Source of the DNA: Pseudomonadota bacterium
Lineage (GTDB): Bacteria > Pseudomonadota > Gammaproteobacteria > Steroidobacterales > Steroidobacteraceae
Assembly: GCA_037200975.1 (NCBI GenBank)
Contig: JBBCGI010000001.1
Coordinates: 434,001 to 498,000 of the forward strand
Direction of reading: 5' to 3'
DNA: 64,000 nt
Position numbers and translations under genes: made by a program. The notes beneath the pieces were generated by a model. The model worked only from the letters and a program-made list of their open reading frames with translations. It had not been told where the DNA came from and searched no databases. Of this stretch, positions 1 through 64,000 are shown in pieces (within the stretch, counting starts at the first letter, position 1; every line of letters starts with the position of its first letter).

Positions 1-174
1 AGGACCGCAGCGGCCGTTTGCCGCCCTCGACCGTTCGAGCCCCTGCTGCGTTTCGAGTGTTACCACCTGCGAAGCAGCCCTACACACCGCAACGAATACC
101 AAAGACTGAGCCGCAACATCGGCGGCCGCGGCAACGAAGAGTTCTTCACGCACTTGGTGCTGCGACCAACTCAT
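1..174 (-). CDS. partial integron cassette ORF, unknown product
   Basis: A frame opens with ATG at 174 on the minus strand, 14 bases after the end of the third attC site, and stays open for 58 codons to the window edge, so its C-terminus is missing. It reads in the same direction as the other cassettes and lies where cassette 4 should be. The residues seen are alanine/valine-rich (a hydrophobic patch around residues 14-36) and are not recognised. No clear ribosome binding site is visible. It may be only part of a cassette, or the real cassette gene may use another frame; support comes mainly from position. Confidence 0.35.
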   Translation of the reverse strand, partial: MSWSQHQVREELFVAAAADVAAQSLVFVAVCRAASQVVTLETQQGLERSRAANGRCGP

Positions 175-188
175 GTCGAGACCCAGCC

Positions 189-276
189 GGATAACGGTTG
201 AGCTGAGCGGCGCGCGCGCCGACGTTTGAGCTTGGCACTTTATCTCGCACGCGTCCGCTCCAGCGATTTGTTAGAG
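189..276 (-). other. attC site 3 (integron recombination site)
   Basis: An 88-bp imperfect inverted repeat separates the partial cassette 4 from cassette 3. Read on the minus strand it begins CTCTAAC and ends CGTTATCC, the outer core-site pair. The inner arms GCTGgAGCGG and CCGCTCAGC pair except for one unpaired G, the extrahelical base typical of folded attC sites. It is nearly identical to the sites at 626 and 1031 and exactly the same length. The distal core differs from GTTAGGC (GTTATCC), as expected after recombination with a different cassette end. Confidence 0.9.
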
Positions 277-280
277 GGCA

Positions 281-616
281 TCATGGTCGGACAAAGAATA
301 TGACATAGCCGACGCCGAGTGCGGCGACAGCTACGTAGCCGAGGAAAATACGATCCGTGATGAGCACAAAGCCGCCGAGGCGCGCACTCTGAGAATCACG
401 CAGCTCCTTGTGCCGCCCTTCACCAAGAAACCTACGAACCTGCGCGAAGTTTGAAGTGTCAAGGTTCGCTAGGGGCATTGGCGAGCCGAGGGAAAGCCAA
501 GTGTCGTGCTCGTGCCGTTTGAGCTGAACGTAGAAGGCTATGTTGCAAATTGCTACGACCAGGAATACGGCGCCTAGCCCTGCAGCGCTCGCGATGAGAA
601 CAATTTCTGCGCTCAC
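281..616 (-). CDS. integron cassette 3: small two-TM membrane protein of unknown function
   Basis: A 111-residue product starting at ATG 616, ten bases inside the cassette boundary and stopping at TGA just before the next attC. Two hydrophobic segments, at about residues 5-30 and 88-108, enclose a polar, charged loop containing a His-Glu-His stretch. The predicted topology is a small inner-membrane protein with its loop on one side. I do not recognise the family; proteins of this build are common in cassettes. Base composition is lower in G+C than in the core genes, suggesting acquisition. Expression presumably depends on a promoter near attI, since there is hardly any leader. No function is proposed. 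Confidence 0.75.
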   Translation of the reverse strand: MSAEIVLIASAAGLGAVFLVVAICNIAFYVQLKRHEHDTWLSLGSPMPLANLDTSNFAQVRRFLGEGRHKELRDSQSARLGGFVLITDRIFLGYVAVAALGVGYVIFFVRP

Positions 617-625
617 GTTCCTGCC

Positions 626-713
626 CTCTAACGGTTGAGCTGAGCGGCGCGCACGCCGACGTATGAACTTGGCACTTTATCCCTCACGCGTCCGCTCGAG
701 CGATTTGTTAGGC
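626..713 (-). other. attC site 2 (integron recombination site)
   Basis: An 88-bp site between cassettes 3 and 2. On the minus strand it starts with GCCTAAC and ends with GTTAGAG, carries the same GCTGgAGCGG/CCGCTCAGC inner pairing with one extrahelical G, and has a central GC-rich stretch. The CTAAC core supplies the TAA stop codon of cassette 2 at 708-710. Confidence 0.92.
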
Positions 714-1019
714 GGCAAAGTCGTCATGGACTTGCCTCGTCTTGATCGATGCGGAGTAAGGCAGCGACGCACCAATAGCGCCTAAGGTGTTCTCGTAAGC
801 GGCGAGAAGTTCTTGAAGCCGCGACGCAACCGCGAACGTAGCGTAATACGCCTCCTCGTCACCACGGTTCTTCGCGTGGCCTAGCGCCGATGCCAGCTCA
901 TCGAACATGGAAGAAAGTGAATCGCCCTGGACTACTACGCCGGGAAAGCGGCGACCAGGAAGCTGAACGATTCCGCTGTTCGGCACTTCGGCGAGTATTG
1001 GTGCGCTGAGGTTCGACAT
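708..1019 (-). CDS. integron cassette 2: hypothetical protein
   Basis: The frame gives 103 residues from ATG 1019. It could start upstream at 1067, but that start lies inside the attC site, so 1019, just after the GTTAGGC boundary, is preferred. The product looks soluble: no signal peptide or membrane segment, a proline/glycine-rich first third, and then a helical, charged stretch (about residues 35-80) around a GDEEAYY segment. It ends in Asp-Phe-Ala-Ala, and the TAA stop is formed by the core of the following attC, so integration site and gene end are shared. No family is recognised. It is a typical orphan cassette gene. Confidence 0.7.
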   Translation of the reverse strand: MSNLSAPILAEVPNSGIVQLPGRRFPGVVVQGDSLSSMFDELASALGHAKNRGDEEAYYATFAVASRLQELLAAYENTLGAIGASLPYSASIKTRQVHDDFAA

Positions 1020-1030
1020 TGGGCTTTGCC

Positions 1031-1118
1031 GCCTAACGGTTGAGCTGAGCGGCGCGCGCGCCGACATACGAACTTGGCACTTTATCTATCACGCGTCCGC
1101 TCCAGCGATTTGTTAGAC
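1031..1118 (-). other. attC site 1 (integron recombination site)
   Basis: An 88-bp site separating cassette 1 from cassette 2, bounded by GTCTAAC and GTTAGGC on the minus strand. It has the same internal pairing with one extrahelical G as the two other sites and differs from them at only a few positions. The end of the cassette 1 reading frame runs into it and translates it. Confidence 0.93.
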
Positions 1119-1435
1119 GGCATGTCGGCGGAGGACCTGATTTCCCCAGCGTCGACTCTCTGGATACGGGGATTTCTAAAGCGGACGAATCTGAACCATC
1201 CGCCTCGTCCATGCCACCAACTGGCGATCAGCGCCGCACCGAACGCAGCGGCCAGGCAAACCAAAAAGACCAATGCTGTTCCCCAACTGATATGCATACC
1301 TTTCACATTCGTGAAGGTGTCAGCAGCGTCGCCATTCGCAACGTGCAGCGCGGCCCGAATTCCGAAGAGAATGAAAGTGACTCCCGTGACGCCAATTGCG
1401 GCGCGGCGGAACCACTGGTTTGATCGGAGGCTCAT
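1082..1435 (-). CDS. integron cassette 1: two-TM membrane protein of unknown function
   Basis: A 117-residue product of the cassette nearest attI. ATG 1435 follows the GTTAGAC junction by only three bases. Hydrophobic segments lie at about residues 9-29 and 50-72, with a basic, Trp/Arg-rich stretch after the second, so it is probably an inner-membrane protein with an N-terminal basic end in the cytoplasm. The last 11 residues (SNKSLERTRDR) are encoded by the attC site itself, so they say nothing about the family. The core protein is not recognised. As first cassette it should be the most strongly expressed of the array. Confidence 0.75.
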   Translation of the reverse strand: MSLRSNQWFRRAAIGVTGVTFILFGIRAALHVANGDAADTFTNVKGMHISWGTALVFLVCLAAAFGAALIASWWHGRGGWFRFVRFRNPRIQRVDAGEIRSSADMPSNKSLERTRDR

Positions 1436-1438
1436 GCC

Positions 1439-1500
1439 GTCTAACTCTTATTAATGGTCGGTAACGGAGTTTCTGGACATTTACCGCTGATTAACACGCT
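1439..1500 (-). other. attI region of the integron (approximate)
   Basis: The GTCTAAC core at 1439-1445 (GTTAGAC on minus) is the crossover point between attI and cassette 1. The A/T-richer sequence from there to about 1500, between the first cassette and intI, has no attC-like symmetry, as expected for attI. The right boundary is a guess. A cassette promoter is expected here or within intI, but I cannot identify one confidently. Confidence 0.6.
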
Positions 1501-1514
1501 GCACTCCCTCGCTC

Positions 1515-1530
1515 CCAGCGCTTACGCTGG
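1515..1530. other. 6-bp hairpin upstream of intI
   Basis: CCAGCG and CGCTGG flank a CTTA loop, 34 bases before the intI start codon. No T-run follows on either strand, so it is not a normal intrinsic terminator. It may be an attI or promoter element, or a repressor site; it does not match the LexA box. Confidence 0.4.
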
Positions 1531-1563
1531 CGCCACTCTCTTTCTGCCACATCCCGAAGCGCA

Positions 1564-4639
<3,076 letters not shown>

Positions 4640-4753
4640 CCGGGGTCGAAAAGGAGGTGCGAAGAATACACGGCTCGGCCGCGCAACGCTGCCGTGCGCT
4701 CGAAGCAGGCCGCCAAGCGGAAATCCGCCCGGTAGCCCGACGTCTGAACGGCG

Positions 4754-5008
4754 TCAGAACCGCCAATACCCCTGCGTCAACCAGGTGATCGCATCGACCC
4801 GCTCATTGGAGCCGCAGTCCCGTTCGTCCGTACGGCCCTTGCGCTCGGCATGCACCGCGCGGAGCAGGATGCCGATGGTGTGGCTCGCGACCGCCGATCG
4901 CGCCCTCGGTAGTTTGGGCTTGCGTGCCTTGAAGACCTCCGCGCCGTCGGTGGCGAGGATGCGGCCGTTGAAAGTAGTCACGGTGTACTCGGGACCGAGG
5001 CCGCGCAC
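4754..5008 (-). CDS. small unrecognised protein, possibly an N-terminally damaged gene
   Basis: From a GTG at 5008 this frame gives 84 residues, but coding-like composition (third positions mostly G or C) continues upstream in the same frame to a stop near 5138 with no ATG or GTG. The residues in that extension (for example SNSPSHITGVAISRT) also look protein-like. Either the start is a rare codon, the gene begins at GTG 5008, or it is a remnant whose start was lost. The visible part contains a TFNGRILATDG stretch and many basic residues, with no signal peptide or membrane segment. I do not recognise it. It stands alone between kdsA and the divergent deoR-type gene. Confidence 0.4.
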   Translation of the reverse strand: MRGLGPEYTVTTFNGRILATDGAEVFKARKPKLPRARSAVASHTIGILLRAVHAERKGRTDERDCGSNERVDAITWLTQGYWRF

Positions 5009-5149
5009 GCTCCCTGCTGACCCTCGCCGCCCGCGGTGCGCGGTGCGCGAAATCGCGACACCCGTGATGTGGCTCGGCGAATTCGAGCGCTGATCGAATC
5101 CGGTGCCGATCCATGATCGTCGCCCTTGCCTGCTTTAATTGGAAAGAGA

Positions 5150-5188
5150 GAAACGAAACGAAACAGAGCGTAAGATAATTTCGTTTTG
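5150..5188. promoter_or_regulatory. candidate operator upstream of the DeoR-type gene
   Basis: AAACGAAA (5156-5163) and TTTCGTTT (5179-5186) form a perfect 8-bp inverted repeat with a 15-base spacer, and the left arm lies in three tandem GAAAC units (5150-5164). The AT-rich tract stands out in GC-rich DNA and lies 42 bases before the regulator's start. The shared core ACGAAAC recurs between the divergent amidohydrolase and glycosidase genes, suggesting autoregulation and module control. This is inference from sequence only. Confidence 0.5.
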
Positions 5189-5229
5189 TAGCAATAGCCT
5201 AAGCAGACCCCCAAACGATACTTCGCGCC

Positions 5230-6027
5230 GTGAACGAAAGCCCCCGAACCGCGGTAACCCGCGACACCAGTCAGCGCCGTCATCAAATCAGCGAGCTCGT
5301 GCGCCAGCACGGCAGTGTGCAAGTCACTGCCCTGGCTCGCAGATTCAACGTGAGCGCCCAGACGGTACGCAAGGATCTGCGCTATCTCACCGAGCGCGGT
5401 GTCATGGCACGCGCCTACGGCGGAGCGATAGACAGCAAGGTGGTCCGCGCCACACCCGCGGAACCGCCTTACGAGGCGAAGCGCACCGTCCATCTCGACG
5501 AGAAGCGTCGCATCGGTCTGCGCGCCGCCGCATTGGTGAAGCCCGGCGACACCATCGCCATCGATTCCGGCACGACGGCAATTCAGCTTGCCGAGGCGTT
5601 GCCCAACATCGAAGTGACCGTGGTCACGAATGATTTCGGAGTGCTCACCGCGCTCACCGCCAAGGAAGAGATCCGCATCGTGATGCTGGGCGGCGAATTG
5701 CGCCGCAAGAGCATGGCGTTTTATGGCGGGCTCACGGTCGAAGCGCTCGATGCGCTACACGTCGACATGTTGTTCCTCGGCGTGGACGGCTTCGATCTCG
5801 AGCGCGGCATCACCACGCACTACGAACCGGAGGCCATGCTCAACCGCAAGATGGTCCAGGGCGCGCGCGTGGTCATCGCCATTACGGACAGCTCGAAATT
5901 CGGCACCACCTGCCTGCACCGGATCATCCCGATCAGCGAACTCGACGTGCTGATCACGGACACCAACGCCCCGGAAGACATCCGCCACGCCAGCCAGCAG
6001 CTCGGGTTCGAGCTGCTGCTCGCGTGA
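5230..6027 (+). CDS. DeoR/GlpR-family transcriptional repressor
   Basis: A 265-residue regulator with an N-terminal DeoR winged helix-turn-helix (about 16-72; the segment VTALARRFNVSAQTVRKDL is the recognition region) and a C-terminal sugar-phosphate sensor domain (about 88-255) with the family's IDSGTTA and TNDF motifs, GGELRRKSMAFYG, and the LGVDGFD segment. Such proteins normally repress sugar catabolic genes and release DNA on binding a phosphorylated sugar. The start is GTG 5230; no convincing alternative exists. It lies next to an amidohydrolase and an alpha-galactosidase-like enzyme, which are its likely targets. The inducer cannot be told from sequence. Confidence 0.9.
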   Translation: MNESPRTAVTRDTSQRRHQISELVRQHGSVQVTALARRFNVSAQTVRKDLRYLTERGVMARAYGGAIDSKVVRATPAEPPYEAKRTVHLDEKRRIGLRAAALVKPGDTIAIDSGTTAIQLAEALPNIEVTVVTNDFGVLTALTAKEEIRIVMLGGELRRKSMAFYGGLTVEALDALHVDMLFLGVDGFDLERGITTHYEPEAMLNRKMVQGARVVIAITDSSKFGTTCLHRIIPISELDVLITDTNAPEDIRHASQQLGFELLLA

Positions 6028-6030
6028 GGC

Positions 6031-7131
6031 TTACTTCCCGAGCCTGAAAAACGCGCGCGCGTTGCGGTAGTAGATCTTGTCGATCACCGCGCGTGGCAGC
6101 GCCAGCCCGGGTACATCCGCCTTGATCATCTCGACGCGCTGGGGCTCATCGGTCGCCAGGTAACGCCAGTCGGAAAGCCACGTTTCATGCGCGGATTTGC
6201 GTATTTCGGCGCCATCCTCGCCGGGGTTCTCGGTCAGATCGGTGCCGTACAGCAGGCGGTCCTGGTACTTGATGAAGAAGGCACGCACCTTCTCGCGGTC
6301 GCGCACCGACTGGTACTGCACCTGGCTCATGCGCGCGGCGAGATCCGCGCTGGCGTTGGGCCACTTGTCGAGGAAGGCCGCGAGTACCTCGACATCGTAT
6401 TCCAGGCTCGCCATGTGTGCGCCGTCGAAGCGTAGTGTGGGATGCGCGGCGACGAAGCGATCGCGCGCTGCCATCAGGTCCGCGTGGCTCGGTTGCTCTG
6501 GATGCAGGAACATGTGGTACTGCGGATGCGCCTCGAAATACTCCCGGTCGTTGTCCGTCGTCATCTGATCGAGCGGCAGCCAGCAGTTGTATGGCTCGCC
6601 CTGGTGGGCGATCAAAGCGAGGCCTAGCTTCTCCAGCTGGTCCGCGACGGGGCCGAACGCCGGATCGTCGAGCATGACGAGCGAGCCATCGGCGCGTTTT
6701 TCGATCATGCCGATGTTCTTCCAGACCTTGACCGCGCGCGCACCGAGCGCCGCGGACTTCGCGAGCTCCGCCTGCACTCGCGCGGACCATCCGGGCTCGC
6801 CGAATGCTTTCATCGAGAACGTGGCGGCCCAGTGCACGCGTTTCGGATCCTTGCGCACCAGCGCCAACGCGGCATCGCGCTGCAGATCGAGCGCGGGGAA
6901 ATCCGGGTAGTCCACGTTGATGGACATCACCTCGAAGCCGTCCGCGCGCACCTGCTCGAGTAGTGCCGACGGCACCACGTTCATGTGCACGTGCGAATCG
7001 AATTTTTTCGTGCGCGCGAAGTCCGCCATCGTGTACGGCGATGCCGATGCGGACGAAGATGTCGCAGCGGCTGCGGATGGCATCGTGGCGATGGCCAGCA
7101 CAGCCAGGGCGACCGCTCGCAAGGCTTCCAT
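6031..7131 (-). CDS. exported metal-dependent amidohydrolase (amidohydrolase_2 type)
   Basis: A 366-residue TIM-barrel hydrolase. ATG 7131 is chosen because AGGGGA precedes it at good spacing and a signal peptide follows at once (hydrophobic run to an AAA stretch near residue 23). Metal-site motifs are visible: His-x-His in FDSHVHMN, a strand ending LIAHQGEP, FDGAHMAS, and the conserved aspartate in LLYGTDLTENPGED. The family hydrolyses or decarboxylates many small substrates, so the exact reaction is unknown. It diverges from the glycosidase across 63 bases and ends close to the repressor gene, suggesting action on a sugar-derived compound in the periplasm. Confidence 0.85.
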   Translation of the reverse strand: MEALRAVALAVLAIATMPSAAAATSSSASASPYTMADFARTKKFDSHVHMNVVPSALLEQVRADGFEVMSINVDYPDFPALDLQRDAALALVRKDPKRVHWAATFSMKAFGEPGWSARVQAELAKSAALGARAVKVWKNIGMIEKRADGSLVMLDDPAFGPVADQLEKLGLALIAHQGEPYNCWLPLDQMTTDNDREYFEAHPQYHMFLHPEQPSHADLMAARDRFVAAHPTLRFDGAHMASLEYDVEVLAAFLDKWPNASADLAARMSQVQYQSVRDREKVRAFFIKYQDRLLYGTDLTENPGEDGAEIRKSAHETWLSDWRYLATDEPQRVEMIKADVPGLALPRAVIDKIYYRNARAFFRLGK

Positions 7132-7147
7132 TTGAATCCCCTTAGTA

Positions 7148-7165
7148 ATATAACGAAACTTATAT
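7148..7165. promoter_or_regulatory. candidate operator between amidohydrolase and glycosidase genes
   Basis: ATATAA and TTATAT form a perfect 6-bp inverted repeat around CGAAAC, in the short AT-rich spacer of the divergent pair. The centre shares ACGAAAC with the inverted repeat in front of the DeoR-type gene. It could overlap the promoters of both genes. Confidence 0.45.
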
Positions 7166-7194
7166 ACTACAAATCGCAACGTCTGGATGAATCC

Positions 7195-9270
7195 ATGAGC
7201 CCCATCAAGCGTCGCACCGTCCTCCAGATCGCTTCCGGAACGGCCGCCCTCGCCCTGCTGCCGACCGCGCGCGCCGCGGCCAGTGATGTTCCGAAGGGGA
7301 CCCGCGCCGTGGCGGCGGATGGAGTGCTGTCCATCGCGTTCGACTCGGCCCTGAAGACGGCAATCACGGCGCGCGGAAAACTGCTCGCGCCCTGGCAGGC
7401 CAGCGAGAGCCTGTTGCTGGCTTCGGGTGAAGCCCAGGGCCTCTCCTTCTCATCCGAAAAATCCGAACTCCTCTCCGATGCCGTTCGCGGTCCTGGCCGC
7501 CGCACGGTCGTCACAGGCCGTTCGGCCGCGGGTCTCGAGAAAGGAGTGCGCGTCGACTTCTTCGATCGGTATCCCGGGCTTGCGCTGCTGCAGGTCGCCT
7601 GGCGCAACGGCGGAACCGCGGCTCTCGAGGTGAAGGGCTGGCGCAATGCCGCGCACGAGCTGCCGGTCGCACCGGGCGGCTTCTGGAGCTTCTCGGGCGC
7701 CACTCATGAAGACCGGCGTGACTGGGTGCAGCCGCTTACCGGTGGCTTCGAGCAGCGCAACAGCTTGTCGATGACTGCGTCGGACTACGGCGGCGGTACT
7801 CCGGTCGCCAATATCTGGCGGCGCGACGCGGGGCTTGCGGTGGGACACGTCGAGCGCGTGCCGCGGCTGCTCGATCTGCCGGTGCTCCAGACGGCCAGCG
7901 GCGCGAGCATCGCGATCGAGAGCCTGGCGGAATCCACGCTCGAGCCGGGCCAGACACTGACCACCGATCTCACGTTCCTGATCGCCCATACCGGAGACCA
8001 CTTCGCGCCGCTCGCGCTGTACCAGCGTTACATGCAGGACTCCGGGATCGTGGCGCCCAAGGCGCCGCCATCGGCATTTGGCGCCGTGTGGTGTGCCTGG
8101 GGCTACGAACGCAACTTCACCACCGAACAGGTGCTCGCCACGCTGCCGAAGGTGCGCGAACTCGGGTTCGAGTGGGCCGTGCTCGACGACGGCTGGCAGA
8201 CCAACGAAGGCGACTGGCATCTCGATCGCACCAAGTTCCCGCGCGGCGATGCCGACATGAAGGCCTTCACGGCCGCCGTGCGCGCGCAGGGCATGCGCCC
8301 GCGCCTGTGGCTCGCGCCGCTCGCGGCCGACCCGGGCAGCGACGTGTTGCACGATCACCCGGACATGTTGCTGCTCGACCCCGACGGATCGGTACAGAAA
8401 GTGAGCTGGTGGAACGCATTCACGCAGTGCCCGGCGTACCAGCCCACGGTGGATTACTACGTGGCGCTCACGCGCAAGATCATCGGCGATTGGGGCTTCG
8501 ACGGCATCAAACTCGACGGCCAGCATTTGAACGGGGTGGCGCCCTGCTACAACCCCGCGCACAAACACGCGCACCCGACCGACTCGGTCGAGAAGTTAGG
8601 CGATTTCTGGGCCGCGATCCACAAGGCCGCGCACGACCTCAAACCGGATGCGGTGATCGAGCTGTGCCCGTGCGGCACGGCATTCGCTTTCCACAATCTC
8701 CCGGCCACCGACCAGTTTCCTTCGTCCGATCCCTTGTCGTCCTGGCAGGTGCGCAGCAAGGGCAAGAGCGTCAAGGCGCTGATGGGCGGGCGCAGCAGCT
8801 ACGCGGGCGATCATGTGGAACTCAGCGACGGCGGCAACGATTTCGCCTCCAGCGTGGGCGTCGGCGCCGTGATCTCGACCAAGTTCACCTGGCCGAAGGA
8901 CACCGACCGACCGGTCGACAATTTGCCGCCGGGCGGGTTCGTGCTGAATCCGGAGCGGGAAGCGTTGTGGCGCAAGTGGGTGGCTATCTACAAGGAACAC
9001 CGGCTATCGCAAGGTGAGTATCGCGGCGCGCTGTACGACATCGGCTTCGACCAGCCCGAGGCGCATGCGATCGCGAAGGATGGCGCGATGTACTACGCGT
9101 TCTACGCGGCGCAGTGGAAAGGCCCGGTGCAGTTGCGCGGGCTCGGCAAGGGAAGTTACCGCCTGCACGACGTCTTCAACGACCGCGATCTCGGCGCGGT
9201 CGATGCGCGCGCGAACACGTTGGATACGACTTTCGAAAAATTCCTGTTGTTGCGAGCGACACCGGCCTGA
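7195..9270 (+). CDS. Tat-exported clan GH-D glycosidase, alpha-galactosidase-like (GH36/melibiase type)
   Basis: A 691-residue secreted glycoside hydrolase. The N-terminus carries a twin-arginine signal (KRRTVLQ, hydrophobic core, then ARAAA near residue 27). An N-terminal beta-sandwich (about 30-280) is followed by the TIM barrel (about 295-600), where AVLDDGWQTNEGDW, WLAPLAADPGS and GFDGIKLDGQHLNG are visible; the Asp in KLDG is the expected nucleophile, and an Asp in the LPATDQFPSSDP region may be the acid/base. A small beta domain ends the chain. The start at 7195 excludes an upstream open frame antisense to the neighbour. It probably removes alpha-galactose or a related sugar; exact specificity is unknown. 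Confidence 0.85.
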   Translation: MSPIKRRTVLQIASGTAALALLPTARAAASDVPKGTRAVAADGVLSIAFDSALKTAITARGKLLAPWQASESLLLASGEAQGLSFSSEKSELLSDAVRGPGRRTVVTGRSAAGLEKGVRVDFFDRYPGLALLQVAWRNGGTAALEVKGWRNAAHELPVAPGGFWSFSGATHEDRRDWVQPLTGGFEQRNSLSMTASDYGGGTPVANIWRRDAGLAVGHVERVPRLLDLPVLQTASGASIAIESLAESTLEPGQTLTTDLTFLIAHTGDHFAPLALYQRYMQDSGIVAPKAPPSAFGAVWCAWGYERNFTTEQVLATLPKVRELGFEWAVLDDGWQTNEGDWHLDRTKFPRGDADMKAFTAAVRAQGMRPRLWLAPLAADPGSDVLHDHPDMLLLDPDGSVQKVSWWNAFTQCPAYQPTVDYYVALTRKIIGDWGFDGIKLDGQHLNGVAPCYNPAHKHAHPTDSVEKLGDFWAAIHKAAHDLKPDAVIELCPCGTAFAFHNLPATDQFPSSDPLSSWQVRSKGKSVKALMGGRSSYAGDHVELSDGGNDFASSVGVGAVISTKFTWPKDTDRPVDNLPPGGFVLNPEREALWRKWVAIYKEHRLSQGEYRGALYDIGFDQPEAHAIAKDGAMYYAFYAAQWKGPVQLRGLGKGSYRLHDVFNDRDLGAVDARANTLDTTFEKFLLLRATPA

Positions 9271-9275
9271 GGGCG

Positions 9276-9290
9276 CCCGGCGAAACCGGG
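9276..9290. terminator. short hairpin between convergent genes
   Basis: CCCGG/CCGGG with a CGAAA loop lies just after the glycosidase stop and before the end of the DUF1272 gene. The stem is short and has no T-run, so termination function is uncertain. Confidence 0.25.
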
Positions 9291-9316
9291 TCAGCGGCGT
9301 TCGCGGAAAGAGAACG

Positions 9317-9625
9317 TCAGCGTTTTTCCGGCGCAAGGCCGCGGATCGGGGCCGAAAACCGCGCGTGCTCCACGGGGTCGACCGGCCTGTGACGCACCTT
9401 GGTGCTGGCCGGGTCCTTGCCCAGAAAGTTGTCGCCCTTCCAATTCTTTGAAGGCCGGATCGGCCGCGGCACGAAGCCCCCACCGCAGTTCGGACACACA
9501 TTGCCGAGGACGGCATCCACACACGCGGCGCAGAACGTGCACTCGTACGTACAGATACGCGCCTCGAGCGAATCCGGCGGCAACGCCTTGTTGCAGTGCT
9601 CGCAGGTGGGCCGGAGTTCGAGCAT
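9317..9625 (-). CDS. DUF1272 family zinc-ribbon-like protein
   Basis: A 102-residue protein whose first 60 residues match the DUF1272 pattern: MLELRP start, then paired cysteines in CEHC, CTYECTFCAAC and CPNCGGG, followed by the PRPIRP motif. The eight or so cysteines suggest two small zinc-binding knuckles. The lysine/proline-rich C-terminal 40 residues are variable. It starts 18 bases after pyrG on the same strand and is probably cotranscribed. Its biochemical role is not known. It is a short accessory gene between pyrG and the convergent glycosidase. Confidence 0.88.
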   Translation of the reverse strand: MLELRPTCEHCNKALPPDSLEARICTYECTFCAACVDAVLGNVCPNCGGGFVPRPIRPSKNWKGDNFLGKDPASTKVRHRPVDPVEHARFSAPIRGLAPEKR

Positions 9626-9643
9626 GGCGCCGCGTACCTCGAC

Positions 9644-11404
<1,761 letters not shown>

Positions 11405-12748
11405 TTAACGGCCGTGGAATCTCAATCGCGCGCGGCGCCGGGATTTGACCGTGGCAGCCACCGACGCGTCGATCCAGCGATCGCCGGCGCAGATGAGGCG
11501 ATCGCCCGCGAACAGCAGCGGCAGGCGCACGCGTTCGTCGACCGGAATCTTTGCGCCTTGCAGCAGCGACTTGAGCGTTTGGGTACGCGCGCGCGGGCCG
11601 GGTCGCAGTTTTTCGCCGCCGCGCCGCGGGCGCAGCGTGAGTGTCGCGGGAAGTTTGTCGAGATCGATGTCGCCGTCTGGGTCTTCGACGAGCGACAGGA
11701 TTTCCCCCGCGGTGTTCACGATCAACTCGCGCTCATCTTTCCAGCGCCATGATTTCAATGTGGATTCGTTCGCGGTTTTGTGCCCGACTTCAGGGATCAC
11801 TTGAAGTTCGAGGCGTCCCGCGCGCCGCCGCAGCACGCCGCCCGGCAAGCGGATCTCGGGATGCGAATCGGCGCTCGCGGCCAGCATCGGGCCGAGGATT
11901 TCACGCAGCCAGTTCGCCTGCGGCGGTTCCATTCCGGCGCGCGTCACGAACCCACGGACCAGATTGCGTTGCCGGGCGGCCGGCAGCGCGCGCAACGCGG
12001 CGATGTTGAGCCCCGCTCCATCCGCGGTGACGGCGAGGTCGGCGCCCGCCTGGGCGTCGAGCAGCCGCTGTGCTTCGGCCATGTGGCCGGCGCTGCGCGC
12101 GATGGCGAGGTCCACGCCCGGCCAGCGTTCGCGGATGGCGGGCATCACGCGATGGCGCAGGAAGTTGCGGCCGAAGGCGGTCTGCTCGTTGGTGGGGTCA
12201 TCGACCCAGCGCAGTGTGTGGGCTTGCGCATATTCGAGGATTTGCGCGCGGGAAGTGTCGAGCAGCGGCCGCGCGATCTGGCCGGGTCCGAAATTCGCGA
12301 TGGCCGGCATCGCGGCGAGGCCGGCGACACCGGCGCCGCGGAACAATTGCAGCAGCAGGGTTTCCACCTGGTCGTCGCGATGCTGGGCGGTGACCAGTAC
12401 CTCGCCCGGTTCCATCGCCTGACTCAGCAGCGCGTAGCGCGCCTCGCGGGCCGCGGCTTCCGGCGAGTCGCCGCGCTTGCGTTTGATGTCGGCGCGTAGT
12501 GCCACGAACGGCAGGCGCCAGGACCTTGCCATCCGTGCACAGTGGCGCGTCCATTGCGCACTCGCGACTTGCAATCCGTGGTCTACGTGGAGCAGGCGCA
12601 GGCTCGCGACCTTGCGGCGCCCTGCAACGAGCGCGTGCGCCAGCGCGGTGGAATCGATGCCGCCACTGAATGCGACGGCGACTCGCGGCTGCGTGCCGAC
12701 CAGCTCGATCAGACGACTTGCCGCGTCGAATGTGGGCCGCGTACCCAT
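11405..12748 (-). CDS. tilS: tRNA(Ile)-lysidine synthase
   Basis: Modifies C34 of the CAU-anticodon isoleucine tRNA to lysidine so that it reads AUA codons; essential in most bacteria. The 447-residue protein starts with the PP-loop ATPase domain (SGGIDS at 28-33, the HVDHGLQ strand and the AQHRDDQVET motif near 125), followed by the TilS substrate-binding and C-terminal domains (LRPRRGGEKLRPGPR near 375). It lies 32 bases after accA and 114 before pyrG on the same strand. The gap to accA holds a GGGGA/TCCCC mini-palindrome. The start ATG 12748 gives the normal N-terminal length. Confidence 0.95.
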   Translation of the reverse strand: MGTRPTFDAASRLIELVGTQPRVAVAFSGGIDSTALAHALVAGRRKVASLRLLHVDHGLQVASAQWTRHCARMARSWRLPFVALRADIKRKRGDSPEAAAREARYALLSQAMEPGEVLVTAQHRDDQVETLLLQLFRGAGVAGLAAMPAIANFGPGQIARPLLDTSRAQILEYAQAHTLRWVDDPTNEQTAFGRNFLRHRVMPAIRERWPGVDLAIARSAGHMAEAQRLLDAQAGADLAVTADGAGLNIAALRALPAARQRNLVRGFVTRAGMEPPQANWLREILGPMLAASADSHPEIRLPGGVLRRRAGRLELQVIPEVGHKTANESTLKSWRWKDERELIVNTAGEILSLVEDPDGDIDLDKLPATLTLRPRRGGEKLRPGPRARTQTLKSLLQGAKIPVDERVRLPLLFAGDRLICAGDRWIDASVAATVKSRRRARLRFHGR

Positions 12749-12754
12749 TTGCTA

Positions 12755-12773
12755 GGAAACGGGGAATGTCCCC
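12755..12773. repeat. small GGGGAATGTCCCC repeat, possible REP-like half element
   Basis: A 5-bp stem (GGGGA/TCCCC) preceded by GGAAAC lies between accA and tilS. On the minus strand it shares the GGGGACAT core with the larger palindromes around dnaE. A 16/19 match occurs at 50155-50173. It is likely a relic of the same or a sister repeat family. Confidence 0.4.
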
Positions 12774-12780
12774 ACCGACA

Positions 12781-13746
<966 letters not shown>

Positions 13747-13771
13747 AGGGCCGCGAGGATATCGGAATTGA

Positions 13772-13827
13772 CCGAAAAGGGGACATGCCTATTTTTCGTC
13801 CGAAAAATAGGCATGTCCCCTTTTCGG
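13772..13827. repeat. perfect 27-bp palindrome (REP/MITE-like, element A)
   Basis: Arms 13772-13798 and 13801-13827 are exact reverse complements with a 2-base centre. Each arm is CCGAAAAGGGGACATGCC followed by TATTTTTCG. The palindrome fills most of the dnaE-accA spacer and starts three bases from the dnaE stop codon (13831). The arm core recurs at 17441 and 17551, on the other side of dnaE. The form is that of inverted pairs of REP sequences mobilised by RAYT (Y1) transposases; no transposase gene lies nearby. Confidence 0.9.
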
Positions 13828-13830
13828 CCT

Positions 13831-16800
13831 CTACCCACTGATTGAAGTGACTCCGGCGCTCACCGGCGGCGGGCTGTAGAGCACGGCGATCCGGCCCCGG
13901 CCCAATAACTTCTCGAGTTCCTCGATCAGCGCCGGCGAGGGCCGGACATTCCATTCGGCGCCGAAGGAATAGGTGCCCTTGGCGACCGCGCCGAAGAACT
14001 GCACGGCGACGTGACAGCCACCGCCTTTGTACTGGGCGAGGACGGCCTGCAATCGATCGAGCGGCAGCGCATCCGTGGACTTCACCTTGAGCACGATGCG
14101 GCGGGCTTCCTTCTCGCGCAGGCGCTCGAGCTCGCTGACCTTGTTTGCGCGCAGCACCCAGGTATTGGCGAACTCGTCGAAACGCAGCTTGCCTTCGATC
14201 AGCAACAGCGAATCCTTCACCAGAATCTCGCGGTACTGCTGGAAAGTTTCGTCGTAAAACCCGACGGCAATGCGGCCGGAATCGTCGTCCAGCAGGATCT
14301 CGGTGCGCGGCCCGCGCTTGCGCAGTTCTTCCACCACCCCGGCGATCGCCACCGGCTTGCCGCCGAAGAAGGCGCGCCCACCCTCGCCGCTCGACTGCGG
14401 TTTTTCCTGCTCGAGGTAATCGGCAATACGCCCGGTGATGAACCTCGGCAGATCGTTGACGAAGCGGTCGATGGGATGCCCGCTGATCGCGCGGCCCAGC
14501 GATTCGCGCTCGGCACGCAGCCGCACGGTGTCCGTCCACTCGGGTTGATCGGGCGTGCGCGCGCGTACCACCTCGGGCACATGCGCGGCGCTCAAGCCGA
14601 AGATGTCGTGCTGGCCGGTTTCGTTGGCCTTGCTGTTCTGCTCGCCCAGCGCCAAGGCAGCGTCCAGCCGGTGCATCAGCGTCGCGCGATTCGTCGCGAG
14701 CCCGTCGAGGCTGCCGGATTTGATCAGGGCTTCGAGCACGCGCCGGTTGACGCGCGACAGATCGAGCCGGCGGCACAGGTCTTCGAGGCTGGTGTAATCG
14801 CCATTCGCCTTGCGTTCGCCGACGATGGCATCGACCGCGCCCTCGCCCACGCCCTTGATCGCGCCCAGCCCGTAACGGATGGTCTTGTCATCGACGACCG
14901 CGAATTCGTACGCCGAGAGATTCACGTGCGGCGGCAACACGGTGAGGCCGACTTCCTTGCGGCAGTCGTACAACATCCCGACTACCTTGTCGGTGTGGTC
15001 CATGTCGGCGCCGAGGACCGCCGCCATGTAGGACGCGGGCTCGTGTGTCTTGAGCCAGCCGGTCTGATACGACAGCAACGCGTACGCGGCCGAGTGCGAC
15101 TTGTTGAAGCCGTAGCCCGCGAACTTTTCCATCAGGTCGAAGATGTGCGCGGCCTGCGCTTCGGGCACGTGGTTCTTGATGGACCCATCGATAAAAATCG
15201 AACGCTGCTTGGCCATCTCCTCGGGTTTCTTCTTGCCCATCGCGCGGCGCAGCAGGTCGGCACCGCCGAGCGTGTAGCCGGCCAGCACCTGCGCGATCTG
15301 CATCACCTGCTCCTGGTACAGGATGACGCCGTAGGTGGGCGCGAGCACCGGCTGCAGCGACGGATGTAGATAGTCGATCGGCGGCGCGTGGGGGTCGTTG
15401 CGGCTGTGTTTGCGGTCGATGAAGTCGCCGACCATGCCCGATTCGAGCGGACCCGGGCGGAACAGCGCCACCAGCGCGATGATGTCCTCGAAGGTGTCGG
15501 GCTTGAGGCGCCGGATGAGGTCTTTCATGCCACGGGATTCCAGCTGGAACACCGCCGTGGTCTTCGCCTCCTGCATGAGCTTGAACGTGGCCGCGTCGCC
15601 CATGGGCAACAACGCGATGTCGAGCAGCGCTTCGCCGCTGCCCGCACGCCGGGCGTTGATGATCTTCACCGCGCGATCGATGACGGTCAGCGTGCGTAAT
15701 CCCAGGAAGTCGAACTTCACCAGGCCCGCGGCTTCGACGTCGTCCTTGTCGAACTGCGTGACGACGCTGCCGCCCTTGTCGTCGGCGTACAGCGGCGCGA
15801 ACTCGGTGAGCTTCGAGGGCGCGATGACCACGCCGCCGGCGTGCATGCCGGCGTTGCGCGTCAGGCCTTCGAGGGACTTCGCGAGATCGATGAGGTTCTT
15901 GATCTCCTCGTCGTCCTTGTAGAGCTTCTTGAGCTCGGGCTCCTTCTCGAGCGCGTCATCGAGCGTGATGCCGAGCTCGAACGGGATGAGCTTGGCGATC
16001 TTGTCGACGTAGCCGTAACCCATGCCGAGCACGCGGCCTACATCGCGCACCACCGCCTTCGCGGCCATGGTGCCGTAGGTGATGATCTGCGAGACGCGTT
16101 CGCGGCCGTATTTCTGCGAGACGTAGTCGATGACGCGATCGCGGCCGTCCATGCAGAAGTCGATGTCGAAGTCGGGCATCGACACGCGTTCCGGATTGAG
16201 GAAACGTTCGAACAGCAGGTCGTACTTGAGCGGGTCGATGTCGGTGATGCCGAGACTGAACGCCACGAGCGAGCCGGCGCCCGAGCCGCGGCCCGGCCCC
16301 ACCGGCACGCCGTTGGCGCGCGCCCAGCGGATGAAATCCGCGACGATGAGGAAGTAGCCCGCGAAACCCATCTGGCAGATGACGCCGAGTTCGCGTTCGA
16401 GGCGCGGGCGGTATTCGGCGATCCGTGCCTTTTGCGCTGCGTCGAAGGCCCGTTCGCGCAATTCGAAACCCGCTTCCGACTCGGCGCGGATGAACGCTTC
16501 GACCGTGACGCCCTCCGCAAGCGGAAAGTTGGGCAGCCGCGATTCGCCGAGCTTGAGCGGCAGCGAACAACGCCGCGCGATCTCCACGGTGTTGCTCAAG
16601 GCCTCCGGGATGTCGGCGAAGAGTTCGGCCATCTCCGGCGCGGAGCGCAGGTACTGGGATTCGGTGTACTTGCGCGGGCGGTTCGGATCCGTCAGCTGCA
16701 GGCCTTCCGAGATGCAGACGCGCGCTTCGTGCGATTCGAAATCGTCGCGCGACAGGAACCGCACGTCGTTGGTGGCCACCACGGGGACCTGCGTCTGCTG

Positions 16801-17367
16801 GCTGATACGCACGGCGGCCGCGACCTGCGTTTCATCCTCGGGGCGCCCCAGGCGCTGCAACTCGAGGTAGTAGCGGTCGCCGAACAGCTGCTGCCATTCG
16901 CGCGCGAGATTGAGCGCGTCGGGCTCGCGGCCGTTGGCGATGGCGCGGCCGACGTCGCCCGCAGGGCCGCCCGACAGGGCGATCAGGCCCTGGGTGGTCT
17001 GCGCGTCGAGCCAGGCGCGGTCGATGAGCGGCACGCCGCGATCCTGGCCTTCGAGGTAGGCGCGCGTGATGAGGTTGGTGACGTTCTGGTAGCCGTCCGG
17101 GTCCTTGCACAGCAACGTGAGCCGCGTCGGCAGCGCGCGTTCGCCGCGGCCGCGCAACAACACGTCCACGCCGATGATGGGTTTGACGCCGTGCTTCAAC
17201 CCCTCGCGGTAGAACTTGACCATCGCGAACAGGTTGTTCTGGTCGGTGACCGCGATCGCCGGCATGCCGAGCTGCGCGGTCTTTTCGACCAGCTCGGGAA
17301 TGCGCACCACACTGTCCTGCAACGAAAATTCGGTGTGCAGGCGCAGGTGGATGAACGCAGGTTGCAT
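13831..17367 (-). CDS. dnaE: DNA polymerase III subunit alpha
   Basis: Catalytic subunit of the chromosomal replicase. The 1178-residue protein contains an N-terminal PHP domain (starting FIHLRLHTEFSLQDS), the family C palm with GPGRGSGAGSLVAF near 340 and the acidic MPDFDIDFC motif near 395, the fingers and tandem helix-hairpin-helix region (RVNRRVLEAL near 865), and a C-terminal OB fold (about 960-1060). Length fits DnaE1. ATG 17367 is chosen over an upstream in-frame codon because MQPAFIHLRLHTEFS is the usual N-terminus. Palindromic repeats flank the gene on both sides. It is upstream of accA on the same strand. Confidence 0.98.
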   Translation of the reverse strand: MQPAFIHLRLHTEFSLQDSVVRIPELVEKTAQLGMPAIAVTDQNNLFAMVKFYREGLKHGVKPIIGVDVLLRGRGERALPTRLTLLCKDPDGYQNVTNLITRAYLEGQDRGVPLIDRAWLDAQTTQGLIALSGGPAGDVGRAIANGREPDALNLAREWQQLFGDRYYLELQRLGRPEDETQVAAAVRISQQTQVPVVATNDVRFLSRDDFESHEARVCISEGLQLTDPNRPRKYTESQYLRSAPEMAELFADIPEALSNTVEIARRCSLPLKLGESRLPNFPLAEGVTVEAFIRAESEAGFELRERAFDAAQKARIAEYRPRLERELGVICQMGFAGYFLIVADFIRWARANGVPVGPGRGSGAGSLVAFSLGITDIDPLKYDLLFERFLNPERVSMPDFDIDFCMDGRDRVIDYVSQKYGRERVSQIITYGTMAAKAVVRDVGRVLGMGYGYVDKIAKLIPFELGITLDDALEKEPELKKLYKDDEEIKNLIDLAKSLEGLTRNAGMHAGGVVIAPSKLTEFAPLYADDKGGSVVTQFDKDDVEAAGLVKFDFLGLRTLTVIDRAVKIINARRAGSGEALLDIALLPMGDAATFKLMQEAKTTAVFQLESRGMKDLIRRLKPDTFEDIIALVALFRPGPLESGMVGDFIDRKHSRNDPHAPPIDYLHPSLQPVLAPTYGVILYQEQVMQIAQVLAGYTLGGADLLRRAMGKKKPEEMAKQRSIFIDGSIKNHVPEAQAAHIFDLMEKFAGYGFNKSHSAAYALLSYQTGWLKTHEPASYMAAVLGADMDHTDKVVGMLYDCRKEVGLTVLPPHVNLSAYEFAVVDDKTIRYGLGAIKGVGEGAVDAIVGERKANGDYTSLEDLCRRLDLSRVNRRVLEALIKSGSLDGLATNRATLMHRLDAALALGEQNSKANETGQHDIFGLSAAHVPEVVRARTPDQPEWTDTVRLRAERESLGRAISGHPIDRFVNDLPRFITGRIADYLEQEKPQSSGEGGRAFFGGKPVAIAGVVEELRKRGPRTEILLDDDSGRIAVGFYDETFQQYREILVKDSLLLIEGKLRFDEFANTWVLRANKVSELERLREKEARRIVLKVKSTDALPLDRLQAVLAQYKGGGCHVAVQFFGAVAKGTYSFGAEWNVRPSPALIEELEKLLGRGRIAVLYSPPPVSAGVTSISG

Positions 17368-17440
17368 GGCGCGCGAGTTTACACACGAACGCGCACATAA
17401 AATGGCTTGCAAATCTTTCAGAGACTTGCGCGACGATTCA

Positions 17441-17571
17441 AAAAGGGGACATGCCTATTTTCTGAAAAAGGGGACAGATCTATTTTTCGTGGACGTTGGT
17501 TCGAGTGCGGCATAGCTACCGGCGAAAAATAGATCTGTCCCCTTTTTCAGAAAATAGGCATGTCCCCTTTT
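17441..17571. repeat. perfect 49-bp inverted repeat built of two nested REP-like elements (A and B)
   Basis: Arms 17441-17489 and 17523-17571 are exact reverse complements around a 33-base loop. Each arm joins element A (AAAAGGGGACATGCC, also found at 13772) to element B (AAAAAGGGGACAGATC followed by TATTTTTCG). Element B alone forms the inner palindrome and A the outer one, as if one repeat pair was inserted inside another. The right arm overlaps the DUF3034 stop codon (17570-17572); the left arm lies 73 bases from the dnaE start. It resembles RAYT-mobilised REP pairs. It may also act as a strong RNA hairpin ending the DUF3034 transcript. Confidence 0.92.
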
Positions 17572-18469
17572 AGAGGCTGCCTTGGAGCGACAGGTACCAG
17601 CCGTGCTGGCCCGGCATCATCGCGATGCGTCCGATATCTGCGTACGCCGCCGTGATCGAAAAATGCTTGCTCGGAAAATACGCGGCGAAAACGTCCCAAT
17701 AGTCCTGCTCTTCGAACGAGCCGAGGTTGTCGGGCTTCTGCCGATACTCCGCGCCCACGACGACGGCATCACTGACGAACATCGCCGCGCTGAATTCGGC
17801 GTTGACGCTGCGGCTTTGCTGGCGATCGCCGCCAAAACCCAGGATTCCGAACTGGTTGCCGCGCGTCGCGCGCAGCGTCGCATTCACCAGCCAGGTGCGC
17901 GAGAACGGGCCGGCAAGATAGACCTTGGTAGCCGCGAGATACACATCGACGTCCTCGGCATCGCGCGCGCCGAGCAACGCGGGCACGAAATCGAAATCCC
18001 GGTTCTTCTTGTACTGCAGTCCGAGCGACAACTGCGGATACCAGCGATCCTGGTCGTACACGGCGTCGCCGAGCAGGCGCACTTTCGCGCCGATCACATC
18101 CACAGCGATGGATTCACCCGGAATGATCTCATCGAGATCGAAACGCTGCCGCGCGTACGACACCTCCACGCGATCGTGGAAACCGACCGCGACCCCGCAA
18201 CTGCGCAGATCGAACTTCTGCACGCGGGCTTCCGTGCAAAAGCCGCTGCCACCGGTCTGCGCGTCACTGCCGAGCCCCGCGATCAACGCCCACGGCACCG
18301 CGCCACCGCCCGCGCTGCCTTCGATCTGCGCGACGCCGCCCGTAGCCAGCAACCGGCTGCTGCCCGCCAACGCGTCCGGCGCAATCCACGCGAACGCCAC
18401 GATCGGCAAAACCTGCAGGATCCGGCGGGCGAAGCGGCGGCCGCGCGAGCCGCGTGAAACATCGTTCAA
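17570..18469 (-). CDS. DUF3034 family protein, probable outer-membrane barrel
   Basis: A 299-residue exported protein matching DUF3034: the LLATGGVAQIEGSAGGG start of the mature part, VGFHDRVEVSYARQRFDL, GAKVRLLGDAVYDQDRWYP, and LGLQYKKNRDF motifs are all there. A basic n-region (RGRRFARR) and hydrophobic core precede ALA near residue 35. Alternating beta-strand patterns and a C-terminal YLSLQGSL suggest an outer-membrane barrel. I prefer TTG 18469, placed nine bases after GGAGGA; an in-frame ATG at 18541 would add 24 residues before the signal. It diverges from the haemoglobin/cupredoxin/EAL operon. Function is unknown. Confidence 0.82.
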   Translation of the reverse strand: MNDVSRGSRGRRFARRILQVLPIVAFAWIAPDALAGSSRLLATGGVAQIEGSAGGGAVPWALIAGLGSDAQTGGSGFCTEARVQKFDLRSCGVAVGFHDRVEVSYARQRFDLDEIIPGESIAVDVIGAKVRLLGDAVYDQDRWYPQLSLGLQYKKNRDFDFVPALLGARDAEDVDVYLAATKVYLAGPFSRTWLVNATLRATRGNQFGILGFGGDRQQSRSVNAEFSAAMFVSDAVVVGAEYRQKPDNLGSFEEQDYWDVFAAYFPSKHFSITAAYADIGRIAMMPGQHGWYLSLQGSL

Positions 18470-18662
18470 GACTGCGATTCCTCCCCGAAGTGCGATAGGG
18501 ATCACACTCGGCACGGCGCCCTTGTCGGGGCACTCAAACAACGGCGCGAATTGTCCGCAAATCGCCGCGGAAATTCCGTGAAGGTGTGAGTCGTTTCAAT
18601 GGCCGGAGCGGCTGCCGGATCGATAATTCCACCCCGTCAGATTCAGCTCCGGGGTTCCCACC

Positions 18663-19136
18663 ATGGCGTCTCGCAGACCCATCCTCGCGACGATGTTCGT
18701 GGTCGCCGCGGGCTCGTTTTGTCCTGCGGCCTTTTCACAGGCCCCGCCCGCGCCGGTACCGCCGCCGGCGATCGCCCCGCCCGGTTCCTTGTACGAACGC
18801 CTCGGCGGCACCGCGAAGGTCTCGGCCTTCGTCAATCAGACGATCGATGTCGTCGCCGCGAATCCGAAAATGAATCAGTCCTTCGACAAAGTGAACCTGC
18901 AGCACGTCAAGGACATGCTCATCGAGCAGATCTGTTCGCTGACCGGCGGCGGTTGCAAATACACGGGCGACACCATGCGCGACGTCCACGCCGGCCATCA
19001 CATCGGCAACGCGGAATTCTTCGCTCTCGTCGAGGTGCTGCGCGACGCGATGCGCGCGCAGCAGGTGCCCTTGTCGGCACGTAATCAATTACTGGAAATC
19101 CTCGCCCCGATGAAACGGGACGTGGTCAAGCTCTGA
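18663..19136 (+). CDS. exported group 1 truncated haemoglobin
   Basis: A 157-residue protein with a signal peptide (basic start, hydrophobic run, cleavage near AFSQA at about 27) and a proline-rich linker before a group 1 truncated haemoglobin domain (about 41-150). Family marks: SLYERLGG start, NPKMNQSF, KYTGDTM, and the proximal-histidine region DVHAGHHIG. The B10 position usually held by tyrosine looks replaced (FVNQTIDVV), and two cysteines flank the E-helix turn (ICSLTGGGCKYTG). Export is unusual for trHbs, which are mostly cytoplasmic. It is first in an operon with a cupredoxin and a GGDEF-EAL protein. Role is probably gas or redox sensing; unproven. Confidence 0.85.
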   Translation: MASRRPILATMFVVAAGSFCPAAFSQAPPAPVPPPAIAPPGSLYERLGGTAKVSAFVNQTIDVVAANPKMNQSFDKVNLQHVKDMLIEQICSLTGGGCKYTGDTMRDVHAGHHIGNAEFFALVEVLRDAMRAQQVPLSARNQLLEILAPMKRDVVKL

Positions 19137-19137
19137 C

Positions 19138-19749
19138 TTGGCACGCCACCTCAAAAGCGGATTTGCGCTCGTGGCCTTGTTCGCGAACGGCCTGCCGTGC
19201 GCGGCCGCCGCCGACCTCTCGCTCGAAGTGCGTGACGGCAGCGGCAGGCCGGTCGCCGATGCGGTGGTTTTCGCAGCGCCGGTTGGCGGCGCGGCGCCCA
19301 CCGTGAAACCCCACGCGCGCGCGCTCATCGACCAGGTGAACAAGGAGTTCGTGCCGAAGGTCAGCATCTTCCAGGCCGGCACTTCCGTGTTCTTCCCGAA
19401 CAGCGACAACATCCGCCATTCCATCTACTCGTTCTCGCCGGCGAAGGTCTTCACGACCAAGCTGTACTCCGGCCGCGAGGCGGCCCCGATCACGTTCGAT
19501 CACGCCGGCGTCGTCGTGCTCGGCTGCAACATCCACGACGCGATGGTGGCGTGGGTCTACATCGTCGACACGCCGTGGTTCGGCAAGAGCGGCGCCGATG
19601 GCATCGGCACACTCAGGGGCCTGCCCGACGGTGAATACACGATCACTGCCGCGGCGCCCGCGCAGAATCTGCCGCCGAAAGTCCTCACGCTGCGTGTCGA
19701 GGGTGGCGCGGCCCTGCACAGCTCCATCTCGTTGCAGGCTGCGCCGTGA
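19138..19749 (+). CDS. exported cupredoxin-like protein ('methylamine utilization protein' type)
   Basis: A 203-residue periplasmic protein with a signal peptide ending near CAAAA (about residue 25). The mature part resembles plastocyanin/azurin-like proteins filed as methylamine utilization proteins. Potential type 1 copper ligands are His94 (DNIRHS), Cys130, His133 and Met136 (GCNIHDAM). A C-terminal Ig-like segment (GLPDGEYTITAAAP) follows. There is no methylamine pathway gene here, so the traditional name is probably misleading. TTG 19138 follows the haemoglobin stop by one base, and the downstream gene starts at TGATG, so all three genes are tightly coupled. Copper binding and redox partner are inference. 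Confidence 0.8.
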   Translation: MARHLKSGFALVALFANGLPCAAAADLSLEVRDGSGRPVADAVVFAAPVGGAAPTVKPHARALIDQVNKEFVPKVSIFQAGTSVFFPNSDNIRHSIYSFSPAKVFTTKLYSGREAAPITFDHAGVVVLGCNIHDAMVAWVYIVDTPWFGKSGADGIGTLRGLPDGEYTITAAAPAQNLPPKVLTLRVEGGAALHSSISLQAAP

Positions 19750-22142
19750 TGCGCATCCAGCGGCTGCAGACGCGCATCATCGTCTTCTTCGTCGCGCTGC
19801 TGGTGCTGGTGCAGGTGCTGGCGTTCACTTTCGTGAACGCTGCGAACTCGCGCAACGCCCAGACCAAGGTCGCAGAAGAACTCAACATCGGCCGGCGCGT
19901 GTTCGCGCGGCAGCTCGAGCAGAACGCCGAGAAGCTCAAACTATCCGCGCGCGTGCTGGCGGCCGATTTCGCCTTCCGCGAGGCGATCGCGACGCACGAC
20001 ACCGGCACGATCGCCTCGGTGCTGGCGAATCACGGCGCGCGCATCGGCGCCGACGCAATGGTGTTCGTCGACCTCGACGGCACCGTCATCTCCGATACGC
20101 TGCGGCCGCAAAGCGAAGCGCGGCCATTCGAATATCCCGCCCTCATCAAGGCCAACAAGAATGGCGGCAGCGCCAGCCTGGAGGTGCTCGACGGCCGCGC
20201 GTTCCAGCTCGTGGCCGTGCCGGTTCTCGCGCCGCTGCCGATCGGCTGGGTGGTCATGGGTTTCGCGGTGGACGACACGCTGGCGCGCGATCTGCGCCAG
20301 CTCACCGAACTCGAGGTTTCATTCGCGCTCGACGCGCCGGCGGGCTGGCGCGTGCTGGCTTCGACGCTGAGCAAGGAGGACCAGCAGGCCCTGCTCGAGG
20401 CGATGCCGCCGCGCTCGAGCGAGGTGACGCGCCTCGTCATGAACATCGCCAACGACGATCACCAGGCCCTGGTGATCCCGCTCGACGACAACGACGACGC
20501 GCGCATCGTCGCGGTGCTGCATCGCTCGCTAGGCAGCGCGCTCGCCGCCTTCGAACGGCTGCGCTTCACGCTGATCGTGCTGGCGGGATTCAGCCTCGTG
20601 TTGTCCATCGTCGGCAGCGTCGCCGTGGCGCGCAACATCACGCGGCCGCTCGAGACGCTGGCCAACGCCGCCGCGCGCATCGAACACGGCGACTACGTCG
20701 CCCCCGTCAACGTGCAGCGCGCGGACGAGATCGGCGTGCTGGCGTCGAGCCTCAATCACATGCGCGGCGGTATCGCCGACCGCGAGAAACGCATCCTCAA
20801 GCTGGCCTACGAAGACCCTCTCACCGATCTCGCCAATCGCTCGCGTTTCAACAACACACTCGAACAGGCCATCGCCCAGTGCAACCAGGGCGGCGTCCGG
20901 CGCACCATCCTCATGATGGATCTCGATCGCTTCAAGTACGTCAACGACACGCTGGGTCATGGCGTCGGCGATCATGTGTTGCGCGAGGTGAGCCTGCGGT
21001 TGCAACACACCGTCGGCGACGCAGAGTGCATCGCGCGCCTGGGCGGCGACGAATTCGCCATTCTCGTCAATCACACCGGCCAGGCTGATCTGACCGAGAC
21101 GGCGCGCCAGATCATCACGGCGCTCGAGATGCCCATCCTGTACGAAGGCCAGCCGCTCGACGTCGGCACCAGCATCGGCATCGCGCACCATCCCGAACAC
21201 GGTCGCGATGCGCAGACGCTGCTGCGTAATGCCGACATCGCCATGTACGCCGCCAAGCGCAACAAGACCGGTTTCGCGGTGTACGACCCGCACTACGACA
21301 CCAGCCAGCAGGAACATCTGTCGCTGCTCGGTGAATTGCGCCGCGCGGTGGAGCAAAACGAGCTGCGCCTGCACTACCAGCCGAAGGTCTCGCTGCACTC
21401 CGCGCACGTCAGCGCCGTCGAGGCGCTGATCCGCTGGGAGCATCCGGCCCGCGGGCTGGTGCCGCCCTCGCAGTTCATCCCGTTCGCCGAACACACCGGT
21501 TACATCAAACTACTGACCCGCTGGGTGATCCGCGAGGCCGTGCGCCAGTGCGGCGCGTGGCTGCGCGAAGGGCTCACGTTGCAGGTCTCTGTGAACATCT
21601 CGGCACGCGATCTCATGAATCGCGACCTGCCCGAACACGTGGCCGCGCTGCTGGCCGAACACGACGTGACGCCCGGGCTGCTGTGCCTGGAAATCACCGA
21701 GAGCGGTTTCATGGAAGACCCGGCGCATGCACAGAAGGTGCTCGATCGCCTGGCCGAACTCGGCGTGAAACTGTCGATCGACGACTACGGCACGGGCTAC
21801 TCGTCGCTGTCGTACATCATGAAGCTGCCGGTCCAGGAGCTGAAGATCGACCAGTCCTTCATCTCCCGCATGGCGACCGATACGGAGATTTCCACCATCG
21901 TGCGTTCGACCATCGATCTCGGCCACAACCTCGGGCTGCAGGTCGTGGCCGAAGGCGTCGAGGACAGCGCGGTGTGGAACATGCTGCGTTCGCTGGGCTG
22001 CGACGAGGCGCAGGGCTACTACATGAGCAAACCACTCGAACCCGCGGCGCTCGCCCGCTGGATTCGCGCGAATCACGGCACCTTTGAAGCGCCGCAGCCC
22101 GCGACTGATACCGCCCGGAGCGTGGGCGCGCAGGCGCGCTAG
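19749..22142 (+). CDS. membrane-bound GGDEF-EAL cyclic-di-GMP enzyme with periplasmic sensor
   Basis: A 797-residue signalling protein. TM1 lies at about 11-30, a periplasmic CHASE/Cache-like sensor at about 31-265, TM2 at about 268-292, HAMP at about 292-345, then GGDEF and EAL domains. The GGDEF motif is intact (LGGDEFAIL near 430), as is the EAL signature (EALIRWEHP near 558), with ESGFMED, DDYGTGYSSL and IDQSFI all in place, so it could both make and break c-di-GMP, with phosphodiesterase activity very likely. ATG 19749 overlaps the previous stop in TGATG. The two upstream exported genes suggest that its sensor reads a periplasmic haem or copper signal. It ends one base from the convergent rnhB. 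Confidence 0.93.
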   Translation: MRIQRLQTRIIVFFVALLVLVQVLAFTFVNAANSRNAQTKVAEELNIGRRVFARQLEQNAEKLKLSARVLAADFAFREAIATHDTGTIASVLANHGARIGADAMVFVDLDGTVISDTLRPQSEARPFEYPALIKANKNGGSASLEVLDGRAFQLVAVPVLAPLPIGWVVMGFAVDDTLARDLRQLTELEVSFALDAPAGWRVLASTLSKEDQQALLEAMPPRSSEVTRLVMNIANDDHQALVIPLDDNDDARIVAVLHRSLGSALAAFERLRFTLIVLAGFSLVLSIVGSVAVARNITRPLETLANAAARIEHGDYVAPVNVQRADEIGVLASSLNHMRGGIADREKRILKLAYEDPLTDLANRSRFNNTLEQAIAQCNQGGVRRTILMMDLDRFKYVNDTLGHGVGDHVLREVSLRLQHTVGDAECIARLGGDEFAILVNHTGQADLTETARQIITALEMPILYEGQPLDVGTSIGIAHHPEHGRDAQTLLRNADIAMYAAKRNKTGFAVYDPHYDTSQQEHLSLLGELRRAVEQNELRLHYQPKVSLHSAHVSAVEALIRWEHPARGLVPPSQFIPFAEHTGYIKLLTRWVIREAVRQCGAWLREGLTLQVSVNISARDLMNRDLPEHVAALLAEHDVTPGLLCLEITESGFMEDPAHAQKVLDRLAELGVKLSIDDYGTGYSSLSYIMKLPVQELKIDQSFISRMATDTEISTIVRSTIDLGHNLGLQVVAEGVEDSAVWNMLRSLGCDEAQGYYMSKPLEPAALARWIRANHGTFEAPQPATDTARSVGAQAR

Positions 22143-22769
22143 TCAGTCGTCGAGGACGGCCGCGTCGCTCGAGCGCACCGGCGCGAAGCTGCGCCGGTGC
22201 AGCGGGCTCGGGCCCAGCGAATTCAGCGCCGCCACGTGTGAACGCGTCGGGTAACCCTTGTGCCCCGACAGCGAGAAGCCCGGGTAACGGCCGTCGAGCT
22301 CGCGCATCAACGCGTCGCGCGTGGTCTTGGCCAGGATGGACGCGGCGCTGATCGACGGGACGCTGGCGTCTCCCTTGATGATCGCCTCGAACAGGCAGTC
22401 GAACCCCAGCCCCTCCGCGCACGGACAACGGTTGCCGTCGACGAACACCTGCTGCGGCGGCACGCGCAGTCCTAACAAGGCGCGGCGCATGGCCAGCATG
22501 GTCGCCTGCAGGATATTGATGCTGTCGATCTCCTCGGCGTCCGCCCAGGCCACCGAGTAACACAACGCCCGTTCGCGGATCAGCAGCGCCAGCCGCTCGC
22601 GTTCTTCCGGCTCGAGCACCTTCGAATCGGCAAGGCCGCGGATCGGCCGGGCATGATTGAGGATGACCGCCGCGGCGACCACGGGCCCCGCAAGCGGCCC
22701 CCGCCCGGCTTCGTCGACACCCGCGACGCGTAATCGCACGCGGATCTTCGTGCCCGTATCGGGTTGCAT
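22143..22769 (-). CDS. rnhB: ribonuclease HII
   Basis: Cleaves the RNA strand of RNA-DNA hybrids and starts ribonucleotide excision repair. The 208-residue protein shows the catalytic acidic motifs: [20 protein letters not shown] with the first Asp-Glu pair, the [16 protein letters not shown] segment, and the VDGN strand and [13 protein letters not shown] block. ATG 22769 is chosen since [22 protein letters not shown] gives the usual N-terminal length; sequence further upstream belongs to lpxB in another frame. It ends the lpx operon, eight bases after lpxB. In relatives dnaE follows directly; here the DUF3034/haemoglobin module has come between. Confidence 0.97.
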
Positions 22770-22777
22770 GCCTTGTC

Positions 22778-23932
22778 TCACGCTTGGGCCGTCCAGGCCG
22801 CGAGCAGCTCGGCAATCTCGTTGGCGGCGCGCCGCGCGCCGTCGCAACGCAGGCGGGCGTGGATCGCCGCGAATTCCTTCTGCACGCGCGCCACTTCTTC
22901 CGGGTGCGTGAGCCAGCGTGCCAGCGCCGCGGCCAGGTTCGCCGCATTCGCATCCTGCTGGAAGAACTCGGGGACGAGCGCCGCGCCCGCCAGCAGATTC
23001 GGCTGCGAGAAATGCCGCACTTTCACCAGCCCGAGTTTCTGCAACACGAAGGCCGTGACCGCTCCGAGTTTGTAAGCCACGACCATCGGACGTTTGCACA
23101 GCGCAGCTTCGAGCGTCGCGGTTCCCGAAGCCACCAGCACGACGTCGGCGGCCGCGAGCGCCGCCCGCGCGTCGCCGTCGAGCATCCTGACCGCGGCACG
23201 CGGCGCAGTTTGCGCGCACTGCGCGGCGAAGACAGCGCGCAGCGCGGGTGTCACCATCGGCGCGATGCAGACCAGACCGGGAAACTTCGCGGCTAACAAC
23301 TCTGCCGCGCCGGCGAATTCGCCGGCCAGCCGTTCGACCTCGCCGCGGCGGCTGCCGGGCAGCACCGCCAGCACCCTGGCGGCAGGATCGATGCCGAGGC
23401 CGGCGCGCGCCGCGGCCCGATCGACCTCGAGCGGAATCTGGTCGGCCAAAGGATGGCCGACGAAGGCGGCACGCACGCCGTGTTCGCGGTAGAAATCCGG
23501 CTCGAAGGGAAACAGGCACAACACCAGATTGACCGACTGGCCGATGGTGCGCACGCGGCCCTGCCGCCACGCCCACACCTGCGGGCTGACGTACTGGACC
23601 GTCGGCAGGCCGGCGCGTTTGAGCAGCCGCGCGAGACCCAGGTTGAATTCCTTGAAGTCGACACCGACGAATACATCGGGACGCCATTCGAGAATCTGCT
23701 TGCGCAGGCTCGACCGAAGCCGCCACAGCCGCGGCAGCGAGCTCAGGACTTCGGTGAGCCCCATGACCGACAATGCTTCGACGCCATGCCAGGCGATGCA
23801 GCCCGCGGCCTTCATCCGTGGGCCGGCGACGCCCGCGAATTCAGCTTCGGGAAACTTGGCTCGCAGCGCTTCGATGAGTGACGCACCCAGCGCGTCGCCC
23901 GATGCTTCTCCTGCCACCAGCGCGATGCGCAT
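22778..23932 (-). CDS. lpxB: lipid-A-disaccharide synthase
   Basis: Joins UDP-2,3-diacylglucosamine to lipid X to form the beta-1,6 disaccharide of lipid A. The 384-residue glycosyltransferase (GT19) starts [20 protein letters not shown] and shows [18 protein letters not shown]-like [27 protein letters not shown] and SGTATLE motifs. It is peripheral on the inner membrane. The ATG overlaps the lpxA stop by one base (TAATG), so translation is coupled. Length is normal. Neighbours lpxA, fabZ and lpxD complete the early Raetz pathway. Confidence 0.97.
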
Positions 23933-24708
23933 TAACGGACGATGCTGCGCGTCGACTCGCCGATGAAGTCGACGAAGATCTTGAGTTCGGGCTGGGTGGC
24001 GACGCGTTTGCCCAATTCTTCGACCGCATCGGCGAGCTTGAGGTCGGAGCGGTACAGCACCCGGTAGGCGTTCTTGAGATTGCGGATCTGCTCGGGAGAA
24101 AAGCCGCGCCGCTTGAGACCTTCCGAATTGATCGAGTGCGGCACGGCGGGTGTCCCGACCACCATGAGATAGGGCGGCACATCGCGTGTGACCGCGGCGT
24201 TGTTGCCGAGAAATGCGTGCGCCCCGACCTTGGTGAACTGGTGGATGCCGGAGTAACCGCCCATGATCACCCAGTCGCCGAGTTCGACGTGGCCGCCGAG
24301 CGTGGCGTAATTGGCCATGACGCATTTGCTGCCGACGTGGCAGTCGTGGGCCACGTGCGTGTACGACATGAACAGGTTGTCGCTGCCGATCGTTGTGACG
24401 CCTCCACCCTGCGCGGTGCCGCGATTCATGCTGGTGAACTCACGGAAGACATTGCGATCGCCGATCTCGAGCCGGGTCGGTTCGCCCGCGTACTTGAGAT
24501 CCTGCGGCGCATCGCCGATCGAGGCGAACTGGAACACCTTGTTGCCGGCGCCGAGCGTGGTGTTGCCGGTAACCACCGCGTGCGGACCGACCCAGGTTCC
24601 GGGCCCGATCTTCACGCCGTCGCCGATGACGCTGTAGGCACCGACCGTCACATCGGCCGCCAGCTCGGCCTGCGGAGAGACTATGGCGCGCGGGTCGATG
24701 CCAGCCAT
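23932..24708 (-). CDS. lpxA: UDP-N-acetylglucosamine acyltransferase
   Basis: Transfers a beta-hydroxyacyl chain to the 3-OH of UDP-GlcNAc, the first step of lipid A synthesis. The 258-residue chain is a left-handed beta-helix of hexapeptide repeats (for example VGAYSVIGDGVKIGPG) with the catalytic-histidine region MSYTHVAHDCHVGSKC and the GGYSGIHQFTKVG segment, then an alpha-helical C-terminal domain (residues 190-258). It forms a cytoplasmic trimer. It starts two bases after fabZ. Acyl-chain length choice sits around GGYSG/HQFTKVG and cannot be read off safely. Confidence 0.97.
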   Translation of the reverse strand: MAGIDPRAIVSPQAELAADVTVGAYSVIGDGVKIGPGTWVGPHAVVTGNTTLGAGNKVFQFASIGDAPQDLKYAGEPTRLEIGDRNVFREFTSMNRGTAQGGGVTTIGSDNLFMSYTHVAHDCHVGSKCVMANYATLGGHVELGDWVIMGGYSGIHQFTKVGAHAFLGNNAAVTRDVPPYLMVVGTPAVPHSINSEGLKRRGFSPEQIRNLKNAYRVLYRSDLKLADAVEELGKRVATQPELKIFVDFIGESTRSIVR

Positions 24709-24710
24709 GG

Positions 24711-25181
24711 TTACGCCTTGGCGGGGGTCTTGTTCGTTTCGGGAGCGACCATCATTTCCGCGGACGTTACCTCATCGTCGCCCACGTAGGCGACCGTGGA
24801 GAACTTCCAGATGCCGCGCATGGAGCGTTCGAGCTTGGCCGTGAGAATGAGCTGGTCGCCCGGCTCGACCGGCTTGCGGAAGCGCGCCTTGTCGATGCCG
24901 ACGAAGAAGAACCGCGTGAATTCGTCCGGCACGACATCGGCGGTGATGAACGCCAGCAGCCCGCAGGTTTGGGCCAGCGCCTCGATGATGATGACGCCGG
25001 GCATCACCGGCCGGTGCGGAAAGTGGCCCGGAAAAAACGGCTCGTTGATGGTGACGTTCTTGACGGCGCGAATACTTTCGCCCTTGGTGCATTCGAGCAC
25101 CTTGTCGACCAGCAGGAACGGGTAACGATGCGGCAGCAGGCGCATGACGCCCATGATGTCGAGCGAAAGCGGTTGAGTCAT
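24711..25181 (-). CDS. fabZ: 3-hydroxyacyl-[ACP] dehydratase
   Basis: Dehydrates 3-hydroxyacyl-ACP to trans-2-enoyl-ACP in fatty acid elongation. The 156-residue hot-dog-fold protein has the LLPHRYPFLLVDKV start, the catalytic-histidine motif GHFPHRPVMPG and the EALAQTCG helix with the catalytic glutamate. It competes with LpxA and LpxD for 3-hydroxyacyl-ACP, which explains the conserved placement between those genes. Spacing is 3 bases after lpxD and 2 before lpxA. Confidence 0.97.
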   Translation of the reverse strand: MTQPLSLDIMGVMRLLPHRYPFLLVDKVLECTKGESIRAVKNVTINEPFFPGHFPHRPVMPGVIIIEALAQTCGLLAFITADVVPDEFTRFFFVGIDKARFRKPVEPGDQLILTAKLERSMRGIWKFSTVAYVGDDEVTSAEMMVAPETNKTPAKA

Positions 25182-25184
25182 TAG

Positions 25185-26231
25185 TTAGTCCTCGGAGTTT
25201 CCCTGGTCCGCCGCGTGAAGTCCCACGTGTTTTTCGACCGCGCGCAGTCGTTTAGCCATCGAATCGAGCCGCTTGATGCGCCCGACGATGCGGCGCCACA
25301 CGGAGGCTTCCTCGCTCGGCAGCGCCGAAGAATACACACCCGGCTTCGATATGGAATGTGAAATGAACGATGTGCCGAGCACCACGACGTCGTCGCACAG
25401 GATGATGTGTCCCGTAAGACCCACTTTGCCGCCGAGGATGCAGCGCTTGCCGAGCACGCTGCTGCCAGCGATCGCGACCGCGGCGGCCAGCGCCGAGTGC
25501 TCCCCGATGCGCACGTTGTGGGCGATCATGATGAGGTTGTCGAGCTTCGCGCCGGTCTCGATGACGGTGTCGCCGAGCGCGCCGCGGTCGATGGTGGTGT
25601 TGGCGCCGATCTCGACATCGTCACCCAGCAGCACGCTGCCGAGTTGCGGCACCTTGACCCATGTGCCGCGGTCGGGCGCGTAGCCGAAGCCGTCCCCGCC
25701 GATGACGGCGCCCGGCTGGACGATGCAGCGCAGTCCAATCCTGACGCGATCGCCAAGGAAGACGCGCGCCGTCAGGCGCGTGTCGTCGCCGATTTCCGCG
25801 CCGGCGCCTATCACGCAGCCCGGACCGATGAAGCAACGGGCGCCGATGCGCACGCCCTCGCCGATGCTGACCTGCGCTGCAATCTCGCTCGAAGCGTCGA
25901 TATGGGCGCCCGCTCCCACGCTCGCCGTCGCATGCGTGCCGGGATGGAGCGGCGGGTCGGGATGCAGCAGCGTCGCCACGCGCGCGTAAGTGGCGTGCGG
26001 GTTCGCGGCCACGAGCACGGGTACGGGAGATGCGGCCGCCGACTTCGCGTCGAGGATGACCGCGCCGGCACGTGTACCCGAGAGCTGGGCGACGTACTTC
26101 GGATTGGCGAGAAAGCTCACCGCGCGCGGCCCGGCCTGCGACAGCGCGCCCACGGAATCCACCGCCACCGATGGATCGCCGTGCAGCTCGCAGCCGAAAC
26201 GCACCGCCAGTTCGCCGAGCGTAACTGTCAT
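25185..26231 (-). CDS. lpxD: UDP-3-O-(3-hydroxyacyl)glucosamine N-acyltransferase
   Basis: Adds the N-linked hydroxyacyl chain in lipid A synthesis. The 348-residue protein has an N-terminal uridine-binding domain (about 1-100, TLGELAVRFGCELHGDP), a hexapeptide left-handed helix (about 105-310), the GGDGFGYAPDRGTW motif and the catalytic-histidine segment LIMIAHNVRIGEHSA, and a C-terminal helix. It acts as a trimer in the cytoplasm. It follows skp by 32 bases, the normal order after bamA. Confidence 0.97.
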   Translation of the reverse strand: MTVTLGELAVRFGCELHGDPSVAVDSVGALSQAGPRAVSFLANPKYVAQLSGTRAGAVILDAKSAAASPVPVLVAANPHATYARVATLLHPDPPLHPGTHATASVGAGAHIDASSEIAAQVSIGEGVRIGARCFIGPGCVIGAGAEIGDDTRLTARVFLGDRVRIGLRCIVQPGAVIGGDGFGYAPDRGTWVKVPQLGSVLLGDDVEIGANTTIDRGALGDTVIETGAKLDNLIMIAHNVRIGEHSALAAAVAIAGSSVLGKRCILGGKVGLTGHIILCDDVVVLGTSFISHSISKPGVYSSALPSEEASVWRRIVGRIKRLDSMAKRLRAVEKHVGLHAADQGNSED

Positions 26232-26263
26232 GGCGGCGGGCGCGACTGCGCCTTCCCCGAACT

Positions 26264-26836
26264 TCAGGGCTTCGCGGCGGGCTTCGCGGGTGCCGGGGCG
26301 GCTCCCGCCGGAGCGGCGGCCGGTTTCGGCGCATTCGCCTGCAGCTTCTGCAGCACCGCGGGGGTGATATCGACCGCGGGGGTCGAATAGATCACGCCTT
26401 CGGCGATCACGATGTCGAAGCTCTGCGCCTTGGCGTAGTCACGCACTTCGCCGATCAGCGAGCGCTGCAGCTTGTTCATTTCTTCCTGGCGCCGAGCGTT
26501 CGAGTCGTCCTGCAACTCGCCTTTCTTGCGCTCGAGCTCGCGGGCTCCGTCGCGCAATTCCTTGTCGGCCTTGGTGCGCTGCTCGGGCGTCATCGTGGCG
26601 GCGTCTTTCTGCAACTTGTCGTTGCGGGTCTTCAGCGCCTGCTCCTGGGTGACGAGCTGCTGGAGGCGCGGCTGGAATTCCGACCGCAGCGTCTCCTGCA
26701 CGACCTTCGCCTGTGGCGATTCGTCGAACAGGCGCGCGTAGTCGATGACGCCGATCTTGAGCTCCGCCATCGCGGGCGCGGCAAAGGCCACGGTCGCGAG
26801 AGCACCTAACAAAACTTTGCGAAACGAAACCTGCAC
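26264..26836 (-). CDS. skp: OmpH/Skp family periplasmic chaperone
   Basis: Periplasmic chaperone that holds unfolded outer-membrane proteins for delivery to BamA. The start is GTG 26836, supported by GAGGTGAG nine bases upstream and by the signal peptide that follows (FRKVLLGALATVAFAAPAMA, cleaved near residue 21), giving 190 residues; a longer reading would run into bamA. The mature part begins LKIGVIDYARLF, then long charged coiled-coil helices (about 45-140) form the tentacles. The C-terminal tail is rich in Ala/Pro/Lys. It lies 13 bases after bamA. Confidence 0.95.
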   Translation of the reverse strand: MQVSFRKVLLGALATVAFAAPAMAELKIGVIDYARLFDESPQAKVVQETLRSEFQPRLQQLVTQEQALKTRNDKLQKDAATMTPEQRTKADKELRDGARELERKKGELQDDSNARRQEEMNKLQRSLIGEVRDYAKAQSFDIVIAEGVIYSTPAVDITPAVLQKLQANAPKPAAAPAGAAPAPAKPAAKP

Positions 26837-26849
26837 TGAACTCACCTCG

Positions 26850-29291
26850 TTAGAAAGCCTGGCCAACCGAGAACTGGAACGGTTCGTCTTCATCCGGGTA
26901 GACGTTGCTATCGCCCTTGTACGCGTTCAACGGCATGGCATAGCTGAATCGGAACACACCCAACGGCGCGAGCCATTGCACTGCGATGCCCGTTGAATGC
27001 TTCAATTTATCATACTCGAAGTTGTACTCGACCGGCTGTCCACTGCGGCCGCGGAAGTCGTACCGATTGCCGGTCGAGAAGATGTTGCCGATGTCGTAGA
27101 ACCAGGACAGCCGCGCCGAGGTCTCGAACTTCTGCGGCAGCGGGATCAGGACTTCCATGCGGCCCGCCACCTTGAAATTGCCGCCAAACGGCCGGCCAAA
27201 ATCGTCCTTGGGGCCCAGGCGGCTCTCTTTATATCCACGCACGGTGTCCGGGCCGCCGGCATAGAACTGCCGGTATGGCGGCAGCGCGGTGGTCGCGCCG
27301 ATGTCCATGCCGTATGCCAGGTCGGCGCCCACCTGCAGGGTGAACCGCCCGAACAGCGGGACATATTTCACGAACTCGTAGCTCGCGACGTAGTACTCGA
27401 CGTCGCTGACGCCGGGTAATGCATAGGCGATCCCCAGCGAACTACGAGCCCCACGGTCGGCAAACAGCGAGCGGTTGCGGCTGTCGTAGTTCCACGAGGT
27501 GGTCAGTTCGACCGAGTTGTACTCGGTGCCGAAGATCGCGAGCGCGACCGGGCCGACATCGCAATCGACGTCGTCGAAATTGGCGCCGATGCAACGCTGA
27601 TTGGTCTTGCCGTTGTTGCGCACCCAGTCGATCGACTGGCGCGCGCTGCCGTTGCTGGTCACCAGCAGGCTGGATTTCTGGAACGACAGGCCGAAGCGCA
27701 ACCCCTGGCGCTCGCCGATCGGATACCCGATGTCGAAACCCGCGCCGATGGTCTCGGACGAGAAATCGGACGAGGCGGATACGAACTGCGTCTGGTCGCG
27801 GTAACTGATGTTGCTGGTGAACCCGACATTGTTAGGCGTGAGGTACGGCTCGGTCAGCGACACACCGTACACCTTGCTGTAACGCCCGGAATTCAGGTCG
27901 ACCGAAACGCGCCGCCCGGTGCCGAGGAAATTCGCGTCGGCGTAATTGCCGCTCAGGATGAACGATTGCGACTCGGAGTAACCGACACCGCCGCCCAGCT
28001 GCGCGGACGGGCCCTCTTCGATGTCGTAGTTGACGTCGACGAGATCGGCGGAACCCGCCACGGGTTTGGTCTCCGATTCCACTTTCTTGATGTATGGCAG
28101 GTGCTCGATGCGCTGCTTGGAGCGGTCGAGCGCGACGTTCGACAGCCAGCCGCCCTCGAGCTGGCGCATTTCGCGGCGCAGGACTTCATCGTTGATCTTG
28201 GTCACGCCGTTGAACACGATGTGGCGCACGTAGACGCGGTTACCCGGATCGACGAAGAACGTGAGCGTCAATTCCTTGTTCTTGGGATCGCCGAGTGTCG
28301 TGGGCACCGGATCCACCTTCGCAAACGCGAACCCGTCTTCGCCCAGGCGGTTCTGCAGCAGTTCCTGGGTCGCAGTGATGGTCTTGCGCGAGAAGGTGTC
28401 GCCCGGCTGCACGAGCACGTAGCGCTTCAACAGAGCCTCGGGCACGACGAAGGTGCCCGCGAGTTTCACTTCCTTGACCTTGTGAACCTCACCCTCGTTG
28501 ACGTTCACCGTGATGAAGATGTCGTCCTTCTCGGGCGCGATGGCGACCTGCGTGGATTCGACTTCGAAGTTCGCGTAACCGCGATCCATGTAGAACGAAC
28601 GCAGCTTTTCCAGATCACCCTGCAGCGATTCGCGCGAGTAGCGGTCGTCCTGCTTGTAGAACGACAGCAGGTTCGGCGTCTTCAGCTCGAACGTCTCGAG
28701 GATGTCCTTTTCCTTGAACGTGTGATTGCCGACGATGTTGATCTGGCGGATCTTGGCGCGTTTGCCCTCGACGATCTCGATCTTGATCTTGACGCGATTG
28801 CCGGCCACCTCTTCGACGTTGGCGTCGATCTTGGCGGCGTATTTGCCGCGCGCGCCGTACTGGTCCTGCAGAAAGGACTTCACGTCCTCGAGCACCGAGC
28901 GATCGAAGGTCTTGCCCTGCGACAGCCCGACGTTGCGCAGCGACTTGTTCAGATCCTCGGTCTTGATGTCCTTGTTGCCCTTGAGCTCGAAACTCTCGAT
29001 GGTGGGGCGCTCGTTGACGACCACGATCAGCGTGCTGCCGTCGCGGCGCATCTCGACGTCGCGGAAGAAGCCGGTGTCGTACAGCGCACGCACCGCCTCG
29101 CGCAGGCGCTGCGCCGACAGGTTGTCGCCGATGTTGATGGGTAGATAGTTGTAGACCGTTCCCTCGGTTACGCGCTGCAGACCTTCGACGCGGATGTCAC
29201 CGACCGTGAACGCCGGCCCTTCCTGGGCAAACAGCGGAGCCGCGAGCAACAAGCCGCCGACGGCGATAAAAGTCGCAAACCGTGTGGTCAA
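26850..29291 (-). CDS. bamA: outer membrane protein assembly factor BamA
   Basis: Central component of the Bam complex that inserts beta-barrel proteins into the outer membrane. The 813-residue protein has a signal peptide to about residue 22, five POTRA domains (about 24-345; FTVGDIRVEGLQRV starts the first) and a 16-strand barrel with the VRGYKESRLGP (VRGF-type) motif near 680 and a C-terminal aromatic (VGQAF). The start is TTG 29291 with AGGGGA seven bases upstream; no ATG fits the signal peptide. It is followed by skp and preceded by rseP, the standard order. Confidence 0.97.
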   Translation of the reverse strand: MTTRFATFIAVGGLLLAAPLFAQEGPAFTVGDIRVEGLQRVTEGTVYNYLPINIGDNLSAQRLREAVRALYDTGFFRDVEMRRDGSTLIVVVNERPTIESFELKGNKDIKTEDLNKSLRNVGLSQGKTFDRSVLEDVKSFLQDQYGARGKYAAKIDANVEEVAGNRVKIKIEIVEGKRAKIRQINIVGNHTFKEKDILETFELKTPNLLSFYKQDDRYSRESLQGDLEKLRSFYMDRGYANFEVESTQVAIAPEKDDIFITVNVNEGEVHKVKEVKLAGTFVVPEALLKRYVLVQPGDTFSRKTITATQELLQNRLGEDGFAFAKVDPVPTTLGDPKNKELTLTFFVDPGNRVYVRHIVFNGVTKINDEVLRREMRQLEGGWLSNVALDRSKQRIEHLPYIKKVESETKPVAGSADLVDVNYDIEEGPSAQLGGGVGYSESQSFILSGNYADANFLGTGRRVSVDLNSGRYSKVYGVSLTEPYLTPNNVGFTSNISYRDQTQFVSASSDFSSETIGAGFDIGYPIGERQGLRFGLSFQKSSLLVTSNGSARQSIDWVRNNGKTNQRCIGANFDDVDCDVGPVALAIFGTEYNSVELTTSWNYDSRNRSLFADRGARSSLGIAYALPGVSDVEYYVASYEFVKYVPLFGRFTLQVGADLAYGMDIGATTALPPYRQFYAGGPDTVRGYKESRLGPKDDFGRPFGGNFKVAGRMEVLIPLPQKFETSARLSWFYDIGNIFSTGNRYDFRGRSGQPVEYNFEYDKLKHSTGIAVQWLAPLGVFRFSYAMPLNAYKGDSNVYPDEDEPFQFSVGQAF

Positions 29292-29330
29292 TGGAATCCC
29301 CTGAAAGAAATCTGCCTGGAAAATTTTGTA

Positions 29331-30719
29331 CTAGCTATGCGCGAACAAACCGGTCAGATCGTTGAACAAGGCGACGCCCATGAGCAGCACCAGCAGCAGC
29401 AGGCCTGCCTGCTGCCCGACCATATAGGTGCGATCCGACAGCGGGCCGCCCTTGATCCACTCGGCAACCTGAAAAACGATCTGCCCGCCATCGAGAATCG
29501 GAATGGGCAACAGGTTCAGGAAGCCGAGCGACAACGACAGCAGCACGAGCAGCATGAGGAAGTTGCCCGCGCCGGCGCTCGCCGCGTCACCGGAATACTT
29601 GGCGATGGAAATGAAACCCGAGATGTTCTTGGTGGACACCTGGCCGGTGATCATGCGGACGAAGAATTTCGCCTGCGCGGCGGTCATCTGCCATGCCTTG
29701 GTCGCCGAGTAGGTGAGCGACTCCAGCGGCCCGAGATCGCTGTGGGTCCTCATCCCGGTGGGGATCGTCACGCTGACGTTCTTCGGCACCTCGACGCGGA
29801 TGCGGCCGATGGTCTTGCCATCGACGACTTCGCTCGTGGTGGTGAGATTCAACACCTTGTCGAGGCCGTCACGGCGTACGGTCAGGACCATCGCCTGGGC
29901 GGGCCGCGCGTTCACGTAGTCCATGAACTCGTTGAAGCTGCGGATCGGCGCGCCGTCGGCGCCGACGATCTGGTCGCCGGGCAACATGCCGGCTTTGGCT
30001 GCCGGCCCGTCCGCGATCACGTTGCCGACGATCGCCGGAACGCGCGGTACCCAGAACTGGAAACCAAGGCCCGAGTACAGGCGCTCCGGCTCGGTGAGCC
30101 GGTACCGCTCCGCCGCGTCGGGCACGGTGAGCGTCACGGTACGGTTGCGGCCATCGCTGCCGCGCACCTGCATGACTGCCTCGCCATCGTCGCTGACCGC
30201 GTCTAACAACCCGAACGACGCGTCGCCCTGGTCGAGCACGCGCGTGTTGTCGATGCTGAGGATCTCGTCGCCAACCTTGAGGCCGGCCCGCGCGGCAGGC
30301 GAAGCGGCGGTCACCTTGTCGACCTGGGCTTTCACGTGCGTGACGCCATTGACCCAGAACATGCCCCACAACACCGCCACGGCGAAGATGATGTTGGCGG
30401 CCGGCCCGGCCAGCATGACGAGGATGCGCGCCCACGGCGGGCGGCTTGCGAAAGCGCGCGGCAGGTCGGCGGGGGCGACCGCGCCGTCGCGTTCGTCGAG
30501 CATGCGCACGTAACCGCCGAGCGGCACGGCAGCGATGACGTATTCGGTGTAGTCGGGCGCACCGCCGACCTTTTTCAACAGGGGTTTGCCAAAACCCACC
30601 GAGAACCGCAGCACCTTGAAGCCGAGCTTGCGGGCCACCCAGAAATGGCCGAATTCGTGCACCGTGACGAGCAAGCTCACGGCAACGATGAACCAGAGGA
30701 CACTCCAGCCAATTTGCAT
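29331..30719 (-). CDS. rseP: RIP metalloprotease RseP
   Basis: Inner-membrane site-2 protease that cuts anti-sigma factor RseA in the sigma-E envelope-stress response. The 462-residue protein has the zinc motif HEFGH near residue 21 in TM1, a second metal-binding segment LNLLPIPILDGG near 400, and two PDZ domains between (about 125-210 and 215-310; GDQIVGADG marks the second). Four membrane helices are visible. It sits 39 bases upstream of bamA, whose folding state it helps monitor, and 9 after dxr. Confidence 0.97.
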   Translation of the reverse strand: MQIGWSVLWFIVAVSLLVTVHEFGHFWVARKLGFKVLRFSVGFGKPLLKKVGGAPDYTEYVIAAVPLGGYVRMLDERDGAVAPADLPRAFASRPPWARILVMLAGPAANIIFAVAVLWGMFWVNGVTHVKAQVDKVTAASPAARAGLKVGDEILSIDNTRVLDQGDASFGLLDAVSDDGEAVMQVRGSDGRNRTVTLTVPDAAERYRLTEPERLYSGLGFQFWVPRVPAIVGNVIADGPAAKAGMLPGDQIVGADGAPIRSFNEFMDYVNARPAQAMVLTVRRDGLDKVLNLTTTSEVVDGKTIGRIRVEVPKNVSVTIPTGMRTHSDLGPLESLTYSATKAWQMTAAQAKFFVRMITGQVSTKNISGFISIAKYSGDAASAGAGNFLMLLVLLSLSLGFLNLLPIPILDGGQIVFQVAEWIKGGPLSDRTYMVGQQAGLLLLVLLMGVALFNDLTGLFAHS

Positions 30720-30728
30720 CAGGCGTCC

Positions 30729-31922
30729 TTAAGCGTGAACGGCCCGGGGCCGGATAAGAGAGGAAGCGCGTTCGCGCGCTTCGGCGTCGGCCGCCAGCAC
30801 GTCGTCGAGATCGCGGATTTCGCCCCCCGAAGTGGTTGCCATCACCGACTCAATGACTGCCGGAATTCGCGCAAAGTTCAATCCGCCTTCCAGAAACGCC
30901 GACACAGCCACCTCGTTCGCGGCGTTAAGTGATGCCGGTCGCGAGCCTCCGGCGCGCGCGGCCTCCTGCGCCAGCCCCAGCGCCGGGAAGCGCCGCAGGT
31001 CCGGAGCCTCGAAACGCAGGGTTCCGACCTTGATGAGGTCGAGGGATTGTACACCGGAGGTCACGCGCTCCGGCCACGCCAGCGCATGGGCGATGGGAGT
31101 CCGCATGTCCGGGGCGCCTAACTGGGCGAGCACGGATCCGTCGATGTATTCCACCAGTGAGTGGACGATGCTCTCGCGGTGGATGAGCACCTCGACCTGC
31201 GAGGGCCGCACGTCGAACAGCAGGCAGGCCTCGATGAATTCGAGACCCTTGTTCATGAGCGTGGCCGAATCCACCGAAATCTTGCGGCCCATGACCCAGT
31301 TTGGATGCGCGCAGGCCTGCTCGGGTGTCACCTGTTCGAGGCGGCTGCGGTCCGCATCGAGGAATGGTCCGCCGGAGGCGGTCAACAGGATTCGCCGCAC
31401 GCCCGGCGGCGATTCGCCGCAGCGGGAGTCGCGCGGCAGGCACTGGAAGACCGCGTTGTGTTCGCTGTCGATGGGCAGCAGCGTCGCGCCGGAGGCGCGC
31501 ACCGCCTGCATCAGCAACGCACCCGCCATCACCAGCGACTCCTTGTTAGCCAGCAGCAGGCGTTTGCCCGCGCGCGCAGCGGCCAGCGTGGAACGCAAAC
31601 CCGCGGCGCCGACGATGGCTGCCATGACGCTATGCACTTCGGGCAACGCGGCGATCTCCACCAGTGCATCGGCGCCGCCGAGCACGCGCGTGGGCGCGCC
31701 ACGTGCGCGCAACGCCTGCTCGAGACGGGTGGTGAACGTGGTGTCTGCCAGCGCCGCGTACGGCACCGAGAAGCGGCTGCACTGTTCGGCAAGCTTCTCG
31801 ACGTTGCGATTCGCGCCGAGTGCGACGACGTGAAAACGCTCGGGATGCCGCGCGATCACGTCGAGCGTGTGTTCACCCACCGACCCGGTGGAACCGAGGA
31901 TGGCAACACCCTGAAGACTCAT
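30729..31922 (-). CDS. dxr: 1-deoxy-D-xylulose 5-phosphate reductoisomerase
   Basis: Converts DXP to MEP, the first committed step of the non-mevalonate isoprenoid pathway, using NADPH and a divalent metal. The 397-residue protein shows the Rossmann start [28 protein letters not shown], the metal/substrate block [14 protein letters not shown], and [23 protein letters not shown] split across its core domain. Spacing is 10 bases after cdsA. Undecaprenyl synthase (uppS) upstream uses the products of this pathway. Confidence 0.98.
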
Positions 31923-31932
31923 GGGCGCAGGC

Positions 31933-32751
31933 TCATGGAATGGCCTTGAGCGCCATCAACGCAAACACTAGGGCGGGCGCGGCCGCCGTGACGCTGTCGA
32001 TGCGATCGAGCATGCCACCGTGGCCCGGGAAAACGCTGCCACTGTCCTTGAGACCCACGGCCCGCTTCAACATGCTTTCCGTCAGGTCACCGACGATGGA
32101 CAACGCCGCGACGGCGATGCAAGTAGTCACGAACGGCCACACATCGGCCACCGCGAGATATCGATTGAGCCACGTGGCGCCAATCCACGCGACGATGCCG
32201 CTGGTGATGACGCCGCCGATGACACCTTCCCAGGTCTTCTTCGGCGAGACACGCGGCGCCAGCGGCACGCGGCCGAACCACCGGCCGGCGAAGAACGCGC
32301 CAGTGTCCGCCGCCCACACCAGCGCCAGCGTGAACAACACCCAGTACGTGCTGCCCGTGGTGAAAATCACATAGACCAGCGCGAGCCAGCACGGCACGAG
32401 CGAGAACACACCGGCGAGCGCGGCCGAGACCGGGTTGACGCGCGCGGGCGCGAGACTCACCCACAAAAACGCGGCCATCCACCAGAGCATGGCGATCGTC
32501 ATGACCAGGTGCACGAAACCGGGCGAGGTCGAATTGAAATGTAAACAGGCGAGCAGCGCCAGCGCGATGACAGCGGTGAAGGCGGCGCGGGAGGCATAAC
32601 CACCCTTGCCGATGAAGGCCGCCCACTCCCACGCGCCCACCAGCACCAGCACGGTGACGAGCCAGACGGTGGCGATGGAGGGCAGCCCGAGCATGACGCC
32701 CAGCAGCACCGCAACGAGCACGATCGCGGTGATGACGCGTTGTTTAAGCAC
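31933..32751 (-). CDS. cdsA: phosphatidate cytidylyltransferase (CDP-diglyceride synthase)
   Basis: Makes CDP-diacylglycerol from phosphatidate and CTP for phospholipid synthesis. The 272-residue integral membrane protein has about eight hydrophobic helices and the CDP-transferase signature near the C-terminus ([18 protein letters not shown], then LDRIDS). GTG 32751 is the start: it gives [13 protein letters not shown] and an 8-base overlap with uppS. Longer readings in the same frame would be antisense-like shadow of uppS. It consumes CTP from PyrG. Confidence 0.95.
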
Positions 32752-33484
32752 GCGTGGCAGCCTCGGCCGGATCGCGGACCTGTTCGCGTGTGAGCCCGAA
32801 GCGGCGCTCGCGATGGGCGAACGAGGCCAGCGCGGCTTCCAGTTGCGGCACGTCGAAATCGGGCCACAAGGTGTCGCAGACGTGGATCTCGGTGTACGCG
32901 AGGTTCCACAAAAGGAAATTGCTGATGCGGTGATCGCCACCGGTGCGGATGAACAGATCGGGATCCTCGATGCCGCCGAGCGCGAGCTCGCGCGAGAAGC
33001 GTTCCTCGTCGATGGCCTCGGCACTCAACGCGCCGCTCGCGACCTGGGCGGCAAGCTTGCGCGCCGCCTGCAGGATGTCCCAGCGCCCGCCGTAACTCAC
33101 GGCCACCTGCAGTTTGAGCCCGGAGTTGCCGGCGGTGAGCTCCTCGCTGGCCGCCATGCGCGACTGCAGTTTGACGCTGAGCGCGTGCCGGTCGCCGATG
33201 AAACGCAGGCGTACCTGGTTCTTGTGCAGGTCCGCGACTTCACGATCGATGGCATCGAGGAACAGCTGCATGATGCTGCTCACCTCGACCGTGGGCCGTT
33301 GCCAGTTCTCGCTGGAGAAGGCGAACAGCGTGAGCGCGCCAACACCGCGGCGGGCGCACTCTTCTATACACATGCGCACCGGGCGCACGCCTTCCTTGTG
33401 GCCGGCATGGCGCGGCTGGCCGCGCGCCTCGGCCCACCTGCCGTTGCCGTCCATGATGATCGCGATGTGTTTTGGAATGTTCAC
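32744..33484 (-). CDS. uppS: polyprenyl diphosphate synthase (undecaprenyl diphosphate synthase)
   Basis: Cis-prenyltransferase that makes the undecaprenyl carrier for peptidoglycan and O-antigen synthesis. The 246-residue protein begins MNIPKHIAIIMDGNGRWAEA, with the catalytic aspartate in MDGNGRWA, LTLFAFSSENWQRP, and the C-terminal IRTGGDHRISNFLLWN and ELYFTD-like segments. Length fits UppS. It follows frr by 27 bases and overlaps cdsA. Confidence 0.97.
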   Translation of the reverse strand: MNIPKHIAIIMDGNGRWAEARGQPRHAGHKEGVRPVRMCIEECARRGVGALTLFAFSSENWQRPTVEVSSIMQLFLDAIDREVADLHKNQVRLRFIGDRHALSVKLQSRMAASEELTAGNSGLKLQVAVSYGGRWDILQAARKLAAQVASGALSAEAIDEERFSRELALGGIEDPDLFIRTGGDHRISNFLLWNLAYTEIHVCDTLWPDFDVPQLEAALASFAHRERRFGLTREQVRDPAEAATRA

Positions 33485-33511
33485 GAGGAAACCGTGCCGC
33501 GGCCGCCCCGC

Positions 33512-34069
33512 TCACACCTGCATGATTTCCTTTTCCTTCGCCGCCAGCTGCGCATCGATGTCGCCGATGTATTTGTCGGTGAGCTTCTGGATGTCGACTT
33601 CGGCCTTCTTTTCGTCGTCCTGCGTGATCAGCTTTTCCTTGAGCGCCTCTTTGACGTCGGCGATCACGTCGCGGCGCACGTTGCGCACGGCGACGCGGGC
33701 ATTTTCGGCGTCCGCGCGCACCACCTTGGTGATGTCCTTGCGGCGCTCTTCGGTCAACGGCGGCAGCGGGATGCGGATGACGGTGCCGGCGCTGATCGGA
33801 TTGAGCCCGAGATCCGCCTTGTGAATGGCCTTCTCGATGGCCTGCACCATGCTCTTTTCCCACGGCGACACCACCAGCGTGCGCGCGTCCTCGACGCTGA
33901 TGTTGGCCACCTGCTTGAGCGGGGTGTCGGTGCCGTAGTAGTCGACCTTCATGTTCTCGATGAGCGAGGGATGCGCGCGCCCGGTGCGCATCTTCTTGAG
34001 ATCAGCCTGGAAGTTCTCGACGCACTTGCCCATGCGGGTGACTGCGTCCTTCTTGATGTCGTCTAACAT
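33512..34069 (-). CDS. frr: ribosome recycling factor
   Basis: Splits post-termination ribosomes together with EF-G. The 185-residue protein has normal length and the tRNA-like two-domain layout, with KMRTGRAHPSLIENMKVDYYG and the VKALTEERRKD-like segment PLTEERRKDITKVV. It begins 25 bases after pyrH, in the conserved rpsB-tsf-pyrH-frr order. Confidence 0.98.
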   Translation of the reverse strand: MLDDIKKDAVTRMGKCVENFQADLKKMRTGRAHPSLIENMKVDYYGTDTPLKQVANISVEDARTLVVSPWEKSMVQAIEKAIHKADLGLNPISAGTVIRIPLPPLTEERRKDITKVVRADAENARVAVRNVRRDVIADVKEALKEKLITQDDEKKAEVDIQKLTDKYIGDIDAQLAAKEKEIMQV

Positions 34070-34094
34070 TGTTGCGATCCCTCTAACTTCTCGT

Positions 34095-34814
34095 TCAGTC
34101 GCTGGTGACGACCGTGCCGATGTCGTCGCCGCGCACCACGCGCGGCAGGTCGCCGGCGTTGTTCAGGTTGAACACCTGCAGCGGCATGCGGTTGTCGCGG
34201 CACATGACGATGGCGGTCGCGTCCATCACATTGAGGCGGTCCGCCAGCACCTTGTCGTAGGTGAGCGTCGCGTAACGTTTCGCACCGGGGTTCTTCATCG
34301 GATCCGAGTCGTAGATGCCGTTGACCTTGGTGGCCTTGAGCAACACGTCGGCTTCGATCTCGATGGCGCGCAGCGCGGCCGCGCTGTCGGTGGTGAAGTA
34401 CGGGTTGCCCGTTCCGGCGGCAAAGATGACGATGCGGCCCTTCTCGAGGTGGCGCATCGCGCGGCGGCGAATATAGTCCTCGCACACCTGATTGATGCGG
34501 ATCGCGCTCTGCACACGCGCGGTGCCACCCAGGCGTTCGATGGCGTCCTGCATCGCGAGCGCATTCATGACGGTCGCGAGCATGCCCATGTAGTCGCCGG
34601 TGGAGCGGTCGAGCCCCGCCTTCGCAAGCCCCGCGCCGCGAAAGATGTTGCCGCCGCCGATGACGCAGGCCACCTGCACGCCTGAGCGCTGGATCTCGAG
34701 CACTTCACCGGCAATACGCGTGAGCACCAGGGGATCGATGCCGAAGTCGGTCGTGCCCATCAGAGCCTCGCCCGAGAGCTTGACCAGGATGCGTTGGTAT
34801 CGGCCGGCGGTCAT
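34095..34814 (-). CDS. pyrH: UMP kinase
   Basis: Phosphorylates UMP to UDP; hexameric and regulated by GTP/UTP in most bacteria. The 239-residue amino-acid-kinase-fold protein shows [12 protein letters not shown] at the start, [10 protein letters not shown], the [17 protein letters not shown] motif and the DGVYDSDP-type [12 protein letters not shown] segment. It is separated from tsf by a terminator and from frr by 25 bases. It supplies the UTP used by the pyrG product. Confidence 0.98.
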
Positions 34815-34861
34815 GGGTGGCGATTTCCTCTGTTGCGAAGCGTGCGCACTTTGCCATAAAG

Positions 34862-34886
34862 AAAACCCCGCGGAAGGCGGGGTTTT
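34862..34886 (-). terminator. intrinsic terminator after tsf
   Basis: Perfect 10-bp stem AAAACCCCGC / GCGGGGTTTT with a GGAAG loop, 11 bases beyond the tsf stop codon. Followed by T-rich sequence on the minus strand; the symmetry would allow it to work in both directions. It separates rpsB-tsf from pyrH-frr transcription. Confidence 0.9.
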
Positions 34887-34896
34887 CGGGATCGCA

Positions 34897-35829
34897 TCAG
34901 TGCTTCGTCGGCGGGTCGGACTTGTCGTCCTTTTTGGTGGCGGCTTTGACCTGCTCCATGACCTCGTTTGCGAAGTCGCCCTGCTTCTTCTCGATGCCGG
35001 CGCCTACTTCGACTCGCTCGAAGCCCTTCACGCTGGCCTTGTTCTTCTGCAGCAGCTTCTCGATCGTCAGATCGCCGTCTTTGACGAACACCTGGCCGGT
35101 GAGCGCGAATTCGTTGATCGACTTGCGCAGGCGTCCTTCCACGATCTTGGCGAGGATCTCGGCCGGCTTGCTCGCGTTGGCGGGCTCGCCCTTCGCCTTC
35201 TCGGTCTCGATCTCGCGTTCCTTCGCCACGAGGTCGGCCGGCGCATCGGCCGGCGTCAGGTAACGCGGGCTGGCCGCCACCACCTGCATTGCGAGGTCCC
35301 GCGCCAGTTCCGCATCGCCGCCTTCGACGGCCACCAGGGCGGCCTTCTTGTTGTCGGTGTGCACGTAGGAACCGACCACGGTCGGCGCCGTCACGAGCAC
35401 CACGCGACGCACGGTGAGGTTCTCGCCGAGTTTGGCGATCAAGGCGCGACGCTTCTCGTCGACCGTCTCACCGCTGCCGAGCTTGAGGCTGTTCACGACC
35501 TCGATGCTGGCCGCGCCGGCCGCGAGCGCGACCTTCGCGACTTCGTTGGCGAAGCCGCGGAAGTCGTCGCCACGCGCGACGAAATCCGTCTCGCTGTTCA
35601 CTTCGACCAGCACCCCGGTCTTGCCGTCGGCGGATTTCTCCACCACGACCACGCCTTCGGCGGCGATACGCGAGGCCTTCTTGTCGGCCTTCGCGAGACC
35701 CGACTTGCGCATGTTCTCGGCGGCCGCGTCGAGATCGCCATTGGTTTCGACCAGTGCCTTCTTGCACTCCATCATGCCGGCGCCGGTGCGTTCACGCAGC
35801 TGTTTGACCGCGTCTGCAGTAATTGTCAT
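34897..35829 (-). CDS. tsf: elongation factor Ts
   Basis: Nucleotide exchange factor for EF-Tu. The 310-residue protein begins [20 protein letters not shown] (UBA-like domain; [12 protein letters not shown]), with the core signature [13 protein letters not shown] near 83. Length is slightly above the E. coli protein (283), through loops and a Lys/Asp-rich C-terminal tail. It is 27 bases after rpsB and is followed by a terminator. Confidence 0.98.
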
Positions 35830-35856
35830 TAAACGTTCCTCAAACTAGTTAGGCAC

Positions 35857-36864
35857 TCAGCCGCGGCGCGGACCGCCGCCGCCGCCACGACCACGGCTCG
35901 GCGGGTTGCCGGTGCCGGTGCGCGAGCGGCCGGCGCTGGCCGTCGCGCTGCGCGGAGCGGCTTCGCCGGTATCCGTGAACACGGCCGGATCGGCGCCGTC
36001 ATCGGGCTCGGCCGCGACACTGGCCACCACCGGACGACGACCGCGGGTCGCGGTGTTCGCCGGACGGCGGTTGCGCACCGGGGCCGGAGGCCGCGGCGCG
36101 GCGCTGCGGGCGCCCTTCTTGCGCGGATTGCCGTTCTCGTCGAGCTCGACGAATTCGTCTTCGCCCACGACCACGGCCGGAGCCTGCGAGCGGCCTTCGA
36201 TGACCGCGTCGGCAATGCCGGTCGCGTACAGCGAGATGGCGCGCATGGCGTCATCGTTGCCGGGGATGACGTAGTCGACGCTGTCCGGAGCGCAGTTGGT
36301 ATCGACCACCGCGACCACCGGAATGCCGAGCTTCTTGGCTTCGAGGATGGCGATTTCCTCGTGACCGACGTCGATGATGAAGATGACGTCCGGGGGCGAT
36401 TCCATCAGCTTGATGCCGCCCAGGCTCTTCTCGAGCTTGTCCTTCTCACGGCGCATCATCGTGGCTTCCTTCTTGCCACGCTTGCCGAGCGTGCCGTTTT
36501 CGGACATCTCGGTGAGGTCCATCAGGCGCTTGATCGAGCCGCGGATGGTCTTGAAATTGGTGAGCATGCCGCCAAGCCAGCGCTGGTTGACGTAGGGCAT
36601 CTCGCAACGCTTGGCTTCTTTCTCGACCGCGTCGCGGGCGGAACGTTTGGTGCCGACGAACAGCACTTTGCCGCCGTCCGCTACAACGCTCTTTACGAAC
36701 CCCGCCGCTTCCGCGTACATGGGCTGCGTCTTTTCGAGGTTGATGATATGAATCTTGTTTCTTTCGCCGAAAATGTACTGAGCCATCTTCGGGTTCCAGA
36801 AGCGGGTCTGGTGTCCAAAATGGACGCCCGCTTCCAGCATTTGTCGCATAGACACGCTGGCCAT
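35857..36864 (-). CDS. rpsB: 30S ribosomal protein S2 with long C-terminal extension
   Basis: Small-subunit ribosomal protein. Residues 1 to about 228 are a normal S2: [20 protein letters not shown], then [16 protein letters not shown] and IGIPVV-type [16 protein letters not shown]. The chain then continues for about 105 residues, far beyond the usual roughly 240: an acidic patch ([12 protein letters not shown]), then Arg/Pro/Ala/Gly-rich sequence ending in [13 protein letters not shown]. This tail looks disordered and basic. ATG 36864 has AAGGAG upstream; a TTG just before it is ignored. A structured leader precedes it. Confidence 0.96.
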
Positions 36865-36900
36865 CAAAGTCTCCTTGGTGGGTTAAGCCTCCGCAGCGCC

Positions 36901-36983
36901 CGAGTGGATATCCATTGCCGATCTGCAAGCAGATCGATCGCCGGACACCCATCCACTCGTTATGCCGATTGCCTGGAGAGGCA
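36901..36983 (-). promoter_or_regulatory. structured rpsB leader (probable S2 autoregulatory mRNA element)
   Basis: The leader between promoter and rpsB contains a 9-bp long-range stem (36901-36909 with 36951-36959, CGAGTGGAT/ATCCACTCG), an inner GATCTGC/GCAGATC stem (36920-36935) and an upstream TGCCT/AGGCA hairpin with GGAG loop (36970-36983). S2 autoregulation through a leader is known in Escherichia coli; that this one does the same is inference. Confidence 0.55.
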
Positions 36984-37041
36984 GGTTCGGCAGGCACACG
37001 CGTGTGGTTTAGATGAGTTTCATTGCCAAAAAAGGCCGCGC

Positions 37042-37070
37042 TTTATACCATTTGTTCCCCGTCAAAACAA
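37042..37070 (-). promoter_or_regulatory. probable rpsB promoter
   Basis: On the minus strand TTGTTT (37070-37065) and TATAAA (37047-37042) are separated by 17 bases, ahead of the structured rpsB leader. The AT-rich tract stands out locally. Confidence 0.55.
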
Positions 37071-37091
37071 CGCCTTACGAAGGTGCACTTC

Positions 37092-37892
37092 ATGGACTCC
37101 CTCGTGAGCCGACACATCTCTATTAAGTCCTTAGGCGAACAGGAAAAAATGCGCGTCGCCGGGCGCCTGGCGGCCGAGGTTCTCGACATGATCGGCGAGC
37201 ACGTGAAGCCCGGGGTCACCACCGAAGAGCTCGATCGGCTGTGTTTCGAGCACATCACGCAAGTGCAGAAATCCATCCCGGCCAACGTGAATTACCGCGG
37301 CTTCCCGAAGACCATCTGCTCGTCGGTGAACCACGTGGTGTGTCACGGCATTCCGAACGACAAGGCGCTCAAATCCGGCGACATCGTGAACATCGACGTC
37401 ACGGTGATCCGCGACGGCTTCCATGGCGACACCAGCCGCATGTACTACGTGGGCAAACCCGCCCTGCCCGCGCAGCGGCTCGCGGAGACCACCTGGGAAG
37501 CCATGTGGCGCGGCATCGAACAGGTGCGCCCGGGCGCGCGCCTCGGCGACATCGGCCACGCGATCCAGACCTTCGTCGAGGAACGCAATTTCTCGGTGGT
37601 GCGCGAATACTGCGGCCACGGCATCGGCCGCGTGTATCACGAGGATCCGCAGGTCCTGCACTACGGCGAGGCGGGCACGGGTGACGAGTTGAAGGCCGGC
37701 ATGACCTTCACGATCGAACCGATGGTCAACGCCGGCAAGCGGCACGTAAGATTGTTAGGCGACGGCTGGACGGTGGTCACCAAGGACCATTCATTGTCGG
37801 CGCAATGGGAGCACACGATATTGGTCACGGAAAACGGCTTCGAAGTCCTCACCCTCGGCGCGCTCAGCAAGCGCCCGGCCGCCTCTAACTAG
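37092..37892 (+). CDS. map: type I methionine aminopeptidase
   Basis: Removes the N-terminal methionine of new proteins. The 266-residue protein has the five metal ligands of the pita-bread fold in order: Asp in VNIDVTVI, Asp in FHGDTSRMY, His in EYCGHGIGR, Glu in FTIEPMV, and Glu near WEHTILV. ATG 37092 is preferred (GAAGGTG upstream and the usual MDSLVSRHISIKSLGEQEKMR-type N-terminus); in-frame codons upstream overlap the divergent promoter. It diverges from rpsB, as in E. coli, and glnD starts immediately after its stop. Confidence 0.96.
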   Translation: MDSLVSRHISIKSLGEQEKMRVAGRLAAEVLDMIGEHVKPGVTTEELDRLCFEHITQVQKSIPANVNYRGFPKTICSSVNHVVCHGIPNDKALKSGDIVNIDVTVIRDGFHGDTSRMYYVGKPALPAQRLAETTWEAMWRGIEQVRPGARLGDIGHAIQTFVEERNFSVVREYCGHGIGRVYHEDPQVLHYGEAGTGDELKAGMTFTIEPMVNAGKRHVRLLGDGWTVVTKDHSLSAQWEHTILVTENGFEVLTLGALSKRPAASN

Positions 37893-40592
37893 ATGGCGTC
37901 GCTGGACGAGGACATCGAGGCCACCGACACCACGGTATTACGCGGCGCGCCCTGGCTGCGGCTCGCCCACCTGCCCGAGCGCCTGGCGGCGGCGAAGTTC
38001 GCACCCGAGGCGTTCCGCACGGAGCTGCGCGAAGCGCACGCGGAACTGGTGGAACGTTTTCGCGCCGACGAATCGGTCGAGACGCTGGTGCATGCACGCG
38101 CGGAACTGATCGACGTCATCCTGCGCGAGGTGTGGCGTTCGCAGCTGCCCGCCGGCTACGAAGGCTGGTCGCTGGCGGCGGTCGGCGGCTACGGCCGCGG
38201 CGAGCTGCACCCGGCTTCCGACGTCGACATCCTGATCCTCGTCCCGGCAGCTCCGGACGACTCCGGCCGCGGCGTGGTCGAACGCGTGGTCACCTTTCTG
38301 TGGGACATCAATCTCGAGGTCGGGCACAGCGTGCGCACCGTGGCGCAATGCGCCGAGGAAAGCGCGGCCGACGTCGGCGTGATGACCACGCTGGTCGAGT
38401 CGCGGCTGCTCGCGGGCAACGAGAAGTTGCTGGCGGCGATGCGCGCGGCGGTTTCCGCCGATCGCATCTGGCCCGTGAAGGAGTACTTCGAAGCCAAGGT
38501 CGCCGAGCAGCAGGAGCGGCATCTCAAAGCCAACGACACGGCCTACAACCTCGAACCGAATGTCAAAACCGGCCCCGGCGGCCTGCGCGATATCCAGACC
38601 ATCGCCTGGGTGGCAAAGCGTCACTTCGGCGCAAGCTCGCTCGACGAACTACTCACGCACGGTTTCCTGTCGCCTTCCGAGCTGCGCAAGCTCAAGCAGG
38701 CGCAGTCGTTCCTGTGGAAGGTGCGTTTCGGGTTGCACGTGCTGACCGGCCGGCGCGAAGACCGGTTGTTGTTCGACCACCAGATCAAGCTTGCTCAGAG
38801 TTTCGGCTACGAGGACGCCTCGTACACGCTCGCGGTCGAACAGTTCATGCAGCGGTACTACCGCACGGTCATGGACGTCATCCTGCTGAACGAGCTGCTG
38901 TTGCAGCTGTTCCGCGAAGCCATCCTCACCGAGACCACTCCGCCGCGGCCGCTCAACCCGCGCTTCCAGGTGCGCAACGATTATCTGGAAGCCATCAGCG
39001 AAGAGCTGTTCGCGCGCACCCCATCGACACTGCTCGAGATCTTCGTGGTGCTGCAGCAGAACCCGGACGTGAAGGGCGTGCGTGCGTCGACGATCCGCGC
39101 GGTCAACAAGAACCTCTGGCTGATCGACGAGGAGTTCCGGCAGAACCCGCGCAACCATCGTCTGTTCCTCGAGATCCTGCGCGCGCCGGCCGGCGTCACG
39201 CACGAGCTGCGCCGCATGAACACCTATGGCGTGCTCGGCCGTTACATTCCCGCATTCGGCCGCATCGTCGGCCGCATGCAGTACGACTTGTTCCACGCCT
39301 ACACGGTCGACGCGCACACCTTGTTCGTGTTGAGCAATCTGCGCCGCCTGTCGCTGCCCAAGTACGACAGCGAGCTGCCGATGTTGTCGGCGATCATGCA
39401 GCAGCTGCCGAAACTCGAGATCGCGTATCTCGCGGCGTTGTTCCACGACATCGCCAAGGGCCGCGGCGGCGATCATTCGGCGCTCGGCTCGGTCGACGCG
39501 GAGGCTTTCTGCCTCGAGCAGGGCTTGTCGCGCTACGACGCACGCCTGGTCGCCTGGCTGGTGCAGAACCACCTCGAACTGTCGGTGACCGCGCAGAAGC
39601 AGGACATCTCCGATCCCGAGGTCGTCAACGCCTTCGCCCGCAGGGTCGGCGACGAGACCCACCTCGACTATCTATATGTGCTGACCAGCGCCGACGTGCG
39701 CGGCACGAATCCGAAGCTGTGGAATTCGTGGAAGGCCTCGCTGTTCCAGGAGTTCTACGAACGCGTGAAACGCGCGTTGCGCCGCGGCCTGGAAAGCCCG
39801 ATCGACCCCGATGAACTGACACGCGAGACGCAGGAAGGGGCGCGCAAACTGCTGGCGGCTTCCGGGCGCATCACCGCGCCCGAGATCACGCGCGCATGGG
39901 AGCGCCTGACGCCCGCCTACTTCCTGCGTCACACGCCGGAAGAAGTGGCCTGGCACACGCAGCTGCTGGCCGATCGCGAGCCGGGCAGCGAAGATCCGCT
40001 GGTCGCGGTGCAGACCAGCAGCGAACGCGGCACGACCGCCATCCTCGCGTTCGCGCCGCACCGCTACAACAGCTTTGCCATCACCACCGCGGTGCTCGAC
40101 CAGCTCGGCCTGAACATCGTCGATGCGCGTATCACACCCACCGGCGACGGATTCAGCCTCGATCTCTATCACGTGCTCGAGGAAGACGGCGCGCCGATCG
40201 CGGACGCCGAGCGTATCGGCGAAATCGAACGCGCCCTGTGGCGCGCGTTGCAGCACCCCGACGAGGCGCCGGTGACGGTGACCCGCCGCGTGCCGCGCCA
40301 GTCGCGCATGTTCCGCACCAACACGCAGATCGCCGTCACGGTGGACGAACGCAATCGCCGCTCGGTGCTGGAGCTGATCGCGGGTGACCGGCCGGGCCTG
40401 CTGTGCGACGTCGGCAAGGTGCTGATGGAAGAACGCATCGACCTGCTCGCGGCGAAGATCATGACCGTCGGCGAGCGTGCCGAAGACGTGTTCTACCTCG
40501 CCTCGCTGGCCGGCCTGCCGCTCGACGAGGCCGCGGCGACCCGGCTGCAGCAGAAATTGTCGGGCGCGCTCGATCGCCGCGCGGCCGCGTGA
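37893..40592 (+). CDS. glnD: bifunctional uridylyltransferase/uridylyl-removing enzyme
   Basis: Primary nitrogen sensor that adds or removes UMP on PII proteins according to glutamine. At 899 residues it has all domains: nucleotidyltransferase (GGYGRGELHPASDVDI near 97-113), the linker, an HD hydrolase domain (FHDIAKGRGGDHS near 517), and two C-terminal ACT domains (about 705-780 and 812-890) that bind glutamine. It directly follows map and overlaps dapC by four bases (GTGA). The map-glnD-dapC-dapD order matches gammaproteobacteria. Confidence 0.97.
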   Translation: MASLDEDIEATDTTVLRGAPWLRLAHLPERLAAAKFAPEAFRTELREAHAELVERFRADESVETLVHARAELIDVILREVWRSQLPAGYEGWSLAAVGGYGRGELHPASDVDILILVPAAPDDSGRGVVERVVTFLWDINLEVGHSVRTVAQCAEESAADVGVMTTLVESRLLAGNEKLLAAMRAAVSADRIWPVKEYFEAKVAEQQERHLKANDTAYNLEPNVKTGPGGLRDIQTIAWVAKRHFGASSLDELLTHGFLSPSELRKLKQAQSFLWKVRFGLHVLTGRREDRLLFDHQIKLAQSFGYEDASYTLAVEQFMQRYYRTVMDVILLNELLLQLFREAILTETTPPRPLNPRFQVRNDYLEAISEELFARTPSTLLEIFVVLQQNPDVKGVRASTIRAVNKNLWLIDEEFRQNPRNHRLFLEILRAPAGVTHELRRMNTYGVLGRYIPAFGRIVGRMQYDLFHAYTVDAHTLFVLSNLRRLSLPKYDSELPMLSAIMQQLPKLEIAYLAALFHDIAKGRGGDHSALGSVDAEAFCLEQGLSRYDARLVAWLVQNHLELSVTAQKQDISDPEVVNAFARRVGDETHLDYLYVLTSADVRGTNPKLWNSWKASLFQEFYERVKRALRRGLESPIDPDELTRETQEGARKLLAASGRITAPEITRAWERLTPAYFLRHTPEEVAWHTQLLADREPGSEDPLVAVQTSSERGTTAILAFAPHRYNSFAITTAVLDQLGLNIVDARITPTGDGFSLDLYHVLEEDGAPIADAERIGEIERALWRALQHPDEAPVTVTRRVPRQSRMFRTNTQIAVTVDERNRRSVLELIAGDRPGLLCDVGKVLMEERIDLLAAKIMTVGERAEDVFYLASLAGLPLDEAAATRLQQKLSGALDRRAAA

Positions 40593-41791
40593 ACGGCCGT
40601 CTCGAACTACTCGCCGCCTATCCGTTCGAGCGACTGGCACGGCTGAAGGCGGAGGTGACGCCGCCCGCCGGCCTGCCGCACATCGCCATGTCGATCGGCG
40701 AACCCAAACACGCGCCGCCGCCGTTCGTCATCGAGGCGCTGCGCCGCGAACTCGGAAAACTCGACAGTTACCCGGCGACCGCGGGGCTGCCGGAAACCCG
40801 CGCGGCCTGCGCGGCCTGGCTCGCACGGCGATTCGCTGTCACGGTGAACCCGGACACCATGGTGCTGCCGGTCAACGGCACGCGCGAAGCCTTGTTCTCG
40901 TTCGTGCAGGCGGTGGTGTCGGCGCGTGACGAGGCGGCTGGTGAAAAACCGGTCGTGCTGATGCCGAACCCGTTTTATCAGATCTATGAAGGCGCGGCCC
41001 TTCTGGCCGGGGCGCAACCGGTGTTCCTCAACACGACGGTCGGAAACCGCTTTCAGCCGGATCTCGACGCAGTGCCGGCGCAGATCTGGAAACGCTGCGA
41101 GATCCTGTTCCTGTGCAGCCCCGGCAATCCCACCGGCGCGGTGTTGTCGCTCGGCTTCCTGCGTCACGCGTTGCGGCTCGCCGAGAAACACGATTTCGTG
41201 ATTGCATCGGACGAGTGTTACGCGGAGCTGTATCGCGACGAAATGTCGCCACCACCCTCGCTGCTGCAGGCGGCTGTTGCGAACGGCCACGACTCGTTCC
41301 AGCGCTGCGTCGTGTTTCATTCGCTGTCGAAGCGGTCGAGCGTGCCGGGACTGCGCTCCGGCTTCGTCGCGGGAGATCCGGCCATCATCAAGCCCTATCT
41401 TCTGTATCGCACCTATCACGGCTGCGCGATGCCGGTGCCGACGCAGCTCGCGAGCGTCGCGGCCTGGAACGACGACGCGCACGCGGCCGCCAACCGCGCG
41501 TTGTACCGCGAGAAATACGCCCGCGTGTTGCCCATCCTGGCGCCGGTGCTGGACGTCGTGGAACCCGATGGCGCGTTCTATCTATGGCCCGACGTGCAAC
41601 GTGACGACGAAATCTTCACGCGCGGCCTGTTCGCGACGCAGAATCTCACCATCCTGCCGGGCAGCTACCTGGCGCGTGACACGCCGGCGGGGAATCCGGG
41701 TCGCGGACGCGTGCGCATCTCGCTCGTCGCTCCGGTCGAAGAATGTGTCACGGCCGCACACAGAATCCGCACCTATCTGGAGACAACCTAA
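40589..41791 (+). CDS. dapC: succinyldiaminopimelate transaminase
   Basis: Class I PLP aminotransferase that makes N-succinyl-LL-diaminopimelate from the keto acid in the lysine/peptidoglycan pathway. The 400-residue protein shows SIGEPKHAPP, the LCSPGNPTGAVLS cofactor motif, SDECYAELY and the Schiff-base lysine in HSLSKRSSVPGLRSG (near 247). GTG 40589 overlaps the glnD stop, and dapD follows at once, which supports the DapC assignment over other aminotransferases. Confidence 0.94.
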   Translation: MNGRLELLAAYPFERLARLKAEVTPPAGLPHIAMSIGEPKHAPPPFVIEALRRELGKLDSYPATAGLPETRAACAAWLARRFAVTVNPDTMVLPVNGTREALFSFVQAVVSARDEAAGEKPVVLMPNPFYQIYEGAALLAGAQPVFLNTTVGNRFQPDLDAVPAQIWKRCEILFLCSPGNPTGAVLSLGFLRHALRLAEKHDFVIASDECYAELYRDEMSPPPSLLQAAVANGHDSFQRCVVFHSLSKRSSVPGLRSGFVAGDPAIIKPYLLYRTYHGCAMPVPTQLASVAAWNDDAHAAANRALYREKYARVLPILAPVLDVVEPDGAFYLWPDVQRDDEIFTRGLFATQNLTILPGSYLARDTPAGNPGRGRVRISLVAPVEECVTAAHRIRTYLETT

Positions 41792-42634
41792 GTGACCGAT
41801 CACGCGACCCTCGCCGCCATCATCGATGAAGCCTTCGAGCGCCGCGCCGACATCACGGCGAAAAACGCCGCACCGGCGCTGCGTCATGCGATCGAGGAGT
41901 GCATCGAACTGCTCGACAGCGGCCAGGCGCGCGTCGCCGAGAAGCGCGACGGCCGGTGGACGGTCAACCAGTGGCTCAAGAAGGCGGTGCTGCTGTATTT
42001 CCGCACCCACGACAATTCCATCATCGAAGCCGGTTACACGCGTTTCTTCGACAAGGTGCCGCTGAAATATGCCGCGCGTTCCCAGGCGGACGACGGCGAA
42101 GCGCTGGCCAAGGGCGGCACACGCGTCGTTCCGCCGGCCGTCGCGCGCCGCGGGTCGTACGTCGCTTCGAACGTGGTGTTGATGCCGAGCTACGTGAACA
42201 TCGGCGCGTATGTAGATAGCGGCACGATGGTCGACACCTGGTCCACCGTCGGTTCGTGCGCGCAGATCGGCAAGAACGTGCACCTGTCGGGCGGTGTCGG
42301 CATCGGCGGCGTGCTCGAGCCGCTGCAAGCCGCGCCCACGATCATCGAAGACAACTGCTTCATCGGTGCGCGCTCGGAAGTCGTCGAGGGCGTGATCGTC
42401 GAGGAAGGCTCGGTGATTTCCATGGGCGTGTTCATCGGGCAGAGCACCAAGATCTACGAACGCGAGACGGGCAAGATCCTGCAGGGCCGCGTGCCGGCGG
42501 GGTCCGTCGTGGTGTCGGGCAACCTGCCCTCCTCCGACGGCAAGTACTCTCTTTACTGTGCGGTCATCGTCAAGCGGGTCGACGCGCAGACGCGCGCCAA
42601 GACTTCGATCAACGAATTGCTGCGCGCGGACTGA
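41792..42634 (+). CDS. dapD: 2,3,4,5-tetrahydropyridine-2,6-dicarboxylate N-succinyltransferase
   Basis: Succinylates tetrahydrodipicolinate on the way to diaminopimelate. The 280-residue protein has an N-terminal helical domain and a left-handed hexapeptide helix (about 105-240) with the [20 protein letters not shown] stretch and the [14 protein letters not shown] motif. GTG 41792 abuts the dapC stop, with GGAGA upstream. With dapC here and dapE at 50237, three steps of the succinylase branch are in the window. Confidence 0.98.
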
Positions 42635-42642
42635 ACACCGCC

Positions 42643-43116
42643 ATGCATCCGCGCGCCGCCGAGCTCATCACGAGGTTGCAGCTCGAGCCGCATCCCGAGG
42701 GCGGCTACTATCGCGAGATTTTCCGTTCTGGCGGCCTGGTGACACCCGCCGATGGCCGCGGCCCGCGCGCGGCCCTCACGACTATCTACTTTCTGCTGCC
42801 GGCGGGCACCGTGAGCCGCTGGCATCGCGTCAGCTCGGACGAGGTGTGGCACCTGTACGAAGGCGGGCCGCTCGAGGTGCTGACGGTCGACCCGGCGTAC
42901 ACGCGGCTGTCGCGCCACAAGCTCGACGCGCAGGCGCCGGTGTGTACGGTGGCCGCCACGTACTGGCAGGCCGCGCGCACGCTCGGCGATTACGCGCTGG
43001 CTGGCTGCACCGTGGCTCCGGGTTTCGATTTCGCGGATTTCACGATACTGGCGGATGATGCGGCCACCGCCGCACGGCTGCTGCCGCTTGACGCGGATCT
43101 CGCGTCGATGCTGTGA
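42643..43116 (+). CDS. DUF985 cupin-domain protein
   Basis: A 157-residue protein of the RmlC-like cupin fold. Marks of DUF985: LQLEPHPEGGYYREIF at the start, TTIYFLLPAGTVSRWHRV with the metal-site histidine region, DEVWHLYEGGPLEV, and the C-terminal VAPGFDFADFTI. ATG 42643 is eight bases after dapD. Family members bind metals or small sugars, but no common reaction is known. It ends three bases from the convergent phoU and may be cotranscribed with dapD. Confidence 0.85.
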   Translation: MHPRAAELITRLQLEPHPEGGYYREIFRSGGLVTPADGRGPRAALTTIYFLLPAGTVSRWHRVSSDEVWHLYEGGPLEVLTVDPAYTRLSRHKLDAQAPVCTVAATYWQAARTLGDYALAGCTVAPGFDFADFTILADDAATAARLLPLDADLASML

Positions 43117-43119
43117 GCG

Positions 43120-43839
43120 TCAGTTCTTTATCGACACCGAGGCTGGCAATACGCCGGTAACCGTCGGATCGATCTGCCCGCCGATGAAACCCACGTGCCG
43201 CGCGATGTTGCGCGCGTGGTCGCCGATGCGTTCCAGCGAACGCATGATGAACGCCGCCTCGATCGCCGCCTGCGTCTGGCGAACGTCTTCCATTGCACGC
43301 GTGAGAATGCGGCGCAACGCGGCCGCATACTCGGAGTCCATTTCCTGATCCTGCTGGATGACGGCGGCAGCCGCGAGCGGATCGAGCCGGTCGAAAGCTT
43401 CGAGAGCAGCGCGGATCATAAGCACCGCGAGGCGGCCCAGCTGGCGGGCTTCGCGCGCGGTGGCTGCGCCCGGACGAAATCCATTCGACTCGGAATCCGC
43501 GAGCACGGCCAGCGCGAGTTTCTTGGCCTCGTCGGCCGCGCGCTCGAGCTCGGTGACGACCTTGTCGATCGCGAACACCGCGCGCAGATCCTGGGCGACC
43601 GGCTGGCGCTTCGCGATCACCTGCAGCGCCGCCTCTTCGATCTCCACGTCGTAGAGATTGATCTTGCGTTCGCGCTCCAGCACCAGCGCCGCCTGCGAAC
43701 GGTCCCAGCCGGAATACGCCGACACCGCGAGCTGCACCTGATCGATGACCAGCGCGCCCATTGCCACCGCCTGCACGTGCAGCGACGACAGGTCGCCGTC
43801 GAAAGCGCGCGCAGTGTGGCCTTCGAGATTGAATGCCAT
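43120..43839 (-). CDS. phoU: PhoU family phosphate regulator (first copy)
   Basis: A 239-residue all-helical PhoU protein with two three-helix repeats. The metal-binding motifs are [13 protein letters not shown] in the first and [13 protein letters not shown] in the second; the first is less canonical than in the second phoU of this window. PhoU links the Pst transporter to PhoR and damps signalling in high phosphate. ATG 43839 is 11 bases after pstB. Residues 95-125 hold an alanine-rich loop. Having one phoU with pst and another with phoBR suggests divided duties. Confidence 0.92.
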
Positions 43840-43850
43840 GTTTCGCCAGC

Positions 43851-44729
43851 TCAGCCGAAGCGACCCGTGATGTAGTCTTCGGTAAGTTTGTGGCGCGGAT
43901 TCGTGAAGATGCGATCGGTCTCGCCCACTTCGATGAGGTCGCCCAGGTGGAAATACGCGGTGCGCTGCGACACGCGCGCGGCCTGTTGCATCGAGTGTGT
44001 CACGATGGCGATGGCGTAACTCTGGCGCAGCTCTTCCATCAGGTCTTCGATACGCGCAGTGGCGATCGGATCGAGCGCCGAGCACGGCTCATCCATCAGG
44101 ATCACTTCGGGATTGACGGCAATGGTGCGCGCGATACACAGCCGCTGCTGCTGGCCACCGGACAGTGATGTGCCGGGCTGTTGCAGCCGGTCCTTCACCT
44201 CTTCCCACAAGCCCGCGCGCTGCAGCGAGTTGTGCACGATCTCATCCAGTTCGACGCGATCGCCGGCGAGACCGTGGATGCGCGGGCCGTACGCCACATT
44301 TTCGTAGATCGATTTCGGGAACGGATTCGGCTTCTGGAACACCATGCCGACGCGGGCACGCAGCTGCACCACGTCCTGTTTCTTGTCGTGGATATCCCTG
44401 CCGTCGAGCAGGATCGATCCTTCGACGCGCGCACCCGCAATGGTGTCGTTCATCCGGTTGAGGCAGCGCAGGAAGGTGGATTTGCCGCAGCCCGAGGGCC
44501 CGATCATGGCCAGCACCTGGTTCTTGCCGATGTCGATGCCGACCTTCTTGATGGCATGTTTCTCGCCGTAGAAGACGTCGACATTGCGGCAACTGAAGAT
44601 CGGATCCTCGACGGCAATATTGCCGACCGTCTTGCCGATTTCGGTCGGCTGTTGCAACGCCGACGGTTCGGAAGTCCGACCGCTCGGCTTCAGGTTGATG
44701 CCTGCTCGTTCCACTTGTGCAGCTTCCAT
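43851..44729 (-). CDS. pstB: phosphate ABC transporter ATP-binding protein
   Basis: ATPase of the high-affinity phosphate importer. The 292-residue protein has Walker A (GPSGCGKST at 77-85), the PstB-typical [18 protein letters not shown]-loop region, signature LSGGQQQRL, Walker [14 protein letters not shown] and the switch histidine in IVTHSMQQ. About 40 residues precede the usual family start. It lies four bases after pstA. Confidence 0.98.
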
Positions 44730-44733
44730 ATTC

Positions 44734-46041
44734 TTACCACCGTCGTTCGAATCGTTTACGCAGGATTACCGCAGTCGTATTCATGACCACCAGGAACGCC
44801 AGCAACACGATGATGGCGCCCGAAGTCTTCTCGACGAAGCCGCGTTCCGGGCTGTCGGACCAGAGATAGACCTGGACCGGCAACGCCGTCGCGGCGTCGG
44901 TGATGCCCTTCGGGACATCCACGATGAAGGCAACCATGCCGATCATGAGCAGCGGCGCGGATTCACCCAGCGCGCGCGCCATCCCGATGATGGTGCCGGT
45001 CAACATGCCGGGCATGGCGAGCGGCAACACGTGATGAGTCACGGTCTGGATCTTCGACGCACCCATGCCGAGCGCCGCTTCGCGGATGGACGGCGGCACT
45101 GCTTTCAAGGCCGCGCGAGACGCGATGATGATCGTCGGCAGCGTCAGCAAAGTGAGCACCAGCGCGCCGACCAGTGGTGAGGAGCGCGGCAGGCCGAAGA
45201 ATCCGATGAACACCGCGAGGCCCAGCAGGCCGAACACGATCGACGGCACCGCCGCCAGGTTGTTGATGTTGACCTCGATGATGTCGGTCCAGCGATTGCG
45301 CCGCGCGAATTCTTCCAGGTAGATAGCAGTGGCGACGCCGATCGGGAACGACAGCAGCAGCGTCAGCACCAGCGTGAAGAACGAACCGGCCACCGCGCCC
45401 CAGATACCGGCCTTCTCCGGTTCGCGCGAGTCTCCGCCGGTCACGAAAGTCTTGTTGAACTTGAGCGCCAGCGCATTCTCGCTGCGCAGCTTGTCGGTCC
45501 AGGCGAGCTGCGCGTCGTTGAGGGGACGTTCGGCTTCGGGCAGTGTGCGTTCGATCTTGCCCTTCTGCAGCAGATCCACCGCATCGCTCGCGAGCAGCCA
45601 GACCTCCTGGGTGGTGCCGATCAGCGCGGGGTCTTCGACGACGCCGTGCTGCAGGTCGAATGACGCACTCGAGCTCACCAGCCGCATGAGATCGCGAACA
45701 CCGGCGCGGCCTTCCACTTCCGGGAACTTCGCCTTGAGCGCCGCGCGGATCAACGCCTGGTAATCCGCGGCGTTCAGGTCGTCGGGCTTGCGTGTGCCGG
45801 CCGGATCGACGATCTGCGGATCGTAGTAGATAGCGAGCTTGAGTTCGGTCTGGCGAAACGCGCCCAGCCCGTTCGAAAAGATGACGAAGAACAGGTACAC
45901 CAGGAACGCCATGCCCGCGACCACGGCCAGGAAACCGTAGGTGCGAAAACGCCGTTCCGCCCAGTAACGCCGGCGCAGGCTGCGCTCGACGATCGCCTGG
46001 GTTTCCTGCGGCGTGTGGCGCGGCTTATTCGTATTGCTCAC
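44734..46041 (-). CDS. pstA: phosphate ABC transporter permease PstA
   Basis: Inner-membrane channel subunit of the Pst importer. At 435 residues it is longer than the usual roughly 290. After TM1 (about 36-58) there is a polar insertion of about 150 residues (about 60-205), predicted periplasmic, before the conserved transport core ([48 protein letters not shown]). Start GTG 46041 overlaps pstC by 17 bases. The insertion may interact with PstS; that is inference. Confidence 0.95.
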
Positions 46042-47413
46042 GATATTTCCTGACGATGTGCAGCGCGATGACGTTCAGCAGCAGGGTGACGAGGAACAAC
46101 ACCAGTCCCAGGGCGAAGGCCGCCAGGGTCTTGGGGCTGTCGAATTCCTGGTCGCCGACCAGCAGCGTGACGATCTGCACGGTCACGGTGGTCACGGCTT
46201 CGAATGGGTTGGCGGTCAGGTTGGCGGACAAACCCGCTGCCATCACGACGATCATGGTCTCGCCGATGGCGCGTGAGACGGCCAGCAACACACCGCCGAC
46301 GATGCCGGGCAACGCGGCGCGGATGACCACCTGCTTGATGGTCTCGGAGCGCGTGGCGCCCAGCGCATAGGCGCCGTCGCGCAGCGACTGCGGCACCGCG
46401 CTGATCATGTCGTCCGCGAGCGAAGACACGAACGGGATGATCATGATGCCCATCACGAAACCGGCCGCGAGCGCGCTTTCGGAGGCGACGTCGAGCCCGA
46501 TGCTCGCGCCCCAGCCACGCAGCGCCGGCCCGATGGTCAGGGCAGCGAAGAAGCCGTAGACGACGGTCGGCACGCCGGCCAGCACTTCCAGCAGCGGTTT
46601 CGCCCAGGTGCGGAAACGCGGATGCGCGTACTCGGCCAGGTAGATAGCCGAGAACAATCCGATGGGAACGGCGATGAACATGGCGATGAAGGAAATCAGT
46701 GCGGTACCGGCGAACAGCGGCACGGCGCCGAACGATCCGGAAGAACCGACCTGGTCGGCGCGGATCGCCATCTGCGGGCTCCAGGCCGTGCCGAACAGGA
46801 AATCGATCGGTGAAATGATCGCGAAAAAACGGAACGCTTCGAACGCCACGGACGCCACGATTCCGATGGTCGTGAACACTGCGATCGTCGAACAGGCGAT
46901 CAGCAGCCACTCGATGACCACTTCCACGCGGTTGCGGGCGCGCAGTTCCGGCGTGATCTTCGCGCGAACGGTAAGGACCGCGCCGATGGTGAGCACCAGC
47001 ACCAGCACCGTGAGGGCCATGCGGCTGATGCCGCGCAGGTGAAGATATTCGGCGGACGCACTACGCGCCGCTTCGCTGACGCTCGAGGCTGGAACGTTGC
47101 CTGCGACCAGATTGCGGACATCGTTGAGGACCAGCGACAACTCGTTCTTTGGTAGATCGCGGACACCCGCGGGCAGGTGTTCCGTGATGAGCCGCAGGAT
47201 GATCGCGTCCTGAAATGCCAACCACACACCAATGACCAGCAGTGCCGGCAGCGCGCACCACATCGCGGTCATCAATCCGTAGTGCGACGGCAGCGAATGC
47301 AGATTGCGCACACCGCGACTGCCGCCGACCAGAGCAAGCGATCGCGATTTGCCGATCCAGAATGCGCCTACCGAGAGCAGCGCGAGAGCCAGTAGTAGTG
47401 CCGCCGGATTCAT
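46025..47413 (-). CDS. pstC: phosphate ABC transporter permease PstC
   Basis: Partner permease of PstA. The 462-residue protein is also longer than the usual 300-330: two N-terminal helices, a soluble stretch (about 85-130) and extra helices precede the conserved core (YLAEYAHPRFRTWAKPLLEVL, VPTVVYGFFAAL, GAYALGATRSETIKQVVIRAALP). The start is ATG 47413, behind the porin terminator, so pstCAB-phoU may have its own promoter in 47414-47498; I see no strong Pho box there. Confidence 0.95.
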   Translation of the reverse strand: MNPAALLLALALLSVGAFWIGKSRSLALVGGSRGVRNLHSLPSHYGLMTAMWCALPALLVIGVWLAFQDAIILRLITEHLPAGVRDLPKNELSLVLNDVRNLVAGNVPASSVSEAARSASAEYLHLRGISRMALTVLVLVLTIGAVLTVRAKITPELRARNRVEVVIEWLLIACSTIAVFTTIGIVASVAFEAFRFFAIISPIDFLFGTAWSPQMAIRADQVGSSGSFGAVPLFAGTALISFIAMFIAVPIGLFSAIYLAEYAHPRFRTWAKPLLEVLAGVPTVVYGFFAALTIGPALRGWGASIGLDVASESALAAGFVMGIMIIPFVSSLADDMISAVPQSLRDGAYALGATRSETIKQVVIRAALPGIVGGVLLAVSRAIGETMIVVMAAGLSANLTANPFEAVTTVTVQIVTLLVGDQEFDSPKTLAAFALGLVLFLVTLLLNVIALHIVRKYREQYE

Positions 47414-47498
47414 GTGTTTTGTTCGGTTCTCGGGGGGCTTGGCCGCGTTTCTTCGCGCGCGGCCACCCTGTTTAACGCCGCTTTGTTACAACTTCGTG

Positions 47499-47534
47499 AA
47501 AAAGGGCCGGACCGCCTGCTCCGGGGTCCGGCCC
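47499..47534 (-). terminator. intrinsic terminator after the porin gene
   Basis: A perfect 10-bp stem GGGCCGGACC / GGTCCGGCCC with an 11-base loop, followed by five Ts on the minus strand, five bases beyond the porin stop. It isolates pstS-porin transcripts from pstC. Confidence 0.93.
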
Positions 47535-47539
47535 ATCAC

Positions 47540-48916
47540 TTAGAACCTGAAGTTCAAATCAAGCTGTAAGCGCTTGTAATCACGGTCAGTAATGTTCGAG
47601 ATCACCCGGGTGTCGAGCGGCGCCGGGGTGGCGGTGTTGAACACCGTCACCGACTGCGGAACGTCATTCGACAGGTCGTTCAGGAACAGCGTTGCGTTCA
47701 ACGTCCAGTTGCGGGCCACGGTGTAGCCGCCGCGCAGCGCGAAGCCATTGGTGTCCGTGTTGCCGTCGCCGAAGTCGGAGTCGAGCAACTGGCCGAACAA
47801 GGCGTCCTTCTCGACCTGCTGATAGAGCAGGCCCATTTCCCAGGTGCCCTTCACGGCGGTGGCGGCGTTGAAACTGATACCCGCGGAGTACGCAGTATCC
47901 AGTTTCTCGCCCGCGACCGGATTCACTTCCGCCGCGGTGTTGCGCGCGTAGTCCGCGAAGAAGCGCAGCGGCTTGCCGCCGACGGAGGCGGTGACGTCCG
48001 CGAACACTTCCACGATGTCGTAGTCGGACAGCAGGCAGGCCGTGCCGGCCGCCAGCGTGCGGTTACAAACCGACGGGCTCGTGGTCGTCGTGTTGCCGAA
48101 CGAGTTGCCGCCGAACAGCGGGTTCCAGCCCTGCACCTCGTCGAAATCCATGTACGACGCGGCCACGGTCATTTTCACGGTGTCCGAGAACGGAATCCGG
48201 TAGCCGAGCTGGCCGCCGAACATGATCGAGTCGGTGTTCGTGCCGTTGGTCACGTTGCTGAACGACAGCGCCCGCTCGGCGAGCCAGTCGTAGAACGTCG
48301 AGGCGAAGAAATTGCCGGTCGTGTAACCGATCGTGATGCCTTCCGGACTCACGTCATTGTCGTAGAACAGGCCCGGCGAACGGACCCAGCCATACGGCTG
48401 TTTGCCGGCGGTGACTTTCCACTGCGCGTTCGGCGCCCAGCTGACGTAGGCGCGGTCGAGGTCGAAATCCTTGCGCGCGTTCTGATCGGTCAGCGTCTGG
48501 TTGCCGGAGCGCGGATCCGTGCTGCCGGTCGTGATTGCGATCTGGCCGGTGATCGTGTCGTTCACGCGGAAGTTCGCATTGAGGCGCGCACGGATGCGGT
48601 CGCGTTGACGATTGCGATCGACGTACTGCACATCGAACGATTCGTTGCGGTAACGCACGTCGCCCGAGAACGACAACGCGGAGCGCTGCTGCGCGACCAC
48701 GTCGGCCGTCTTGTCGGTGGTGGCCATCACATCGTCGACGGTTTTCTTCTGCTGGGTCTGCGCCTTCTCGAGCTGGTCGATCTTGGCGGACAAAGCGGCA
48801 AGCTGCGCCTTGAGAGCCTCGATGTCGGCGCTCTGCGCGAAGGCCGGAGCCGGGCTGAAAGCCGCGGCGCCGACGATGGCGCTGGCGACGGCCAGGGAGA
48901 GTAGTTTGCGTTTCAT
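47540..48916 (-). CDS. putative porin of the Pho region
   Basis: A 458-residue outer-membrane protein. ATG 48916 gives a clear signal peptide (KRKLLSLAVASAIVGAAAF, cleaved after AFAQ near 28), then a coiled-coil segment (about 30-58, IEALKAQLAALSAKIDQLEKA) and a 16-strand-like barrel with aromatic-terminated strands and C-terminal LNFRF. This is the putative-porin family build, often found near pst genes. It lies between pstS and pstC, with a Pho-box-like site upstream, so it is probably a phosphate-starvation porin. Specificity cannot be read from sequence. Confidence 0.88.
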   Translation of the reverse strand: MKRKLLSLAVASAIVGAAAFSPAPAFAQSADIEALKAQLAALSAKIDQLEKAQTQQKKTVDDVMATTDKTADVVAQQRSALSFSGDVRYRNESFDVQYVDRNRQRDRIRARLNANFRVNDTITGQIAITTGSTDPRSGNQTLTDQNARKDFDLDRAYVSWAPNAQWKVTAGKQPYGWVRSPGLFYDNDVSPEGITIGYTTGNFFASTFYDWLAERALSFSNVTNGTNTDSIMFGGQLGYRIPFSDTVKMTVAASYMDFDEVQGWNPLFGGNSFGNTTTTSPSVCNRTLAAGTACLLSDYDIVEVFADVTASVGGKPLRFFADYARNTAAEVNPVAGEKLDTAYSAGISFNAATAVKGTWEMGLLYQQVEKDALFGQLLDSDFGDGNTDTNGFALRGGYTVARNWTLNATLFLNDLSNDVPQSVTVFNTATPAPLDTRVISNITDRDYKRLQLDLNFRF

Positions 48917-48939
48917 TTGGGATTCTCTGGATGCTTTGG

Positions 48940-48957
48940 GTGACATTTGTCTTACAT
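48940..48957 (-). promoter_or_regulatory. candidate Pho box upstream of the porin
   Basis: On the minus strand ATGTAAG and ATGTCAC are repeated with an 11-base period; about 13 of 18 positions agree with the CTGTCAT-N4-CTGTCAT consensus. It lies 23 bases before the porin start codon. Confidence 0.45.
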
Positions 48958-48970
48958 GTGGCGCGAAGTT

Positions 48971-48994
48971 CCGCGCGGAGATCGCTCCGCGCGG
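48971..48994 (-). terminator. strong hairpin between pstS and the porin gene
   Basis: A perfect 10-bp stem CCGCGCGGAG / CTCCGCGCGG with a 4-base loop, eight bases after the pstS stop. No T-run follows, so it may be an attenuator or mRNA-stabilising stem that lets pstS message outnumber the porin message rather than a full terminator. Confidence 0.6.
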
Positions 48995-49001
48995 GTCTTC
49001 A

Positions 49002-50054
49002 TCAGAGCTTGAGGGGCTTCAACGCCTTCGCGTCTTCACGAATTTTTCCGATCTCGTTCTTGAGCGGCGGGATCAGGCCTTTCTCGGCGAGATACCCTTC
49101 ATCGCCCAACGCCTTCTCACTCGTGTACTCGGCGATGAATTCCGCGATGCCCGGGATCACGCCGACGTGCTGCTTCTTGATGTAGATGAACAGCGGACGG
49201 GAGGCCGGGTATTTGCCCGAGGAGACCGTGTCGTAGGTGGGCGAAACGCCATCGACCACGGCACCTTTCAGCTTGTCGAGGTTTTCCTCGAGGAAGCTGT
49301 AGCCGAACACACCGACAGCGTCCTTGTTCGCGCCTAACTTCTGCACGATCAGGTTGTCGTTTTCACCGGCCTCGATATATGCGCCGTCTTCACGGATGCT
49401 GTCGCACTTGCGCTTGAAGCTCGGCTCGTCCTGCGTGCGCAGGTCGTTGAGCCAGGCGAAGTTGCGGCAGCCGGCTTCCATGTACAGCTCGGCGAACGAA
49501 TCGCGCGTACCGGAGGTCGGCGGCGGGCCGAGCACTTCGATCTTCACGGCCGGCAACGACTTGTTGACGTCCTTCCACGTCTGGTACGGATTCGGCACCA
49601 GCGACAGCGGGTTGGCCGGATCCGGCACGGTCTTCGCGAGCGCCAGATACACATCCTTGCGCGTCAGGTTGAGCGACGTGCCGGCCTTGCTCTGCGCGAG
49701 CACGATGCCGTCGTAGCCGACCTTGATTTCGACGACGTCCTTCACGCCGTTCTGCGCGCAGCTCTGCAGCTCGGCGGGACGGATGCGGCGCGAGGCGTTC
49801 ACGGCATCGGGATACTGCGGGCCGACGCCATTGCAGAACAGCTTGATGCCGCCGCCGGTGCCGGTGCTCTCGACCTTGGGCGTCTTGAACTTGCCCTGGC
49901 GCCCGAACTGTTCGGCGACCGTGGTGGTAAATGGATAAACCGTCGATGAGCCGACGATGTTGATGGAATCGCGCGCCGACTGGGCTTCGGCTTGTGTGCC
50001 CAGGCCCAGGATGACGGTGGTAGCAAGCGATAAGAAGACGATTTTGCGAGTCAC
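49002..50054 (-). CDS. pstS: phosphate-binding periplasmic protein
   Basis: High-affinity phosphate receptor of the Pst importer. The 350-residue protein has a signal peptide to about residue 25 (AEAQ) and phosphate-loop motifs: INIVGSSTVYPFTT, GIKLFCNG, the ASRRIRPAEL segment, and PPTSGTRDSFAEL. Start GTG 50054 has GGAGG ten bases upstream. It resembles the larger SphX/PstS type with several cysteines (CNG, CAQ, CRNF, CDS). Expression is probably PhoB-dependent through the site at 50096-50118. Confidence 0.96.
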   Translation of the reverse strand: MTRKIVFLSLATTVILGLGTQAEAQSARDSINIVGSSTVYPFTTTVAEQFGRQGKFKTPKVESTGTGGGIKLFCNGVGPQYPDAVNASRRIRPAELQSCAQNGVKDVVEIKVGYDGIVLAQSKAGTSLNLTRKDVYLALAKTVPDPANPLSLVPNPYQTWKDVNKSLPAVKIEVLGPPPTSGTRDSFAELYMEAGCRNFAWLNDLRTQDEPSFKRKCDSIREDGAYIEAGENDNLIVQKLGANKDAVGVFGYSFLEENLDKLKGAVVDGVSPTYDTVSSGKYPASRPLFIYIKKQHVGVIPGIAEFIAEYTSEKALGDEGYLAEKGLIPPLKNEIGKIREDAKALKPLKL

Positions 50055-50089
50055 GTGTATTTGCCTCCGGTTGTGACGGGCGGCAATTT

Positions 50090-50118
50090 ATGACTGCAAG
50101 GTTGCGGGAAGATGACAG
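50090..50118 (-). promoter_or_regulatory. candidate Pho box and -10 of pstS
   Basis: On the minus strand CTGTCAT (50118-50112) begins a series with 11-base steps; the unit two steps on is CAGTCAT (50096-50090), the middle unit is degenerate. A CATAAA -10-like hexamer overlaps its end, about 8 bases after an 18-base box. Position and orientation fit PhoB activation of pstS. Confidence 0.55.
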
Positions 50119-50154
50119 CGGCCACGCTTCACGCAGCCGCGTCCCCGTTTGCAG

Positions 50155-50173
50155 GGAAACGAGGAATATCTCC
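50155..50173. repeat. degenerate copy of the 12755 repeat
   Basis: Matches 16 of 19 positions of the accA-tilS spacer repeat (GGAAACGAGGAATATCTCC here). The palindromic stem is weakened. Located in the pstS-dapE divergent spacer. Confidence 0.25.
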
Positions 50174-50236
50174 AATTCATCCCGCTGTCATAAAACTCCT
50201 TGATGCGTCGGGCGCTGTTCCGTATAACGCGCAGCG

Positions 50237-51364
50237 ATGTCAGCCACCGTCGATCTCACGCTCGATCTGCTCGCGCGCAGCTCCGTAACCCCCTCCGACC
50301 AGGGATGCCAGGACGTGATGACCCGCCGCCTCGCCAGCGCCGGATTCGAGATCGAAAACCTGCGCTACGGCAACGTCGACAACTTCTGGGCGACGCGCGG
50401 CAAGGGTAGCCCCGTGTTGTGTTTCGCCGGTCACACCGATGTCGTGCCGACCGGGCCGCTCGAAGAGTGGAAAAGCGATCCTTTCAAGCCCGCGGTGCGC
50501 GACGGCATGCTGTTCGGGCGCGGCGCGGCCGACATGAAAAGCGCGCTCGCGGCGATGGTCACGGCCACCGAAGATTTCGTGAAGGCGCATCCGAAGCATA
50601 AGGGCACGATCGCCTACCTGATCACCAGCGACGAAGAAGGTCCCTCGGTCGACGGAACCAAGAAGGTGGTCGAAACGCTGCGTGAACGCGGCCAGAAGAT
50701 CGATTGGTGCATCGTGGGTGAGCCATCGAGCGAACACCAGCTGGGCGACACCATCAAGATTGGCCGGCGTGGTTCGCTCTCGGGCCGCCTCACCGTACAT
50801 GGTGTGCAAGGCCACATCGCCTATCCACAGCTCGCCGAGAACCCCGTTCACACCTTTGCGCCGGCGCTGGCCGAGCTCACGGCGCGCACCTGGGACCAGG
50901 GCAACGAACACTTCCAGCCCACCAGCTTCCAGATCTCGAATTTCAACGCCGGCACCGGCGCGCCGAACGTCATCCCGGGCGAGCTCAAGGCGCGCTTCAA
51001 TCTGCGTTATTCACCGGTGCAGACCATCGATGGTCTCAAGACCGTCGTGGAAGACATACTCAAGAAACACGGCGTGCGCTTCACGCTCGAGTGGTACATC
51101 TCGGGCGAGCCGTTTTATACGCCGCCGGGCGCACTGTCGGCCGGCGTAACCCGCGCCATCCAGGCCGAGACCGGTCTGAGCCCGAAATTCTCGACCGGCG
51201 GTGGTACCTCCGACGGCCGCTTCATCGCGCCGCTTGGCGCGCAGGTGGTCGAGCTCGGCGTCATCAATGCGACGATCCACAAGGTCAACGAGAGCGTCAA
51301 TGTGGCCGACATCGACCGCCTGCATCGCATCTATCTGAACGCATTGAAAGAAATGCTTGCCTGA
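50237..51364 (+). CDS. dapE: succinyl-diaminopimelate desuccinylase
   Basis: Zinc peptidase-like (M20) enzyme that removes succinate to give LL-diaminopimelate. The 375-residue protein shows the metal-site motifs [29 protein letters not shown], and [16 protein letters not shown] with the catalytic Glu, plus the dimerisation domain (about 180-290) and [14 protein letters not shown] near the end. Length is normal. It diverges from pstS across 182 bases and so is physically separated from dapC and dapD. Confidence 0.97.
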
Positions 51365-51381
51365 AGCGGCCGGATCGGGGT

Positions 51382-51399
51382 CTGTGACCCTTTTGTGAC
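51382..51399 (+). promoter_or_regulatory. possible Pho-box-like repeat before the DUF47 gene
   Basis: CTGTGAC and TTGTGAC repeat with an 11-base period, the spacing of PhoB half sites. The sequence also pairs with CAAAAGGGGTC at 51432-51442, so a stem-loop is an alternative reading. Confidence 0.35.
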
Positions 51400-51456
51400 A
51401 GCGCCGTCCTGACCCACTAAACTCCGCGTCGCAAAAGGGGTCGGCGGAAAACATCA

Positions 51457-52098
51457 ATGAACTTCATCTCGCGTCTCATGCCTCGCGAGGGGCGTTTCTT
51501 CAGTCTGTTCGATGGCCATGCCAAGTTCATCGTGGAAGGCGCCGTGGCGCTCGCCGATGTGCTGCGGCACTACGATGACCAGGCCGACCGCGCCACGCGG
51601 ATCAAGCAGATCGAAGACGCCGAACATGGCGCCGACCGCATCACGCACGAAACCGTGCAGCTGCTGCACACCACGTTCATCACGCCGTTCGACCGCGAAG
51701 AAATCCATCGCCTGATCTCGCGCATGGACGACGTGCTCGACCTCATCCAGGACACCGCCGAATCGCTGGTGTTGTACGACATCCAGAAAGTCACGCCCGA
51801 AGCCACGCAGCTGGCCGAACTGGTGTTGCGTTGCGCGGAACGCGTTCAGTCGGCGGTGGGGCTCATGGCTTCCATGGCGGACGCCCCCGCGATCCTCAAG
51901 CTCTGCCAGGAGATCGACAAGCTCGAGTCCGAGGCCGACAAGGTCATGCGCGGCGCCATCTCCCAGCTGTTTCGCAATGAGACCGACGTCCGCCAGCTCA
52001 TCAAGCTCAAGGCGGTTTACGAACTGCTCGAATCGGCCACGGACAAGTGCCAGGACGTGGCCAACGTGATCGAAAGCGTCGTTCTCGAAAACGCCTGA
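51457..52098 (+). CDS. DUF47 (PhoU-like) Pit accessory protein
   Basis: A 213-residue helical protein of the DUF47/PhoU-like family, starting MNFISRLMPREGRFFSLFDGHA and carrying the helix motifs DAEHGADRITHETV, ISRMDDVLDLIQDTAE and LESATDKCQDVANVIE, with the acidic residues expected for metal clusters. Genes of this family usually accompany Pit phosphate transporters and adjust their activity; pit follows 21 bases later. Cytoplasmic. Confidence 0.92.
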   Translation: MNFISRLMPREGRFFSLFDGHAKFIVEGAVALADVLRHYDDQADRATRIKQIEDAEHGADRITHETVQLLHTTFITPFDREEIHRLISRMDDVLDLIQDTAESLVLYDIQKVTPEATQLAELVLRCAERVQSAVGLMASMADAPAILKLCQEIDKLESEADKVMRGAISQLFRNETDVRQLIKLKAVYELLESATDKCQDVANVIESVVLENA

Positions 52099-52119
52099 TC
52101 AGGCGCTTCGGCTTCATTC

Positions 52120-53121
52120 ATGGACCTGAGCACGGTTTCCCTCTCGCTGATCCTGCTGATTGCGCTGGCGTTGGCGTTCGACTTCATGAACGGCTTTCAC
52201 GACGCGGCGAATTCCATCGCGACCGTCGTGTCCACCGGCGTGCTCAAGCCCTGGCAGGCGGTCCTCTGGGCCGCATTCTTCAATGTGATCGCCGTGTTTT
52301 TCTTTCACCTGGGCGTGGCCGCCACGGTCGGCAAGGGAATCGTCGACCCGGCTTTCGTCGACAACCAGCTGATTTTCGGCGCACTGGTCGGCGCAATCGT
52401 CTGGAATTTCATCACCTGGTACTACGGCATTCCATCCAGTTCCTCGCACGCGCTCATCGGCGGAATGATCGGCGCCGCGCTGGCCAAGGCCGGCACCGAG
52501 CCGCTGCTCGCCTACGGCATCATCAAGACCGCCTCCTTCATCTTCATTTCGCCGATGCTGGGCATGATCTTCGGCGCCGGCATCATGCTGCTGGTGTCGT
52601 GGCTGTTCTTCCGCCAGACGCCGCGGCGCGTGGACAAATGGTTCCGGCGTCTGCAGCTGGTCTCGTCGGCGGCCTACAGCATGGGTCACGGCGCCAACGA
52701 CGCGCAGAAGACCATGGGAATCATCTGGCTGCTGCTCATCGCCAACGGGCTCACCACCAAGGACCACCTGCCGACCTGGGTGGTGATCAGCTGCTTCTTC
52801 GCCATCGGCGTGGGCACCATGTTCGGCGGCTGGCGCATCGTGAAAACCATGGGTCAACGCATCACGAAACTGAAACCGGTCGGCGGATTTGCCGCCGAAT
52901 GCGCGGGCTCGATCGCGCTGTTCATGGCCACTTACTTCAGCATCCCCGTATCGACCACTCACACCATCACGGGCGCCATCATCGGCGTGGGCACGACCCG
53001 TGGCACATCCGCCGTGCGGTGGGGCGTGGCGGGCAACATCGTGATCGCCTGGATCGTGACGATTCCCGCTTCGGCCGGCATCGCGGCCGTGGCATGGTGG
53101 TTAGGCAGCTTGCTGTTCTGA
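52120..53121 (+). CDS. pit: inorganic phosphate transporter, PiT family
   Basis: Low-affinity, ion-coupled phosphate (metal-phosphate) symporter. The 333-residue membrane protein has about ten helices and the two PiT signatures: FDFMNGFHDAANSIATVVST near 20 and YSMGHGANDAQKTMG near 187, with the SSSSHAL and PVSTTHTI repeats. It follows DUF47 as a two-gene operon, opposite to the high-affinity pst genes. Confidence 0.97.
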   Translation: MDLSTVSLSLILLIALALAFDFMNGFHDAANSIATVVSTGVLKPWQAVLWAAFFNVIAVFFFHLGVAATVGKGIVDPAFVDNQLIFGALVGAIVWNFITWYYGIPSSSSHALIGGMIGAALAKAGTEPLLAYGIIKTASFIFISPMLGMIFGAGIMLLVSWLFFRQTPRRVDKWFRRLQLVSSAAYSMGHGANDAQKTMGIIWLLLIANGLTTKDHLPTWVVISCFFAIGVGTMFGGWRIVKTMGQRITKLKPVGGFAAECAGSIALFMATYFSIPVSTTHTITGAIIGVGTTRGTSAVRWGVAGNIVIAWIVTIPASAGIAAVAWWLGSLLF

Positions 53122-53130
53122 GCCGCGCGT

Positions 53131-53835
53131 TCAGTCGCGCTTGGGGATCTTGAGCCCCGCCGCCACCGCCGGCCGCGCCACGAAGGCCTGCACCACGCGC
53201 TGCACATGCGGGAAATCCGCGTAGCCGACGATGTCGGCGGCGCCGTAAAACCCCACGAGGTTGTTCACCCACGGAAAGATCGCGATGTCCGCGATCGTGT
53301 AGGTGTCACCCATCATCCAGGCGCGATTCGCGAGGTGATTGTTCAGCACCGCGAGCAGTCGCTTCGACTCGGCGGCGTAACGATCGCGCGGCCGCTTGTC
53401 TTCGTAGTCCTTGCCGGCGAATTTGTGGAAGAAACCCAGCTGGCCGAACATCGGACCGATGCCGCCCATCTGGAACATCAGCCATTGAATGGTTTGATAA
53501 CGCCCCGCGGCATCGCGCGGCAGGAATTTTCCGGATTTCTCGGCGAGATATATGAGGATTGCGCCGGATTCGAACAACGGCAGCGGAGTCCCGTCCGGCC
53601 CGTTCGGGTCGATCAACGCCGGGATCTTGTTGTTCGGGTTGAGTGACAGGAACTCGGGCGAGGTCTGGTCGTTGTTTTCGAAACGCACCAGGTGCGGCTC
53701 ATACGGCAGGCTGGTCTCCTCCAGCATGATCGATGCCTTCACACCATTGGGAGTCGGCAACGAGTACAGCTGGATGCGATCCGGGAACTGCGCCGGCCAT
53801 TTCTTCGTGATCGGGAAACCGGACAGGTCGGCCAT
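53131..53835 (-). CDS. glutathione S-transferase family protein
   Basis: A 234-residue GST. The N-terminal thioredoxin-like domain (about 20-105) contains IQLYSLPTPNGVKASIMLEE, the cis-proline NKIPAL and the ES/GAILIYLAEK glutathione-binding segment; the all-helical C-terminal domain (about 115-225) has MGDTYTIADIAIFPWV. The TPNG motif is like the Nu-class YfcG/YghU group, which have disulfide-bond reductase activity. It starts one base after dsbB, so a redox link is possible. Confidence 0.88.
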   Translation of the reverse strand: MADLSGFPITKKWPAQFPDRIQLYSLPTPNGVKASIMLEETSLPYEPHLVRFENNDQTSPEFLSLNPNNKIPALIDPNGPDGTPLPLFESGAILIYLAEKSGKFLPRDAAGRYQTIQWLMFQMGGIGPMFGQLGFFHKFAGKDYEDKRPRDRYAAESKRLLAVLNNHLANRAWMMGDTYTIADIAIFPWVNNLVGFYGAADIVGYADFPHVQRVVQAFVARPAVAAGLKIPKRD

Positions 53836-53836
53836 G

Positions 53837-54337
53837 TCAGCGCCGGCGCTGCGGGTAGACCGCGTTGTTCACGATTCCGATGAGCCCGAGCGACACGGCC
53901 ATGATCAGCACCCACCCCGGCATCGAGACGCCTAACCACTGCCAGTCGACGTGGCCACACTCCCCGCCCCCGGTCATGACCTTGCGGATCACCTCGAGCA
54001 GCGGAAACATCTGCAGAAGATTGTCGAGCGGGGCGCCGCAGGAAGGCACCGTGCCCGCAGGCTGGTGCTGGATCCAGACGTGCCGCGCGGCGACCCAGCT
54101 CGCGGCGCCGGCCGCGAGGAAGATCAGGAAGCCGTAGATCGCACTGCCCACCACCCGGGCGCGATGCAACGCGGCGACCAGGAAGATGAGCCCCAGAGCG
54201 CCGATGCAGACTCGCTGGAACATGCACAGCGGGCACGGGAGAAGTCCCTGGAATTTTTCGGTATAGATGGCGTAGGCCACCATGCCGAAGCAGACGAACG
54301 CGCCCGCGAGATTGATTTTCTGACGTCGGTCGAACAT
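53837..54337 (-). CDS. dsbB: disulfide bond formation protein B
   Basis: Inner-membrane oxidase that re-oxidises DsbA and passes electrons to quinones. The 166-residue protein has four hydrophobic helices, the CPLC pair (Cys35/Cys38) and the second periplasmic pair Cys100 (PSCGAPL) and Cys127 (GGECGHVDW). Length and cysteine spacing are typical. It is placed between phoU and a GST gene. Confidence 0.95.
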   Translation of the reverse strand: MFDRRQKINLAGAFVCFGMVAYAIYTEKFQGLLPCPLCMFQRVCIGALGLIFLVAALHRARVVGSAIYGFLIFLAAGAASWVAARHVWIQHQPAGTVPSCGAPLDNLLQMFPLLEVIRKVMTGGGECGHVDWQWLGVSMPGWVLIMAVSLGLIGIVNNAVYPQRRR

Positions 54338-54401
54338 GGCGCGCGACTATATCGCGAAACCGAACGTCCCGCCGCCGCGTCCGGCGCGGCGGTACCAGGT
54401 G

Positions 54402-55130
54402 TCAGGCGCCCGAGGCGCGGTCGCGCAGATCGCGCTCGACGTCTTCCAGCTTGGTGTGGCGCACATCCTTGCCGTGCACCATGTAGATGACGTATTCGCA
54501 GATGTTCTTCGCATGATCGCCGATGCGCTCGAGCGCCCGCACGATCCACATGACGTCGAGCGCGCGGCGAATGCTGCGCGGGTCTTCCATCATGAACGTG
54601 ATGCATTGGCGCTGGATGGATTCGTATTCCTCGTCGACCACGCGATCCTGGCGCGCGACGCGCAACGCGGCCTCGGAATCCATGCGCGCGAACGCGTCGA
54701 GCGCCTGATGCACCATCTCTGAAACGATGCGGCCGAGATGTTTGATCTCGCGGTACTTGTCGGCCGGGCGCTCCATCGTGGCGAGCCGCGAGGCGATGTA
54801 ACCGATCTTTTCACCCTCGTCGCCGATGCGTTCGAGGTCGGTGATGGTCTTGATGATGGCGACGATGACGCGCAGATCGCCGGCGGCCGGTGCGCGGGTC
54901 GCGAGGATGCGTGAGCATTCCTCGTCGATCGACACCTCCATGCCATTCACCTTGAAATCGTCGCGCGCCACCGAAACACCGAGATTGCTGTCGCCTTCGA
55001 TCAAGGCCGTCACGGCGTTGGCCAATTGCTGCTCGACCATGCCACCCATGGTCAGCACCTTGGTGCGCACGCGCTCCAGGTCTTCGTTGAAGCGACGCGA
55101 AATGTGGTGGGAAAGATCGGCGGTTTCCAT
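54402..55130 (-). CDS. phoU: PhoU phosphate signalling regulator (second copy)
   Basis: A 242-residue PhoU. Both metal motifs are canonical: DLERIGDEGEKIG and [13 protein letters not shown], within two three-helix bundles. ATG 55130 follows GAGG and gives METADLSHHISRRFNEDLE, the usual start; an upstream in-frame start would add 18 unmatched residues. It stands 75 bases after phoR, in the order phoB-phoR-phoU. It probably forms the inhibitory complex with PhoR. Confidence 0.95.
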   Translation of the reverse strand: METADLSHHISRRFNEDLERVRTKVLTMGGMVEQQLANAVTALIEGDSNLGVSVARDDFKVNGMEVSIDEECSRILATRAPAAGDLRVIVAIIKTITDLERIGDEGEKIGYIASRLATMERPADKYREIKHLGRIVSEMVHQALDAFARMDSEAALRVARQDRVVDEEYESIQRQCITFMMEDPRSIRRALDVMWIVRALERIGDHAKNICEYVIYMVHGKDVRHTKLEDVERDLRDRASGA

Positions 55131-55205
55131 GGGAACCTCAATACTCGCGGCGCGGACCAAGCCCGCGGAGTTTGTTAGGGGCACGTGACGGCATCATGAC
55201 AATGC

Positions 55206-56519
55206 TCAGGCGCTGGCGGCAACCAGCCGTTCGAGCACACGTTCGTGTGGAAAGTGGCAGGTGAAGGTGCTGCCGCGCCCTTCGATGCTCTCGATCTCGA
55301 GACGGGCGCCATGCCGGTACAACGCGTGTTTGACGATGGCGAGACCCAAACCCGAGCCGCCAGTGTCCCGCGACCGGCCTGGATCGACGCGGTAGAAACG
55401 CTCGGTCAGCCGCGGCAGGTGTTCCGCGGAGATCCCCGGACCGGTGTCGCGCACGGAAAAATGCCCACCCGCGTCGTCGGTCCACCAGCGGATATGGACG
55501 CTGCCGTCGGCGGGCGTGTATTTGGCCGCGTTGTCGACGAGATTGGAGAATGCCGACTGGACCATCGCCTCGTCGCCGATGAGGCATGCCGCCGACTCGA
55601 TACTGACATCGACCTGGCGCGGATGAATCGGCCGCGCCAGCACATCTTTGCGCAACAGGGCCGACATGCCCGCGACGTCGATGGGCAACCCCTTGATGGG
55701 CGCATCGTTGGCCTCGAAGCGCGACAATTCGAGCAGATCCTCGATGATGCGTGTCATGCGATCGGTCTGGCGGCGCATCTCCGCGATCGGCGCGAGCATG
55801 TCGCCGAGGCTTGGGTCGGCGCCGAATGTTTCGAGATAGCCGGCGACCACGGTGAGCGGCGAACGCAGTTCATGCGAAGCATTGGCGACGAAGTCCTTGC
55901 GCATCTGCTCGAGGCGCACGTCGCGCGTCACGTCACGCAGCATGAGCAGGCGACGGTCTTCTCCGTAGGAAATGACCTGGAACGCCACGAAACGCTCGAC
56001 CGGTGTGTCGATGCGCACGACCACCGGCAAGGAGTAATTGCCGCCCGCCAGGTATTGGACGAAATCCGGATGGCGCACCAGGTTGTCGATGCGCAGTCCG
56101 AGATCCGCGCGCCGCGACAGGTCGAGCATTTCGCCGGCCTTGCGGTTGAACCAGACGATTTCACCGGCGGGATCGAGCATCACCACGCCGTCGGGCATCG
56201 CGGCGGTCGAGCGGCGCAGTTCGCGGAACAGGCGCGTCAGCCGCTCCTTGTGGAAACGCTTGCGCCGGTGCAGCCGCACCACCTGCGCGACCACGTCACC
56301 CCACAGCCCCAGCGCGTCGGGCGGATCCGCAACACTGCGATTTCGCAGCCAGAACGACAGTTCGCGCAGCTGCCACAGGTTCCAGCCGAGATACAGCAGC
56401 AATGCGCCGCAGACCCCGAGCCAGATGTTGCCGGCGAACCATCCGACCGTGACCCCGATGACCAACGTCGCGAGCAAACGCAGCGAGACGTAGACGAAGG
56501 CCGTGGTGCCCGAGGTCAT
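55206..56519 (-). CDS. phoR: phosphate regulon sensor histidine kinase
   Basis: Membrane kinase that phosphorylates PhoB in low phosphate. The 437-residue protein has two N-terminal helices (about 8-28 and 30-48) with almost no periplasmic loop, a basic linker, a PAS domain (about 103-195), HisKA with the phospho-accepting His216 (VANASHELRSPL), and a HATPase domain with N box (SNLVDNAAKYTP), G1 (DTGPGIS) and GGSGLGLAIV. It follows phoB by four bases. Lack of a sensor loop fits control through PstB/PhoU. Confidence 0.96.
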   Translation of the reverse strand: MTSGTTAFVYVSLRLLATLVIGVTVGWFAGNIWLGVCGALLLYLGWNLWQLRELSFWLRNRSVADPPDALGLWGDVVAQVVRLHRRKRFHKERLTRLFRELRRSTAAMPDGVVMLDPAGEIVWFNRKAGEMLDLSRRADLGLRIDNLVRHPDFVQYLAGGNYSLPVVVRIDTPVERFVAFQVISYGEDRRLLMLRDVTRDVRLEQMRKDFVANASHELRSPLTVVAGYLETFGADPSLGDMLAPIAEMRRQTDRMTRIIEDLLELSRFEANDAPIKGLPIDVAGMSALLRKDVLARPIHPRQVDVSIESAACLIGDEAMVQSAFSNLVDNAAKYTPADGSVHIRWWTDDAGGHFSVRDTGPGISAEHLPRLTERFYRVDPGRSRDTGGSGLGLAIVKHALYRHGARLEIESIEGRGSTFTCHFPHERVLERLVAASA

Positions 56520-56523
56520 GTAG

Positions 56524-57219
56524 CTAGAGGGGGCGCGCCGAGAACCTGTAACCCGAACCGCGGACGGTCTGGATCAGGCGATCGAAGCCATACTCTTCGA
56601 GCGCTTTGCGCAGGCGCCGGATGTGGACGTCGATGGTGCGTTCCTCGACGTAGACGTTGCCGCCCCAGACGCGGTCGAGCAGCTGCTCGCGCGTATATAC
56701 GCGTTCCGGGTGCGTCATGAAGAAAGCCAACATGCGGTATTCGGTAGGGCCGAGCGCGACCGTGCGTTCACCGGAACTCACGCGCTGGCTGCTCTGGTCG
56801 AGCACCAGGCCCTCGATGTCGATGCGCTCGGCGCCCTCGATCGGCGAGGCGCGGCGCAGCACGGCATTGATGCGGGCCAGCAATTCGCGCGGCGAAAATG
56901 GCTTGGTGATGTAGTCGTCGGCGCCGCCTTCGAGCCCCGCGACCTTGTCGCCCTCTTCCGCGCGCGCCGTCAGCATGATGATGGGCAGCTCACGCGTCTC
57001 GCGGTCGCGCTTCAAGGCGCGCGTGAATTCGAGGCCGCTGGTGTCGGGCAACATCCAGTCGACCAGCAACAGGTCGGGCAGTTTGTTGGCGACTTCGGCA
57101 CGGCCCGAGCGCGCGTCCGCCGCCTCGCGTACTTCGAAGCCGGCACGACGCAGTCCGAACGCGATCATCTCGCGTATCGGGCGTTCATCTTCGACGACCA
57201 GAATCTGTTTGGCAGACAT
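56524..57219 (-). CDS. phoB: phosphate regulon response regulator
   Basis: OmpR-family regulator with receiver domain ([13 protein letters not shown], phospho-Asp in [10 protein letters not shown] near 54, [12 protein letters not shown]) and a winged-helix DNA-binding domain ([21 protein letters not shown] start, [14 protein letters not shown] recognition region). A GTG at 57231 would add four residues; the ATG at 57219 gives the common [12 protein letters not shown] start and is used here. Coupled to phoR; it should bind the Pho boxes noted in the window. Confidence 0.96.
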
Positions 57220-57291
57220 GTTTGCTGACACGACATCCCAGGTGACGGTTTTGTGGCGTGCGCATTACAACGGCAGTCTATTGCAGTTTGA

Positions 57292-57978
57292 TTAAGCCGA
57301 GGGTTCCGCGACGCGATCCCTGACATAAACCGGCAATGCAGCCTCCGGCGGCAACAATTTGCCCGCCGCCACGACCGGACGCGCCAGCGCGAGGACCTCG
57401 CTCGCGCGCGGCAGCAGGTCGGCATGCACGGTGGCCCCCGCCTCGCGGCAGCGCTCGGCCAGCGCGGGCCAGGCCGCAAGACCGCGTCCCGCGGCGACCC
57501 AGGCGAGCCCGGCAACTGCCAGCTCGGGCAGCAGCACGTCGGCCGCCGGGCCGACCCTTTCCGCATCGGAAATCAATGTCCCGGCATCGGCGCTAAAACG
57601 CGCCCAATACACCTCGCGCATGCGCGCATCGTTGACCACGAGGATCCGGGTGGCGTCGGGACTCATTTGTATGACGCGCTGGGCGACCGCCGCCAGATCG
57701 GATACGGGCACGACCCCGACGCCCGCGCCGAATCCGAGCCCTTGAGCGACGCTGGCCGCCAGCCTGACTCCGGTGAACCCGCCCGGCCCGCGCCCGAATG
57801 CGATGGCATCGAGTGACCTGAGGCCAATGCCGCCTTCGGCCAGCACCGCGTCGATCATCGGCAGCAATTGCTCGGCGTGACCGCGCTCGAGCTCGACGTA
57901 ACGATCGATGCTGCGATCGCCGATGCCGAGCGACACCGAACACGCTTCGGTCGCGGTGTCGAGCGCCAGGATCTTCAC
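57292..57978 (-). CDS. tsaB: tRNA threonylcarbamoyladenosine biosynthesis protein TsaB
   Basis: Partner of TsaD/TsaE in making t6A37 of ANN-decoding tRNAs. The 228-residue ASKHA-fold protein starts MKILALDTATEACSVSL, with ELERGHAEQLLPMID and FGRGPGGFTGVRLA, the usual TsaB motifs. GTG 57978 overlaps the stop of the upstream helicase gene by four bases. Zinc-site residues of TsaD are missing, as expected. Confidence 0.95.
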   Translation of the reverse strand: MKILALDTATEACSVSLGIGDRSIDRYVELERGHAEQLLPMIDAVLAEGGIGLRSLDAIAFGRGPGGFTGVRLAASVAQGLGFGAGVGVVPVSDLAAVAQRVIQMSPDATRILVVNDARMREVYWARFSADAGTLISDAERVGPAADVLLPELAVAGLAWVAAGRGLAAWPALAERCREAGATVHADLLPRASEVLALARPVVAAGKLLPPEAALPVYVRDRVAEPSA

Positions 57979-59954
57979 GCGAACTCGTCGCTGAACGGCT
58001 CGATGACCGGTTCGCGCACCATGGCCAGCTGGTCGGCCGGGGTTCCGGCAATGCGGCGCAGGAATTTTTCGGCGTCGCCCGCCAGCCGCGTGACCGGCAT
58101 GGGCGGCAGACTGGCGCGGAACACCCGGCCATAGGGTTTGTCGACCAGGCGCGGGTCGCAGATGACCACGACGCCGCGGTCGGTTTCGCTGCGGATCAGC
58201 CGCCCCACGCCCTGCTTGAGCGTGAGCGCGGCTTCGGGCAGCTGGAAATCGCGGAACGCGTTGCCGCCGGTCGATTTGAGGTGCTCGATGCGCGCCTTGG
58301 TCAGCGCATCGTCGGGCGATGAGAACGGCAGCTTCTCGATGATGACCAGCCGCAAGGCGTCACCCTTCACGTCCACGCCTTCCCAGAAACTGGCCGTACC
58401 CAGCAACACCGCGTTGCCCGACTCGCGAAAGCGGCGCAGCAGCTGTTCGCGCGGCGCCTCGCCCTGCACCAGCAGCGGGAAGTCGCCGAGTTCGGTCCAG
58501 CGGTCGCGCAGCAGCTGCGCCGCGCGTTGCAAGGCGCGGTGACTGGTGAACAACACGAACGCACCGCCGGCGGAAGCCTCGATCAGCGGCACCGCCACGT
58601 CGATCACCGCGTTGGTGTGAACGGGCGCCGACGGATCCGGCAGCTGCGCGGGTAGATAGAGCAGCGCCTGCGATTCGAAATCGAATGGACTGGCGATGGC
58701 GAGCGTCTCGGCCGCATCGAGCCCGAGCCGCGAAGTGAAATGCGCGAAGTCCTCGCCCACCGACAAAGTCGCGGACGTGAACACCCAGGCGGCGCGGGTA
58801 TCGCCCGTCATCTTCGAGAACCGACCGGCGACATCGAACGGCAACAGGCTCAGCGTGAAACCGCGCTGCGTGAGTTCGACGCTGCGCGCACCTTCGTTCT
58901 CGTCGGCCTGGGTGATCTCCTCGAGCCGCGCGGCGAGCTCGGTGGCGCGGGAGGAACATTGCGCGATCCCGGGTTCGCGACTCTGTTCGTTCAATTCGCC
59001 GTTGAGCTCACGCAGCGAGCGGGAAAGATCCTGCGCGGCGTCGGCCAGCGGCGTATCCGCCGCGAGCCAGTCCGGACGCTGCGTGCCGCGGAAAATTTCC
59101 GCCAGCGCGGCGAGCGCTTTTTCGACCGCACCGAGTTCCGTGGCCGCCGCGCTCGCGGGCGCCCGCACCTGCGCGAGCTCCTGGCGCGCATCGCGCACCA
59201 GCAGTTCCACCTGCCGGCTGCCGAAACGCGTGCCGAAGAACTGCGTGGCGAGATCCGGGATCTGGTGCGCCTCGTCGAGGATCACGGCGTCCGCCGCGCC
59301 TAACAAGTCGCCAAAGCCGTCTTCTTTGAGCGCAAGATCGGCGAGCAGCAGGTGGTGATTGACGACGACGATGTCGGATTCGATCGCCTTGCGGCGCGCG
59401 TCCATGACGTGACAACGGCCGACATCGGGACAACGGGCACCGAGACAGTTCTCGCGCGTCGAAGTGATCTGCGGCCAGAGCGGATGCGCGTCACCCAGGT
59501 CGGGCACCTCGGCGAGATCGCCGCTGCGCGTGGCCAGCGCCCAGCGCTCCACGCGCGCCAGCGTGCGGTCGCGCGTGCCGGCGAGGCTGCGCTGCGCGCC
59601 GTTCTGTTTGAGCCGGTACGTGCACAGGTAGTTGGAGCGACCCTTGAGCAGCGCAACACTGGCCGGCACGCCGATGGCGCCGGCCACCAGCGGCAGGTCC
59701 TTGTTGAAGAGCTGATCCTGCAGCGTGCGCGTGCCGGTCGAGATCAGCACGCGTTTGCCCGACAGCAGCGCCGGCACGAGGTAGGCGAAGGTCTTGCCGG
59801 TGCCGGTGCCCGCCTCCACGACGAGCGGCGCCCGGTTCTCGATGGCCATGGCGACGCGTTGCGCCATCGCCAGCTGCGAACGCCGCGGCACGAACCCAGG
59901 CAGCGAACGCGCCAGCGGCCCGCGCGGACCGAATACGTCTTCGAGTGATTGCAT
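57975..59954 (-). CDS. DinG/YoaA-family ATP-dependent DNA helicase
   Basis: A 659-residue XPD-like superfamily 2 helicase. Walker A (EAGTGTGKT near 45), DEAH box in VILDEAHQIPDL near 240, and the Fe-S cluster cysteines (NYLCTYRL near 115, then ENCLGARCPDVGRC near 170) are visible, with C-terminal motifs GTASFWEGVDVKGD and GVGRLIRSETDRG. YoaA is more likely than DinG because of length and the tsaB neighbour. ATG 59954 gives the usual start (MQSLEDVFGPRGPLA); upstream codons are not conserved. It acts in repair of stalled replication. Confidence 0.93.
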   Translation of the reverse strand: MQSLEDVFGPRGPLARSLPGFVPRRSQLAMAQRVAMAIENRAPLVVEAGTGTGKTFAYLVPALLSGKRVLISTGTRTLQDQLFNKDLPLVAGAIGVPASVALLKGRSNYLCTYRLKQNGAQRSLAGTRDRTLARVERWALATRSGDLAEVPDLGDAHPLWPQITSTRENCLGARCPDVGRCHVMDARRKAIESDIVVVNHHLLLADLALKEDGFGDLLGAADAVILDEAHQIPDLATQFFGTRFGSRQVELLVRDARQELAQVRAPASAAATELGAVEKALAALAEIFRGTQRPDWLAADTPLADAAQDLSRSLRELNGELNEQSREPGIAQCSSRATELAARLEEITQADENEGARSVELTQRGFTLSLLPFDVAGRFSKMTGDTRAAWVFTSATLSVGEDFAHFTSRLGLDAAETLAIASPFDFESQALLYLPAQLPDPSAPVHTNAVIDVAVPLIEASAGGAFVLFTSHRALQRAAQLLRDRWTELGDFPLLVQGEAPREQLLRRFRESGNAVLLGTASFWEGVDVKGDALRLVIIEKLPFSSPDDALTKARIEHLKSTGGNAFRDFQLPEAALTLKQGVGRLIRSETDRGVVVICDPRLVDKPYGRVFRASLPPMPVTRLAGDAEKFLRRIAGTPADQLAMVREPVIEPFSDEFA

Positions 59955-59970
59955 CAAGGGGCCCGAAATT

Positions 59971-59991
59971 CGCCCGCCAGGATGGCGGGCG
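59971..59991 (-). terminator. hairpin between the large surface-protein gene and the helicase gene
   Basis: An 8-bp stem CGCCCGCC / GGCGGGCG with a 5-base loop, ten bases after the stop at 60001. A short AATTT follows on the minus strand, so termination may be partial. Confidence 0.5.
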
Positions 59992-60000
59992 ACGGGCAAC

Positions 60001-63000
60001 CTAGCGCGACGGACGCAGACTGTCGAGGTTCAAATCCTTGAAAGTATCCTGATCCGCCTTGATGCGGATCTTGATGTAGGGCCCCTGCGCCGTGTGGCGG
60101 CTGGCCGAGAAATCGTCGTCGCGGAAGCCGGCGAAGTTGTAGCCCACCGAGATCCAGACATTCTTCGCGAGCGTCGCGCCCACGTCGAAGCCGGTCGAAT
60201 GGTCCATCACGTCCGATTCCCAGGAATGCAGCACCGCGGCGTGCACGCCCAGGTCGAAGCGCCGCGTGAGCTGGCGGCGCAGGTCGAACCCGGCGATGTC
60301 CGAGAGGCCGGCGTACTTCTCGCCCTCGAACGTGCTCGAAACATATCGCGCGCCGTACTGCAGGCCGAGCTGCAGCGCGGGATTCAGCTGCCAGTTGGCG
60401 TGCAGGTTGTTGACGATGCGCGAGGATTCGAACGTATTGACCGCATCGGCCTGATCGCTGTACTTGAGCTCGAGGCGATCGAACACGATCCAGCGGCTCG
60501 AATCGGGGCGAAACGCCCAGGCGAAGCGGCCGACCGCCTCGGTGGAGTCGCTCAGCAGCATGTCCGAATCGAACGCCTGCAGCGACACCGACATGGCATG
60601 CCCTTCGATCGGCTCCCGGTACCAGCCGGTGGTCGAGCTCCAACGGTTTTCGCTGTCGGAATTGCGATGCTCGAGCCGGCTCGTCATCTGCCACAGCTCC
60701 TCGCGATACGACGCGCCGACGAATGCGGCGAAGAAGTCTTCGGTCAGCGAACCCGAGGCGAGCGGCGCGTTCGGGTTCAGCGGCTCGAGGTTGGCACCGC
60801 GCAGCGTGTTCGTCTGATCGACCCCCACGTCGAACGCCCAGTGATCCTTGTAGTTGAAGCCCTGCGTGAGCCCAAAGTTCGCGAAGGTGCGCGGACCGTA
60901 TTCGCTCGCCTGCGTGTTGATGCTCGACTTGACCTGCGTGCGCTCCCAGGGGCGCGTGCGCACGCCGAACCGTGTCGTGTCGGCGTCGAGCTCCTCACCG
61001 CTTGCATGTTCGTATTCGGCGAACAACGTCGTCGCGTTGGAGAGTTTGTAGTCGACGCCGAGCAGGCTGCGCGCCGGATAGTCAACGCTCTCGTCCTGGC
61101 CGCCGAGCGACGCATCGCTCGAGCCACGCAACGTCACCCGGCCATCCCAGATGTCGACACTGCCCGAGAGCGTCGCCTGGTCGGACACGCGCTCAACGCC
61201 CGCGCCATCTTCATCGGCCACGTGGCGCAGGCCCGCGCCGACGCTGTACGAATTCTGGTTGAGGCGCACTTCGGTGCTGGCAAGCAGGCGCTTCGCGTCG
61301 CTCGCCAAGACCTGTTGGTGCTGCACTTCGCCGTCCACGCTGAATTTCTGGCTGAGTTTGTAACGCGCATCGACGCCGGCGCTGCGAGTGCCGGTGTCGG
61401 CGGTCAGCTGCTGGCCGACGCCGAAACCGTTCTCCGCTTCGCGGGCCCAGGCGCGCGCTTCGAGTTTCTCCGAAACATGTTTGCCTTCCACCAGCCACGC
61501 GGTCGAGGAATCAGCGCGCAGCGGATCGTCCGACTGCGACTGCGCGAGCTCGGCACGGACCTTGGTCGCATCCGAAAGACGCCAGGTCAGGTCGCTGCCC
61601 ACGATCGTCGTGTCGCCCGCCTGGGCGCCTTCAAACACGGCGCTCGCGCCGAGCTCGACCTTGTCGCCCGCGAGCTTCGTCGTGACGCGCACGCCAGCCG
61701 CCGTTTCGTCGTCACCGCCGGTGCGCACTTCGTAGTCGGCGACGATGAAGACCGGGTTCATGTTTTCGTCGCGGCTCTGAACCGGCTGCTTGAAGAAGAT
61801 CGTGCCACGCTCGTAGTCGAGGTCGTAGTCGATGAAACGCGACAGCTCCTGCGTGTCGACCACGTGGGTGATCTCGAAGCGATCGCGCACTTCGATGCGC
61901 AGTTTGTCCGAGCCGATCACGATCGGCGCGCGCGACAGGCGATACAGGCCCGACGTGCCGTCGCCGCGCAGCTCGTCCTGCACGAGGCCGGTATCGGTGC
62001 GCGCCGCGAAGCCCGAGACCGACACGCGCTCGCCGGCATAGTCGCTGCGGATGCCCGAGAGGCTGCGGTTGTACTGCGTGAGCTCGGTCACCGTGAAGCC
62101 GGTGTCGAAGTCACCGAGCAGGGCCACGAACTGGCGGCGTTCGATCTTGAGGTACAACTTGTTCTGCGAGGCAGCTTCGAACCGCTGCTCCGTGCCATCG
62201 CCGTAGAGTAGATAGTACTGGTCGGGCTGGATCGTGCCTTTGAGCCGATCGCGCGCCTCGTCCTTCTTGCGGGCCGAGTCGTACGCCATCGTCAGCAGGA
62301 AGTCGCCCTTGATGCGACCCTTCGCGAAGAACGCGACGCGGCCGTCCTTGTCGAGACCGTCCTTGCGATCGGCGGCGCTGGCGGTCTCCATGCTGCCGGA
62401 GATTTTATTGTAGGCGGCCGTGCCTTCGGCGATGCCGACCAGGATCCAGTCGCGCGCGGCCGGCGCCAGCCAGGCCTTCAGCTCCTCGTTCTGGCGCTCG
62501 CTGTAGCGCATGCGCAGAATGGCATTGCCGGTCACCGTGGTCGGCTCGAGTTCGATCAGCGCGCGGCCATCGGCGCCGACTTCCACCTGCGGTTCGCGCG
62601 GACCGTTGGAAAGGATCTGGTTGTCGTTCAACGAGTCGACTTCCCACATCGAGCGGTATGGCGAATCCACGCTGAACGCGGCGATCGTGCCTGCGCGGGC
62701 CGGCTTGCCGTACTTGTCGAACATGCGCAGCGCGATGACCGGCCGCGTGCGGCCGTCGGCCACCAGCGTCGAACCGGCCTTGTCGATCTCGGCGCGCACC
62801 GCGCCACCGCCGAAGTGGACCGGGCGTTCGCCATGCCACAACTCGACGCCGTCCTCGCCGAACACGCGCGCCACGAGTTTGTTCTCGCCATCGACGAGTT
62901 CGACCGCGCGCCAGCGGCTCACCGCCACGGTTTCGGCGGCGTTCACGCTCACGCCGTCGAAGGTGAGCGGATCGGCGGCGCGGCCGTTGATCGTGAGCTC

Positions 63001-63999
63001 GACCGCCTGCCCCGGCAGATGCTGGATCGCGACTTTCGTGACCGATATCGGCGGCGTCGCATCGGCTGCCGGCGCGAGGAAGGCGATTCCCGGTTTCAAC
63101 GTGTCGACGTCGATGACCACGCCCATGCCTAACTTGTCCGTCATCGCCATCGTGCGCGACTGACGCTTTCCGGAGACGGCGGGACCGCGCAGGATGACAC
63201 CCTGCGTGTCGACAGTCGCGGCCTTGCCACCGGCAGCAATGAGCTCGAGCGGCGCATTCGCCTCGAAGCGCGCGCCCTCGATGGCGATCTCGACGCGGCG
63301 ATTGGCCGCGAGGCTGGCCGCGTCCTTGCCATTGTTGAGCGGCTGATCCGAACCGCGGCCTTCGACGTGCACGCGCGCGGCCGGAACGTTGAGTGACTGG
63401 GCCAGGTAGTCGGCGACCGCCTGGGCACGGGCTTCCGACAATGCGTAGTTGTCGGCGAACACCTTCTTGTTGCGGCCCGAGATCGGCTGCGAGTCGGCAT
63501 GACCCACGGCGCGGATCGTGAGGTCGCGCGCCCCGCGCCAGGAATCGATCAACGCGCGCAGCGCCTGTTCGTCCGACGAAGCCAGTTCGGTCTTGAGAAC
63601 GTCGAAACGCGGCGAGAAGCTGAACTGCGAGCGCCCGAAACGTGCCGCGCCGCGCGACAGCCGGGACTCGACCGGCGCGGTGCGCAGACCGGATTTGGCC
63701 GGAGAATCGAAGATCGCCAGCGCGCGCACGGTCATCACACCTCCGGCTTTCGCGTTCGAGCGCGTCTCGAATCGCACGGTGCGCAGCGAGCCGGCCGGCA
63801 GTTCGCCCAGTCGCACGGTGATCATGTTGCCATCGGCCTTCACGATCGCATCGCCGATACCCATCACCTGGTCTTTCGCGTCCGTGACCGCCGCACCATC
63901 AACCGACGCGCTGCCCGGAACGTATTCGAAGCCTTCGGGCAGCATGAACATCGCGCGCGTGTTTCCGACGGTGACTCCGTTCACGTGAACCACGGCCTG
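60001..63999 (-). CDS. large exported protein with DUF11-like, OmpA-like and beta-barrel-like parts (5' end missing)
   Basis: At least 1332 residues; the frame is open to the window edge and the N-terminus with any signal peptide is outside. Visible order (numbers from the edge): DUF11-like domain (about 1-100, FMLPEGFEYVPGSASVDG), OmpA-like peptidoglycan-binding domain (about 130-235, VGHADSQPISGRNKK and GRGSDQPLNNGKD), Ig-like segments (about 240-560), and a strongly beta-patterned region of more than 700 residues with alternating hydrophobic strands and ending LNLDSLRPSR. The last part resembles an outer-membrane barrel. A GTG at 63993 is inside the gene, not its start. Probable cell-surface or adhesion/assembly protein; function unknown. 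Confidence 0.75.
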   Translation of the reverse strand, partial: QAVVHVNGVTVGNTRAMFMLPEGFEYVPGSASVDGAAVTDAKDQVMGIGDAIVKADGNMITVRLGELPAGSLRTVRFETRSNAKAGGVMTVRALAIFDSPAKSGLRTAPVESRLSRGAARFGRSQFSFSPRFDVLKTELASSDEQALRALIDSWRGARDLTIRAVGHADSQPISGRNKKVFADNYALSEARAQAVADYLAQSLNVPAARVHVEGRGSDQPLNNGKDAASLAANRRVEIAIEGARFEANAPLELIAAGGKAATVDTQGVILRGPAVSGKRQSRTMAMTDKLGMGVVIDVDTLKPGIAFLAPAADATPPISVTKVAIQHLPGQAVELTINGRAADPLTFDGVSVNAAETVAVSRWRAVELVDGENKLVARVFGEDGVELWHGERPVHFGGGAVRAEIDKAGSTLVADGRTRPVIALRMFDKYGKPARAGTIAAFSVDSPYRSMWEVDSLNDNQILSNGPREPQVEVGADGRALIELEPTTVTGNAILRMRYSERQNEELKAWLAPAARDWILVGIAEGTAAYNKISGSMETASAADRKDGLDKDGRVAFFAKGRIKGDFLLTMAYDSARKKDEARDRLKGTIQPDQYYLLYGDGTEQRFEAASQNKLYLKIERRQFVALLGDFDTGFTVTELTQYNRSLSGIRSDYAGERVSVSGFAARTDTGLVQDELRGDGTSGLYRLSRAPIVIGSDKLRIEVRDRFEITHVVDTQELSRFIDYDLDYERGTIFFKQPVQSRDENMNPVFIVADYEVRTGGDDETAAGVRVTTKLAGDKVELGASAVFEGAQAGDTTIVGSDLTWRLSDATKVRAELAQSQSDDPLRADSSTAWLVEGKHVSEKLEARAWAREAENGFGVGQQLTADTGTRSAGVDARYKLSQKFSVDGEVQHQQVLASDAKRLLASTEVRLNQNSYSVGAGLRHVADEDGAGVERVSDQATLSGSVDIWDGRVTLRGSSDASLGGQDESVDYPARSLLGVDYKLSNATTLFAEYEHASGEELDADTTRFGVRTRPWERTQVKSSINTQASEYGPRTFANFGLTQGFNYKDHWAFDVGVDQTNTLRGANLEPLNPNAPLASGSLTEDFFAAFVGASYREELWQMTSRLEHRNSDSENRWSSTTGWYREPIEGHAMSVSLQAFDSDMLLSDSTEAVGRFAWAFRPDSSRWIVFDRLELKYSDQADAVNTFESSRIVNNLHANWQLNPALQLGLQYGARYVSSTFEGEKYAGLSDIAGFDLRRQLTRRFDLGVHAAVLHSWESDVMDHSTGFDVGATLAKNVWISVGYNFAGFRDDDFSASRHTAQGPYIKIRIKADQDTFKDLNLDSLRPSR

Positions 64000-64000
64000 A

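Follow-up and report, generated by a model that had tools for sequence, protein, structure and literature searches.

An exported cupredoxin as the candidate periplasmic input of a dCache_3-HAMP receptor in a four-gene envelope locus

Introduction

Periplasmic partners that inform or accompany a membrane sensor are found in LuxP-LuxQ, NspS-MbaA, CinA/CinRS, and PrrC-PrrB. Of these partners, LuxP and NspS belong to the solute-binding proteins and PrrC to the SCO proteins; CinA is a target of the kinase, not its input. YfiBNR (TpbB), as presented in one published account, combines an outer-membrane component, a periplasmic regulator, and an inner-membrane HAMP-GGDEF receptor with periplasmic redox input (PMC3375315). 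The same account describes systems that keep the periplasmic protein and the receptor input domain, with the GGDEF domain exchanged for GGDEF-EAL pairs, HPT domains, or histidine kinases (PMC3375315).

We analyzed a 64,000-nucleotide stretch of a Steroidobacteraceae genome (the window) that encodes a DUF3034 protein, an exported globin, an exported cupredoxin, and a membrane receptor. Like the systems above, this module sets a periplasmic partner beside a membrane sensor, and it resembles YfiBNR in its three-compartment layout, in output swapping, and, if redox is its signal, in its periplasmic input. It differs in that the receptor input is dCache_3, the outer-membrane part is a predicted integral barrel rather than a lipoprotein, and a globin is added. 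Pfam gave no match to DUF4154 (YfiR) or to PAL/OmpA-type families in the four module proteins; two DUF4154 proteins are encoded elsewhere in the genome. The YfiN equivalog NF007423 scored 176.8 bits against the window receptor, below its cut-off of 325 and over residues 263-504 only. By analogy, we read the module as a cupredoxin-coupled receptor system that would follow YfiBNR logic with other parts. Searches of the open-access literature aimed at this set found no description of it; DUF3034 appeared there in a retron figure legend and a Streptomyces table row, neither concerning the four-gene set.

Results

The locus comprises the following features:

13831..17412, minus strand: dnaE, bordering the insertion on one side (ORF list, synteny; start approximate)
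17438..17574, strand not given: hairpin element, 52-nt arms, 98% complementary
17570..18541, minus strand: DUF3034 protein (Pfam PF11231, 338.9 bits), predicted 12-strand outer-membrane barrel
18663..19136, plus strand: group 1 truncated haemoglobin, exported, bearing the proximal His and a conserved Cys pair (Bac_globin, PDB profile)
19138..19749, plus strand: exported cupredoxin with amicyanin-type CxxHxxM loop and TTG start (ligand set, PDB profile)
19746..22142, plus strand: membrane receptor, dCache_3-HAMP-GGDEF-EAL (Pfam, motifs; ATG at 19749 the likely start)
22143..22769, minus strand: rnhB, the other flank (translation, synteny; start approximate)

An earlier interpretation made from the DNA letters alone (the sequence-only reading) had placed four genes here, three of them coupled and DUF3034 diverging from them, and took the group to be inserted between rnhB and dnaE; the ORF list, the DNA, and the relatives bear this out. 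One base separates the globin stop from the cupredoxin TTG start, and the cupredoxin and GGDEF-EAL genes overlap at TGATG, which puts the receptor start at 19746 or 19749. The DUF3034 start is uncertain: it may be the TTG at 18541 or lie further into the reading frame, still ahead of the signal peptide. The flanks adjoin each other in 12 of the 13 relatives examined, two of these from the same genus, and the 13th, also of that genus, carries the module between them. A scan of 18380-18780 returned no sigma-70-type promoter. The hairpin lies where the insertion borders dnaE and extends into the 3' end of the DUF3034 gene; related motifs occur at 13775-13824.

The window cupredoxin carries the His, Cys, His, Met ligand set of type 1 copper proteins. 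Among 113 family members this set is nearly invariant (His 113/113, Cys 113/113, second His 112/113, Met 110/113), with Met missing in three distant members and a gap at the second His in one. Pfam reported no cupredoxin family for the window protein, only CarboxypepD_reg at 23.7 bits, below the cut-off of 32.3; the family profile, run against the PDB, retrieved the blue-copper proteins 5fc9 (E 8.6e-7) and amicyanin (E 2e-4). These matches point to a cupredoxin and a candidate copper binder. It shares the H...CxxHxxM ligand set and the PDB profile match with amicyanin and small cupredoxins, and differs from amicyanin in the weak carboxypeptidase-regulatory-like match that follows and in being paired with a receptor. 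The annotation 'methylamine utilization protein' is real for this family and appears on plasmid records. The methylamine dehydrogenase models PF06433 and PF02975 had no match in this genome; they were silent in every control genome as well, so that silence is no proof of absence. As a statement of function we reject this label, with the proviso that its test in the genome lacked a positive control.

In the receptor, Pfam placed dCache_3 (PF14827, 75.2 bits; cut-off 25.7) before HAMP (52.4 bits), GGDEF (157.2 bits), and EAL (263.7 bits), with a weaker CHASE4 match (28.1 bits; cut-off 26.2) to the periplasmic stretch that dCache_3 covers. The enzyme had been described as having intact GGDEF and EAL motifs, and a motif check agreed, finding GGDEF, EAL, EITES, DDYGTG, LKID, AEGVE, and QGY. 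Across the family, regular expressions found an exact GGDEF in 42 of 81 receptors and SGDEF in 9 more; all four EAL motifs were present in 67/81.

The globin matched Bac_globin (45.1 bits, Pfam) and, by PDB profile search, group 1 truncated haemoglobins (E 2.8e-24). The globins of module loci bear export leaders, and their proximal His (44/44) and Cys pair (44/44 and 43/44) are conserved. At the distal positions, which we take to be those of HbN numbering, the window protein has Ile B10, Val E7, and Leu E11 instead of the Tyr B10/polar pocket of the O2/NO-dioxygenase type; Tyr B10 occurs in 2/44. The family match and proximal His are shared with group 1 truncated haemoglobins, from which the module globins differ in export, apolar B10/E7/E11 (41/44), and the Cys pair. 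An apolar pocket is also common among 21 related globins, and because these non-module proteins share it, we dropped it as a module trait. In that related set, a complete Cys pair was confined to four with an export leader, and one further exported relative (L165) lacks it.

The AlphaFold2 model of the DUF3034 protein (pLDDT 83.5) has 12 strands, and Foldseek found it similar to FapF, OmpG, and NanC. The best E value was 3.6e-7, to FapF (query TM 0.40), while NanC reached a query TM of 0.53. DUF3034 is predicted to be an integral outer-membrane barrel.

We searched 274 genomes, this one included, for DUF3034 and the sensor. DUF3034 was present in 15, with the cupredoxin adjoining in 10 and the exported globin in 9 (own genome counted); in the other five (L026-L030) the module was not beside DUF3034, with L030 ended by a contig edge and L027 and L028 on contigs shorter than 9 kb. 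The window sensor region alone, with HAMP left out, matched 27 places in these genomes. Twenty-two lay within 3 kb of a cupredoxin family member, against 0.07 expected; four had no cupredoxin match nearby (G117:C35, G171, G037, G125), and one (G147) ends at contig edges, so its neighbor cannot be judged. We also collected 80 cupredoxin loci from named genomes by cupredoxin similarity only, among the matches listed, from a scan covering at least 596 stretches. Within that listed set, a sensor-type membrane protein lay within 2 kb in 76/80, the globin occurred in 33/80, DUF3034 in 31/80, and DUF3034 and globin as a pair in about 40%. The cupredoxin-sensor pair stood without globin and DUF3034 in 45/80 of the listed loci, a few of which may be incomplete because the contig ends there. 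Another 21 loci have a different barrel in place of DUF3034, several barrel kinds accompanying the pair. Both DUF3034 and the globin are present in 42 loci, and the sensor-bearing ones among these show four gene arrangements.

Profiles A1 and A2 derive from DUF3034-selected loci, and their class-sample counts are therefore partly circular; less circular are the searches with the window proteins alone, the comparison by hand of the sensor alone with A1 places, and the tally of sensors among the 80 loci. The 113 loci used for the tree, Mantel tests, ligands, and arrangements are a non-random set gathered through cupredoxin, DUF3034, sensor, and plasmid matches. The sequence-only reading had named a lack of co-occurrence as grounds for refuting it; the four families do co-occur elsewhere, far beyond chance and in unrelated bacteria, so this objection does not apply. 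Its four-gene signalling system holds as to co-occurrence, predicted barrel, export leaders, and ligands, and fails as to what is constant, namely the cupredoxin and receptor only. We reject the idea that all four genes form the core: the cupredoxin-receptor pair is the usual constant, and DUF3034 plus globin form an accessory pair.

Most receptors have a GGDEF-EAL output. Pfam identified a class III cyclase in 9/9 scanned (L035, L109, L038, L048, L074, L092, L173, L176, L177), a histidine kinase in two (L078, L175), a Ser/Thr kinase in five (L021, L178, L179, L181, L186), and PAS-GGDEF-EAL in five (L191-L195). One version has no receptor, and the cupredoxin there accompanies an ECF sigma/anti-sigma pair instead. 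Since there are outputs of other kinds, the design does not depend on c-di-GMP. Among 16 non-EAL receptors, dCache_3 was over the Pfam cut-off in 11 and under it in L175. Pfam listed no dCache_3 for L048 or L078; the window N-terminal region (HAMP included) matched these two at 216 and 268 bits. L179 and L186 had sub-threshold dCache_1 instead, with N-terminal matches of only 26 and 28 bits. In L191-L195 dCache_3 was absent or below cut-off. Judged by these sequence scores, sensor likeness is weak at the family edges.

Discussion

The cupredoxin usually lies beside the same kind of sensor despite different outputs, which points to an undescribed family of sensing systems. We propose that the exported cupredoxin acts as dedicated periplasmic input protein to a dCache_3-HAMP receptor, a reading to which we assign a probability of roughly 0.56. 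The sequence evidence comprises constant pairing, conserved copper ligands, a sensor lacking conserved metal-ligand residues of its own (every His, Cys, and Met position in its periplasmic region is below 60% conservation), and exchangeable outputs. Against it, some family cupredoxins have no sensor (L062, L090, L102, the genome's own second copy L171, L185, L189). The state of the cupredoxin (with or without copper, as Cu(I) or as Cu(II)) would set the receptor, which here would switch GGDEF-EAL activity and change c-di-GMP; we infer the cupredoxin-receptor contact, copper or redox state as the signal, and which way the effect runs. Candidate stimuli for the system are copper, redox, and NO/CO. 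Here, and in roughly 40% of the 80 loci among the matches listed, the input may be extended by the barrel, a possible small-molecule route through the outer membrane to the same receptor, and by the globin, which could bring it a gas- or redox-sensitive haem. Barrel prediction, globin export leaders, and conserved copper and haem ligands fit an envelope signalling system; that the haem/copper pair detects gas or redox to change c-di-GMP, as first suggested, would be one form of it.

The direction could be reversed, with the membrane enzyme as a local controller of c-di-GMP (or of cyclic nucleotide or phosphorylation) and the cupredoxin, globin, and barrel as its envelope targets or merely co-expressed, for example as a small extracytoplasmic electron-transfer or NO/O2-protection chain. 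The tight operon agrees with this, globin and cupredoxin could make a redox chain, and a distant Sinorhizobium relative of the cupredoxin adjoins a SCO protein in a cbb3/sox neighborhood with no sensor. Partial Mantel distance-matrix tests (n=80) did not favor the cupredoxin-sensor pairing (0.30 given EAL), and cupredoxin-EAL was higher (0.60 given sensor); for the globin (n=35), globin-sensor given EAL was 0.45 and globin-EAL given sensor 0.02, no more than a weak hint. Yet an effector set would need no constant kind of periplasmic sensor while the cytoplasmic output swaps, and the pair often occurs without globin and DUF3034, as counted above. We consider the reversal unlikely.

Slightly less probable still is that dCache_3, a ligand-binding fold, senses a small molecule of its own, admitted by the barrel, while cupredoxin and globin only protect or process the ligand, for example by removing NO, O2, or copper. 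A polar set conserved over 98 sensor rows (D74 100%, T88 98%, R99 95%, N95 92%) and the variety of barrels that go with the cupredoxin-sensor pair are in keeping with such a ligand, but an intact-ligand cupredoxin as the usual partner across outputs and phyla is left unexplained.

Inheritance of an old operon travelling together without shared function is highly improbable: labels are clustered on the tree of 113 cupredoxins, where many deep branches are weak, but 15 changes are required for the DUF3034 label (well-supported branches force 5), outputs swap while the pair stays (label changes: cyclase 4, kinase 2, HK 2, with 1 each forced by well-supported branches alone), gene arrangements are several, and one genus has the whole set inserted between rnhB and dnaE.

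Beyond the cupredoxin as dedicated input, a wider and distinctly tentative extension is that blue-copper proteins serve as exchangeable periplasmic co-receptors in several phyla. Their copper redox or loading state would be read by one receptor family with all major outputs (c-di-GMP, cyclic nucleotide, His and Ser/Thr phosphorylation); in some lineages an exported globin may set that state and a dedicated outer-membrane channel feed it, and the sigma-factor version would dispense with the receptor.

If the cupredoxin is the input of the receptor, DUF3034, the so-called methylamine utilization proteins, and exported truncated globins would gain a function, and one periplasmic input design would have many signalling enzymes as its readout. 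Bacterial copper and redox sensing outside the cytoplasm would become directly testable in common laboratory bacteria, for example Methylophilus methylotrophus (L083) or Herbaspirillum (L032, L056).

Organization and insertion of the module

The four module genes and their layout agree in position and domain content with the sequence-only reading:

17570-18541, minus strand, DUF3034 gene, divergent from a three-gene plus-strand run
18663-19136, plus strand, exported globin gene, first of the tight three-gene run
19138-19749, plus strand, gene for the cupredoxin (an exported blue-copper protein), after a 1-base gap
19746/19749-22142, plus strand, dCache_3-HAMP-GGDEF-EAL receptor gene, joined to the cupredoxin gene by a TGATG overlap

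In the host genome, at E-values up to 0.001, DUF3034, Bac_globin and the receptor's periplasmic region (the sensor) each match once, and a second cupredoxin of the same family lies far from the module. This second copy (L171 8442-10408, at ~813 kb of contig C1) is followed by a different barrel-like protein, and no sensor was seen there.

Searching 21 genomes for rnhB loci gave no match in 7; 13 relatives and the host genome were usable. rnhB adjoins the dnaE start in 12 of the 13 relatives, including same-genus G275 and G276, and DUF3034 sits at another genomic location in two of these 12 (G283 and G285). In the thirteenth, G274 of the same genus, a GGDEF-EAL gene of 87.5% identity adjoins rnhB, and DUF3034 (83%) adjoins dnaE on a different contig from rnhB. 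Because 12 of 13 relatives lack the module at this site and G274 has it, the module is an insertion at the rnhB-dnaE site in part of the genus, bearing out the earlier claim that it separates two normally adjacent genes. The dnaE/DUF3034 boundary, on the dnaE side of the insertion, carries a hairpin (17438-17574) with arms of 52 nt. Its arms read GGGGACA...ATTTT, and another such motif pair occurs near the dnaE 3' end (13775-13824); we take both to be REPIN-like.

Pairing of cupredoxin and receptor

The cupredoxin is paired with the receptor well beyond this genus. Scanning a cupredoxin alignment against 84,980 species genomes gave at least 596 stretches (595 confirmed); among the best 80 loci kept from these, a sensor protein lies within 2 kb of the cupredoxin in 76 and an EAL protein in 65. 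The sensor was not found in four of the 80, one of which (L057) stops at a contig edge and three of which (L062, L090, L102) are not edge-limited. By record title, cupredoxin loci also occur in Nitrospirota, Nitrospinota, Acidobacteriota, Verrucomicrobiota, Methylomirabilota and Rokuibacteriota, on draft or metagenome-assembled contigs that may be misassigned. A distant cupredoxin relative on Sinorhizobium meliloti pSymA (L189 5695-6414) sits near an SCO protein, hemA, groL and a cbb3 oxidase subunit, with no receptor there.

The reverse test used the window sensor region alone (19749-20609, HAMP excluded), which matches 27 places in 274 genomes of the class. By manual comparison of places, 22 of the 27 lie within 3 kb of a cupredoxin, against a chance expectation of 0.07. 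Scores are low (21-30 bits) for six of the 22, which fall in five long PAS-GGDEF-EAL receptors and one kinase receptor. Four (G117:C35, G171, G037, G125), comprising three GGDEF-EAL proteins and one HD protein, have no cupredoxin match within 3 kb, and in G147 both matches fall at contig ends, making the distance unjudgeable.

DUF3034, globin and other partners

DUF3034 and the globin behave as an accessory pair. Within 5 kb of the cupredoxin, DUF3034 is found in 31 and globin in 33 of the best 80 loci from the at least 596 stretches, and none of the DUF3034 loci among them lacks the globin. Globin occurs without DUF3034 in just two loci, L035 and L040, whose cupredoxin frames start close to a contig end, at distances of 182 and 593 bases. 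Across 113 loci gathered by several routes, the two occur together in 42, and DUF3034 lacks an adjoining globin only in L021, whose genome encodes a related exported globin ~10 kb away. The order cupredoxin-sensor-DUF3034-globin and the window's divergent order each account for 17 of the 42, DUF3034-globin-cupredoxin-sensor for 4 and joint divergence of DUF3034 and globin for 1; the sensor is absent in 3.

The four families, grouped as one system by the sequence-only reading, recur together. DUF3034 is present in 15 of 274 class-sample genomes, the host included, and in larger neighbourhoods has the cupredoxin beside it in 10 and the exported globin in 9. Neither adjoins it in the remaining five (L026-L030), one cut at the gene by a contig end and two on contigs <9 kb. 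With the window proteins alone as queries, partners were already recovered in short loci. Within the host's own taxonomic family, 8 of 60 genomes carry DUF3034. Of the 8 DUF3034 places outside the host genome, 6 have both globin and cupredoxin; another, spanning 3.8 kb, has the globin but shows no cupredoxin, and the last is truncated by a contig end. Annotated plasmid records from Caballeronia (beta) and Novosphingobium (alpha) contain all four genes.

DUF3034 is predicted to fold as a 12-strand barrel (pLDDT 83.5), nearest FapF, OmpG and NanC (query TM ~0.40-0.53). A second barrel family adjoins the cupredoxin in 21 loci, none of them with DUF3034; its model has 12 long strands (pLDDT 92.1), with matches including EstA, OmpG and the COG4313 channel (TM 0.60-0.62). 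A Pfam scan of five members found no match in three, a sub-threshold barrel match in one and a match just at the Phenol_MetA_deg cut-off (22.0 of 22) in another. A third family, barrel-like by reading, lies near cupredoxins in five loci (L110, L175, L180, L087 and L171, the last being the host's second copy), one member falling marginally below the Pfam BBP2 cut-off. A DUF4394 protein directly precedes the cupredoxin in Comamonas and Alishewanella (L188 4853-5803, L090 7115-7963), making it a possible further partner.

Conserved sites and exchangeable outputs

The metal sites are conserved. Cupredoxin copper ligands are kept as His in 113/113, Cys in 113/113, His in 112/113 and Met in 110/113. 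Module globins retain the proximal His in 44/44 and the two cysteines of a pair in 44/44 and 43/44; B10/E7/E11 are apolar in 41/44, and apolar pockets are also common in 21 other sample globins. Among those 21, the complete Cys pair occurs in four, each judged by reading to carry a signal or lipoprotein leader; this fits a periplasmic disulfide. One more exported globin, L165, lacks the complete pair. A crude rule detects an export leader in 41/44 module globins (L035 is cut off; L031 and L190 are just under threshold). Exported or lipoprotein globins outside the module (L182, L183, L184) have the same Cys pair, L184 without the proximal His. D74, T88, N95 and R99 are conserved in the sensor, where no His, Cys or Met is conserved to 60%.

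The receptor's outputs are exchangeable. By Pfam, the output is a class III cyclase in L035, L109, L038, L048, L074, L092, L173, L176 and L177, a histidine kinase in L078 and L175, a protein kinase in L021, L178, L179, L181 and L186, and PAS-GGDEF-EAL in L191-L195. Downstream of globin and cupredoxin, L025 encodes an ECF sigma factor together with an RskA-type anti-sigma factor. dCache_3 scores above cut-off in 11 of the 16 cyclase and kinase receptors, the other five being assigned by likeness to the window N-terminal region. This region (HAMP included) strongly matches L048 (216 bits), L078 (268) and L175 (125), and weakly L179 (26) and L186 (28). Mapped onto a 113-cupredoxin tree, the cyclase label requires 4 changes and the Ser/Thr and histidine kinase labels 2 each; well-supported branches by themselves force just one change per label, and a number of rows are long. 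Among 81 EAL receptors, the four EAL motifs are kept in 67 and exact GGDEF in 42 (regular expression); of the two outputs, phosphodiesterase activity therefore seems better conserved. Pseudomonas receptors (L079, L097, L100, L101, L105) combine a low-scoring GGDEF domain (41-56 bits) with a good EAL domain, which suggests a phosphodiesterase-only output.

Mechanism and relation to known systems

We favor a cupredoxin-coupled transmembrane receptor, at a probability of roughly 0.56. The cupredoxin would be the receptor's periplasmic input, with its copper state as the signal; the globin would contribute a gas- or redox-sensitive haem, and the barrel would admit a small solute. A distance-matrix test was non-specific, which counts against direct cupredoxin-sensor contact. 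That the membrane enzyme is instead the controller, with cupredoxin, globin and barrel as its targets or just co-expressed, is rather unlikely; it becomes slightly more likely, and the coupled receptor slightly less, because the Pfam sensor likeness of L179, L186 and L191-L195 is weak.

Targeted open-access literature searches found no description of this gene set; DUF3034 is named in two papers, once in each and in an unrelated context. Passages on cable bacteria describe globin-cytochrome fusions (PMC11976967), and those on iron oxidizers list several truncated globins alongside numerous GGDEF/EAL genes, drawing no link there (PMC3770913). Two DUF4154 (YfiR-family) proteins are encoded elsewhere in the host genome (C1:4387500 and C1:223032). 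The module's four proteins give no YfiR (DUF4154) match and no match above cut-off to the YfiN model, and the module therefore lies outside the tripartite c-di-GMP system YfiBNR. YfiR-YfiN keeps its periplasmic regulator and its receptor's input while the outputs vary, and takes periplasmic redox state as one input (PMC3375315). By analogy, the cupredoxin-coupled receptor would share this principle of a constant periplasmic input with changing outputs, and the module appears to work like YfiBNR without belonging to it.
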